40,153 bases of DNA, taken from the NCBI GenBank assembly GCA_027063505.1, contig JAMORO010000018.1, positions 1 to 40,153 of the forward strand, read 5' to 3'. Of the stretch, positions 1 through 40,153 are shown piece by piece (within the stretch, counting starts at the first letter, position 1; each line of letters begins with the position of its first letter). The notes under the pieces were generated by a model, which saw only the letters and a list, made by a program, of their open reading frames with translations, was not told the origin of the DNA and did not search any database. Both the position numbers and the translations under genes were made by a program. The DNA is from Sulfurimonas sp. Lineage in GTDB: Bacteria; Campylobacterota; Campylobacteria; Campylobacterales; Sulfurimonadaceae.

Positions 1-989
1 AACTGAAAACAACGGCTTATGCCCCTATGCAAGAGATTGCTAGAAAGGTGATCCAAGAGATTGGATATACTGACGCTAACTATGGTTTTGACTATAGAGC
101 GGCAGCAGTTCTAAATGGAATCGGTGAACAATCACCAGATATAAATCAAGGTGTCGATCAAGCTGATGGCGAGATTGGTGCTGGAGATCAAGGGTTAATG
201 TTTGGATATGCTTGTCGTGAGACAGATGTTCTTATGCCTCTGCCTATTCATTTAGCACACCGCTTAACACAGCGTTTAGCACTTGTACGTAAAGAGGGGA
301 TTGTACCTTACCTACGTCCTGATGGTAAAGCACAGATAAGTGTAAGATATGTAGATGATAAACCAGTAGCAGTTGAGACTGTTGTTATCTCTACACAACA
401 TCACGATGGAATTAGCCAAGAGCAGATTCATAAAGATATGATTGCTGAGGTTATCCGTGAAGTAATTCCGGCTGATATGATGGATGAAAATACTGTTTTT
501 CACATTAATCCTACAGGAAAATTTGTAATTGGTGGACCACAAGGTGATGCTGGTCTTACTGGTCGTAAGATTATCGTTGATACTTACGGTGGTTCATGCC
601 CTCATGGTGGTGGAGCATTTAGTGGAAAAGATCCTACTAAAGTTGACCGTTCAGCTGCTTATGCTGCACGCCATGTTGCCAAAAACCTTGTAGCTTCAGG
701 TGCTTGTGACAAAGCGACTATTCAAGTTGCATATGCTATTGGTGTAGTGCAGCCTGTATCTATTATGGTAGACACACATGGGACTGGTAAAGTAGGTGAA
801 GATAAGATAGAAGCATGTGTGAAAGAGTTATTTGACCTTTCTCCTGCTGGAATTATTGAGTCTTTAGATCTCCTTAAACCTATATATAGAAAAACTGCAG
901 CTTATGGACACTTTGGTCGTGAAGAAGATGGTTTTACTTGGGAAAAGACAAATAGAGCCCAAGAGATTAAGTCTTTCTTAGGACTTTAA
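1..989 (+). CDS. metK: S-adenosylmethionine synthetase, 3' part (5' end outside window)
   Basis: MetK makes S-adenosylmethionine from methionine and ATP in the cytosol. The reading frame is open from the left edge (first full codon at base 3) and the residues before the first internal Met (ending TTAYAPM) are family-conserved, so this is a truncated gene rather than one starting at base 27. About 328 of the usual ~385 residues are present. Visible signatures are [12 protein letters not shown] in the central domain, the loop [18 protein letters not shown], and the C-terminal stretch YGHFGRE. The N-terminal catalytic histidine region is off the window. A strong hairpin follows the stop. SAM made here would serve MiaB and RimO, both encoded in this window. 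The assignment is essentially certain. Confidence 0.97.
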
Positions 990-999
990 GTTTAAGGAT

Positions 1000-1022
1000 A
1001 GCTGATGAATATTTCATCAGCT
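1000..1022 (+). terminator. hairpin after metK, probable terminator
   Basis: A perfect 10-bp stem, AGCTGATGAA pairing with TTCATCAGCT around a 3-base loop, begins 11 bases after the metK stop. It is followed by a moderately T-rich stretch (gtttagctt) rather than a clean T run, so intrinsic termination is likely but not certain. Confidence 0.6.
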
Positions 1023-1174
1023 GTTTAGCTTATTTAATAAGCATTATCAATACTTTTTTATAAATTTAATCTTCGTGTTACAATTCTAAAATTTACCCAT
1101 AAAACAAACTCATTTTAGCTAATCTTAAAAATCTTCATTGTATAGTTACCCCATAACAAATTTAGGAGAATGAA

Positions 1175-1459
1175 ATGGCAGTATATATTAATGATACATG
1201 TATTAACTGTGGCGCTTGTATTGATGAGTGTCCAACTGAGGCAATTGTAGACGAAGATGATAATCCAACGGGTGAAGAAATTTACTATGTATATGGTGAT
1301 AAATGTGTAGAGTGTGTTGGTCATCATGATGAGCCAGCTTGTGCTACTGCATGTCCTACTGAAGGATGTATTACTTGGGATGCTATCGGAGACTCTCCAG
1401 AGCATCGTGAAGACATTACTGATGAGCAACGTTCAAATAAAGAAAATATCGTAGACTAA
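1175..1459 (+). CDS. 2[4Fe-4S] ferredoxin, Allochromatium (Alvin) type
   Basis: A small cytosolic electron carrier of 94 residues. Two cysteine clusters are visible: C9-x2-C12-x2-C15-x3-C19-P, and C44-x2-C47-x8-C56-x3-C60-P, with an extra C65. The eight-residue insertion within the second cluster and the C-terminal extension are hallmarks of the Alvin-type ferredoxins common in Campylobacterota, which carry clusters of very low potential. A strong Shine-Dalgarno (AGGAG) precedes the ATG, with TATAGT about 20 bases further upstream as a possible -10. Flanking hairpins suggest a single-gene transcript. The redox partner (for example a 2-oxoacid:acceptor oxidoreductase) is not in the window. The family call is firm; the partner is unknown. 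Confidence 0.93.
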   Translation: MAVYINDTCINCGACIDECPTEAIVDEDDNPTGEEIYYVYGDKCVECVGHHDEPACATACPTEGCITWDAIGDSPEHREDITDEQRSNKENIVD

Positions 1460-1471
1460 TTATCTGCAATC

Positions 1472-1491
1472 GAAACGCCATCTGGCGTTTC
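1472..1491 (+). terminator. palindromic hairpin after ferredoxin gene
   Basis: GAAACGCC and GGCGTTTC form a perfect 8-bp stem with a 4-base loop, 12 bases after the ferredoxin stop. There is no long T tract after it, so it may be a weak terminator or an mRNA 3'-end stabiliser. Confidence 0.55.
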
Positions 1492-1571
1492 AAAACTTCA
1501 AATAAAAGCTTCTTCTTTTTACAAAAATTCATAAAATTATTCTTTTAAACTAAAAAACATCTTTTTTTAGA

Positions 1572-1577
1572 TATAAT
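1572..1577 (+). promoter_or_regulatory. -10 box of ndk
   Basis: A perfect TATAAT lies 34 bases before the ndk ATG, behind a very T-rich stretch. This matches the Campylobacterota sigma-70 promoter style, where A/T-rich periodicity replaces a clear -35. GAGGAG at 1601-1606 is the ribosome-binding site. Confidence 0.6.
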
Positions 1578-1611
1578 CCCACTCTAATTTTATATTTTCA
1601 GAGGAGATTTA

Positions 1612-2025
1612 ATGGAACGTACACTATCAATAATTAAACCAGATGCAGTAGCTAAGGGTGTTATAGGCAAGATTTTAGACAGATTTGAGAGTAATGGTCT
1701 TAAACTAGCCGCTACAAGAAAAATGCAACTTTCACGCGCGGATGCTGAAGCATTTTACGCAGTTCACGCTGAGCGTCCTTTTTTCAATGACTTAGTTGAT
1801 TTCATGATCAGTGGTCCAGTTGTTGTTTCAGTTTTAGAAGGTGAAAATGCTATGCAAATTAACCGTGATTTAATGGGTGCTACTAACCCTAAAGAAGCTG
1901 AAGCTGGTACTATCCGTGCAGACTTCGCTGAAAATATTGATGCAAATGCAGTTCACGGAAGTGATTCTGTTGAAAATGCAGCAATTGAAATTGCATTTTT
2001 CTTTTCAGAAAGAGAAATTTCTTAA
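1612..2025 (+). CDS. ndk: nucleoside-diphosphate kinase
   Basis: Ndk equilibrates nucleoside di- and triphosphates through a phosphohistidine intermediate in the cytosol. The 137-residue length is standard. The N terminus [12 protein letters not shown] is typical, and the active-site histidine H115 sits in NAVHGSDS. The residues around R86-DLMGATNP and R102-ADF form the nucleotide site. It has its own promoter and a GAGGAG ribosome-binding site, and heads a run with yceD, rpmF, plsX and fabH, an order often seen in Campylobacterota. Confidence 0.97.
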
Positions 2026-2035
2026 GTAGAACTAC

Positions 2036-2401
2036 TTGAAAATTGTATTAAGACGTGTTACAAAAACGCCATTAGACTTTGAAGTAAAGTCTGATGAAAT
2101 AACTTTTAAAGGTTATTTAGAGTATCATAAAGGCAAATTAATTTTGCTCAAGGCAAAACTATATGGTTTTGTTCTTAAACCTTGTGACTCTTGTGCAGAA
2201 GAATTTAAACTATTAATTGATGAGGAAGTTGAATTCTTTATCAGTGATGGCTTATATGAAGATGACGATAGCATCCATTTGGATGTTGTTGAGTCTTTTG
2301 ATGGTAGTGTAGAAATTGAAGAGTTATTAAACTCTGAGATGGAACTTATCAAAAGTGACTACCACTCATGTGAAAGTTGCGAAAGTTCTATGAACTCATA
2401 G
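2036..2401 (+). CDS. yceD: YceD / DUF177 family protein, TTG start
   Basis: This 121-residue protein belongs to the DUF177 family, which usually lies just before rpmF. In other bacteria members have been linked to 23S rRNA maturation, but the biochemical role here is an inference. It has the expected Cys pair motif (KPCDSCAEEF) near residues 46-55, an acidic C-terminal half, and a second Cys cluster (CESCESS) at the extreme C terminus. The start appears to be TTG, ten bases after the ndk stop, without a strong ribosome-binding site, so translation may be coupled to ndk. The extra C-terminal cysteines could bind a metal, but this is only a suggestion. Confidence 0.75.
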   Translation: MKIVLRRVTKTPLDFEVKSDEITFKGYLEYHKGKLILLKAKLYGFVLKPCDSCAEEFKLLIDEEVEFFISDGLYEDDDSIHLDVVESFDGSVEIEELLNSEMELIKSDYHSCESCESSMNS

Positions 2402-2431
2402 AACAAACAAAAATTTAATTAAGGAAAGATT

Positions 2432-2581
2432 ATGGCAGTACCTAAGAGAAGAGTGTCTCATTCACGTTCAGCGAAAAGAAGAACTCACTATAAAATCACT
2501 TTAGCTAAACCAGTTAAATGTGAAGATGGAACATACAAATTACCACACCACATCAACCCAACTACTGGTGAGTATAAGTAA
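2432..2581 (+). CDS. rpmF: 50S ribosomal protein L32
   Basis: A 49-residue basic protein beginning [20 protein letters not shown], the diagnostic L32 N terminus. It is a structural component of the large ribosomal subunit. The gene has an AAGGA ribosome-binding site just before the ATG, follows yceD by 30 bases, and its stop is three bases before the plsX start. Only one Cys (CEDG) remains, so this is a zinc-independent form rather than the four-cysteine type. Confidence 0.96.
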
Positions 2582-2584
2582 GTA

Positions 2585-3583
2585 ATGGTAAAAATTGCTA
2601 TTGATGCAATGGGAGGGGACTTTGGTCCCGAACCAATTGTAAAGGGTTGTATACAAGCACTTAAGAAGAAAAAATTCACACCTATTCTTGTAGGAAAAAA
2701 ATCAGAAATTTTACCTCTGTTACCAAAACGTTATAGAGATAAGATTTCTATAGTTGAGTGTGATGATGTTATTTCTATGAGTGATGCAGCTACAGATGCG
2801 GTAAAACGTAAAGATAGTACAATTTATAAAGCCGTTGAAATGGTTAGAAATGGTGAAGCTGATGGTGTTGTATCTGCTGGTCATAGTGGTGCAACAATGA
2901 CATTAGCAACTCTGAGACTTGGTCGTCTTAAGGGTATAGCTCGTCCTGCACTTATAACTTTTATGCCAACAAAAAATGGTACTCGTACATCTGTTTTAGA
3001 TGTGGGTGCAAATGTTGACTCAAAAGCAGAACATTTAGTTCAGTTTGCTATTATGGGTGGATGTTATTCTGAGAATGTTATGGGTGTTAAAAACCCTCGT
3101 ATTGGTCTTTTAGCTAATGGTGAAGAAGACTCAAAAGGAAACGAAGTAACAAAAGCTGCACATAAACTACTCAAAGATTATGAAGGTTTCATCGGAAATG
3201 TTGAAGGTGGAGATATCTTTAATGGCTCTTGTGATGTTGTAACTTGTGATGGTTTTATAGGTAACCTTGTACTTAAAACAAGTGAAGGTGTTGCTTCTAC
3301 TATCTCTGGACTTATTAAAGACTATATTCGTAAATCTCCTATCGCTATTACTGGTGCACTTTTAATGAGAAAAGTTTTTAAACTTCTTAAAAAAGAGATC
3401 GATTATGCAGAGATAGGTGGAGCTCCACTTCTTGGTATAAAAGGTTGTGCTATCGTTTCCCATGGTAAAAGTAATGCAAAAGCGATGGAAAATGCTATCT
3501 ATCAAGCGATAGCTTATGTAGATACTGGTGTAAATGAGCACATTTTAGAAAAGTTAGAAGAGTATAAACAAAAGGATATTTAA
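2585..3583 (+). CDS. plsX: phosphate acyltransferase PlsX
   Basis: PlsX converts acyl-ACP to acyl-phosphate, the acyl donor used by PlsY to start phospholipid synthesis; it acts peripherally at the membrane. The 332-residue protein opens with [16 protein letters not shown] and carries SAGHSGATM and the C-terminal [10 protein letters not shown] region typical of the family. Its stop codon overlaps the fabH start by one base (TAATG), indicating translational coupling. The rpmF-plsX-fabH order is a widely conserved lipid-synthesis cluster. Confidence 0.96.
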
Positions 3584-4584
3584 TGGCATATGCAGCGTTT
3601 CGTTCTATAGGTGCTTATGCACCAGAAAAAATCTTAACAAATGAAGATTTATCAGCTATGGTTGATACTACAGATGAGTGGATAACGAAACGTACAGGTA
3701 TAAAAGAGCGTCATATTGCAGCTGAGAATGAGTTCACTTCAGATCTTGGTGTTAAAGCTGCTCAAAAAGCACTTGAGCGTAGTGGTGTGGCTCTTGAAGA
3801 TATTGACATGGTTGTTTGTGCAACTATCTCCCCTGACTACTTCTGTATGCCTTCAACTGCTACTATTATCTCAACTAAACTTGGTCTTAAAAATGTTACT
3901 GCATTTGATATTTCTGCTGCTTGTACTGGTTTTGTATATATCCTTTCAATAGCAAAAGCATTTATTGAATCTGGTATGAAGAAAAATGTACTTATTATTG
4001 GTGCAGAAAAACTTTCAGCTATTACTGACTACAGTGATCGTGGAACTTGTATTTTATTTGGTGATGGTGCAGGTGCTGCTGTAATCTCTGCTACTGATGA
4101 TAAAAGTGAAGCTATCATAGATGTTCATACTGGTGCAGATGGTGAGTATGCTGACCTTCTTATGACTCCAAATGGTGGTTCAGGTTCTGCACATGATTCA
4201 CTCTCTCAAGAGTCTAGAGCTTGTTTTATGCAGATGAAAGGGAATGAGACTTTTAAAGTTGCTGTTCGTACACTTACTAAAGATGTAAAAGAGATATTAT
4301 CAGAGAACAACATTCCGGCAGATGATATTGTTCACTTTGTGCCACATCAAGCAAATTATCGTATAATTAAAGCTGTTGGTGATGCTCTGAAATTAACAAA
4401 AGAGCAGGTAGTCCTTACTGTAGCCAAATATGGTAATACTTCAGGTGCTTCTATCCCTATGGCGATAAATGATGTTTATGAAGCTGGAAACCTTAAAGCG
4501 GGGGAGCTGATGCTTCTTGATGCTTTTGGTGGTGGTTTAACTTGGGGTTCTGCTTTAGTTCCTTTTTCACCTTTAAAAAAATAG
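3583..4584 (+). CDS. fabH: 3-oxoacyl-ACP synthase III (KAS III)
   Basis: FabH condenses acetyl-CoA with malonyl-ACP to begin fatty-acid elongation. The 333-residue protein has the full catalytic triad in normal context: C114 in [10 protein letters not shown]255 in VPHQANYR and N285 in YGNTSGAS. The C-terminal [10 protein letters not shown] motif is also typical. It is the last gene of the run; its stop is only 12 bases from the 3' end of the opposing HD-GYP gene, so convergent transcripts probably overlap. Confidence 0.97.
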
Positions 4585-4596
4585 AGTCGTAATCTT

Positions 4597-6954
4597 TTAA
4601 AGATACTGCTCTAAATCTACACTATCAATCTGCTCTCTTTTTAAATACTTTTTTGCATAAGTATTGTGTAAGTCACTCTGTAAAAAGAGTTTGAAGAGAT
4701 CCTCATCGATACTTTTGTCTTTTACCATAAAACTCATAATTTTAATAGCCTCTGAAAGAGTTTTAGCCTTTTTATAAGGTCTGTCAGATGCTGTTAATGC
4801 TTCAAATATATCGGCTATAGCCATAACTCGTGCAGGGATAGAGAGTTCATCTTTTGCAAGTTTTCTTGGATAGCCTGTTCCTATTAAAGTCTCATGGTGT
4901 GTTCCTGCATATTGTGGAATTTTTAGCATCTCTTTTGGAAAAGGAATTTTCTCTAACATTTTGATACTCATAATGACATGCTCATTTATTTTATATCGTT
5001 CCTCATGTGTGAGTGTACCTTTTGTAATACATAAGTTATATATCTCCCCTTTATTGTAAAGATATTCCGGTACATTTAGTTTAAACCCATCTTTTTTATA
5101 AGCCTCATAATCAAAATTTTCGCGTTCAATTAGATGACATTTTTTATCACTCAGAAGTTGTTCTAAGACTGGAAGTTTTTGTTTGCCTTGAGATCTGATC
5201 TTTTCTGCTTCACTCACACCAAGTGTATCATCAAAATTACGGAGCCATGTCTGTTGTGCAATCTTTTGAACTCTCTCTTGTTTAGTTTCATCCATAAATT
5301 CTCCACCAATATTAACCTCCGCAATAAAAATAAAATCATCCAGTAGTTGTGCCTGTTTTTCTTGCATTAACTTTTTTTCATGGGTTTTATCTTTTCCTTT
5401 TATGATATTTTCTAGATAACTTATCTGTGTATCTCGCCATAAGACTTCAAAACGAGTTCTAACTTCATGTATTCGATTGTTTATTGTTTCAAGTTTAGTA
5501 GATTTATCTACAACATACTCAGGTGTAGTTACTTTACCACAGTCATGTAACCAAGCACCAATCTCAAACTCTTTGAGTGCATCTCTGTCCTGTAAGCTAA
5601 AGGAGCGAAAAGCTTTCTCTTCTGATAAACTTGCTGCTTTAACAAGAAGAAGTGCTATTTCAGGGACGCGCTCACAATGTCCTCCTGTATAGGGTGACTT
5701 TGCATCAACAGCTTCTGCTATAAGTTTTACAATAGAGTCAAGTATAGCAACTTGAGATTTTTGATAGGTTTCTATACTTTGTGACATTGTAACAAGAGAG
5801 TGAGATAGTTCCCTAAACTCTAAGATATTTGTGTCAACAGTATTTACATCAGTAAAGTTACGTGCATAAATTTTATTATTCTCTTTTATAAGCTTTTTAA
5901 TTGGTTCTATGATTTTATTAGTTGCATAATATATAATGGGTAAAGAGAGTATAAATAGTCCAAGTGCTATGAAAAGTGAGTAAAAGGCATTCCTCTTATA
6001 TGGTTTAAAGAGTTCAGTAGCATTTACTTTTACTCCTAGATAGTGATAAGTGTTAGGAAGTTGCTTATAGCTTACAAAATAGTAAGTATCTTGCTGGTTA
6101 TATTTTATAAGTTTTACTTCATCTTGTATGTCTAGTGCCGCTTTTATTGTCTTATCTATGGTTTGTGATTTATTTATTTGCACAGGATTATCAGATCTAT
6201 TGACTCTATAGAGTATTCTCCCTTTATAATTAAATAAAAATATTTCAGCATTATCACTGAATAGTTGTCTACTTGTAAGCTTATCAAGACTTTTAAGTGT
6301 GTAGTCAATACCTAGTACAGTACCTTTCTCTTCTGTTTCTATGGCATAACTCATTCCTTTCTCTTGTAGTGTATTAAAGGTATATAGCGGAGTTGCTATA
6401 ACTTTATGAGTATTAATTGCAGATTTGTACCAAGGTCTATCACTTACATAAAGGTTGTCTTTAATCTGTTTTGTAGCAAGTAAATTCTCTTTTTGATCTA
6501 TAAAGTACTGGAAAGTATTTTTTGCATCTGATGTTACTACTAGCCATTTAGTATTTTTGAGTAAAGGGTCTAGTTCCCTCTCTTTTGTAACAAAATCATA
6601 ATTTATGACATTATAGTAAGAGCCATCTTTATGTGCAAAATAAATAGCTGTAACATCAGGATTAAGAGTGAGTAAATTTGTAAAATCATCAAATGCTGGA
6701 TGTTTTTTTTCCCCTGTAACGGGAGCATTTATATTTTCATCTTTGCTTATTCGAAGGAGCATTTTTCTTCGATCAGTAAGAATATTTTTTACCTCTACTG
6801 CAATATTTTCTCGAATAATATTGAAAGTCTTTTCAGTCTCTTTTACTGCAATTTTTTTATTAAAGTAGTATTGTGATGTTATAAGAAGAACGGTGATAGC
6901 TGTAAGTATCACCGTAAAGGTAAAGAGGATATTTGTTCGTATAGAGTATTTCAT
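4597..6954 (-). CDS. Cache-HAMP-HD-GYP sensor phosphodiesterase
   Basis: A 785-residue inner-membrane signalling protein predicted to hydrolyse cyclic di-GMP. Order: TM helix ~8-30; periplasmic double Cache sensor ~35-315 with the ligand-pocket-like VSDRPWYKSA at 170-179; TM helix ~322-343; HAMP ~344-396; HD-GYP domain from ~400. In the last, ER(428-429), HDCGK (470-474), H659, HH(686-687), GYP(694-696) and the helix ADIFEALTASDRPYK are all recognisable. HD-GYP proteins normally have a short loop between HDxGK and the LTxEE...H helix; here about 160 residues (roughly 485-645) intervene. The start lies 14 bases after the HIT-like gene with an AAGAG ribosome-binding site, so the two are probably co-transcribed. 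Ligand unknown. Confidence 0.88.
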   Translation of the reverse strand: MKYSIRTNILFTFTVILTAITVLLITSQYYFNKKIAVKETEKTFNIIRENIAVEVKNILTDRRKMLLRISKDENINAPVTGEKKHPAFDDFTNLLTLNPDVTAIYFAHKDGSYYNVINYDFVTKERELDPLLKNTKWLVVTSDAKNTFQYFIDQKENLLATKQIKDNLYVSDRPWYKSAINTHKVIATPLYTFNTLQEKGMSYAIETEEKGTVLGIDYTLKSLDKLTSRQLFSDNAEIFLFNYKGRILYRVNRSDNPVQINKSQTIDKTIKAALDIQDEVKLIKYNQQDTYYFVSYKQLPNTYHYLGVKVNATELFKPYKRNAFYSLFIALGLFILSLPIIYYATNKIIEPIKKLIKENNKIYARNFTDVNTVDTNILEFRELSHSLVTMSQSIETYQKSQVAILDSIVKLIAEAVDAKSPYTGGHCERVPEIALLLVKAASLSEEKAFRSFSLQDRDALKEFEIGAWLHDCGKVTTPEYVVDKSTKLETINNRIHEVRTRFEVLWRDTQISYLENIIKGKDKTHEKKLMQEKQAQLLDDFIFIAEVNIGGEFMDETKQERVQKIAQQTWLRNFDDTLGVSEAEKIRSQGKQKLPVLEQLLSDKKCHLIERENFDYEAYKKDGFKLNVPEYLYNKGEIYNLCITKGTLTHEERYKINEHVIMSIKMLEKIPFPKEMLKIPQYAGTHHETLIGTGYPRKLAKDELSIPARVMAIADIFEALTASDRPYKKAKTLSEAIKIMSFMVKDKSIDEDLFKLFLQSDLHNTYAKKYLKREQIDSVDLEQYL

Positions 6955-6968
6955 AATCTCTTTATAGG

Positions 6969-7352
6969 CTAGTTGTGTTTTTGTGTAAGGGCATGGAAAA
7001 CACGTCTATGAAACTCTTTTTCAGGAGGAAGCTGTAGGTTTGAATCTCTCTGTTTTTCTCCCCACATGGGTTGTGGAAAAAAGCTATCCTCTTCAAATCG
7101 TGCCATTACATGAATATGAACACGAGGAAGAATATTCGCAAATGATGCCATATTGATCTTTTTAGGGTGATAGTAGTGAATCATTTCATATTCTATAAGA
7201 TCGTAAGTCTCCCAAAGTTTTTTTCGAAGTCCTATGGGAACATCACTTAACTCTTTATAGGGCTCTTTTGTAAATATTTTTAACCAAGGTATTTCACTCT
7301 CTTCTTTTGTGATATAGAGGCTAAAGTCTTCATAAATAATCTGATTTTTCAT
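6969..7352 (-). CDS. HIT-like family protein with altered histidine triad
   Basis: A 127-residue cytosolic protein resembling the bacterial HIT (histidine triad) group with the ending H-x-H-x-H-x-x-P-R-F...D..FP.P.W. Here the motif reads PRVHIHVMARFEEDSFFPQP, so the first triad His is Arg while the middle (nucleophilic) His and the last His remain. An N-terminal beta segment (IIYEDFSLYITKEESEIPWL) fits the fold. HIT enzymes hydrolyse or transfer nucleotides; the actual substrate is unknown and activity may be altered. An AAGGTG ribosome-binding site precedes the ATG and TATAAT on the minus strand lies about 30 bases upstream. Confidence 0.75.
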   Translation of the reverse strand: MKNQIIYEDFSLYITKEESEIPWLKIFTKEPYKELSDVPIGLRKKLWETYDLIEYEMIHYYHPKKINMASFANILPRVHIHVMARFEEDSFFPQPMWGEKQRDSNLQLPPEKEFHRRVFHALTQKHN

Positions 7353-7383
7353 AATAATACACCTTTTTAATTTCGTATATTGA

Positions 7384-7389
7384 TTATAG
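7384..7389 (-). promoter_or_regulatory. -10 box of the HIT-like / HD-GYP operon
   Basis: Read on the minus strand this is a perfect TATAAT, 31 bases before the HIT-like ATG, with a good ribosome-binding site between. It separates this operon from the helicase gene upstream. Confidence 0.55.
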
Positions 7390-7432
7390 CAAAGTTTTTT
7401 GTGTAGGAAAATAAATGTTTAAAGTGATGAGT

Positions 7433-7458
7433 TTGAGTGATACAGAAGTACCACTCAA
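7433..7458 (-). terminator. possible terminator hairpin after the helicase gene
   Basis: TTGAGTG and CACTCAA form a 7-bp stem that continues past one mismatch into TAC-AGAA-GTA. It sits about 30 bases beyond the helicase stop. The following minus-strand sequence lacks a tight T run, so the assignment is tentative. Confidence 0.4.
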
Positions 7459-7486
7459 GAAAAGTATAAAAAGAGGGGAGGGAGGA

Positions 7487-9067
7487 TTAGTCTCTGTTAC
7501 GGTTAGAGTTTCCTCTATTGCCACGGTATCCGCCGCCATCACGACTTCCACCACCTTCACGGTTACCACGGTATCCACCACCGCCTCCACCTGAACGATT
7601 TCCACCACCACCAGAACGGCTACGGTTTCCACGGTATCCACCGCCTCCGCCACCACGACGTCCACGACCACCGCCGCCTCCACGTTGTGCAGCACGAGCA
7701 AGAATAGCATCAAGTTTATCAGCAGGAATACCGATGTTACTAGGCCCTTGAATATCTTGTTTGTCTAATATCATAGAGATGAGTTTATACATGATTTGCT
7801 CTTCATCTATGTCCTCTTTAAGACGGTCAAGGATTTTGTGTGCTTCATCGTAGATTTTATGATCTTCAATAGTTTTAACCATTGCATCAACAGTAGCACT
7901 ACGTAGGTCTGTTTTACTCGGAACAAAAGCATGACCCATTGAAGTCCCAACTTTTGATTTAATACGCTGTAACTCTTTAAACTCTAGAGGAGTTACTAGA
8001 GTTATTGCCTTACCTTTTGTACCAGCACGACCAGTTCTACCAATACGGTGAACATAAGACTCAGGGTCAAATGGAATATGGTAGTTAAATACATGAGAGA
8101 TATTGTTTACGTGAATACCACGAGCTGCAACATCAGTAGCTACAAGAACTTTTACAGAGTTTTGTTTGAAACCTTTAATAACGTTCTCACGTTGTCTCTG
8201 CTCCATATCTCCATGAAGACCATTTGCAAGATAACCTGCATTTGAAAGAACATTTGAAAGTCTATCTACTTCTGATTTTGTACGACAAAATACTACACAT
8301 TTATCAGTAGTTTCAGAGTCCATTAGACGGATGATAGCATCATCACGTTCGTGCTCATCAATAACATAGTATAGTTGCTCAATGTCTGTGTTTGTAGTCT
8401 CACCTTTAGTGATAGAGATAAACTCAGGGTCTTTTAAAATTCTACTTGCAAGTGTCTTAATTGGTGCAGGCATAGTTGCAGAAAATAAAAGTGTTTGACG
8501 TTGTTTTGGTAAAAAAGAAAAGATTTCATTGATATCATCTAAGAAACCCATATCTAACATCTCATCAGCTTCATCAAGAACTACTATGTTTGGAGCAAAG
8601 TCTGGAAGCATACCGCGTTTAAGAATGTCTAACATACGTCCTGGAGTTGCAACAACAACTGAAGCACCACGAGCAATTAGGTCAAGTTGACGTTTGTAAG
8701 AACTACCACCATAAACAGTTACAGTTTTAGCGCCTAAATTACGACCATATTTAAAAATTTCATCACTTACTTGAGTTGCAAGTTCCCGAGTTGGTGTTAT
8801 AACTAACATCTCTACTGAACCATCAATTTTCATATTGTGAAGTGCTGGAAGACTAAATGCAGCAGTTTTACCTGTACCCGTGTGTGCTTGACCAACGATA
8901 TCGCGACCAGCTATTACTATAGGAATAGCTTTTTCTTGAATAGGGGATGGAGTTGTGAAACCAGCAAATTTAACACTTTTTAGTAATTCTGACTTAAGTC
9001 CTAACTCGTCAAATGTCATTGTCTTTTCTTCTTCTTTTGGTTGTTCTGTTTGTGCATTTTCTTGCAT
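7487..9067 (-). CDS. DEAD-box ATP-dependent RNA helicase with Gly/Arg-rich tail
   Basis: An RNA helicase of the RhlE/CsdA (DeaD)-like group, expected in RNA unwinding, ribosome assembly and cold adaptation. Motifs visible: Q motif around F37-TTPSPIQ; Walker A AHTGTGKT (62-69); PTRELA; TPGR; DEAD (166-169); SAT (197-199); and HRIGRTGRAG in the second RecA domain. Residues ~463-527 form an RGG-type tail with repeated GGGYRGN units, likely an RNA-binding disordered region. Two ATGs are adjacent: the ribosome-binding AAGGA lies 2 bases from the first (9070) but 5 from the second (9067), so the second is preferred. A minus-strand TATAAT at 9159-9154 gives a leader of about 80 bases. Numbering counts from 9070. 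Confidence 0.95.
   Translation of the reverse strand: MQENAQTEQPKEEEKTMTFDELGLKSELLKSVKFAGFTTPSPIQEKAIPIVIAGRDIVGQAHTGTGKTAAFSLPALHNMKIDGSVEMLVITPTRELATQVSDEIFKYGRNLGAKTVTVYGGSSYKRQLDLIARGASVVVATPGRMLDILKRGMLPDFAPNIVVLDEADEMLDMGFLDDINEIFSFLPKQRQTLLFSATMPAPIKTLASRILKDPEFISITKGETTNTDIEQLYYVIDEHERDDAIIRLMDSETTDKCVVFCRTKSEVDRLSNVLSNAGYLANGLHGDMEQRQRENVIKGFKQNSVKVLVATDVAARGIHVNNISHVFNYHIPFDPESYVHRIGRTGRAGTKGKAITLVTPLEFKELQRIKSKVGTSMGHAFVPSKTDLRSATVDAMVKTIEDHKIYDEAHKILDRLKEDIDEEQIMYKLISMILDKQDIQGPSNIGIPADKLDAILARAAQRGGGGGRGRRGGGGGGYRGNRSRSGGGGNRSGGGGGGYRGNREGGGSRDGGGYRGNRGNSNRNRD
7515..7690. repeat. low-complexity repeat encoding the helicase RGG tail
   Basis: The 11-mer CCACGGTATCC occurs three times exactly, at 7521, 7566 and 7629, within a GC-rich, C-rich (plus strand) tract of near repeats. 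On the coding strand these give GGYRGN units. The composition contrasts sharply with the AT-rich surroundings, and short overlapping frames here are side effects. Confidence 0.8.
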
Positions 9068-9153
9068 CATTATCCTTTAGTATAAGGGATGACACAAGTT
9101 GCTTTTTTTCTTGTAGAATCTTGCAGGTATCTTCCCCTATAAATATTTCGCGA

Positions 9154-9159
9154 ATTATA
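9154..9159 (-). promoter_or_regulatory. -10 box of the helicase gene
   Basis: Minus-strand TATAAT within GGGTATAATTCGCG. It predicts a 5' leader of about 80 bases containing an AAGGA ribosome-binding site next to the start, and a small ACAAG/CTTGT hairpin (9094-9114). Long leaders are common on cold-inducible helicase genes, but regulation here is inference. Confidence 0.5.
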
Positions 9160-9283
9160 CCCAAATTTACCTGTTATTTAATTAAATTTATCCTCTTGTT
9201 AAACTATTTAAGATTTGATGCTTCAAATATGTTAATATATTTTTGCATTTTGACATATAATTTTAGTAATTACTCAATTAGTG

Positions 9284-9289
9284 TATAAT
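9284..9289 (+). promoter_or_regulatory. -10 box of rmuC
   Basis: TATAAT at 9284-9289, with AGGA at 9309-9312 as the ribosome-binding site of rmuC. A second TATAAT at 9256-9261 directly follows TTGACA (9250-9255), which is too close to serve as its -35; the downstream box is the better candidate. Confidence 0.5.
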
Positions 9290-9318
9290 CTTATAATATT
9301 ATTTAATCAGGATTTATA

Positions 9319-10602
9319 ATGACACTCGAGCTCTATATACTACTTTTAATAATAACTTCTTTTCTTTTTATTGGTATGCTCTTTCTATATTCTACTCAAA
9401 AACGAAAATTAAATACTTTAGAAGAGGTTTTAGAGAAAACAGAGAAAAATCTGTCTCTTATAACAGAGGATAATTTAGAAGCAAATGAGAGAAATAAGAA
9501 TCTAGAATTACAGTATGCAGTCTTACGTACACGTTATGATGAGGTGATAAAAACCTCTGAAGAGAAACTACAACTACTCCAAAGTGCCAAAGATGAACTC
9601 TCTAAAGAGTTTAAACTTTTAGCAAATCAGATATTCGAAGATAAAAGTAAACAGTTTAGTAGTTCTACTTCAGAACAGTTGGCACTGCTCTTACAACCAT
9701 TTCGTGAGCAGATTACAAGTTTTTCTAAACAGACAAAAGAGCAGTTTTTAACACATTCAAAAGAGACATATCTACTAAAAGATGAACTTTTTAAACTTAA
9801 ACAGATGAATGATAAACTCTCTCAAGAGGCAACAAATCTAACAAAAGCACTCAAGGGCGAAAATAAAACACAGGGAAATTGGGGTGAGATAGTTTTAGAA
9901 AATATTTTAGAACAGTCTGGTTTACGAAAAAGTGAAGAGTATGAGCTTCAAGCAACTCTTAAGTCAGAAGAGGGAAAAACATATAGGCCTGATGTTATTA
10001 TCCATATGCCAGAGAAGAGAGATATTATAGTAGATTCTAAAGTGTCTCTTGTTGCTTATGAACGATTTATGAGTGCAGAGAATGAGAGTGAACGCCATCT
10101 AGCACTTAAAGAGCATATAAGCAGTATTAAAGGACATGTAAAAGGTTTAAGCCAAAAGCAGTATGAGCGATTAGAAGGTGTGAATAGTTTAGATTTTGTT
10201 CTACTTTTTATGCCTATTGAGGGTGCTTTTTTACTTGCACTTGAAGAGGATGGCGAGTTCTTTAAAGATGCATATGAGCAGAATATTTTAGTAGTTTCTC
10301 CCTCTACCTTACTTGTAACCCTTCGTACTATTGAGCATATATGGCGTACACAACATCAAGAGGAACATGCAAAAAAGATAGCAAATGAAGCTGAAGCAAT
10401 GTATGAGAAGTTGGTAGGATTTGTAGATGAGATGAAAAAAGTTGGTGTTCATTTAGAAAAAGCACAAGGGGCATATAATACTTCTATGAATAGATTAAAG
10501 TCTGGTCGTGGTAATGTTATTAGACGTGCTGAAAATATCATAAAACTAGGGATAAGACCAAAGAAAAAACTCTCTCTCACAAGTGAAGAGGATCTTTTAT
10601 GA
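9319..10602 (+). CDS. rmuC: RmuC family protein (DNA recombination/nuclease-like)
   Basis: RmuC proteins limit inversions and other rearrangements between short repeats and carry a PD-(D/E)xK-like nuclease fold. This 427-residue copy has an N-terminal TM helix (~5-24), a long coiled coil (~28-190), and then the conserved domain with the stretches GNWGEIVLENILEQSGLR, YRPDVIIHMP, DSKVSLVAYERFM and FMPIEGAF. The DSK pair fits the nuclease core. Length and architecture are normal. The stop overlaps the next start by four bases (ATGA), so translation is coupled to the Cache protein. Confidence 0.93.
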   Translation: MTLELYILLLIITSFLFIGMLFLYSTQKRKLNTLEEVLEKTEKNLSLITEDNLEANERNKNLELQYAVLRTRYDEVIKTSEEKLQLLQSAKDELSKEFKLLANQIFEDKSKQFSSSTSEQLALLLQPFREQITSFSKQTKEQFLTHSKETYLLKDELFKLKQMNDKLSQEATNLTKALKGENKTQGNWGEIVLENILEQSGLRKSEEYELQATLKSEEGKTYRPDVIIHMPEKRDIIVDSKVSLVAYERFMSAENESERHLALKEHISSIKGHVKGLSQKQYERLEGVNSLDFVLLFMPIEGAFLLALEEDGEFFKDAYEQNILVVSPSTLLVTLRTIEHIWRTQHQEEHAKKIANEAEAMYEKLVGFVDEMKKVGVHLEKAQGAYNTSMNRLKSGRGNVIRRAENIIKLGIRPKKKLSLTSEEDLL

Positions 10603-11678
10603 GTTTAGATAGTAAAAAAATAATTCCCTACCTTATAGTTATACTTCCTCTTTCTCTTGTTCTAAGTATAGGCTTTTTCATGAGTTCTTTTTATGTAAAG
10701 AAGGTGACAGATTACTTTACTACAGCAAAAGCGGATTCACTACAACATTATATTGATGTGCAGAAGGTTGATGCTATACATCAACTCAAACAACTTATTC
10801 TATTTCTTGAGTATACAAAAAATAGAATAGAACCAGAATTAAAAGAAGAACTAGAGAAGGAAGTACTCTTCGCTTACACTGTTGCTCAAAAAATATATAA
10901 TAAACATCATGGAAAAAAAAGTTCTTCAGAGATTAAAAAATATATTAAAAACACCTTGAATGAAATTACATACAATGGAAAAAGTCACTATATTTTTATA
11001 ACAGATTATGATGCAAATATGATACTAATTGGTTCTCATTTAATAGATAAAAAAATTGCTCTGTATAAAGATGCTGATCATAGATCAATTGTTTTTGAAG
11101 AGATACAGACTGTGCGAAAATATGGAGAAGGCTATATTAAGAGTCGAAGAGGAGATACTCAAGAAGAAGAGATGATTTTTGTTAAGAATCTAGGTCTTTA
11201 TGATTGGTATATTGGGGCAAGTAGTAATATAAATGTTCAAGAGAAAAAGTTAAAGGATAAACTTATCAATATGATAAAGAGCATTCCTTTAAAAGGATCT
11301 GATTTTATTACTCTATCTGAAGGGGATAGAGAACTTTACAGTTCAAAAAACTCTACAATTAATATGAAAGAGTTGCAAAAAAATTATTACTATGTCTCAA
11401 AGTATTATGAACCATTTAATTGGTCCTTAGTTTATGGATTTGATGCAACTGTTATGAGTGAAAAGGATAGAGGAAAGTATAAAAAATTTGAAGAGATTCT
11501 TGTAAAAGAGTATGATTTTGCAGTAAAAGTATTTATTGGTATTATTTTGATAACGCTACTCCTCTCGTTACTCCTCTCTCTTAGTGTAAATAAGATTTTT
11601 AGAAACTATCAAAATAAAGTAGCAGAAAGCACTTTGGCTTTAGAGAAGTTACACAACTCTTATAAAGAAAAAGTATAG
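10599..11678 (+). CDS. Cache-domain membrane protein without output domain
   Basis: A 359-residue inner-membrane protein. TM helix ~10-29, a helical and Cache-type periplasmic sensor ~35-305 (YIFITDYDANMILIGSH and GYIKSRRGD are typical of the Cache fold in chemoreceptors and kinases), TM helix ~309-330, then only 29 residues of cytoplasmic coiled coil (KIFRNYQNKVAESTLALEKLHNSYKEKV region) and a stop. Related proteins usually continue into a histidine kinase, GGDEF or similar module. Either the output domain was lost or the protein signals through a partner; the hybrid kinase 700 bases downstream is a possible but unproven one. Start overlaps rmuC by four bases. Confidence 0.72.
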   Translation: MSLDSKKIIPYLIVILPLSLVLSIGFFMSSFYVKKVTDYFTTAKADSLQHYIDVQKVDAIHQLKQLILFLEYTKNRIEPELKEELEKEVLFAYTVAQKIYNKHHGKKSSSEIKKYIKNTLNEITYNGKSHYIFITDYDANMILIGSHLIDKKIALYKDADHRSIVFEEIQTVRKYGEGYIKSRRGDTQEEEMIFVKNLGLYDWYIGASSNINVQEKKLKDKLINMIKSIPLKGSDFITLSEGDRELYSSKNSTINMKELQKNYYYVSKYYEPFNWSLVYGFDATVMSEKDRGKYKKFEEILVKEYDFAVKVFIGIILITLLLSLLLSLSVNKIFRNYQNKVAESTLALEKLHNSYKEKV

Positions 11679-11729
11679 TAAAGTTTTTAACATATATCGT
11701 ATGCTTTTAAAGCCTAATAGATAATATTT

Positions 11730-11738
11730 TGCTATTAT
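11730..11738 (+). promoter_or_regulatory. extended -10 directly before the 11745 start
   Basis: TG-C-TATTAT (TG 11730-11731, box 11733-11738) ends six bases before the ATG at 11745. It overlaps a second box, TATACT. No ribosome-binding site lies between, which suggests transcription starting at or next to the start codon. Confidence 0.5.
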
Positions 11739-11744
11739 ACTAGC

Positions 11745-11951
11745 ATGAATATACAAACACAATATCACTATGAAAAAAAATTCTCGGACACCAATGAAAA
11801 AGATCTTCTTCGTATTATTGAGGAGGAGGTTGGTGATGCTGACCCTGAGGGAACACTACTATATATAAAAGAGACACTAAGGTCAGGAAAGACCATTACT
11901 GTTGGTAGCTGTAAATTTAGAGCTAAAGAGGATAAAAATGATTCCAAATAG
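11745..11951 (+). CDS. small conserved-looking hypothetical protein, 68 residues
   Basis: I do not recognise this family. The protein is charged, without TM or signal peptide, and predicted mixed helix/strand: residues 1-30 contain YEKKFSDTNEKDLLRIIEEE, the rest LLYIKETLRSGKTITVGSCKFRAKE. It has one Cys (C58). The coding potential is supported by its overlap of 14 bases with the DoxX-like gene, which has its ribosome-binding site inside this ORF, and by a -10 box right before the ATG. There is no ribosome-binding site, so a leaderless start is plausible. A cytosolic partner for the DoxX-like protein is one possibility; nothing in the sequence proves it. Confidence 0.6.
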   Translation: MNIQTQYHYEKKFSDTNEKDLLRIIEEEVGDADPEGTLLYIKETLRSGKTITVGSCKFRAKEDKNDSK

Positions 11952-12327
11952 CTCAGATATCGCAAAACTTTTACTTCGTTTAACGACGGGTATGTTAATT
12001 CTATTTCATGGTATTCATAAGATGATTCATGGTATTGGAGGAGTAGAATCTCTTCTTAAAAGTGCAGGTTTTCCAGAAATTCTTGCTTATGGTGTCTATA
12101 TTGGAGAAGTTATCGTACCGATATTTCTTATCTTAGGACTCTATGCTAGAGTTGCCTCTTTAGTACTTACTTTTAATATGCTAATGGCAATATATTTAGC
12201 CTATGGTTTTTCTTTTGCATTGGCAAAATATGGTGGACTCTCTATGGAGTCACCCCTACTATTTTTGATAATGGGTATTTTAATCTTTCTTTTAGGCAGT
12301 GGTAAATATAGTGTTAATAGTAAATAA
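11938..12327 (+). CDS. DoxX family membrane protein
   Basis: A 129-residue inner-membrane protein with about four TM helices. The DoxX hallmarks are visible: RLTTGMLILFHGIHKM near the N terminus, the GxPEILAYGVYIGEVIVPIFLILGLYAR segment in the middle, and the small-residue C-terminal helices. Family members occur in thiosulfate:quinone oxidoreductases and in oxidative-stress membrane complexes, but the role of isolated members is not settled. The start is ATG at 11938, preceded by AAAGAGG, rather than a TTG 36 bases upstream within the previous gene. It overlaps that gene by 14 bases, suggesting coupling. Confidence 0.85.
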   Translation: MIPNSSDIAKLLLRLTTGMLILFHGIHKMIHGIGGVESLLKSAGFPEILAYGVYIGEVIVPIFLILGLYARVASLVLTFNMLMAIYLAYGFSFALAKYGGLSMESPLLFLIMGILIFLLGSGKYSVNSK

Positions 12328-12353
12328 TGATTTAAGATAGGGAAGGTAGAAAA

Positions 12354-15300
12354 ATGAATAAAAAAATTGCATGGTATAAAAGTCTTGCTTTTAGCCTTGT
12401 TTTATGGTTTTTACCTATTAGTATTATTCCTATACTTATCATCTCTTATGATGCCTATAAAGTAAGTGCTACAGATTTAGAAAATACAGCATATCATGAT
12501 ATCGAACAAGCAGCACTCTTAGAGAAGAAATTTTTACAAAGCTGGTTTCATTACAGAATAATAGATATTAAAAATTGGTCGACACGAGAAGAGAATATCC
12601 TTTTTTTAGAGGAGTTAGTTGATGAATTACATGAGACAGATGAGCCTCTTAAAAAGTATATAGAGAGTGATGAGTATCTAAATACTACAATTGCTCTTGA
12701 AGGTGATATGCTTAGTTTAGTAAGAGATTATGACTATCTTTATGACCTTTTTCTAATAGATATAGATGGAAATATTCTGTATAGTGTTGAGAAAGAGAGT
12801 GATTTAGGAAAAAATATTTTAGAGGGAAAATTAGGCAGGACTAATTTTTCTCGAATTTGGCAAGAGACACTTAAAGATGAAAAAATTCACTTTTCTGACC
12901 TTGAACTTTATGATCCATCAGATGGGAATGTCTCAGGGTTTATAACTGCACCACTTTACAGTACAGTAGGAGAGTTAATAGGTGTTTTTGCTATTCAGAT
13001 AAAACTTGACCCTATTTATGATATCTTTGAAGGTGATAAGATCTTTAATAAATATTTTACACACTATCTTGTTGGTAGTGATGGTTTATTAAGAAGTAAA
13101 ATATATAAAAATGATGAGATCTTGAAAAAGAGGATAAATACTGAGCAGTTTATCCAGTGGAATAAAGAGCATGGTAATAATGAAACAGATGATGTCTGTG
13201 TGCAAGAGAGAATATTTGAATATATAGATCCTTTTGGGGAGACTGTTTTTGGACTTCATACAAATATAAATATACTTGGAGTGCAGTGGGCTCTTATTAG
13301 TGAAGCGAAGATAGAACCAATTAGGCTCTTAAAAAATGAGATAATACAAAGAACAACTGTATATATATTTATCATATTAATTATTCTTCTTTTTGCTGTT
13401 ATTAGTATTTCAAGACTAATTGCAAAGCCTATTACTACTCTGTCTGAGATTAGTGAAAAGTTTGCAACAGGTAAACGTGATATTGATTTAGATATTAAAA
13501 GTGATGGCAAAAATGAAGTTGGACTTTTAACAAGAAGACTTATTGAGATGATTCGTGTTATTAAAAAAAGTGAAAATGAACTAGATGAACAAAAATATGC
13601 ACTCAATGCACATACAATAGTCTCTATTACTGATGTAAAAGGGACAATCACTTATGTTAATGATAAGTTTGTAGCTATAAGTGGGTACTCAAGAGAGGAG
13701 TTAATTGGTAGAAATCATAGTATATTAGACTCGAAAGATCGTTCAAAAGAGTACTGGAAAGATATGTATAAAATAGTTGCAAATGGTAATGTATGGAATG
13801 ATGAAGTGAAAAATATTGCTAAAAATGGTTCTTATTTCTGGTTTGATACAACTATAGTTCCTTTTGTTGGGGAAGATTTAAAGCCTAAGAGTTATATTTC
13901 TATAAGAACAGATATAACAGATAAGAAAAAAGATGAAGCGGAACTTATTGCAGCAAAGGCTGTTGCAGAGGAGAGTGTACGAGCTAAATCAGAATTTTTT
14001 GCAAGTATGTCTCATGAAATTCGTACTCCAATGAATGGTGTTATTGGGATGTTAGGGCTTCTCCTTAACACTGAGCTCAAAGATTCTCAAAGGCATCAGG
14101 CATATCTTGCAAAAACAAGTGCAAATAATCTCTTAAATTTAATAAATGATATTTTAGATTTTTCTAAAGTTGAAGCTGGAAAATTGAAACTGGATAAACA
14201 AGATTTTAATATTAGAAAAGAGGTTGGAGACTTTTGTGAAGCTATAGCATTAAAAGCACAGGAAAAAGGGATAGAAGTTGTTCTTGATATGACTGAGGTT
14301 GAGATGGTAATGTTGCATGGTGATATTGGAAGAATACTTCAAATCCTTAATAATATTGTTGGAAATGCTATAAAATTTACTTCAAGTGGGTATGTGTCTA
14401 TTGTAGTTAGACTTGAAAAAGAGAGCGAGATAAACAGTCGCTTACATATAAGTGTAAAGGATTCAGGAATTGGAATACCTGAAGATAAGATAGCAATTCT
14501 TTTTGACTCATTTTCTCAAGTTGATGCTACTATAACAAGAAAGTATGGTGGTTCTGGGTTAGGTTTAGCAATAGTAAAAAAACTATGCACTTTAATGAAT
14601 GGAGAAGTTTCTATAAAAAGTGAATATGGTAATGGAAGTGAGTTTATTATTAATATTGGACTAACTGTACCTTCTAGTGATAGCACTGTATTACCAAGGA
14701 GTGTTGTGAGAGGTAAGAAAGTGATTATTATTGACCCATGTATTATTAGTGCTGAAGCTTTAAAACATCAACTAGAGTATTGGGGTATGGAAGTTTTCTA
14801 TTGTCAAAATAAAGAGAGTCTATACTCTTTATCAGAAGAAAATATTGAACTTGTTTTTATAAACCAAGATACTCACTCACTTAGCCTTTTTCAAGAGATT
14901 GAAAAAGGATTATTTATAAACTTACCTCCTTTAGTACTTATGACCTCTCTTAGAGAGTATGGAAAGGTAGATAAAGCCCTACTGTCTAACTTTAAAACAC
15001 ACTTTCCAAAACCTATTATTACCAATGATATTCTAAGTGCATTGAACCTATTAGACTCAGAAAAAGATAGTTTAAGTCCAAACGATAAAATATTAGATGA
15101 TATGATTACTACCGAGTGGCCAAAAAAAATGAAAATTCTTTTAGTAGATGATAATCTGGTAAATCAACTGGTAGCAAATGGTATTTTAGAAGAGATGGGA
15201 TTAGAGGCAGATGTTGCAAATGATGGACTAGAAGCACTTGCAGCTTTAAATGGCACTCCAGTTGAAGAATCCTATACTATTATTCTTATGGATTGTCAGA

Positions 15301-15506
15301 TGCCAAATATGGATGGCTATGAAGCAACTCGTGTTATTAAGAGTGGTAAAGCAGGTGAAACTTATAGGAAAATTCCTATCATCGCAATGACAGCTAATGC
15401 GATGGAAGGGGATAGAGAAAAGTGTTTAATTAGTGGAATGGATGATTATCTGAGTAAACCAATAGATCCAGAGAAACTAGAGAGTATGCTTAGAAAGTAT
15501 AGCTAA
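12354..15506 (+). CDS. hybrid sensor histidine kinase, Cache-HAMP-PAS-HisKA-ATPase-REC-REC
   Basis: A 1050-residue inner-membrane kinase. TM ~12-31; periplasmic double-Cache-like sensor ~38-320; TM ~333-352; HAMP ~353-406; PAS ~411-525 (SITDVKGTITYVNDKFV); HisKA with H554 in FFASMSHEIRTPMNG; ATPase domain with N boxes NNIVGNAIKF (666-675), DSGIGIPED and GGSGLGLAI; a first receiver-like domain ~787-900; and a true receiver ~926-1048 with DD(932-933), D980 in ILMDCQMPNMDG and K1035. In the first receiver the phospho-acceptor position is N837 (LVFINQD), so it is probably a pseudo-receiver. The ending lacks an HPt domain, so a separate phosphotransfer protein or target is needed. GGGAAGG precedes the ATG. 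Signal unknown. Confidence 0.9.
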   Translation: MNKKIAWYKSLAFSLVLWFLPISIIPILIISYDAYKVSATDLENTAYHDIEQAALLEKKFLQSWFHYRIIDIKNWSTREENILFLEELVDELHETDEPLKKYIESDEYLNTTIALEGDMLSLVRDYDYLYDLFLIDIDGNILYSVEKESDLGKNILEGKLGRTNFSRIWQETLKDEKIHFSDLELYDPSDGNVSGFITAPLYSTVGELIGVFAIQIKLDPIYDIFEGDKIFNKYFTHYLVGSDGLLRSKIYKNDEILKKRINTEQFIQWNKEHGNNETDDVCVQERIFEYIDPFGETVFGLHTNINILGVQWALISEAKIEPIRLLKNEIIQRTTVYIFIILIILLFAVISISRLIAKPITTLSEISEKFATGKRDIDLDIKSDGKNEVGLLTRRLIEMIRVIKKSENELDEQKYALNAHTIVSITDVKGTITYVNDKFVAISGYSREELIGRNHSILDSKDRSKEYWKDMYKIVANGNVWNDEVKNIAKNGSYFWFDTTIVPFVGEDLKPKSYISIRTDITDKKKDEAELIAAKAVAEESVRAKSEFFASMSHEIRTPMNGVIGMLGLLLNTELKDSQRHQAYLAKTSANNLLNLINDILDFSKVEAGKLKLDKQDFNIRKEVGDFCEAIALKAQEKGIEVVLDMTEVEMVMLHGDIGRILQILNNIVGNAIKFTSSGYVSIVVRLEKESEINSRLHISVKDSGIGIPEDKIAILFDSFSQVDATITRKYGGSGLGLAIVKKLCTLMNGEVSIKSEYGNGSEFIINIGLTVPSSDSTVLPRSVVRGKKVIIIDPCIISAEALKHQLEYWGMEVFYCQNKESLYSLSEENIELVFINQDTHSLSLFQEIEKGLFINLPPLVLMTSLREYGKVDKALLSNFKTHFPKPIITNDILSALNLLDSEKDSLSPNDKILDDMITTEWPKKMKILLVDDNLVNQLVANGILEEMGLEADVANDGLEALAALNGTPVEESYTIILMDCQMPNMDGYEATRVIKSGKAGETYRKIPIIAMTANAMEGDREKCLISGMDDYLSKPIDPEKLESMLRKYS

Positions 15507-15521
15507 TCTCTAGAAGAAATA

Positions 15522-16079
15522 CTAAGGGTGTCTTACCTTAATAGTAGAGTTAAGACTCCAACCTATAATAAGCATAGCAGCAACAACAACAATCGCTGGA
15601 ATAAGTTGGTATGCATTTAAAAGATAGACTAACCATAGAAGAATACCTCCAAGTGGAGTAGGAACACCTGTAAAGTACTTTTCAACTTCTCCAGCATCTG
15701 CATTTAGATTGAAGTGGATAAGACGACGAAGACCAGAAATAACATAGTAGATACTTACCACTGCTGCTAAAATAAAGAAAACACCTTCAAGTTCAACTGC
15801 ATAAGAGGCTTGAAAGATAAGAAAAACAGGTACAAGTACAAAACTTAAAAAGTCTGCAAAACTATCAAGTTGTACACCAAATTCATTACTAAGATTGTAT
15901 TTACGAGCAATTTTCCCATCAAAAATATCAAAAGCCCCACCAATCCATGCTAAAGTAATGGCCAAAACAAAATTATTTTGTGTTATAAAGTAAGTAGCCA
16001 TAAGACCAGCAGTAATGTTTACAAATGTAAAAAGATTTGCGAGATTAAAGTGTGAAGAGGGAGTCCATAAAAAGTTCAT
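15522..16079 (-). CDS. CDP-alcohol phosphatidyltransferase (possibly phosphatidylserine synthase)
   Basis: An integral membrane enzyme of 185 residues. The complete family motif D-x2-D-G-x2-A-R-x8-G-x3-D-x3-D is present: D51, D54, G55, A58-R59, G68, D72, D76. These residues bind the metal and CDP-diacylglycerol. About five or six TM helices are predicted. The N terminus FNLANLFTFVNITAGLMA resembles phosphatidylserine synthases more than PgsA, but the protein is shorter than typical PssA (about 235 residues), so the alcohol acceptor is uncertain. It is divergent from feoA and convergent with the hybrid kinase (15 bases between stops). Confidence 0.8.
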   Translation of the reverse strand: MNFLWTPSSHFNLANLFTFVNITAGLMATYFITQNNFVLAITLAWIGGAFDIFDGKIARKYNLSNEFGVQLDSFADFLSFVLVPVFLIFQASYAVELEGVFFILAAVVSIYYVISGLRRLIHFNLNADAGEVEKYFTGVPTPLGGILLWLVYLLNAYQLIPAIVVVAAMLIIGWSLNSTIKVRHP

Positions 16080-16115
16080 TTGTCACCTTGATATATTTTT
16101 TTATGTAATTATATC

Positions 16116-16134
16116 AAAATCATTATAATAATTT
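16116..16134. promoter_or_regulatory. Fur-box-like sequence, distal
   Basis: The stretch AAAATCATTATAATAATTTT resembles the reverse orientation of the Fur consensus (ATAATGATTATC-like). It lies about 40 bases upstream of the divergent phosphatidyltransferase gene and about 110 before feoA. AT-rich background makes a chance match possible. Confidence 0.35.
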
Positions 16135-16190
16135 TCTATAAGCATAGAGTAACTTAAATAAAGAATTACTACTCTTAATAAACATTTTAG

Positions 16191-16209
16191 TTGATAATGA
16201 TTATAATTT
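16191..16209 (+). promoter_or_regulatory. Fur-box-like operator of feoAB
   Basis: TTGATAATGATTATAATTT matches the Fur repeat GATAATGAT-ATCATTATC over its left half and overlaps a TATAAT (16202-16207) about 37 bases before feoA. Position and sequence fit iron-dependent repression by Fur. AGAGAG serves as the ribosome-binding site. Confidence 0.65.
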
Positions 16210-16243
16210 TAAAATAATTTATAAAATATAGAGAGAATTAAAT

Positions 16244-16471
16244 ATGCAAACATTATTAGATTGCCACAAAGCATGCAAAGTAAAAGTTATAAAATTAAAT
16301 GCAAAAACTGATCTCAAACAGCGTTTGATCTCTTTTGGCATAATGAAAGAGGCAACTATAGAAGTACTTGAACATGCTCCTGCTAAAAGTACAATAGAAG
16401 TTAAAGTAGGAAAGATGCGAATTGCACTTCGTGCACAAGAAGCTAAACTAATAGAGGTAGAAAAAATATGA
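16244..16471 (+). CDS. feoA: ferrous iron transport protein A
   Basis: FeoA is a small cytosolic SH3-like protein that supports FeoB. The 75-residue sequence has the family pattern of a leading loop (CKVKVIKLNAKTDLKQRLISFGI), then a beta-rich half with an EVKVGKMRIALRAQEAKLIEV ending that matches the FeoA core. It overlaps feoB by four bases (ATGA), the usual feoAB arrangement. The Fur-box-like promoter sits just upstream. One detail is an N-terminal Cys/His group (LDCHKACK, residues 5-12). Confidence 0.93.
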   Translation: MQTLLDCHKACKVKVIKLNAKTDLKQRLISFGIMKEATIEVLEHAPAKSTIEVKVGKMRIALRAQEAKLIEVEKI

Positions 16472-18606
16472 AACAAGTCGAAGCAAAATCTTGTCCAATT
16501 ATAGCTAATCATATAAAAGTAGCACTAGTCGGACAGCCAAATGTTGGAAAGAGTATGCTTATTAACTCTGTTTCCAATGCCCATCTTCATGTAGGAAATT
16601 TTTCCGGGGTAACAGTAGATAAAACAGAAGTGCTTTTTGACTATAAAGAGTATCATTTTACTGTTGTAGATCTACCCGGAACTTATGCCTTTACTGATTA
16701 TACTATTGAAGAGAGAGTAACCCATGAGTATCTCTGTGCAGAGAACTATGATATTATAATCAATGTGGTAGATTCTACAAATTTAGAAAAAAACTTACAA
16801 CTTACATCTGAACTTTTAACAATGAGTAAAAAAGTTGTTATCGCTCTAAATATGAGTGATGAAGCTAAAAAAGAAAATATTGAAATTGATGCTACTTATA
16901 TGGAAGAACTGATTGGTGTTCCTTGTGTAAAAGTTTCTGCTGCAACTAAGGAGGGAATTGAAGATCTTATAGAAGCGGTAACACTCAAACATGAAAGTGA
17001 AAAAAATAAGCCAAAACTTATTTTTAGTGAGCCAGTAGAGGAGGAGATATCTCAAATAGTATGGTATCTTGATAAACATAAGTTTAAAGCGGAAAATAGT
17101 CATAGAAATATTGCGATAAATCTACTTAAGGGAAATAAAAAAACTTATGCTAAATTGCATGATGAACCAATTTGGGTAGAACTACAACCTATTTTAATAG
17201 AAGCAAGTAGACATATAGAGTTACATCATGATAGTGATGATATTAAAGAAGCATTTGCTGAAGAGTATGCTTCTTTTAATCGTGGGATTGTGGCTGAGGT
17301 TGTCAAACAAAAACATCAGCAAGAGAAAAAAACTGTTACTGAAAAGATAGATAGTATTTTAATACATCCTGTTTTAGGAATACCTATTTTTCTTTTCTTT
17401 ATGTGGAGCCTCTTTCAGCTTACTTTTGAAATAGGTGCTATTCCTATGGACTATATCGATATGTTTTTTAGCTGGTTTGGTGATACGATAGGATCGACTA
17501 TTGCTAATGATGATATTCGTTCTCTCATAGTAGATGGTATTATCGCTGGTGTTGGAGCAGTTGTTCTTTTTGTACCAAATATTATTATACTTTTTATAGG
17601 TATTGCCCTTTTAGAAAGTACTGGCTATATGTCAAGAGTAGCATTCTTACTCGATGGATTTTTTCATAAATTTGGACTTCATGGACAGAGTTTTATTCCT
17701 CTTGTAACAGGATTTGGATGTTCTATTCCTGCTTACATGTCAGCGAGAATTCTTAAAAATGATAGAGACAGGTTACTCACTCTATTCATTATAGGTTTTA
17801 TGTCTTGTGGTGCAAGGCTCCCTGTGTATGTACTTTTTGCAGGTGCATTTTTTTCACCAGAGATGGCTGGAAATATTCTCTTTGTAATTTACATTAGTGG
17901 TGCTATGCTTGGACTTATAGCGGCAAAAGTTTTAAAACTGACAGCTTTTAAGGGTGTAGATGAGCCGTTTGTTATGGAAATGCCAAAGTATAGACTTCCT
18001 TCTGTGAAACTTATATGGCATACAGTTCTTACAAAAACGATGATGTATCTTAAAAAAGCGGGTACCTTTATTGCTGCGGCATCTATGCTAGTGTGGTTTT
18101 TAAGTAACTATCCTCATAATCTTGCTTTAGAAGAGTCTTATGCAAGTAAAATAGAAGTAGCAGTAGATACAAGTACTAAAGAAGATTTAAAGTTTGAGTT
18201 AGATGAGCTACTTCTAGAACAGAGTTATCTTGGAACTATTGGAAAGTTTTCTGAGCCACTTTTTGCACCTCTAGGATTTGACTGGAAGATGAGTGTAGCA
18301 CTTCAAACAGGTCTTGCAGCTAAAGAGGTTGTTGTCTCTACCCTTGGTGTTTTATACTCTTTAGGCGGTGATGTAGATGAAGAGAACAACTCTTTAATGG
18401 GAGCGATTAGTCAAAATATCTCTTTTGCATCTGCTATAGCATTTATAGTAGTTATCATGATTTATCTGCCATGTCTTGCCGCTTCTGTAGTCTTTACTCG
18501 AGAAGCCGGTCATATTAAGTATTTCTTTTACCTATTTGCCTTTACTTCTATTGTTGCATATGTAATGGCATTTATTGCTTACAATGTGACACTCTTTTTA
18601 ACATAA
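16468..18606 (+). CDS. feoB: ferrous iron transporter B
   Basis: FeoB imports Fe(II) across the inner membrane. The 712-residue protein has a cytosolic G domain with G1 GQPNVGKS (22-29), G2 T49/T51 region, G3 DLPG (68-71) and G4 NMSD (128-131), followed by a helical spacer to ~residue 290. The membrane part holds two Gate regions, the first around FVPNIIILFIGIALLESTGYMSRVAF with ETGYM-like signature, and the second near LPCLAASVVFTREAG. These are normal for the family. It forms an operon with feoA. Fe(II) uptake fits an anaerobic or microaerobic lifestyle. Confidence 0.97.
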   Translation: MKQVEAKSCPIIANHIKVALVGQPNVGKSMLINSVSNAHLHVGNFSGVTVDKTEVLFDYKEYHFTVVDLPGTYAFTDYTIEERVTHEYLCAENYDIIINVVDSTNLEKNLQLTSELLTMSKKVVIALNMSDEAKKENIEIDATYMEELIGVPCVKVSAATKEGIEDLIEAVTLKHESEKNKPKLIFSEPVEEEISQIVWYLDKHKFKAENSHRNIAINLLKGNKKTYAKLHDEPIWVELQPILIEASRHIELHHDSDDIKEAFAEEYASFNRGIVAEVVKQKHQQEKKTVTEKIDSILIHPVLGIPIFLFFMWSLFQLTFEIGAIPMDYIDMFFSWFGDTIGSTIANDDIRSLIVDGIIAGVGAVVLFVPNIIILFIGIALLESTGYMSRVAFLLDGFFHKFGLHGQSFIPLVTGFGCSIPAYMSARILKNDRDRLLTLFIIGFMSCGARLPVYVLFAGAFFSPEMAGNILFVIYISGAMLGLIAAKVLKLTAFKGVDEPFVMEMPKYRLPSVKLIWHTVLTKTMMYLKKAGTFIAAASMLVWFLSNYPHNLALEESYASKIEVAVDTSTKEDLKFELDELLLEQSYLGTIGKFSEPLFAPLGFDWKMSVALQTGLAAKEVVVSTLGVLYSLGGDVDEENNSLMGAISQNISFASAIAFIVVIMIYLPCLAASVVFTREAGHIKYFFYLFAFTSIVAYVMAFIAYNVTLFLT

Positions 18607-18631
18607 GAGGTGCTATTAAGCTTTCGTTGTT

Positions 18632-18637
18632 TATAAT
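18632..18637 (+). promoter_or_regulatory. -10 box of the double-receiver gene
   Basis: TATAAT 26 bases before the ATG at 18664, with AAAGGGG at 18651-18657 as ribosome-binding site. This gives the signalling cluster a promoter separate from feoAB. Confidence 0.6.
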
Positions 18638-18663
18638 AAGCTAAAGAAGAAAAGGGGTTTATT

Positions 18664-19401
18664 ATGTCAAGACTATTGATAGTAGAAGATAGTATTATAG
18701 TTCAAGCGGTTTTTATAAAATTACTTGAGGGTATAAAAAACTTTGAGTATGATTTAGTCTCTAGTTATGAAGAGGCTAAAAAGTTATTATCACATAGCCG
18801 TTATGAATATGGTGTAGTAGAACATATTTTAAAAGATGCACCTAATGGTGAGATTATTGCCCTTTTTAATAAACACTATGTAGCTCCGATAGTTTTTACA
18901 AAGCATATAGATGAAGATTTTTTTGATGATTTTGAAGGTGCTCATATTGTAGAGTATATTAAGAAAGTAAAGCATCAAAATGAAGTAAATGTAATAAAAA
19001 AACTCAAACAACTTCAAGTAAATAAACAAAAAAGTGTTCTAGTTGTAAGTGACTCTATCATCTATAGTAGTTATTTAAAACAAAATCTTAATTTCCATAG
19101 TTTTAAGGTTTTTAATGCAAATAATAATGAAGCAGCTTATGAAAAACTCTCTCTACACCCTGAAATAGATCTTCTTATTCTCGACTCAAATGAACCGTAC
19201 GTAAATGCGATGGAAGTAGTTTCCTATGTGCGAGAGAGAAAAGAGTTAGAGCATATAAAGATTATTGCTTTAGCAGAGGAGACAAACTCTTACTTTGTGA
19301 GTGAACTGCTACATGCTGGCGCAGATGATTATTTAATAAAAGACTTTTCTCGCGATGAATTTTATGTTAGGGTTTACCAAAACATTAACAAACTCTGTTA
19401 G
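18664..19401 (+). CDS. double receiver-domain protein lacking output domain
   Basis: A 245-residue cytosolic protein made of two receiver-like domains. The first (1-~105) has the acidic pair ED(8-9) but Glu53-His54 (VVEHIL) where the phospho-acceptor Asp is expected. The second (~122-245) begins SVLVVSDS, has D174 in LLILDSNEP, and K226 in DDYLIKDFSRDEF. In Campylobacterota, tandem receivers of this style (note the DAPNGE motif after the first site) are commonly followed by a GGDEF diguanylate cyclase; here the stop comes right after the second receiver. The protein may be a phosphate sink or an interaction regulator. It lies 9 bases before the response regulator gene. Confidence 0.78.
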   Translation: MSRLLIVEDSIIVQAVFIKLLEGIKNFEYDLVSSYEEAKKLLSHSRYEYGVVEHILKDAPNGEIIALFNKHYVAPIVFTKHIDEDFFDDFEGAHIVEYIKKVKHQNEVNVIKKLKQLQVNKQKSVLVVSDSIIYSSYLKQNLNFHSFKVFNANNNEAAYEKLSLHPEIDLLILDSNEPYVNAMEVVSYVRERKELEHIKIIALAEETNSYFVSELLHAGADDYLIKDFSRDEFYVRVYQNINKLC

Positions 19402-19404
19402 AAT
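19396..19404 (+). promoter_or_regulatory. extended -10 (TGTTAGAAT) before the response regulator
   Basis: TG-T-TAGAAT overlaps the stop codon of the upstream gene and ends six bases before the ATG at 19411, with no ribosome-binding site. It could drive a leaderless transcript of the response regulator operon, independent of the upstream promoter. Confidence 0.4.
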
Positions 19405-19410
19405 TAGCAC

Positions 19411-20073
19411 ATGAATAAAATATTAATGATTGAAGATGACTTAGAATTAGCTGAGATACTAACAGAGTACCTTGAGCAATTTGAGTTTGAGGTTATCACT
19501 GAAGATGACCCGTTTAAAGCTGTAAGTATCCTAAAGTTAGAAAAATTTGACTTAGTTATTTTAGACCTAACTCTTCCTGGAATGGATGGGCTTGAGGTAT
19601 GTGAAGCGATTCGTGAGCGTCAGGATATTCCTATAATTATCTCTTCTGCTCGTTCTGATGTAACAGATAAGATAAAAGCACTTGAACTTGGAGCTGATGA
19701 TTATATGCCTAAGCCTTATGATCCTCGTGAACTTGAAGCACGTATTCACTCTGTCCTTCGTCGTTATGAGGCAAAGAGTGAAGCAAAAGCAGAATCAAAA
19801 TCAGACTTTAAATGTGATAAAGCAACTATGGTGATTACCTATAAAGGTCGTAATATAGATCTTACAAATGCTGAGTTTGGAATACTCTCATATATGATAA
19901 GTAAGCAGGGCTTAGTTGTCTCTCGTGAAGATCTTATCCACAATGTAAATGCTATCAACGAAGACTCTTCAAATAAGAGTATAGATGTAATGGTTGGACG
20001 TATCCGTAATAAACTTGGGGATAAATCTCTCATTGAGTCTGTACGCGGTGTTGGATATAAACTCCTAAAATAG
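19411..20073 (+). CDS. OmpR-family response regulator, ArsR/RacR-like
   Basis: A 220-residue DNA-binding regulator. Receiver ~1-115 with DD(9-10), phospho-acceptor D52 in VILDLTLPGMDG, and K101 in DYMPKPYDPRELEAR. A winged-helix DNA-binding domain spans ~128-220 (NAEFGILSYMISKQGLVVSREDL, SNKSIDVMVGRIRNKLGD, SVRGVGYKLLK). The receiver closely resembles Helicobacter pylori ArsR (acid response) and Campylobacter RacR. The next gene, 9 bases downstream, is the matching kinase. A linker rich in Lys/Ala/Glu (~117-128) joins the domains. Targets are unknown; mltF directly after the kinase may be one. Confidence 0.9.
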   Translation: MNKILMIEDDLELAEILTEYLEQFEFEVITEDDPFKAVSILKLEKFDLVILDLTLPGMDGLEVCEAIRERQDIPIIISSARSDVTDKIKALELGADDYMPKPYDPRELEARIHSVLRRYEAKSEAKAESKSDFKCDKATMVITYKGRNIDLTNAEFGILSYMISKQGLVVSREDLIHNVNAINEDSSNKSIDVMVGRIRNKLGDKSLIESVRGVGYKLLK

Positions 20074-20082
20074 GTACTTTTT

Positions 20083-21357
20083 TTGAAAAAACATGCTGTT
20101 CTCATAACTGTACTTTTTGCACTTTCAGTTTCTCTTCTTAGTGTAAGTGCAGTTTTTTGGGAGTTTTACAAACTCAATAAAGAGCAGTATATAAATCATA
20201 TCTTTACCAAGTACTCTGTTATCACTCAAATCTATCGAGATCATAAACAGAAAAATAACTCTGAAATTATGCTCGATGCAAATCTCGCAGTCTATAAAAT
20301 GCAGATAGTTAAGGATGAAGAGGAGCAGAGTAGTGTTTTAGATAAAGGGAAAGTTCTTAAACGAGAGGGCTTTAAAAGTGTAAAACAATCCTTAATGCTT
20401 AATGAAAAAGGGCTTTATACTAAAAATACTATTACAAAACTACGAGCAACTATGATTCAGTACAAAAGAAGTATTTACTTCTATATGCAGAGTCAAAATG
20501 CAGGAATTATTATAAAAGATGAAGAGTTAAAACCTTATAGTAATTTAAATATTTTATATGCCTATAGTACCACTTTTATGATTATAAGTCTCTCCTTTAT
20601 TTTAGTGCTGCAAAAACTTCGGCCACTTATCCGTTTACGAAAGAAGCTACAACTTTTTGGAAATGGAAATATGGAAATATCTTTTAAAACCTCTTCGTGT
20701 GATGAGATAGGTCTTGTCTCAAATGAACTTGAAGCGACAAGAAGAAAAATAAACACTCTTTTAGAAGCTCGGACACTCTTTTTAAGAAACCTTATGCATG
20801 AACTTAAAACACCAATAGCAAAGGGTACGATAGCTACACAGATGCTAGACTCACAAAAACAGCGTAATCGTTTTAGCAGTATCTTTACTCGTTTAGAGTC
20901 CTTAGTTACAGAGTTTGCTCTTATTGAAGAGGTTACAAGTTTAGATGATAAGAGTGACTTTAGTGAGTATAGACTTGTTGATATTATTGATGGTGCTATT
21001 GATATGGCAATGGTTGATAGTGAGTGTGTGAGTGTAGAGGTAAACTGTGATGTGAAAGTAACTGCAAACTATAGACTCTACACAACAGCTATCAAAAATA
21101 TGATAGATAATGCTATGAAATACTCTTTAGATAGACACATAAAAATTCTTGTAAAAAATGGTGAGTTGTGTTTTGAAAATAGTGGAGAGCGTTTAGCTCA
21201 CCCATTAGGTTACTACATAGAGCCTTTTACAAAAGAGAACCCATCTAAAAATAGTTTTGGTTTAGGGTTATATCTTGTAGATTCAATTTTAAAAGCACAT
21301 GATCAAGTTCTTGCTTATGAGTATGAAGATGGAGTGAATCGTTTTATTTTTGCATAA
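20083..21357 (+). CDS. sensor histidine kinase, ArsS-like, TTG start
   Basis: A 424-residue inner-membrane kinase paired with the regulator just upstream. TM ~5-27; a periplasmic sensor of about 125 residues (28-155); TM ~156-176; HAMP-like ~177-228; HisKA with H239 in LMHELKTPIAKGT, the wording typical of ArsS kinases; ATPase domain with N box NMIDNAMKYS and the G2 box SFGLGLYL. Compared with common kinases the G1 box is reduced (LCFENSGE), as is usual in this subfamily. The start is TTG, nine bases after the regulator stop, in a T-rich stretch; AGGT lies upstream. The sensor region has only two His, so acid sensing should not be assumed. Confidence 0.88.
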   Translation: MKKHAVLITVLFALSVSLLSVSAVFWEFYKLNKEQYINHIFTKYSVITQIYRDHKQKNNSEIMLDANLAVYKMQIVKDEEEQSSVLDKGKVLKREGFKSVKQSLMLNEKGLYTKNTITKLRATMIQYKRSIYFYMQSQNAGIIIKDEELKPYSNLNILYAYSTTFMIISLSFILVLQKLRPLIRLRKKLQLFGNGNMEISFKTSSCDEIGLVSNELEATRRKINTLLEARTLFLRNLMHELKTPIAKGTIATQMLDSQKQRNRFSSIFTRLESLVTEFALIEEVTSLDDKSDFSEYRLVDIIDGAIDMAMVDSECVSVEVNCDVKVTANYRLYTTAIKNMIDNAMKYSLDRHIKILVKNGELCFENSGERLAHPLGYYIEPFTKENPSKNSFGLGLYLVDSILKAHDQVLAYEYEDGVNRFIFA

Positions 21358-21380
21358 GTTTTAAAGAGTAAACTATTGCA

Positions 21381-22802
21381 ATGAATCATTTTGCATATTT
21401 TGTGGTTATTCTCTTCTTATCAGCATCTTTTTTCACTTTTGGTTGGTTGAGTCATGGAGCTTATAAACCTGGAAAACGAATACAAAAAGTATCACTTTTA
21501 AGTAAAATAAAGAAAGAAAAAAAACTTAATGTTGTGCTTCTTAACTCTCCCTCCACATACTTTATTGGGGCGGAAGGTCCACAAGGTTTCGAATACGACC
21601 TTCTCTCTGCTTATTCAAAACATCTTAATGTTGATTTAAATATTACAGAGGTACATACAGTACAAGAAGCACTCTCTTTGAGTAAAAAGCCAGATATCCA
21701 TATTACTTCTGCTTCACTTGCTAAAACACCACTTCGCGAAGAGAAATTAAATTTTGGACCTTCATACTTCGAGGTACAAGAGCAAGTAATATGTTATAGG
21801 GGTATGCAGAGACAGCATAAGTTCCCTCATGATGTAGAAGATTTAGCAGGCTTAAATATTGTCGTTGGAGAAGAGACTAGTTATAGTGAAACTATTCGAT
21901 CACTGCAAAATGATGGTTTTGAGATAAATGCTACTTTTAGTTCTGAGTACTCGACAGAAGAGCTTTTAGAAAAAGTCTCAAAACATGAGATTGATTGTAC
22001 TATCGCTGCTTCAAATATCTATGCTTTAAATCTTCGTTATTTTCCTGAAGTTGCTATGGCGTTTACCGTAAGTTCCCGTGAGCAACTTGCATGGGTCTTG
22101 GCCGAAGGTGCTAAAGAGTTAGAGCGTGATATGTACTCATGGTTGAATGATTTTAACCAGCAAGGGAAGATGACACAACTAAAAGATCACTACTACTCTT
22201 ATGTTCTCTTTTTTGATTACTATAATACAAAAATGTTTTATAAAAGAATGAAAAGTAGACTCCCTAAGTATGAGTCTCTATTTAAAGAGGCTGCCACTCG
22301 TTTTGGTATACCTTGGACTCTTCTCGCAAGTATATCTTATCAAGAGTCACACTGGAATCCAAAAGCAAAGAGCTATACAGGTGTTCGAGGTCTTATGATG
22401 TTAACTCGCCATACTGCAAAACTATTAGGTGTAAAAAATAGGCTTGATCCCAAACAGAGTATAGTTGGGGGAACACGGCATATAAAACAGATGTTAAAGT
22501 TTGTAAAGTCTGAAGTGGAGGGGGAAAATCGTCTGAAATTTGCTCTTGCCGCATATAATATAGGTTGGGGACATATCCGAGATGCTCAATCACTTGCAAA
22601 AGAGATAGGACTTAATCCTGCTATCTGGAGCGACTTGAAAATTGTACTTCCTTTACTATCTCAAAAAAAGTATTATAAAACACTACAGTATGGGTATGCA
22701 AGAGGGAGTGAGCCGGTGAAGTATGTAGAGTCAATCTACAACTATCGAGATATTTTAGAGAAGCAGTTAAAAACTAAAGAGAGTGCTAAAGCACCTCAGT
22801 AG
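21381..22802 (+). CDS. mltF: membrane-bound lytic transglycosylase F
   Basis: MltF cleaves peptidoglycan glycan strands to 1,6-anhydro products in the periplasm. The 473-residue protein has an N-terminal membrane anchor (~5-24), a solute-binding-protein-like regulatory domain (~48-272; [32 protein letters not shown]), and a C-terminal lysozyme-like domain (~295-460) with catalytic E322 in [10 protein letters not shown] and [10 protein letters not shown]. It follows the kinase gene by 23 bases; the ribosome-binding site is weak. Its 3' end overlaps the convergent rsfS gene by 17 bases. Placement with an ArsRS-like pair suggests linked envelope stress control, which is inference. Confidence 0.94.
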
Positions 22803-23118
22803 TTTGAGTTCCTAGTTCACTTAAAAATGTTTCCATATCATACTTGATTCTGTACTCTGGAGTCATTATATGGATAAGAATATCGCCAAGATCAACAACA
22901 ACCCAGTCACCACTCTCATCTACATTATTAAAGTGCTCATCTGGCTTTAGTCCATTTTTTAGATGATCTAGTAGTGCTGTAGTATGTTTTGTACCAAGAC
23001 TTGAAGCGATGATTGCATAGTCAACAAAATAATTTTTATCTTTTAAGTTAAAAACCTCTATAGCCTCAGCTTTGTTCATATCTAGTACATTTGTGATTTT
23101 CTCAATTCTATTGTTCAT
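22786..23118 (-). CDS. rsfS: ribosomal silencing factor RsfS
   Basis: RsfS binds ribosomal protein L14 and blocks subunit joining when nutrients are scarce. The protein starting at the ATG at 23118 is 110 residues, the normal size. Conserved segments are [22 protein letters not shown] and the [25 protein letters not shown] block. This start has an AAGGA ribosome-binding site and overlaps the nadD stop by 11 bases, whereas an upstream TTG/other start would add a non-conserved extension. The nadD-rsfS pairing is widely conserved. Confidence 0.95.
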
Positions 23119-23650
23119 TGTTTTCCTTGTAGTATTTTTGTATTTTAGTTGCATTTATGGGCACTAACTTTTTTATATCAAAATGTTCTCTTAAATCAGA
23201 TGATGCTATAGGCATATCTACTTTTAAGGGTGTGAACTCTTGAGGTATCTTTATCTGGTCTCTTGAAGCAACTAAAAAGTCAACTTGTTTTTCTATCTCT
23301 TCAAATTTATGCCATTTTTTGAGTGACTTTAAATTATCCGCACCAATAACTAAAAATATTTTTTCATACATATGTGATAAAAAATTGATAGTTTCAATTG
23401 TCGGTACTTTCCTTTTTTGAAGCACTTCAAAGTCACTTACTTCTACTCTGTTTTCATTTTTAAAAATCTCTTTTAGCCAGCTTAATCGAAGTTCTGCAGG
23501 TGCAAAAAAGCTCTCTTTGAAGGGATTTAAAAAGGTCGGCATTATAACTATTTTATCTATATGCTCGAGTTTCAAAAGTGCTTTGACAACGGCCTCATGA
23601 CCAAGATGTGGTGGGTCAAAACTACCACCATAAAGAGCAACTGTTCTCAT
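23108..23650 (-). CDS. nadD: nicotinate-nucleotide adenylyltransferase
   Basis: NadD adenylates nicotinate mononucleotide in NAD synthesis. The 180-residue protein begins MRTVALYGGSFDPPHLGHEA, containing the nucleotidyltransferase signature GGSFDPPHLGH. MPTFLNPFK and the C-terminal SSDLREHF (ISSTxIR equivalent) are further family marks. It heads the nadD-rsfS operon, diverging from gap. A minus-strand TATAAT (23665-23660) ends nine bases before the ATG and no ribosome-binding site is visible, so the transcript may be leaderless or nearly so. Confidence 0.95.
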   Translation of the reverse strand: MRTVALYGGSFDPPHLGHEAVVKALLKLEHIDKIVIMPTFLNPFKESFFAPAELRLSWLKEIFKNENRVEVSDFEVLQKRKVPTIETINFLSHMYEKIFLVIGADNLKSLKKWHKFEEIEKQVDFLVASRDQIKIPQEFTPLKVDMPIASSDLREHFDIKKLVPINATKIQKYYKENNEQ

Positions 23651-23659
23651 TTAATGCGA

Positions 23660-23665
23660 ATTATA
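23660..23665 (-). promoter_or_regulatory. -10 box of nadD, very close to the start codon
   Basis: Minus-strand TATAAT in GCTATAATTCGC, separated by nine bases from the nadD ATG. The expected transcription start lies within three bases of the ATG. Confidence 0.55.
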
Positions 23666-23674
23666 GCTAAATTT

Positions 23675-23687
23675 GGTTAAAATAACC
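23675..23687. promoter_or_regulatory. short palindrome between nadD and gap
   Basis: GGTTA-AAA-TAACC is a perfect inverted repeat centred between the two divergent genes. The plus strand within it contains TAAAAT, a possible -10 for gap. It could be an operator affecting both genes, or chance in AT-rich DNA. Confidence 0.3.
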
Positions 23688-23711
23688 GAATTAAAAATTA
23701 TAGGAATTATA

Positions 23712-24713
23712 ATGGCATTAAAAATAGCAATTAATGGATTTGGTAGAATTGGTCGTTGTGTTGCGCGCATCGCAGCTAACAGAGATGATGTAGAGATAGT
23801 AGCTATTAATGATATGGCGAGCATGGATATGATGCTTTACCTTCTTAAAAATGACTCTGTTCATGGAACATTCGCAAGTGAAGTAGTTCAGATTGATGAA
23901 GAGAACATCTCTATCGATGGTCAAAAAATTAGAGTTTTTTCTGATCGTGACCCTAAAAACCTTAAGTTTGCTGATTGTGGTGCTGATATGGTTCTCGAGT
24001 GTACAGGAGTTTTTCTAACTCAAGAGTCTGCACAAGTTCATATTGATAATGGTGTTGAGAAAGTTCTTTTCTCTGCTCCTTCAAAAGATACAGCAACTGA
24101 GACATTTGTAATGGGTGTTAACCATGAGTTATATGCTGGTCAAAAAATAGTTTCAAATGCTTCATGTACTACAAACTGTTTAGGTCCTGTTGCTAAAGTA
24201 CTTGATGATGCTTTTGGAATTGAGAAAGGTCTTATGACAACTATTCACTCATATACAAATGATCAAAATATCTTAGATGTTAAACACTCAAAAGATAAAC
24301 GTCGTGCAAGAGCAGGTGCTATTAATATGATTCCTACAACTACTGGTGCAGCAAAAGCTATTAGCCTTGTTATGCCACAGCTTAAAGGTCGTCTACATGG
24401 TCAGTCTGTTCGTGTTCCGACACCAGATGTTTCTATGGTTGACTTGAATGTAGTAGTTAAACGTGAAACTACAAAAGAGGAAGTAACTGCAGTGTTCAAC
24501 AAAGCAGCAGAGACAAACCTAAAAGGTCTTCTTTTAATGGATAAAGAGATGAGAGTTTCTCAAGATTTCGTAGGGTGTGATTACTCTTCAATTGTTGCAG
24601 AGGACTTAACACAGGTTATCGGCGGTGACATGGTGAAAATTATGGCATGGTATGACAATGAGTGGGGTTACTCTATGCGTTTAGTAGATATGGCTCTACA
24701 CATCTCTAAGTAG
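23712..24713 (+). CDS. gap: glyceraldehyde-3-phosphate dehydrogenase, type I
   Basis: Gap interconverts glyceraldehyde 3-phosphate and 1,3-bisphosphoglycerate. The start is ATG at 23712 (AGGAATTATA before it), since the upstream residues are not family-like; this gives 333 residues. NAD-binding INGFGRIGR (7-15) and D34 after IN favour NAD over NADP. Catalytic C152 lies in SNASCTTNC and H179 in TTIHSYTNDQ. Spacing of nine bases to pgk, then tpiA, shows one triose-phosphate operon. In an autotrophic relative this set would mainly run towards gluconeogenesis. Confidence 0.96.
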   Translation: MALKIAINGFGRIGRCVARIAANRDDVEIVAINDMASMDMMLYLLKNDSVHGTFASEVVQIDEENISIDGQKIRVFSDRDPKNLKFADCGADMVLECTGVFLTQESAQVHIDNGVEKVLFSAPSKDTATETFVMGVNHELYAGQKIVSNASCTTNCLGPVAKVLDDAFGIEKGLMTTIHSYTNDQNILDVKHSKDKRRARAGAINMIPTTTGAAKAISLVMPQLKGRLHGQSVRVPTPDVSMVDLNVVVKRETTKEEVTAVFNKAAETNLKGLLLMDKEMRVSQDFVGCDYSSIVAEDLTQVIGGDMVKIMAWYDNEWGYSMRLVDMALHISK

Positions 24714-24722
24714 GTTACGGTA

Positions 24723-25922
24723 TTGGAATTATTACACTTAAAAGGGCTTGATTTACAAGACAAAAAAGTATTTATTCGTTGTGATTTTAATGTACCGATG
24801 GATGAGTTTGGAAATATCTCTGATGATAGACGTATCCGTTCTGCGGTTGCGACTATAAACTACTGTTTAGATCAAGACTGTTCAGTTATTTTAGCTTCTC
24901 ACCTTGGTCGTCCAAAGGGTGAAGTAAATGAGAAGTTTACTTTAGCTCCTGTTGCTCGTAGACTCCAACAACTTCTTAAACGCCACGTTGAATTAGCACC
25001 AGGTGTTGTTGATGATGCAACACTGAAGTTAGCTGCAGAGCTACCACGTCACGAAGTTTTACTTCTTGAAAATATTCGTTTTGAAGCGGGTGAAACTGAA
25101 AATGATGAAGCACTCTCTAAAAAACTTGCAAGTATGGCTGATTTTTATGTAAATGATGCTTTTGGTGTAAGTCATCGCGCACATGCTTCAGTAGAAGGAA
25201 TTACTCGCTTTTATGATGATGCTCATAAATCAGCTGGATTCTTACTTGAACGTGAAATTACTTTCTTTAGTAAGCTTATTAACAATCCTGTTCGTCCTTT
25301 TGCTGCCATTGTTGGTGGAAGTAAAGTCTCTGGAAAACTAGAAGCACTTGTTAACTTACTCCCAAAAGTAGATAAAGTATTTATTGGTGGTGGTATGGCG
25401 TTTACATTCTTAAAGCAACTCGGTTATGATATTGGTGCTTCTTTAGTAGAAGATGACCTTTTAGATGAAGCACAGAGAATTATGGATGAAGCTAAAAAGT
25501 TAGGTGTAAAATTTTACTTACCTGTAGATGTAATAGCTGCTGAGAAATTTGAAGCAAACGCCGTAAGTAAAATAGTAACAGCACAAGAGATTCCAGATAA
25601 CTGGATGGGTCTTGACATAGGGCCTGCGACAGTAAGACTTTACCGTGAAGGTTTAGCAGATGTTCAAACTGTTCTTTGGAATGGTCCAATGGGTGTTTAT
25701 GAGATGGAAAAATTTGCTCGTGGAAGCTCTAAAATAGCACACTTCGTAGCAGACTCTTATGCAACAACTGTAGTAGGTGGTGGTGATACTGCTGACCTAG
25801 TACAGAGAGTTGGTGTAGATGATGAAATCACTTTTATCTCAACAGGTGGTGGTGCATCTTTAGAACTCCTAGAAGGTAAAGTACTTCCAGGTGTAGCACA
25901 GTTAGTTAAAAAAGAGAACTAA
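24723..25922 (+). CDS. pgk: phosphoglycerate kinase, TTG start
   Basis: Pgk transfers phosphate between 1,3-bisphosphoglycerate and ADP. The 399-residue protein has the N-terminal signature [17 protein letters not shown], the substrate arginines in [10 protein letters not shown] and [13 protein letters not shown], the [10 protein letters not shown] nucleotide region, and GGGDTADLV plus [13 protein letters not shown] near the C terminus. The start is TTG at 24723, seven bases after AGGT; its N terminus aligns with usual Pgk length, so no alternative ATG is needed. Fourteen bases separate it from tpiA. Confidence 0.96.
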
Positions 25923-25936
25923 GAAGGAACCTTATT

Positions 25937-26641
25937 ATGATCATAGCAGCAAACTTAAAAACAAACTTTACGAGAAAAGAGACAAGTAACTATATAGAAG
26001 AGTTATCTACTTATATGAATCAAAACGCTATCTCTCAAGAGGTTTTAGTCTTTCCTGCTATGAGCTCATTGGATACTAATGAAACAAAAGTTATTGTTGG
26101 AGCTCAAAATGCCTATCCTACTGTGAACGGTGCATTTACGGGTGAGATAGGACTGACACATTTAGAAGAGTTTGGTATTAAAACTATTCTTATTGGTCAC
26201 TCTGAGCGTCGTCATATTTTAGGTGAAACACAAGAATCTCTTGTTAAGAAGTTTAACTATTTTAAAGAGTTGGGCTTTAAGATAGTCTACTGTGTTGGCG
26301 AGCCTTTAGAAAAACGTGAAGCTGGAAAAGAGACTATGATGGAGTATATCTCTGCTCAATATGAAGGTATTGATACAGAGTATGAAAATCTTATTATCGC
26401 TTATGAACCTGTTTGGGCGATTGGGACAGGACTTACTCCGACTTTAGAGGATATTGAAGAGATTCACGCAACACTTAAGAGCAAGTCTAAAGCACCTCTC
26501 CTTTATGGTGGAAGTGTAAAAGTTACAAATGCTAAAGAAGTTCTTGCTCTTAAAAATGTAGATGGCATTTTAGTTGGGAGTGCTGCACTCTACGGGGAAC
26601 ACTTCTGTAGTATGATAGGATATGCAGAGGAACTTAGTTAA
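25937..26641 (+). CDS. tpiA: triose-phosphate isomerase
   Basis: TpiA interconverts dihydroxyacetone phosphate and glyceraldehyde 3-phosphate. At 234 residues it is a little shorter than most (about 250), typical for Campylobacterota. Catalytic residues are K8 (ANLKTN), H88 in IGHSERR and E157 in AYEPVWAIGTG; the phosphate-binding YGGSVKV and GILVGSA follow. A good ribosome-binding site (AAGGA) precedes the ATG. It ends the gap-pgk-tpiA operon; the convergent lipoprotein gene stops 19 bases away with no clear terminator between. Confidence 0.96.
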   Translation: MIIAANLKTNFTRKETSNYIEELSTYMNQNAISQEVLVFPAMSSLDTNETKVIVGAQNAYPTVNGAFTGEIGLTHLEEFGIKTILIGHSERRHILGETQESLVKKFNYFKELGFKIVYCVGEPLEKREAGKETMMEYISAQYEGIDTEYENLIIAYEPVWAIGTGLTPTLEDIEEIHATLKSKSKAPLLYGGSVKVTNAKEVLALKNVDGILVGSAALYGEHFCSMIGYAEELS

Positions 26642-26660
26642 ACTCTTTTCTCTATATTCC

Positions 26661-27032
26661 TTACCTTTTTTTAGTATTTCCTATAACAGGCATCATCTCT
26701 AGTTTATGAACATTTGAGTTGTTGTGATCTGAAGGATGTACTTTTAGATATGCCTCACGTTTATCCATATACTCTTGAAGTGTAAAATATTTATCTTCTT
26801 TCTCTATATACCTCTTCTGTATCTCTTTATTACTCTCAACAGTCGGTGTCCACTCCTCTTTAAGGAAGTTATCAAGCATATTTTGTATCACACCTTTATC
26901 ACTTTTGGCACTTGAATTACTTATACTATTTAAGGCACTGTTTTGTGATGGAGAAACCTCTCCCGATGTGCTACAGGCGGTACATAGAAGAAAGCTTAAA
27001 CTAATACTATATTTTATAATTAATCGTTTCAT
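26661..27032 (-). CDS. small putative lipoprotein of unknown function
   Basis: A 123-residue protein with a signal peptide (basic KR start, hydrophobic IKYSISLSFLL) ending in LLCTAC, where C19 would be lipidated; Cys at -3 is not the classic residue, so the lipobox is imperfect. The mature part begins with a Ser/Asn-rich linker, then a charged helical region (VESNKEIQKRYIEKEDKYFTLQEYMDKREAYLK). No domain is recognised. Minus-strand TATAAT (27044-27039) ends six bases before the ATG, so the mRNA may be leaderless. It is divergent from the porin gene. Confidence 0.7.
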   Translation of the reverse strand: MKRLIIKYSISLSFLLCTACSTSGEVSPSQNSALNSISNSSAKSDKGVIQNMLDNFLKEEWTPTVESNKEIQKRYIEKEDKYFTLQEYMDKREAYLKVHPSDHNNSNVHKLEMMPVIGNTKKR

Positions 27033-27038
27033 ATGGGA

Positions 27039-27044
27039 ATTATA
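27039..27044 (-). promoter_or_regulatory. -10 box six bases before the lipoprotein start
   Basis: Minus-strand GGATATAATTCCCATATG: perfect TATAAT, a six-base spacer, then ATG. The seventh base downstream, the expected transcription start, is the A of the start codon. Confidence 0.55.
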
Positions 27045-27099
27045 TCCTAAAAAAGGGTAAATAATTGTAGATTAAGTGTTTGTTAAGTCTAAGTTATGA

Positions 27100-27105
27100 T
27101 ATACT
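27100..27105 (+). promoter_or_regulatory. -10 box of the porin gene
   Basis: TATACT about 35 bases before the porin ATG, giving a leader of about 28 bases with a strong AAGGAG ribosome-binding site. Confidence 0.5.
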
Positions 27106-27139
27106 GCATATCGAAATTTGTAATCATTAAGGAGAATAT

Positions 27140-28369
27140 ATGAAATATACAAAAATGAGTTTAGTAGCTGCGTTATTAGTAGGTTCAAGTGCATTCGCAA
27201 TTGACAATGTAAAAGTTAGTGGTGATGCTAAATTGTTTTATGCGACTGAAGAAGGTGGTATGAGTGTAACTGGAACAAGTGACAGCATATTTAATAAAGA
27301 TGCTTCTGCTGGTCAAGTAGCTGCAAGCTTAAGTTTAACTGCAGACTTAACTAAAGGTATCTCTTTTGGTGGTAAAGTTACTGCTCTTTCTACATTAGGT
27401 TTAGAAGGTCAACTTGTAAACAATGTATGGGAAGCAACAAATGGTGTTACTGATTCTTATATCGTAAATGATTTATGGTTAGCAACTACTGTTGGTAAAA
27501 CTACAGTTAAATTAGGACGTATGGAATTAGATACTCCTTTAGTATTTACTGAAAAATGGTCAATTGTTGAAAATACTTTTGAAGCTGCTGTTGTAATCAA
27601 TACAGACCTTCCTAATACTACTTTAGTTGGTGCATATGTTGGTGGAACTAATAGTCAAGCTGTTGGTGGAACAGGTGCTGGTTATGCTGGTGTTGTTAAT
27701 GCAACTGCAAATGAAAGTACTTTCTCTCAGTTTTATGACGGAGCATTTGCTGTTGGTGTTATAAATAACTCTTGGGAACCATTAACTGCACAAGCATGGT
27801 ACTATGATGCACAATCAAAAGAAACTGTTGCGGCTGGAACAGATTTACGTGGTGTTGAAGCATTCTGGTTACAAGGTGATGTAAGTATGGATGGTATTTT
27901 AGCTGGTGTACAATATACAAGCTTAAAATTACAATTAACTGCTGGTGCTGCTGATATTGATGTTGATACATCTGCATTCGCTGTAATGGTAGGTTATGAG
28001 ATGAAAGATATGTTTACTGCTAAACTTTCTTACTCAGGTGTTGCTGAAGATCACTCTGCTGGATTTAACTTAGCTGGTTCAGGTAAGTCTAAACTTTATA
28101 CTGAAGCATGGTGGAACTATGGTACTGTTACTGCTGCAGATACTACAGCAATTAACTTAACTGTTGAAGCTCCTATCAAAGATATCGTAGACTTAGGTTT
28201 CTATGCAACTATGGCTGATAACGAAGTTGATGCTGGTGATATGACTGAGGTTACTGTAACTGCTAGTCGTTCATTTGGTCCATTAGATACTTCTGCTGCT
28301 CTTATCTATGCTGATAAAAATGACAACCAATCAGGTGCATTACAAGCTTACCTAACTTACAACTTCTAG
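27140..28369 (+). CDS. outer-membrane beta-barrel porin
   Basis: A 409-residue outer-membrane protein. A clear signal peptide (MSLVAALLVGSSAFA) is cleaved around residue 20-21, before IDNVKVSGDAKLFY. The mature part is rich in Gly, Thr, Ala and alternating hydrophobic residues, with many amphipathic strands, and ends in LTYNF, the C-terminal Phe signature recognised by the BAM complex. It lacks tell-tale motifs of a specific substrate class. Similar proteins are the abundant major porins of Campylobacterota. The strong ribosome-binding site and downstream terminator suggest a highly expressed single-gene unit. Confidence 0.88.
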   Translation: MKYTKMSLVAALLVGSSAFAIDNVKVSGDAKLFYATEEGGMSVTGTSDSIFNKDASAGQVAASLSLTADLTKGISFGGKVTALSTLGLEGQLVNNVWEATNGVTDSYIVNDLWLATTVGKTTVKLGRMELDTPLVFTEKWSIVENTFEAAVVINTDLPNTTLVGAYVGGTNSQAVGGTGAGYAGVVNATANESTFSQFYDGAFAVGVINNSWEPLTAQAWYYDAQSKETVAAGTDLRGVEAFWLQGDVSMDGILAGVQYTSLKLQLTAGAADIDVDTSAFAVMVGYEMKDMFTAKLSYSGVAEDHSAGFNLAGSGKSKLYTEAWWNYGTVTAADTTAINLTVEAPIKDIVDLGFYATMADNEVDAGDMTEVTVTASRSFGPLDTSAALIYADKNDNQSGALQAYLTYNF

Positions 28370-28391
28370 TCTTAGACTAAACTTGTAAAAC

Positions 28392-28414
28392 TAACTCTCC
28401 TTTCGGGGGAGTTA
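28392..28414 (+). terminator. rho-independent terminator after the porin gene
   Basis: A 9-bp stem (TAACTCTCC with GGGGAGTTA, one G-T pair) and a TTTCG loop lies 22 bases after the porin stop, followed by a pyrimidine-rich tail (tctctcctctttt). Confidence 0.75.
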
Positions 28415-28459
28415 TCTCTCCTCTTTTAACTCTTAAAACAGATCTAAATCACTTTCTTA

Positions 28460-28468
28460 TGTTATAAT
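28460..28468 (+). promoter_or_regulatory. extended -10 right before the ABC permease gene
   Basis: TG-T-TATAAT, a perfect extended -10, ends eight bases before the ATG at 28477. No Shine-Dalgarno sequence fits between, so a leaderless mRNA is predicted. Confidence 0.6.
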
Positions 28469-28476
28469 TATTTTCT

Positions 28477-29436
28477 ATGAATACACTACTAAAAAAACTC
28501 ATTTATATTATCTTTATGTTACTGCTTATCTCTGTTATCTCTTTTTTAGCTATTCATGCCGCACCAAACTCTTTTTTTGGAGCCGGGGAGTTAAATCCTA
28601 ACATGACAAAAGAGGCTATTGAAAAACTTAAAGCTGTTTATGGCTTAGATAAATCTCTTTTTGAACAGTATATAGAGTGGGTTGAAAATATTGTAACACT
28701 TAACTTTGGCATCTCATTTGTCTCTGGAGCAGATGTTACAGAGGAGATACTTAAACGTCTGCCTATTACTCTCATAATGAACATAACTGCTTTAGTTGTA
28801 GTTTTTATACTCTCATTATATTTGGGTATAAAAGCTGCACTCTCTTATGAGCAAAAAACCGATTATATTATTCGTCAGATTTCACTCTTTTCATTCTCTA
28901 TGCCATCATTTTATCTGGCACTACTCTTTATACTTTTTTTCTCGTTAAATTTAGGGTGGTTTCCCATTTCAGGAGTTCACTCTATAGAAGCCAAAGAGGG
29001 GTTTTCATACTATTTAGATATAGCTTGGCATCTTACACTTCCTATTGGGGTGATGATATTTGTTGGTTTAGGGAGTATGATTATCTATATTCGTTCTTTA
29101 ACATTAGAGATACTCAAAAGTGATTACTACTACTTTGCACTCTCAAGAGGAGTTAGTAGAAAAGAGTTATTACGATTTTATATTTTACCAAATCTTCTCC
29201 CTCCAATTATTACACTTCTTGGACTCTCTCTGCCTGGACTTATAGGTGGAAGTGTTATCTTAGAAGCGATCTTTGGAATAGAGGGAATGGGACAGCTCTT
29301 TTTTATGTCAGCACTGAGTCGTGACTACCCGATTATTATGGGTATTTTAATGATAACAGCATTTTTAACACTTCTTGGGAATATGATAGCAGATTTGATA
29401 TTAATAAGGTTAAATCCCTATATTGGAAGAGGTTAA
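28477..29436 (+). CDS. ABC transporter permease, dipeptide/oligopeptide (DppB/OppB) type
   Basis: A 319-residue inner-membrane permease with about six TM helices. The N-terminal helix followed by a periplasmic stretch with KLKAVYGLDKSLFEQYIEWV and NFGISFVSG is typical of DppB/OppB/NikB proteins. The cytoplasmic EAA loop (YFALSRGVSRKELLRFYILPNLLPPII) that contacts the ATPase is present, as is GGSVILEAIFGIEGMG near the C terminus. The second permease, ATPases and binding protein normally found next to it are absent here; nusA in opposite orientation follows. Substrate is unknown (peptide, nickel or other). Confidence 0.87.
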   Translation: MNTLLKKLIYIIFMLLLISVISFLAIHAAPNSFFGAGELNPNMTKEAIEKLKAVYGLDKSLFEQYIEWVENIVTLNFGISFVSGADVTEEILKRLPITLIMNITALVVVFILSLYLGIKAALSYEQKTDYIIRQISLFSFSMPSFYLALLFILFFSLNLGWFPISGVHSIEAKEGFSYYLDIAWHLTLPIGVMIFVGLGSMIIYIRSLTLEILKSDYYYFALSRGVSRKELLRFYILPNLLPPIITLLGLSLPGLIGGSVILEAIFGIEGMGQLFFMSALSRDYPIIMGILMITAFLTLLGNMIADLILIRLNPYIGRG

Positions 29437-29452
29437 AAAAGATTATTTGGAT

Positions 29453-29490
29453 GTGAGGCTTGAGCCTCACCTAGGGTACGACTGAAGTCG
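29453..29490. repeat. double palindrome, REP-like element
   Basis: Two hairpins stand between the convergent permease and nusA genes: GTGAGGCT-TG-AGCCTCAC (8 bp, 29453-29470) and CGACT-GA-AGTCG (29479-29490), eight bases apart. The GC-rich words contrast with the AT-rich surroundings. Neither strand has a T run directly after the stems, so a simple terminator is less likely than a dispersed palindromic element, though it may still end transcription both ways. Confidence 0.5.
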
Positions 29491-29526
29491 CATATCCGAA
29501 ACTCGAAATTATTTGGGCGAATGTTG

Positions 29527-30660
29527 TTAGTTAAAGAGTGCTTCTAGTGCATCCACACCATCTTTTGCTTCTTCTATCTCACCATCTTCATTGGTAGTAG
29601 AGTCATTCTCAACTAGCTCAATCTGCATACCAGTAAGCATTGAAGCAAGACGGATATTTATACCACTTCTTCCAATCGCTTTACTTTTTTGATCTGCAGG
29701 AAGTGTAATGATAGCTTTCTCATTTTCACCCTCTTCATTTTTTACAATCTCTACATGAGAAATAATAGCAGGACTCATAGTACGAGATACAAAAAGTTCC
29801 GGAATGCTAGTGTACTCTATACAGTCTATATTTTCACCGATAAGCTCATCACTTACAGCGTTTATACGAACACCCTTAACACCAACAGTTGCACCAACTG
29901 CATCTACTTGTGGATGTGTAGAGAGTATAGCTATTTTCGCACGTTCACCTGGAATACGAGCTGCTTTTTCTATGATAACTGTTCCATCATTTATCTCTGG
30001 AACCTCTAAAGCTAGAAGTGCTTCTAAAAACTTAGGAGATGTACGAGAAAGCTCTATCTGCATTCCCTGTTCTCTATCCATATTTACACGACGTACTACT
30101 GCTTTGATATGATCTCCAACATCAAAGAACTCACCTTTAATACGGCTTTTCATAGGAAGAACAGCACGAATCTCATCTACTTCTATATAGGTAGCATTTT
30201 TAGAGTCTACACGAGTTACACGACCACTTACAAGTGTTCCTATTTTAGACTGATACTTATTGAAAATCTCATCTTCAACAAGTCTTTGGATATGGTACTC
30301 AATCTCACGGTGGAGTTGTGACGCACCAGTTCTACCATACTCTTCTAAGCTATGATCTACTTGGAGTTGATCACCAAGTTCAACTTGATCATCATACTCT
30401 CTTGCTTCTGTAATAGGAATGTAAGCAGGAGCAAGCTCTTCATCTTCTAGTCTCTCATCATCATCTGCAACTACTGTGATAGTTTGAATAATTTTAATAC
30501 TTTTTGTCTCTTCATCTATCTGTGCTTCAAAAGCAAAGTTTCTATCTATAACCCGTTTTGCAGTCTGTACAAATGCTGTTTTTAGTGCTTCGAGTACTTT
30601 CTCCGGAGCAAGCCCTTTTTCATGTGCAATAGCTTCTGCGATATCTAATATTTTTTCCAT
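29527..30660 (-). CDS. nusA: transcription termination/antitermination factor NusA
   Basis: NusA binds RNA polymerase and nascent RNA to control pausing, termination and antitermination. The 377-residue protein has the polymerase-binding N-terminal domain (~1-125; EKILDIAEAIAHEKGLAPEKVLEALKTAF region), an S1 domain (~130-200; GTLVSGRVTRVDSKNATYIEV), and KH domains (~205-350) with VGVKGVRINAVSDELIGENIDCIEY and KAIGRSGINIRLAS. It lacks the C-terminal acidic repeats of E. coli NusA, as expected for the phylum, and ends in a short acidic tail. A minus-strand TATAAT (30740-30735) gives a leader of about 70 bases. Confidence 0.95.
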   Translation of the reverse strand: MEKILDIAEAIAHEKGLAPEKVLEALKTAFVQTAKRVIDRNFAFEAQIDEETKSIKIIQTITVVADDDERLEDEELAPAYIPITEAREYDDQVELGDQLQVDHSLEEYGRTGASQLHREIEYHIQRLVEDEIFNKYQSKIGTLVSGRVTRVDSKNATYIEVDEIRAVLPMKSRIKGEFFDVGDHIKAVVRRVNMDREQGMQIELSRTSPKFLEALLALEVPEINDGTVIIEKAARIPGERAKIAILSTHPQVDAVGATVGVKGVRINAVSDELIGENIDCIEYTSIPELFVSRTMSPAIISHVEIVKNEEGENEKAIITLPADQKSKAIGRSGINIRLASMLTGMQIELVENDSTTNEDGEIEEAKDGVDALEALFN

Positions 30661-30734
30661 AGTAATAGCCCTTTATATTTTCCCAAATTTCTTTAACAGT
30701 GATAAGTAAGTTGGGGATTATTTGTAAGTATAAA

Positions 30735-30740
30735 ATTATA
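30735..30740 (-). promoter_or_regulatory. -10 box of nusA
   Basis: Minus-strand TATAAT inside a near-symmetric AGTATA-AAAT-TATACT (30727-30742). Leader length would be about 70 bases, enough for autoregulation, which is not shown by sequence. Confidence 0.45.
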
Positions 30741-30790
30741 CTCAAATAAGCATAAAAACATCTTTAATCAAGTTTTTATGACTTTTTAAC

Positions 30791-30810
30791 TATAATGCAA
30801 GAATTATAAT
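30791..30810 (+). promoter_or_regulatory. two -10 boxes of the HP0268-like/miaB operon
   Basis: Perfect TATAAT at 30791-30796 and again at 30805-30810, before an AAGGA ribosome-binding site (30815-30819) and the ATG at 30828. The upstream box gives the more usual leader length; the downstream box would leave only a short leader. Confidence 0.5.
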
Positions 30811-30827
30811 ACTCAAGGAAGACCATA

Positions 30828-31073
30828 ATGGATTTAAAATTTGCAAGAACAGAGATAACTGAAAAACCAAAAAAAGTAGATTTAGCGAAGATTGAAGCTG
30901 CTGTAGAGAAAGATGATAGCATCATTTTTTACTTCGACCGTGATAACTCTCACAAAGATTTACTTACACTTCAAGATCATTTTGAAGCACAAGGTAAAAG
31001 TTTTTATATGAGTGAAGTGAAGTTTGGTATGTCAGATAATGACTATATGTACCAAGTTCACATCATGAGCTAG
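30828..31073 (+). CDS. HP0268-like small protein (Smr-like nuclease family)
   Basis: An 81-residue cytosolic protein with an alpha/beta pattern. It resembles H. pylori HP0268 in size, in the motif IIFYFDRDNSHKDLL (HP0268 has a similar IFYFAPTNAHKDML) and in ending in a Y-x-V/L-H-I strand; both lie directly before miaB. HP0268 has been described as a small Smr-like protein with nicking nuclease and RNase activity; whether this copy is active is untested. The start has a good ribosome-binding site, and miaB follows by 19 bases. Confidence 0.75.
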   Translation: MDLKFARTEITEKPKKVDLAKIEAAVEKDDSIIFYFDRDNSHKDLLTLQDHFEAQGKSFYMSEVKFGMSDNDYMYQVHIMS

Positions 31074-31092
31074 AGAGAGAAAGTATTAACAT

Positions 31093-32391
31093 ATGAGCAA
31101 ATTACTATTTATTGAAACATTAGGTTGTGCTATGAACTCTCGAGACTCTGAGCATATGATTGCTCAGCTTCGTGAGAAAGAGGGTTACACTATGACTGAA
31201 GAGTTTCGTGAAGCTGATCTTATTTTGATAAATACTTGTTCAGTGAGAGAACGTCCTGTCCATAAGCTATTTAGCGAACTCGGTGGCTTTAATAAGCATA
31301 AAAAGAGTGGTGCTAAAATAGGGGTTTGTGGCTGTACAGCCTCACACTTAGGTGAAGAGATCATTAAACGAGCTCCTTATGTAAACTTTGTTTTAGGTGC
31401 AAGAAATGTATCTAAAATAAGTGAAGTTTTACATAAAGATAAAGCTGTTGAGATTGACATTAACTATGATGAGAGTGAGTTCGCTTTTGATGACTTTAGA
31501 ACATCTCCTTATAAAGCATTTATAAACATCTCTATAGGGTGTGATAAAGCTTGTACTTTCTGTATAGTACCAAAAACTCGTGGTGATGAGATATCTATTC
31601 CTGCTGATCTTATTATTCAAGAAGCTAAAAAAGCTGTTGATGGTGGTGCAAAAGAGATCTTTCTTTTAGGACAAAATGTAAACAACTACGGTCGTCGTTT
31701 TTCAGGAGATAATGAAAAAGTAGGATTTAGTGAACTTCTTCGTCGTCTCTCTAAGATAGAAGAGCTTAAACGTATCCGTTTTACCTCTCCACACCCTTTC
31801 CACATGGATGATGAGTTTATAGAAGAGTTTGCTCGAAACCCTAAAATTTGTAAAAGTATGCATATGCCACTTCAGAGTGGAAGTAGTCGTATCCTTAAAG
31901 AGATGAAACGTGGTTACACAAAAGAGTGGTTTATAAACCGTGTTGAGAAACTTCGAGCAGAGTGTCCTACTGTAAGTATAAGTACAGATATTATTGTTGC
32001 CTTTCCGGGTGAGAGTGATGAGGACTTTGCAGATACAGTAGATGTTATGAAAAAAGTTCGTTTTGATCAAATCTTTTCATTTAAGTACTCTCCTCGCCCT
32101 GAGACTGAAGCGGAACATTTGACTGAAGTAGATAGTGAAGTGGCTTCAGATAGACTCTCTTATTTACAGACTTTAAACAATGAAATTCATGATGAGATAA
32201 ATGCAGCACTACTTGGTAATACCTATAGCGTTTACTTTGAAGAGCTTATTCGTGATGGGTATGTCTCAGGAAGAAGTGATAATAATATTGTTATCAAAGT
32301 AAAAGGTTCAGAAGAGCTCCTTGGAACATTTCAAGATGTAAAAGTCACGACCATAGGGCGGACTATTTTAACAGGCGAGATTCTTGCTTAA
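31093..32391 (+). CDS. miaB: tRNA-2-methylthio-N6-isopentenyladenosine synthase
   Basis: MiaB adds a methylthio group to i6A37 of tRNAs using SAM and two iron-sulfur clusters. The 432-residue protein has the N-terminal MTTase domain with C12, C49 and the C79/C81 pair, the radical-SAM triad C150-x3-C154-x2-C157 ([11 protein letters not shown]), and a C-terminal TRAM domain (~375-432). The LGQNVNNYG and [11 protein letters not shown] segments mark MiaB rather than RimO, whose gene is also in this window. Its stop overlaps the following DUF374 start by eight bases. Confidence 0.96.
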
Positions 32392-33007
32392 AAAGCAGTT
32401 ACGTGCAGTAGCCTTAGTTGTTGTACCTATTATTGGGTCTGTTCTTATCAGGCTTTTATACCTTAGTAACAAAAAAAGATTTATAGGGCCTACAACACTT
32501 CCAAGTGATAATTTTATTATGGCTTGTTGGCATGGTGAACTTCTTATGATTCCTTATGCCTATACAAGATATAGAAAAGTTCCTAATGTAAAATTGATGA
32601 TCTCTGATCACTTTGATGGCTCTTTAATTGCGTATACTTTAAGTAAGTTTGGCTTTGGAACAGTTCGTGGCTCTAGCACTAGAAATGCTGCCAAGGCTCT
32701 TATTGCTTCTATACGAGAGTTAAAAGCTGGATCAGACTTAGGGATAACACCCGATGGTCCTAAAGGACCAAGACATAAGGTTGCTGATGGTATTATAGTT
32801 ATGGCTCAAAAAGCTTCTGTAAATATTGTGTTAGTTGAGATTAAACCCTCCTCTTTTTGGCAATTAAACTCTTGGGATAAGTTTATTATTCCTAAGCCTT
32901 TTGGAACAATAACTTACTATATTAGTGATTTTATTGATGTCTCAAGTATGAGTCTTGAAGAGGCAAAAAAAATTGTACAAGAGGGGTTATTAAAACATGA
33001 AAAGTAG
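32384..33007 (+). CDS. lysophospholipid acyltransferase-like protein (DUF374), TTG start
   Basis: A 207-residue membrane-associated protein of the DUF374 group, within the wider LPLAT acyltransferase superfamily. Family marks are [11 protein letters not shown], the [18 protein letters not shown] block, [11 protein letters not shown] and [13 protein letters not shown]. The typical HX4D motif is replaced by SDHxDG, as usual for this group. It probably acts on a lipid or lipid A precursor; the substrate is not established. It starts with TTG inside the miaB end and overlaps the next gene by 11 bases. In H. pylori a homologous gene also follows miaB, so the order is ancestral. Confidence 0.85.
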
Positions 33008-33452
33008 ATACCTTTTTCCCCTTATTGCCTTCGCTCTTATCTTTACTATGGGTATCTATTTTCTTATTAATCCATCGTATGAAAAGTCAATAGAAGCAAA
33101 GTACTATTTTGAAATTGGTGAGTATGATGATGCATATGCTCTAGCTAATGAAGCCTTTAGCATGGATGTATACAATCGTATGGCTGCAACTATTATGGCA
33201 CAGTCTAAAACCTCTTTAAAGTATGTTCAGTACATTAATCAAGCAAAAATTTACTTTACACAAATTAATGAGATAGCGATGCAGGAAAATATTTCAGATG
33301 CAGATCGAGCAAGAATGAAGATAATGAGTGAAATCATGGTTAACTCTTATGTCAAACTTGCACCAAGTATTATTACTGATAAAGAGTTGGTCCAAGAGGC
33401 TAAGAAGTACCATGATGATTTTGAGAAGCTTCTTGAAAAAGTTAATCGCTGA
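32997..33452 (+). CDS. membrane-anchored TPR-like protein
   Basis: A 151-residue protein with an N-terminal TM anchor (~5-23, LFPLIAFALIFTMGIYFLI) and a helical remainder outside the membrane. The repeat KYYFEIGEYDDAYALANEAFSMD looks like one TPR unit, followed by further helices. It probably serves as a protein-protein scaffold; no partner is visible by motif. It overlaps the DUF374 gene by 11 bases and the xerH gene by about 20 bases, so it sits in a tightly coupled operon running into the PilMNO-like genes. Confidence 0.65.
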   Translation: MKSRYLFPLIAFALIFTMGIYFLINPSYEKSIEAKYYFEIGEYDDAYALANEAFSMDVYNRMAATIMAQSKTSLKYVQYINQAKIYFTQINEIAMQENISDADRARMKIMSEIMVNSYVKLAPSIITDKELVQEAKKYHDDFEKLLEKVNR

Positions 33453-34269
33453 AAAAAGAGTACAGTTTTTAGAGTACCTTGAAGAGATTAAAGGCTACTC
33501 AGACTTAACTATAAAAAGTTATGCAGATATACTTTTCGAATCCCTCCAATATATTGAAATTCTAGAAGAGGATAACACTCTTATATTTAATCTTATGCCT
33601 TATCGTATTTATATTTCTAAGCTTAATGCCAAAACAATTAGTAAAAAACTTAGTGCAATTCGTAGTTTTGTGAAGTACTTAAACTATACAAAATTAAGCG
33701 TCATACTACAAGCTGATGATAGTGTAAAAGTTGCTAAAACATTACCAAAACCGGTTAAGCATGTTCATGTTGTAGAAGCATTACAAAGAGCAGATTTAAA
33801 AGAGAAGTTAGTTGTTGTAATGCTCTATACCTTAGGAGTTAGGATCTCTGAGTTAGCCTCTTTAGAGTTGGAAAATATAGGTGAAAGTTGGGTTCGGGTC
33901 TTAGGTAAAGGGAAAAAAGAGAGAGACCTTCCTCTTTTAAAGCAAACAAAGGCTTTATTAGATGAGTATTTAGCTATAAATAGAACAAAAAAATTTCTTT
34001 TTGAAAAAAATGGCGAAAAATTAAGCGAAAATAGTCTAAGATATATGGTTAATAAAGTCTTTAGAAATGTCAACTTAAAAGTAACACCACATCAACTTCG
34101 GCACTCTTATGCAACTGCTCTTTTAAATAGCGGGGCACCTATAGTTGATGTAAGTGAATTGCTTGGACATTCCTCTATGGCTACAACACAAATATATACA
34201 AAACTAGGTAGTGTCTTGAAACAACAAAACTATAACAAAGCACATCCTCTGTGTAAAGAAGATATGTAG
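33433..34269 (+). CDS. xerH: tyrosine recombinase XerH
   Basis: XerH is the single Xer recombinase of Campylobacterota and resolves chromosome dimers at difH. The protein from the TTG at 33433 is 278 residues. The catalytic set is complete: R137 in LGVRISELASL, K161 in LGKGKKERDLPL, H220-x-x-R223 in PHQLRHSYA, H246 in LLGHSSM, and Y255 in TTQIYTKL. The N-terminal SAM-like domain (QFLEYLEEIKGYSDLTIKSYADIL) begins right after this start; an upstream GTG at 33328 would read backwards into the previous gene and is not family-like. No difH site was identified. It ends one base into the next gene's start. Confidence 0.88.
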   Translation: MKKLIAEKRVQFLEYLEEIKGYSDLTIKSYADILFESLQYIEILEEDNTLIFNLMPYRIYISKLNAKTISKKLSAIRSFVKYLNYTKLSVILQADDSVKVAKTLPKPVKHVHVVEALQRADLKEKLVVVMLYTLGVRISELASLELENIGESWVRVLGKGKKERDLPLLKQTKALLDEYLAINRTKKFLFEKNGEKLSENSLRYMVNKVFRNVNLKVTPHQLRHSYATALLNSGAPIVDVSELLGHSSMATTQIYTKLGSVLKQQNYNKAHPLCKEDM

Positions 34270-35303
34270 TGTTAAATAAACTTTTTGAAGCTTTATATAA
34301 TAAAGTTATTGTTAGTATCGTTGTTAAATGTGCATCTACAGATGTATATATAGAGCTATGCTCTAAAAAAGGTACTATCTCTCAAGTCTCAGAAAATTTT
34401 CAGACACTTTACCCAACAGAAGAGATGATTGCATTTATAGACAGTTATATAAAAGAGACACCTTTTCACTATATTGCTTTTTTAGATACTTCTGATGATC
34501 AAGGGGCACTTCCGAGTTGTAAAAAAAGTGAGTTGTCTCGTTTTTATGATTTAACTATTAGTGAGACAAAGTGCTTCAATGATGAGTGGACTTACTTCAC
34601 TTCAAAAGCAGATATAAATGAACTGGAAAAAGTATATAATCATTTTGATGTAGATTTTATTTTTTCTCCCTTTCTCATCCTAAATAACTTTTTTCAAGAT
34701 AAGATACACTCTACTTTAGCAATGTTTATTTTAGTCCAAGATAGTTGTATCTCACTCGCTATTTTTGATCACTCAAAGTTACTGTATGGAGATCATCTTG
34801 ATATGGAAGTTATCGGTGAGATAGATGATGATTTACTCTCTCATGATATAGAAGAAGAGATGAATTTAGAGAGTAGTAAAACAAATATAGATCTTGAAGA
34901 TATAGATGTAATCGATACTATTGATGATATAGACGGTCTTGATGATTTTGGAGATATTGAAGATTTAGATACTTTAGAAGAGATTGATGAGTTTTCAGAA
35001 AATAGAGATATAGAAGAGGAGTTTTATGAAGCAGAAGAGGAACAATTAGAGGAGGGTAGTGAAGACTCCTTTAATGAAGACTATCAACGTTTCTCTCTTA
35101 TTCAAAGTTCTTTAGGCAGTTACTATAGTGATGAAAAATATGAGAGTCAATTTATAGAGAGTGTTTATATTGCTGATGGTGTAGGAGTCTCAAGTGATCT
35201 AAAACGTTATCTTGAAGAGGAGATGTTTTTAAATATCTATATAAGACATTTAGATCTCGGTATGGAAGTGGTACATTTTGTAAAAGAGGAGCTTGGCTTA
35301 TGA
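34269..35303 (+). CDS. PilM-like / CtsX-like protein with acidic linker
   Basis: A 344-residue cytosolic protein with no TM. N-terminal half (1-~175) has beta-rich segments (VIVSIVVKCASTDVYIELCSK, PFHYIAFLDTSDDQGALPSC) and the C-terminal part (~290-344) has IADGVGVSSDLKRYLEE, together suggesting a divergent actin-like PilM/GspL-cytoplasmic fold. A long Asp/Glu-rich linker (~185-265) interrupts it. The next two genes look like PilN and PilO, which bind PilM, supporting this reading. Campylobacter transformation proteins such as CtsX are possible relatives. ATP-binding motifs are not evident, so it may be a degenerate member. Function in DNA uptake, pili or secretion is inference. Confidence 0.6.
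   Translation: MLNKLFEALYNKVIVSIVVKCASTDVYIELCSKKGTISQVSENFQTLYPTEEMIAFIDSYIKETPFHYIAFLDTSDDQGALPSCKKSELSRFYDLTISETKCFNDEWTYFTSKADINELEKVYNHFDVDFIFSPFLILNNFFQDKIHSTLAMFILVQDSCISLAIFDHSKLLYGDHLDMEVIGEIDDDLLSHDIEEEMNLESSKTNIDLEDIDVIDTIDDIDGLDDFGDIEDLDTLEEIDEFSENRDIEEEFYEAEEEQLEEGSEDSFNEDYQRFSLIQSSLGSYYSDEKYESQFIESVYIADGVGVSSDLKRYLEEEMFLNIYIRHLDLGMEVVHFVKEELGL
34830..35080 (+). repeat. acidic (Asp/Glu) low-complexity linker coding region
   Basis: Within the PilM-like gene, repeated GAT/GAA/GAG codons make stretches such as DLEDIDVIDTIDDIDGLDD and EEEFYEAEEEQLEE. The periodic I/L every 3-4 residues suggests helices or a beta-prone acidic surface rather than pure disorder. Confidence 0.65.
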
Positions 35304-35827
35304 TGAAGTATAGCTATATCGCTCCTAAAAGAAAAAGTATTTTAACTGAAGAGATGCAATTATTGCTCACTTTTTTTGCGATTACTCTCTTTATGCTCTT
35401 TACAACATTTTCATTTTTACTCTATAAAAACTACTCTTTTAATAAAGATAAAGCCATGGTTATAAAAGAGAAACAGAGACTAGAAGAGTCTATGGGTAAG
35501 CTTCAAGCAGATATAGCATTTATAGAGGTGCAAAAAGCACTTAGTGAAAGAGTTTATACAAAAAATACAGTATTAAAAGAGTCTATAACAAATCTTTTCG
35601 ATCTTATTCCTACTCGTATTACTCTCTCTCGTGCTGAACTTCTTGAAAATGGGCTCATCTTATACGGTATTACACCAAATAAAGATATTTATAACTTTAT
35701 GTTACAAGCACCTCTTCGTTCTATTTTTCACAGAACTTACAGTAGTTTTTATGCACAGGAGAATGGTTGGCTCCGTTTTGTTTCAACAAACTATATAGAT
35801 AAAGAGGAGAGCATAGATGAAAATTAA
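35300..35827 (+). CDS. PilN-like inner-membrane protein
   Basis: A 175-residue bitopic protein: short cytoplasmic N terminus (MKYSYIAPKRKSILTEEM), one TM helix (~21-43), a coiled coil (~45-80, KEKQRLEESMGKLQADIAFIE), and a compact periplasmic domain (~90-165) with LFDLIPTRITLSRAELLENGLILYGITP. The layout matches PilN (and GspL C-terminal part): cytoplasmic tail for PilM binding, TM, coiled coil, ferredoxin-like domain. It overlaps the PilM-like stop by four bases and the next start by 11. Sequence similarity to characterised PilN is low, so the name is by architecture and context. Confidence 0.6.
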   Translation: MMKYSYIAPKRKSILTEEMQLLLTFFAITLFMLFTTFSFLLYKNYSFNKDKAMVIKEKQRLEESMGKLQADIAFIEVQKALSERVYTKNTVLKESITNLFDLIPTRITLSRAELLENGLILYGITPNKDIYNFMLQAPLRSIFHRTYSSFYAQENGWLRFVSTNYIDKEESIDEN

Positions 35828-36374
35828 TATATCTAGACAGCATATTTATCTTATGGCCCTCTCTTTTTTCCTCTTTATATTTGTATTAGTCTTCTCTTTT
35901 GGAGTACTTATACCACAAGGAAAAGAGTATAGAATAAAAAGGGTTGAACTTAAAAAGTTGAGTAAAGAGCTTCGAGCATATAAAAACCTTCATAGTGAAA
36001 CAGCCCAAACACTACAAGATTTACGAAGTAAAAATAGAAGTATAATTACAGCTTTTGATGCAACTTTTAATCCAGAGAGATTTGAGAAGCAGAATAAACA
36101 GTACTTTTCATCACTCAAGGTGAAAGAGGTTGATTTTTCTAAAGTGGAAGATCAGTTTGCAATTTATGAAGTCAATACAACTTCAGAGATAAGTTCACCA
36201 ACAAATTTTTATAAGTTTTTAGATGCAGTAAATAAAAGTGACTGGATGATAGAAGTAAACTTTCCAATCGACTTTAAACGCGATGGTGAGATGATAAAAT
36301 CATCCTTTAAAATGAAGGTTTACTGTAATAATAATGATACTAATGCTACAGCTTCTTCATCTGAAGCTAAATAA
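35817..36374 (+). CDS. PilO-like inner-membrane protein
   Basis: A 185-residue bitopic protein: TM helix (~10-32), coiled coil (~33-75, EYRIKRVELKKLSKELRAYKNL), and a periplasmic ferredoxin-like domain (~90-170) with SPTNFYKFLDAVNKSDWMIEV and PIDFKRDGEMIKSSFKMKVY, the strand-helix-strand order typical of PilO/GspM. It completes a PilM-N-O-like trio. The C terminus ends in a low-complexity NNNDTNATASSSEAK tail, and the last 55 bases overlap the convergent tilS gene. Confidence 0.6.
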   Translation: MKINISRQHIYLMALSFFLFIFVLVFSFGVLIPQGKEYRIKRVELKKLSKELRAYKNLHSETAQTLQDLRSKNRSIITAFDATFNPERFEKQNKQYFSSLKVKEVDFSKVEDQFAIYEVNTTSEISSPTNFYKFLDAVNKSDWMIEVNFPIDFKRDGEMIKSSFKMKVYCNNNDTNATASSSEAK

Positions 36375-37306
36375 CCTCTAAGTTTAGAATCAACCTTTAG
36401 TAGTCGCATCTTCTCTTTAAATACTTTTGACATCTTTGTCTGTTTGATAAAGGGTGCTATAAAGGTGTAAGTTGCTGTTTTACTTACAATGAATTTTCGT
36501 CCTATAACAACACTTGTCTCATCTCTTAATAGCTCTCTTTCATGTGCACTCAGTACTTTACCTTGACTCTTAAAGTATCTATCTATTAGCATGACCTCTG
36601 AACGGCTATCGTGAACTCTTTTAAAGTAAGTAAGAGAGTTACACTCTTTAAGCTCTATCTCTTTGATAAGGTCACTTACATCTTCATCGATATACTCAAA
36701 ACTTTTTTTAATGCCACTGAGATATTTCTCTAAAAGAGGAACTGTATGCTTATGTCGAAACTCATTGCGTTTGTATTTTTCATCTTGATTTGTTGCATCA
36801 AGAAAATAGTGGTGTTTTTGTCTATCAAGATAGTGGAGTAGTTCACTCTTATCGAGATGTAGCAGTGGACGTATAAGTTTATACTGATTGCGTTTTTCAA
36901 CGGCTTTCATACCAGCGATACCAACACAGCCTGAACCCTTGCAAAACTGCATAAGCATCCACTCAAATCTATCGCCTAGATGATGTGCAGTAAGAAGGTT
37001 TTTGTATTGATATTTCTCTATGAGTTCTTCAAAAAAATCATAACGAACTGTACGGGCTGTTGCCTCAAAGTTTTTTTCAATGCTATGGGACTGATAGGAG
37101 TAGCAGGTAAAGTTATAGCGTTTAGCAAGTGTTTGTGCATAAGCGAGCTCCTCTTTGGACTCTTCTCTTACACCATAATCAACGATAGCAATGTCAAAAG
37201 GAATGTTGTTTTCTAAGAGTAAAAAGAGGAGGGCAGTAGAGTCTACTCCAGCCGAGAAGGCTAAGAGGTTCTTTCTGTTTTGAAGGAGGTCTTTATTTTG
37301 AAGCAT
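36320..37306 (-). CDS. tilS: tRNA(Ile)-lysidine synthetase
   Basis: TilS converts the C34 anticodon base of tRNA-Ile(CAU) to lysidine with ATP and lysine, an essential decoding step. The 328-residue protein (from ATG 37306) has the PP-loop LAFSAGVDSTALL near residues 16-28 and further TilS segments LLTAHHLGDRFEWMLMQF, GIAGMKAV, IRPLLHLDKSELLHYL and YKRNEFRHK. It overlaps the rimO end by 14 bases; a TTG at 37312 is a less likely start. Its own end overlaps the convergent PilO-like gene by 55 bases. Confidence 0.94.
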   Translation of the reverse strand: MLQNKDLLQNRKNLLAFSAGVDSTALLFLLLENNIPFDIAIVDYGVREESKEELAYAQTLAKRYNFTCYSYQSHSIEKNFEATARTVRYDFFEELIEKYQYKNLLTAHHLGDRFEWMLMQFCKGSGCVGIAGMKAVEKRNQYKLIRPLLHLDKSELLHYLDRQKHHYFLDATNQDEKYKRNEFRHKHTVPLLEKYLSGIKKSFEYIDEDVSDLIKEIELKECNSLTYFKRVHDSRSEVMLIDRYFKSQGKVLSAHERELLRDETSVVIGRKFIVSKTATYTFIAPFIKQTKMSKVFKEKMRLLKVDSKLRGYLASDEEAVALVSLLLQ

Positions 37307-38618
37307 TATCAACTGTTGCAGTTAAAATATCTCCAACAATATCTGTAATCTTTGCTTTGTAAACTTTGCAAAACTCCAGCTCTTTTGAATCATCTGTTCT
37401 ATCATTTACATAGATCTCTCCATCTATCTCAGGTGCCCAGATAAGTTTACGAGCAGAGAGTAAAAACTCATGTTCATCACTCTCTCCATCTATAACGAGT
37501 TTACACTCTTTACCTATTTCAGCTTTTAAAGATGTAAGAGTACACTCACGAGCAATATTACCTAAGGTTTCAGCACGCTCAGACTTTACTTCATCGCTGA
37601 TTTTTAACTCATAGTCAAAGGCTGGAGTAGTCTCTTCATCAGAGTAGGCAAAGACATTAATACGGTCAAAACCAAAAGAAGCAGCAAACTCACACATCTC
37701 ATCAAACATCTCTTGTGTCTCATTTGGGTGGCCAACTATAAAGCTTGTTCGTACAAAAGAGTTTGGAAGTTCCCGCATAAACTCTAAAAGTTCTATAGTC
37801 TTATCTTTCCCAAAGCCACGCTTCATCATACGTAGCATATCGTTGTTTATATGTTGAATAGGCATATCAAAGTAGTTATGGAAAATCTCACTTTTTGCTA
37901 TATTTTTAAGAAGTGCAATAGTTGTTGTTGATGGATATAGGTAGAGAATTCGTGCAGAAGTTACACCCTCTATAAGCTCTATTCTTTGGATAAGGAGACT
38001 TAAACCATCTTTGATATTTTGGTCACGAAGATATGAAGAGCTATCTTGCGAAACAAAAGAGAAGTCATAAAATCCTTTTTTAACAAGTCCTTCAACCTCT
38101 TTAGCAATTGAGTCTAAATCACGAGAGTTTAGTTTTCCTTTAAAGGAGGGAATAGCACAAAAACTACACTCTTGATTACACCCCTCTGAGAGTTTTATGT
38201 ATGCATGGTAAGTAGAACCTGTTACAACACGCTCCGCTCCATCTATAAGAAAGACTTCATCTGAAAAGCGACTCTTCTTTTCTACTAAAAGTTCATCTAT
38301 CTTATCATAATCACCTACACCTGTAAAGATGTCAACTTCAGGAATCTGAGTCATAAGGTCATCTTGATAGCGTTCAGAGAGACATCCCGCCATAACTAAA
38401 ACAGAGTCCTCTTTTCTTGCATCGTGAAGAGAGAGCACCGTGTTGATAGACTCCTCTTTAGCTGCATCGATAAAACCACAAGTATTTACGATGATAACAT
38501 CTGCTTCTTCATTGTTATCTGTGAGTTCAAAGTTCTGGAGTTTTCCCATCATAACTTCTGTATCTACAAGGTTTTTTGTACATCCTAAGGAGACTATATG
38601 TAGTTTATTGTTTTTCAT
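37293..38618 (-). CDS. rimO: ribosomal protein S12 methylthiotransferase
   Basis: RimO methylthiolates an aspartate of ribosomal protein S12 with SAM and two iron-sulfur clusters. The 441-residue protein has the MTTase cysteines C13 (SLGCTKNLVDTE, the RimO-type N terminus), C47 and C79, the radical-SAM triad C147-x3-C151-x2-C154 (SEGCNQECSFCAIP), the FVSQDSSSY segment, and a TRAM-like C terminus. LYLYPS and the IQHINNDMLRMMKRG segment distinguish it from MiaB. It forms an operon with tilS and diverges from bioD. Confidence 0.95.
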   Translation of the reverse strand: MKNNKLHIVSLGCTKNLVDTEVMMGKLQNFELTDNNEEADVIIVNTCGFIDAAKEESINTVLSLHDARKEDSVLVMAGCLSERYQDDLMTQIPEVDIFTGVGDYDKIDELLVEKKSRFSDEVFLIDGAERVVTGSTYHAYIKLSEGCNQECSFCAIPSFKGKLNSRDLDSIAKEVEGLVKKGFYDFSFVSQDSSSYLRDQNIKDGLSLLIQRIELIEGVTSARILYLYPSTTTIALLKNIAKSEIFHNYFDMPIQHINNDMLRMMKRGFGKDKTIELLEFMRELPNSFVRTSFIVGHPNETQEMFDEMCEFAASFGFDRINVFAYSDEETTPAFDYELKISDEVKSERAETLGNIARECTLTSLKAEIGKECKLVIDGESDEHEFLLSARKLIWAPEIDGEIYVNDRTDDSKELEFCKVYKAKITDIVGDILTATVDNASK

Positions 38619-38644
38619 TCATTATCCATGCTTAACTTTTTTTG

Positions 38645-38653
38645 TATTATACT
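38645..38653 (+). promoter_or_regulatory. -10 region (TATTATACT) of bioD
   Basis: TATTATACT contains overlapping -10 matches TATTAT and TATACT, the latter ending seven bases before the ATG at 38661. No ribosome-binding site fits in the gap. The same 9-mer precedes the small ORF at 11745. Confidence 0.5.
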
Positions 38654-38660
38654 ACATATT

Positions 38661-39308
38661 ATGAAAAAAAGAATATTTGTCACAGCAACAAACACAAACA
38701 TTGGTAAAACATATACAAGCCTGAGACTCTTAGAAGAGTATGCTTCAAGAGGCTTAAAAGTAGGGGCTATTAAACTTGTTGAGACGGGAGTCGTAGATGG
38801 GCTTTATCCTGATGGTGAGTTACTCCTCAAAAAGATGCAGGAGTTAAATCCTTTACTTGGTGAGTTTAGAGTTGAAGATGTAGTTCCTATCTCTTATGAA
38901 CTTCCAGCAGCTCCTTATATAGCTTCACAGGGCAAAGCACTCGATTTTGATGTTTTAAATAGAGCTATAGAGAAGATGGAAAAGTATTGTGATGTACTTA
39001 TATTAGAGGGAGCAGGGGGGCTTTTTGTTCCCGTAGATGGAAACTTTATGATGATAGATCTTATTCAGTTTTTCAGTGCGACAGGACTTCTTGTAACACA
39101 CTGCTCACTTGGGTGTATAAATGATACACTTCTGAGCCTTCAGTCACTTCAAAGTAGAAATATAGATGCAGCAATGGCGTTTAACTGTAGAGAGGAGGAT
39201 AGTGATTTCGCTCAGATTAGTGAACCATTCTTCCTTCATAATGATATTGAAGTTTTAAAAGTAGATGAAGACATTGACACTATTTGTGATGTCTTGTATA
39301 ATTTCTAA
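38661..39308 (+). CDS. bioD: dethiobiotin synthetase
   Basis: BioD makes dethiobiotin from 7,8-diaminopelargonate, CO2 and ATP, the step before BioB. The 215-residue protein from ATG 38661 opens MKKRIFVTATNTNIGKTYTS with the P loop (K16-T17). K38 lies in IKLVETG; most relatives have KPVxTG, so Pro is replaced by Leu. LEGAGGLFVPVD is another signature, as is AFNCRE. An upstream ATG at 38628 would add a hydrophobic extension unlike BioD, so the internal start is chosen. There is no ribosome-binding site and a -10 box sits 7 bases upstream, pointing to a leaderless mRNA. pyrB follows after 26 bases. Confidence 0.9.
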   Translation: MKKRIFVTATNTNIGKTYTSLRLLEEYASRGLKVGAIKLVETGVVDGLYPDGELLLKKMQELNPLLGEFRVEDVVPISYELPAAPYIASQGKALDFDVLNRAIEKMEKYCDVLILEGAGGLFVPVDGNFMMIDLIQFFSATGLLVTHCSLGCINDTLLSLQSLQSRNIDAAMAFNCREEDSDFAQISEPFFLHNDIEVLKVDEDIDTICDVLYNF

Positions 39309-39334
39309 ATTAATTAAAAAGAGAGAGAGTTTAT

Positions 39335-40153
39335 ATGGCACACTTAATTCGCACCGATGATTTTAGTAAAGATGAGATTTTAGAGATTTTAGCAGATGCG
39401 AAAAAGTTTAGTGATGGTCGTTTTGATAGAATTTTACAAGATAAAATAATCATAACACTCTTCTTTGAAAACTCTACAAGAACAAAATCCTCTTTTGAGA
39501 TAGCTGCAAAACGTTTAGGTGCTGAGATGGTACACCTTGATGTTGCTAAGAGCTCTACAAAAAAAGGGGAAACTCTTGTAGATACTGCGATGAACCTTGA
39601 TGCTATGGGGCCTCATGCAATTATCGTTCGTCATCAAAACTCAGGAGTACCTCAGATACTCTCAGAACATACTAATGCGAGTATCTTAAATGCAGGAGAT
39701 GGTGCACATGCTCACCCCTCTCAAGCACTCTTAGACCTCTATACTTTAAAAGAGCATTTTGGAGAGTTAGAGGGAAAAAAGATAGCCATAGTTGGCGATA
39801 TTAAAAACTCTCGTGTTGCAAACTCAAACATTGAACTCTTAACACGCTTTGGGCTGGAGGTTATTTTAGTTGCTCCTCCTCATTTTTTACCAAAAACAAA
39901 GCTCAAAACAACGCACTTTTTAACTGAAATTATTGATGAGGTTGATGCTATTATGAGTTTGCGTACACAGACTGAACGTCACTCTTCACAAAGTTATGCA
40001 AGTCTTAAAGATTATGCGAGTGATTTTTGTATTACAGAAGAGCTTCTTGGGGATAGAGATATCATCCTTCTTCACCCTGGGCCAGTACATAGAAACATAG
40101 ATATTACAGATGCACTTCTTGATGATGAACGCTGTAAGGTTTTAGATCAGGTG
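39335..40153 (+). CDS. pyrB: aspartate carbamoyltransferase catalytic subunit, 5' part (runs off window)
   Basis: PyrB joins carbamoyl phosphate and aspartate in pyrimidine synthesis. The frame is open from the ATG at 39335 (GAGAGAG ribosome-binding site) to the right edge, giving 273 of about 300 residues. Signatures are [13 protein letters not shown] (carbamoyl phosphate site), SSTKKGE with the catalytic Lys, [20 protein letters not shown] and [12 protein letters not shown]. It is probably co-transcribed with bioD. The C terminus and any partner such as pyrC lie outside the window. Confidence 0.96.

Follow-up and report, generated by a model that had tools for sequence, protein, structure and literature searches.

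Porcelli et al. (2013, PMC3847290) described leaderless mRNAs in Campylobacter jejuni and Helicobacter pylori. The search pattern used there is gnTAnaAT-N5-9-ATG, with ATG as the only start codon and no Shine-Dalgarno (SD) sequence, and switching between the leaderless and leadered states was predicted across 42 genomes, Sulfurimonas included. Neither bioD nor biotin appears in the main text of that paper. Six leaderless C. jejuni genes are supported by Ribo-seq (PMC11955535). In Deinococcus-Thermus a -10 region adjacent to ORFs gives leaderless mRNA, an arrangement that is called a common pattern in the title of the report (PMC12340547). Another described class is the symmetric -10 bidirectional promoter, in which overlapping boxes lie on both strands and the two starts are 7-25 bp apart (PMC10268837, PMC12825309, both citing Warman et al. 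2021); an arrangement with 18 bp is given in the first of these. Among the titles and abstract openings searched there was no report of a leaderless bioD or of leaderless genes with an inversion.

The stretch of DNA analysed here, referred to as the window, is the whole of contig C18 (40153 bases) of a 2.10 Mb Sulfurimonas genome in 86 contigs. Its right end carries tilS and rimO (-), followed by bioD and pyrB (+), each scoring above the cut-off of its curated family (Table 1).

Table 1. Features of the bioD region, other leaderless-type starts in the window and the relocated flavoprotein gene
Feature	Position	Strand	Remarks
rimO	37293..38618	-	divergent neighbour of bioD; TIGR01125 379.4 bits, cut-off 356.95
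In-frame upstream ATG with 11-codon extension	38628..38660	+	judged not to be the start
TATTAT	38645..38650	+	alternative bioD -10 box, 10 nt before ATG; predicted 5' end 38657-38658
TATAAT	38646..38651	-	likely -10 box of rimO, 27 nt before rimO ATG; predicted 5' end about 38638-38639
TATACT	38648..38653	+	preferred bioD -10 box, 7 nt before ATG; predicted 5' end 38660-38661
bioD, dethiobiotin synthase, 215 aa	38661..39308	+	TIGR00347 117.7 bits, cut-off 83.3
TTGACA-17-TATAAT	39274..39302	+	perfect sigma-70-type promoter (12/12 matches) within last codons of bioD
pyrB	39335..40153	+	cut by contig end; NF002032 334.6 bits, cut-off 263
Response regulator	19411	+	leaderless-type start, box 6 nt
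123-aa protein without NCBIfam match	27032	-	leaderless-type start, box 6 nt
ABC permease	28477	+	leaderless-type start, box 8 nt
Flavoprotein	contig C43 (G000; L246, L251), 4072-5214	-	bioD-like leaderless promoter
ilvC	contig C43, 5421-6440	-	upstream neighbour of flavoprotein
TIGR00275 flavoprotein, L199 copy			333.8 bits, cut-off 183.8

The start region of bioD

The bases TATTATACT (38645-38653) stand upstream of the bioD ATG (38661-38663) and contain two overlapping -10-like boxes on the plus strand, TATTAT and TATACT. With a -10-like hexamer defined as TA....T with at least five of six matches to TATAAT, these are the sole plus-strand examples in 38400-38660, and the DNA upstream of bioD, which is antisense to rimO, has no further box in about 260 nt. 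The first-pass annotation had placed the end of the motif seven bases before the start codon and had noted no SD sequence, and both points are confirmed: the spacer between TATACT and the ATG is ACATATT (38654-38660), and predicted pairing with the anti-SD is +0.8 kcal at 38661. Thus the gene begins with ATG, has no SD, and has a -10 box near enough that the 5' end would fall no more than a few nt from the start codon. The extended -10 sequence (gnTAnaAT) is absent; AT precedes TATACT and TG precedes TATTAT. If TATTAT is the hexamer in use, there may be a leader of 3-4 nt with its 5' end at 38657-38658 instead of 38660-38661. No Rfam match at gathering thresholds, riboswitch or other RNA, was found in the window, and no intrinsic terminator in 38300-39400.

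The same annotation regarded 38661 as the only BioD-like start. This needs amending, as an in-frame ATG exists at 38628 with the frame open between the two, and translation from it on a leadered mRNA would give a protein longer by 11 residues. The upstream ATG however has no SD (anti-SD pairing +1.0 kcal) and no -10-like box back to 38400, the extension is hydrophobic, and 14 of the 18 other leaderless-type relatives described below lack any in-frame upstream start. Initiation at 38628 is therefore considered extremely unlikely, and 38661 is retained as the start.

The two strands of the window together have 1496 ATG triplets, and such a hexamer stands 6 or 7 nt before 30 of them. With this background of 2.0%, the bioD site taken alone is suggestive but not decisive, and a chance match was ruled out only once comparative data were added.

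Leaderless-type starts in the genome

A scan of 593,533 bases of this genome covered 558 ORFs, taken with a simple length-based picker, and 779 candidate ATG starts. Hexamers of the G-extended type, with a G two bases before the -10 box, occur 6 nt before 16 candidate ATGs and 7 nt before four; the 17 other offsets between 0 and 18 nt hold 13 in total, or about 0.8 per offset (Poisson 3e-16 for the 16). In two of the 16 cases the ORF has an earlier start, and in four the anti-SD energy is at or below -4.0 kcal, so not every start of this type is free of SD-like bases. Among candidate TTG and GTG starts, one of 360 has a G-extended hexamer at 6 nt. A second, broad rise of these hexamers 27-34 nt before starts is probably the ordinary leadered class. 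Because G-extended boxes peak at 6 nt before ATG, leaderless-type starts are judged to be real in this genome, at roughly 3% of ORFs.

With the loose -10 motif the genome-wide peak is modest, 25 at 6 nt versus about 10 per offset, and at 7 nt the 10 cases do not exceed background and make no case for that distance by themselves. The sharp peak at 6 nt requires the G-extended motif, and bioD, without that G, lies outside the strict set.

The window was said in the first-pass annotation to contain several such cases, and three starts besides that of bioD bear this out (Table 1). A start at 9070(-) was set aside because AAGGA precedes it.

bioD across the genus

A BioD match is present in 124 of 135 genomes searched. 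Upstream sequences of 90 bioD loci from the one genus were compared, comprising a first set of 30 loci, the window's own included, and 60 picked down the ranking; among the 34 BioD-matching genomes outside the 90, some have the match at a contig end and others were left out. A -10-like box lies 6 nt (15 loci) or 7 nt (four loci) before the bioD start in 19 of the 90, this locus included. At no locus does such a box end 1-5, 8 or 9 nt before the start, and at one (L034) it ends at 0 nt. For the 19 leaderless-type loci the anti-SD energy has a mean of +0.67 kcal (best -1.9), compared with -3.2 for the other 71, which start with ATG (53), TTG (16) or GTG (2). The 19 all begin with ATG followed by Lys at codon 2, which could be an adaptation to the leaderless state, a reading that the five independent pairs on supported branches of the BioD tree are too few to decide.

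Ranked by BioD identity, the closest relatives (L002-L006) all belong to the leaderless type, and L002-L005 have a better box, TATAAT at 6 nt, that is absent in this genome. The site in the window is the weakest of the 19, with TATACT at 7 nt and without the G two bases before the hexamer that 16 of the 19 possess. This weakness, like the overlap with the likely rimO promoter considered below, goes beyond the first-pass annotation. Support for a leaderless bioD comes more from the relatives than from the weak local site. Together the comparative and genome-wide evidence favors a bioD mRNA that is probably leaderless or nearly so, with its 5' end at the start codon or no more than four bases from it; the first-pass prediction of 38660-38661 stands as one option, beside the 5' end predicted from TATTAT.

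Twelve of the 19 leaderless-type bioD genes lie behind ilvC, three are divergent from a TPR-like gene, two from a PLP-enzyme-like gene and one, in the window, from rimO, and one has no long upstream ORF. The names ilvC, TPR-like and PLP-enzyme-like at these loci are what we take the genes to be from reading the sequences by eye.

A quick maximum-likelihood tree of this short protein (90 rows, 211 columns, first four residues excluded) requires 10 changes of state, at least five of them on well-supported branches, versus about 17.5 when the labels are shuffled (0 of 500 as low); the tree does not tell gain from loss of the leaderless state. By the predicted start types, the leaderless state of bioD recurs within the genus, with at least five switches of this one gene between a leaderless-type and an SD-type start.

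Five loci (L007, L010, L013, L041 and L052) have leadered bioD starts, TTGGCAAAA, behind SD-like purines, and a -10-like box 17-19 nt upstream. They look as if a short leader stood between the -10 box and the start.

A promoter probably shared with rimO

The bases of the bioD motif also hold a perfect TATAAT on the minus strand (38651->38646), which the first-pass annotation missed. It overlaps both plus-strand hexamers and is reciprocal with TATTAT, in the 18-bp geometry of PMC10268837. The predicted distance between the divergent starts is 18 bp with TATTAT and 21-23 bp with TATACT, in either case within the 7-25 bp of symmetric promoters. Since the rimO -10 box on the opposite strand lies in the bioD motif, the two genes likely share a pseudo-symmetric two-way promoter.

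The overlap also means that part of the match of the bioD box is explained by rimO. The motif might then be a promoter of rimO only, with transcription of bioD starting at another site, such as a non-consensus promoter lying antisense in rimO, and giving an mRNA with an SD-less leader. The minus-strand box is indeed perfect, and it is placed about as in many rimO relatives. What weighs against this reading, besides the lack of an SD at 38661 and of any other plus-strand -10-like hexamer in 38400-38660, is that sister genomes share the start type of bioD despite different upstream sequence and different neighbours. We regard it as unlikely, and prefer the two-way promoter serving both genes.

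The neighbourhood of rimO was surveyed at 30 loci, the best of 60 genomes, the window included. A TIGR00275 flavoprotein gene adjoins rimO in 27 of them; the exceptions are the window, L207 and L217, and at L217 a flavoprotein-like start was seen beside rimO but the match fell below threshold. All 27 rimO-facing flavoprotein genes (L197-L225) have a leaderless-type start, with TATAAT 6 nt before the ATG in 26 and 7 nt in one. A reversed TATAAT (ATTATA) lies within 45 nt upstream in 26 of the 27, mostly 19-25 bases before the ATG, and in our reading would be rimO's own -10 box in these relatives. On the strength of these two counts, rimO in this genus seems as a rule to have back-to-back -10 boxes beside it, one of them serving a leaderless gene. 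The flavoprotein-rimO loci mostly have the boxes arranged as ATTATAnnnTATAAT and similar sequences, apparently shared with rimO.

Apparent exchange of bioD and the flavoprotein gene

In the relatives bioD often lies behind ilvC, and rimO has the leaderless-type flavoprotein gene opposite it. Here that gene (69% identical to the L199 copy) lies behind ilvC and not beside rimO, and rimO is the neighbour of bioD only in this genome, at one of 90 bioD loci. The start unit of the relocated flavoprotein gene, GCTATACTTCTCTC then ATGAAAAAAT, agrees with the L006 bioD unit in 22 of 24 bases and with seven other leaderless-type bioD units in 16-20 of 24. When only the 14 bases preceding the start are counted, agreement is 7-13 bases for the eight bioD units (calculated from the 24-base counts) and 3-9 for the 27 flavoprotein units; the ranges overlap, and the top match is a bioD unit. 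A blastn search with the 210 bases upstream of this gene found the bioD upstreams of seven relatives and none of the 27 flavoprotein upstreams. The best piece (L006) has 85 bases at 82% with E 1e-17, and a weak piece from the same locus (38 bases, 79%, E 0.005) extends to the last bases before the start codon. From these neighbourhoods and likenesses, bioD and the flavoprotein gene seem to have exchanged places in this genome.

Both new neighbourhoods, rimO-bioD and ilvC-flavoprotein, are seen directly in the assembly. An assembly or binning error at the rimO-bioD junction, the real bioD being behind ilvC with its own TATAAT box, has to be weighed given that this junction was found once among 90 loci, lies 1.5 kb from a contig end and belongs to an assembly of 86 contigs with 4.83% estimated contamination. 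But a different contig of this assembly carries the reciprocal junction, and a single error would not produce both. In addition BioD matches once in the genome, and the flavoprotein once above 46% identity. Such an error is thus very unlikely, and the exchange is preferred.

Most simply, the exchange would be one inversion, rather than two separate moves, with its ends at or near two units of the form "-10 box, six bases, ATGAAAA". In a strand check by eye of 10 relatives with bioD and rimO on one contig, the genes are on the same strand in seven, as an inversion needs, and not in three, the flavoprotein gene having been checked to face rimO in only some of the 10. The old bioD and flavoprotein units within one genome share 19/24, 18/24 and 14/24 bases in the three relatives compared. 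At the window end of the exchange the TATAAT of the flavoprotein gene has not survived, and ATTATA is followed by nine bases and then the ATG. It would thus seem that bioD depends on the rimO box read in reverse; the exact break on this side is not placeable.

More speculatively, given the bases that the bioD and flavoprotein units share, the unit of -10 box, six bases and ATGAAAA might act generally as a recombination joint of leaderless genes, so that inversions at start codons swap promoters without loss of expression. We think this rather doubtful; if true, it would help to explain poor gene order and the switching of the leaderless state in Campylobacterota. The present locus supplies a specific instance of rearrangement, two leaderless-type genes appearing to have traded positions through a break at or near the start codon.

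A probable pyrB promoter in the end of bioD

Of 30 loci, 28 have pyrB next to bioD, and the remaining two are truncated by a contig end. The TATAAT of the promoter in the last codons of bioD is present in 27 of the 28 bioD-pyrB loci, this one included, and is TACAAT in the remaining one. This promoter probably serves pyrB, which therefore need not rely on the bioD transcript. With TATAAT kept in 27 of 28 loci, the C-terminus of BioD may be partly constrained by this promoter.

Proposed mechanism

In the following scheme the transcription start, the mode of translation, the two-way use of the promoter and the inversion are all inferred from sequence. RNA polymerase with the housekeeping sigma factor would bind 38645-38653 in either direction. 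A rightward start at 38657-38661 would produce a bioD mRNA with a leader of 0-4 nt, which with either plus-strand box is too short for an SD sequence. Ribosomes can start on a 5'-terminal AUG, and on this mRNA they would initiate on an AUG that is 5'-terminal or nearly so. A leftward start near 38638-38639 would produce a rimO mRNA with a short leader. bioD would have come to face rimO through the exchange with the leaderless flavoprotein gene. The scheme predicts, to the base, the leaderless start of a metabolic gene in Sulfurimonas, a genus for which no start-site map was found in the literature searched, the relevant paper mapping other species.

Comparison with known systems

The rimO-bioD promoter resembles the symmetric promoters of PMC10268837 and PMC12825309 in its overlapping boxes and in a predicted distance that falls within their range. 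It differs from those described there in that one direction is predicted to be leaderless and in that its starts are predicted from sequence. In having the box next to the start codon, bioD also resembles the Deinococcus-Thermus cases (PMC12340547), which belong to a different phylum. The closest likeness is to the cases of PMC3847290, with a sigma-70 -10 box just before the ATG and no SD. A leaderless gene start is thus of a kind already known, and what is new, within the literature searched, is the leaderless-type state of bioD and its apparent swap with the flavoprotein gene. Unlike the 42-genome survey as described in PMC3847290, the present comparison follows one gene through 90 genomes of one genus and adds a reciprocal gene swap.
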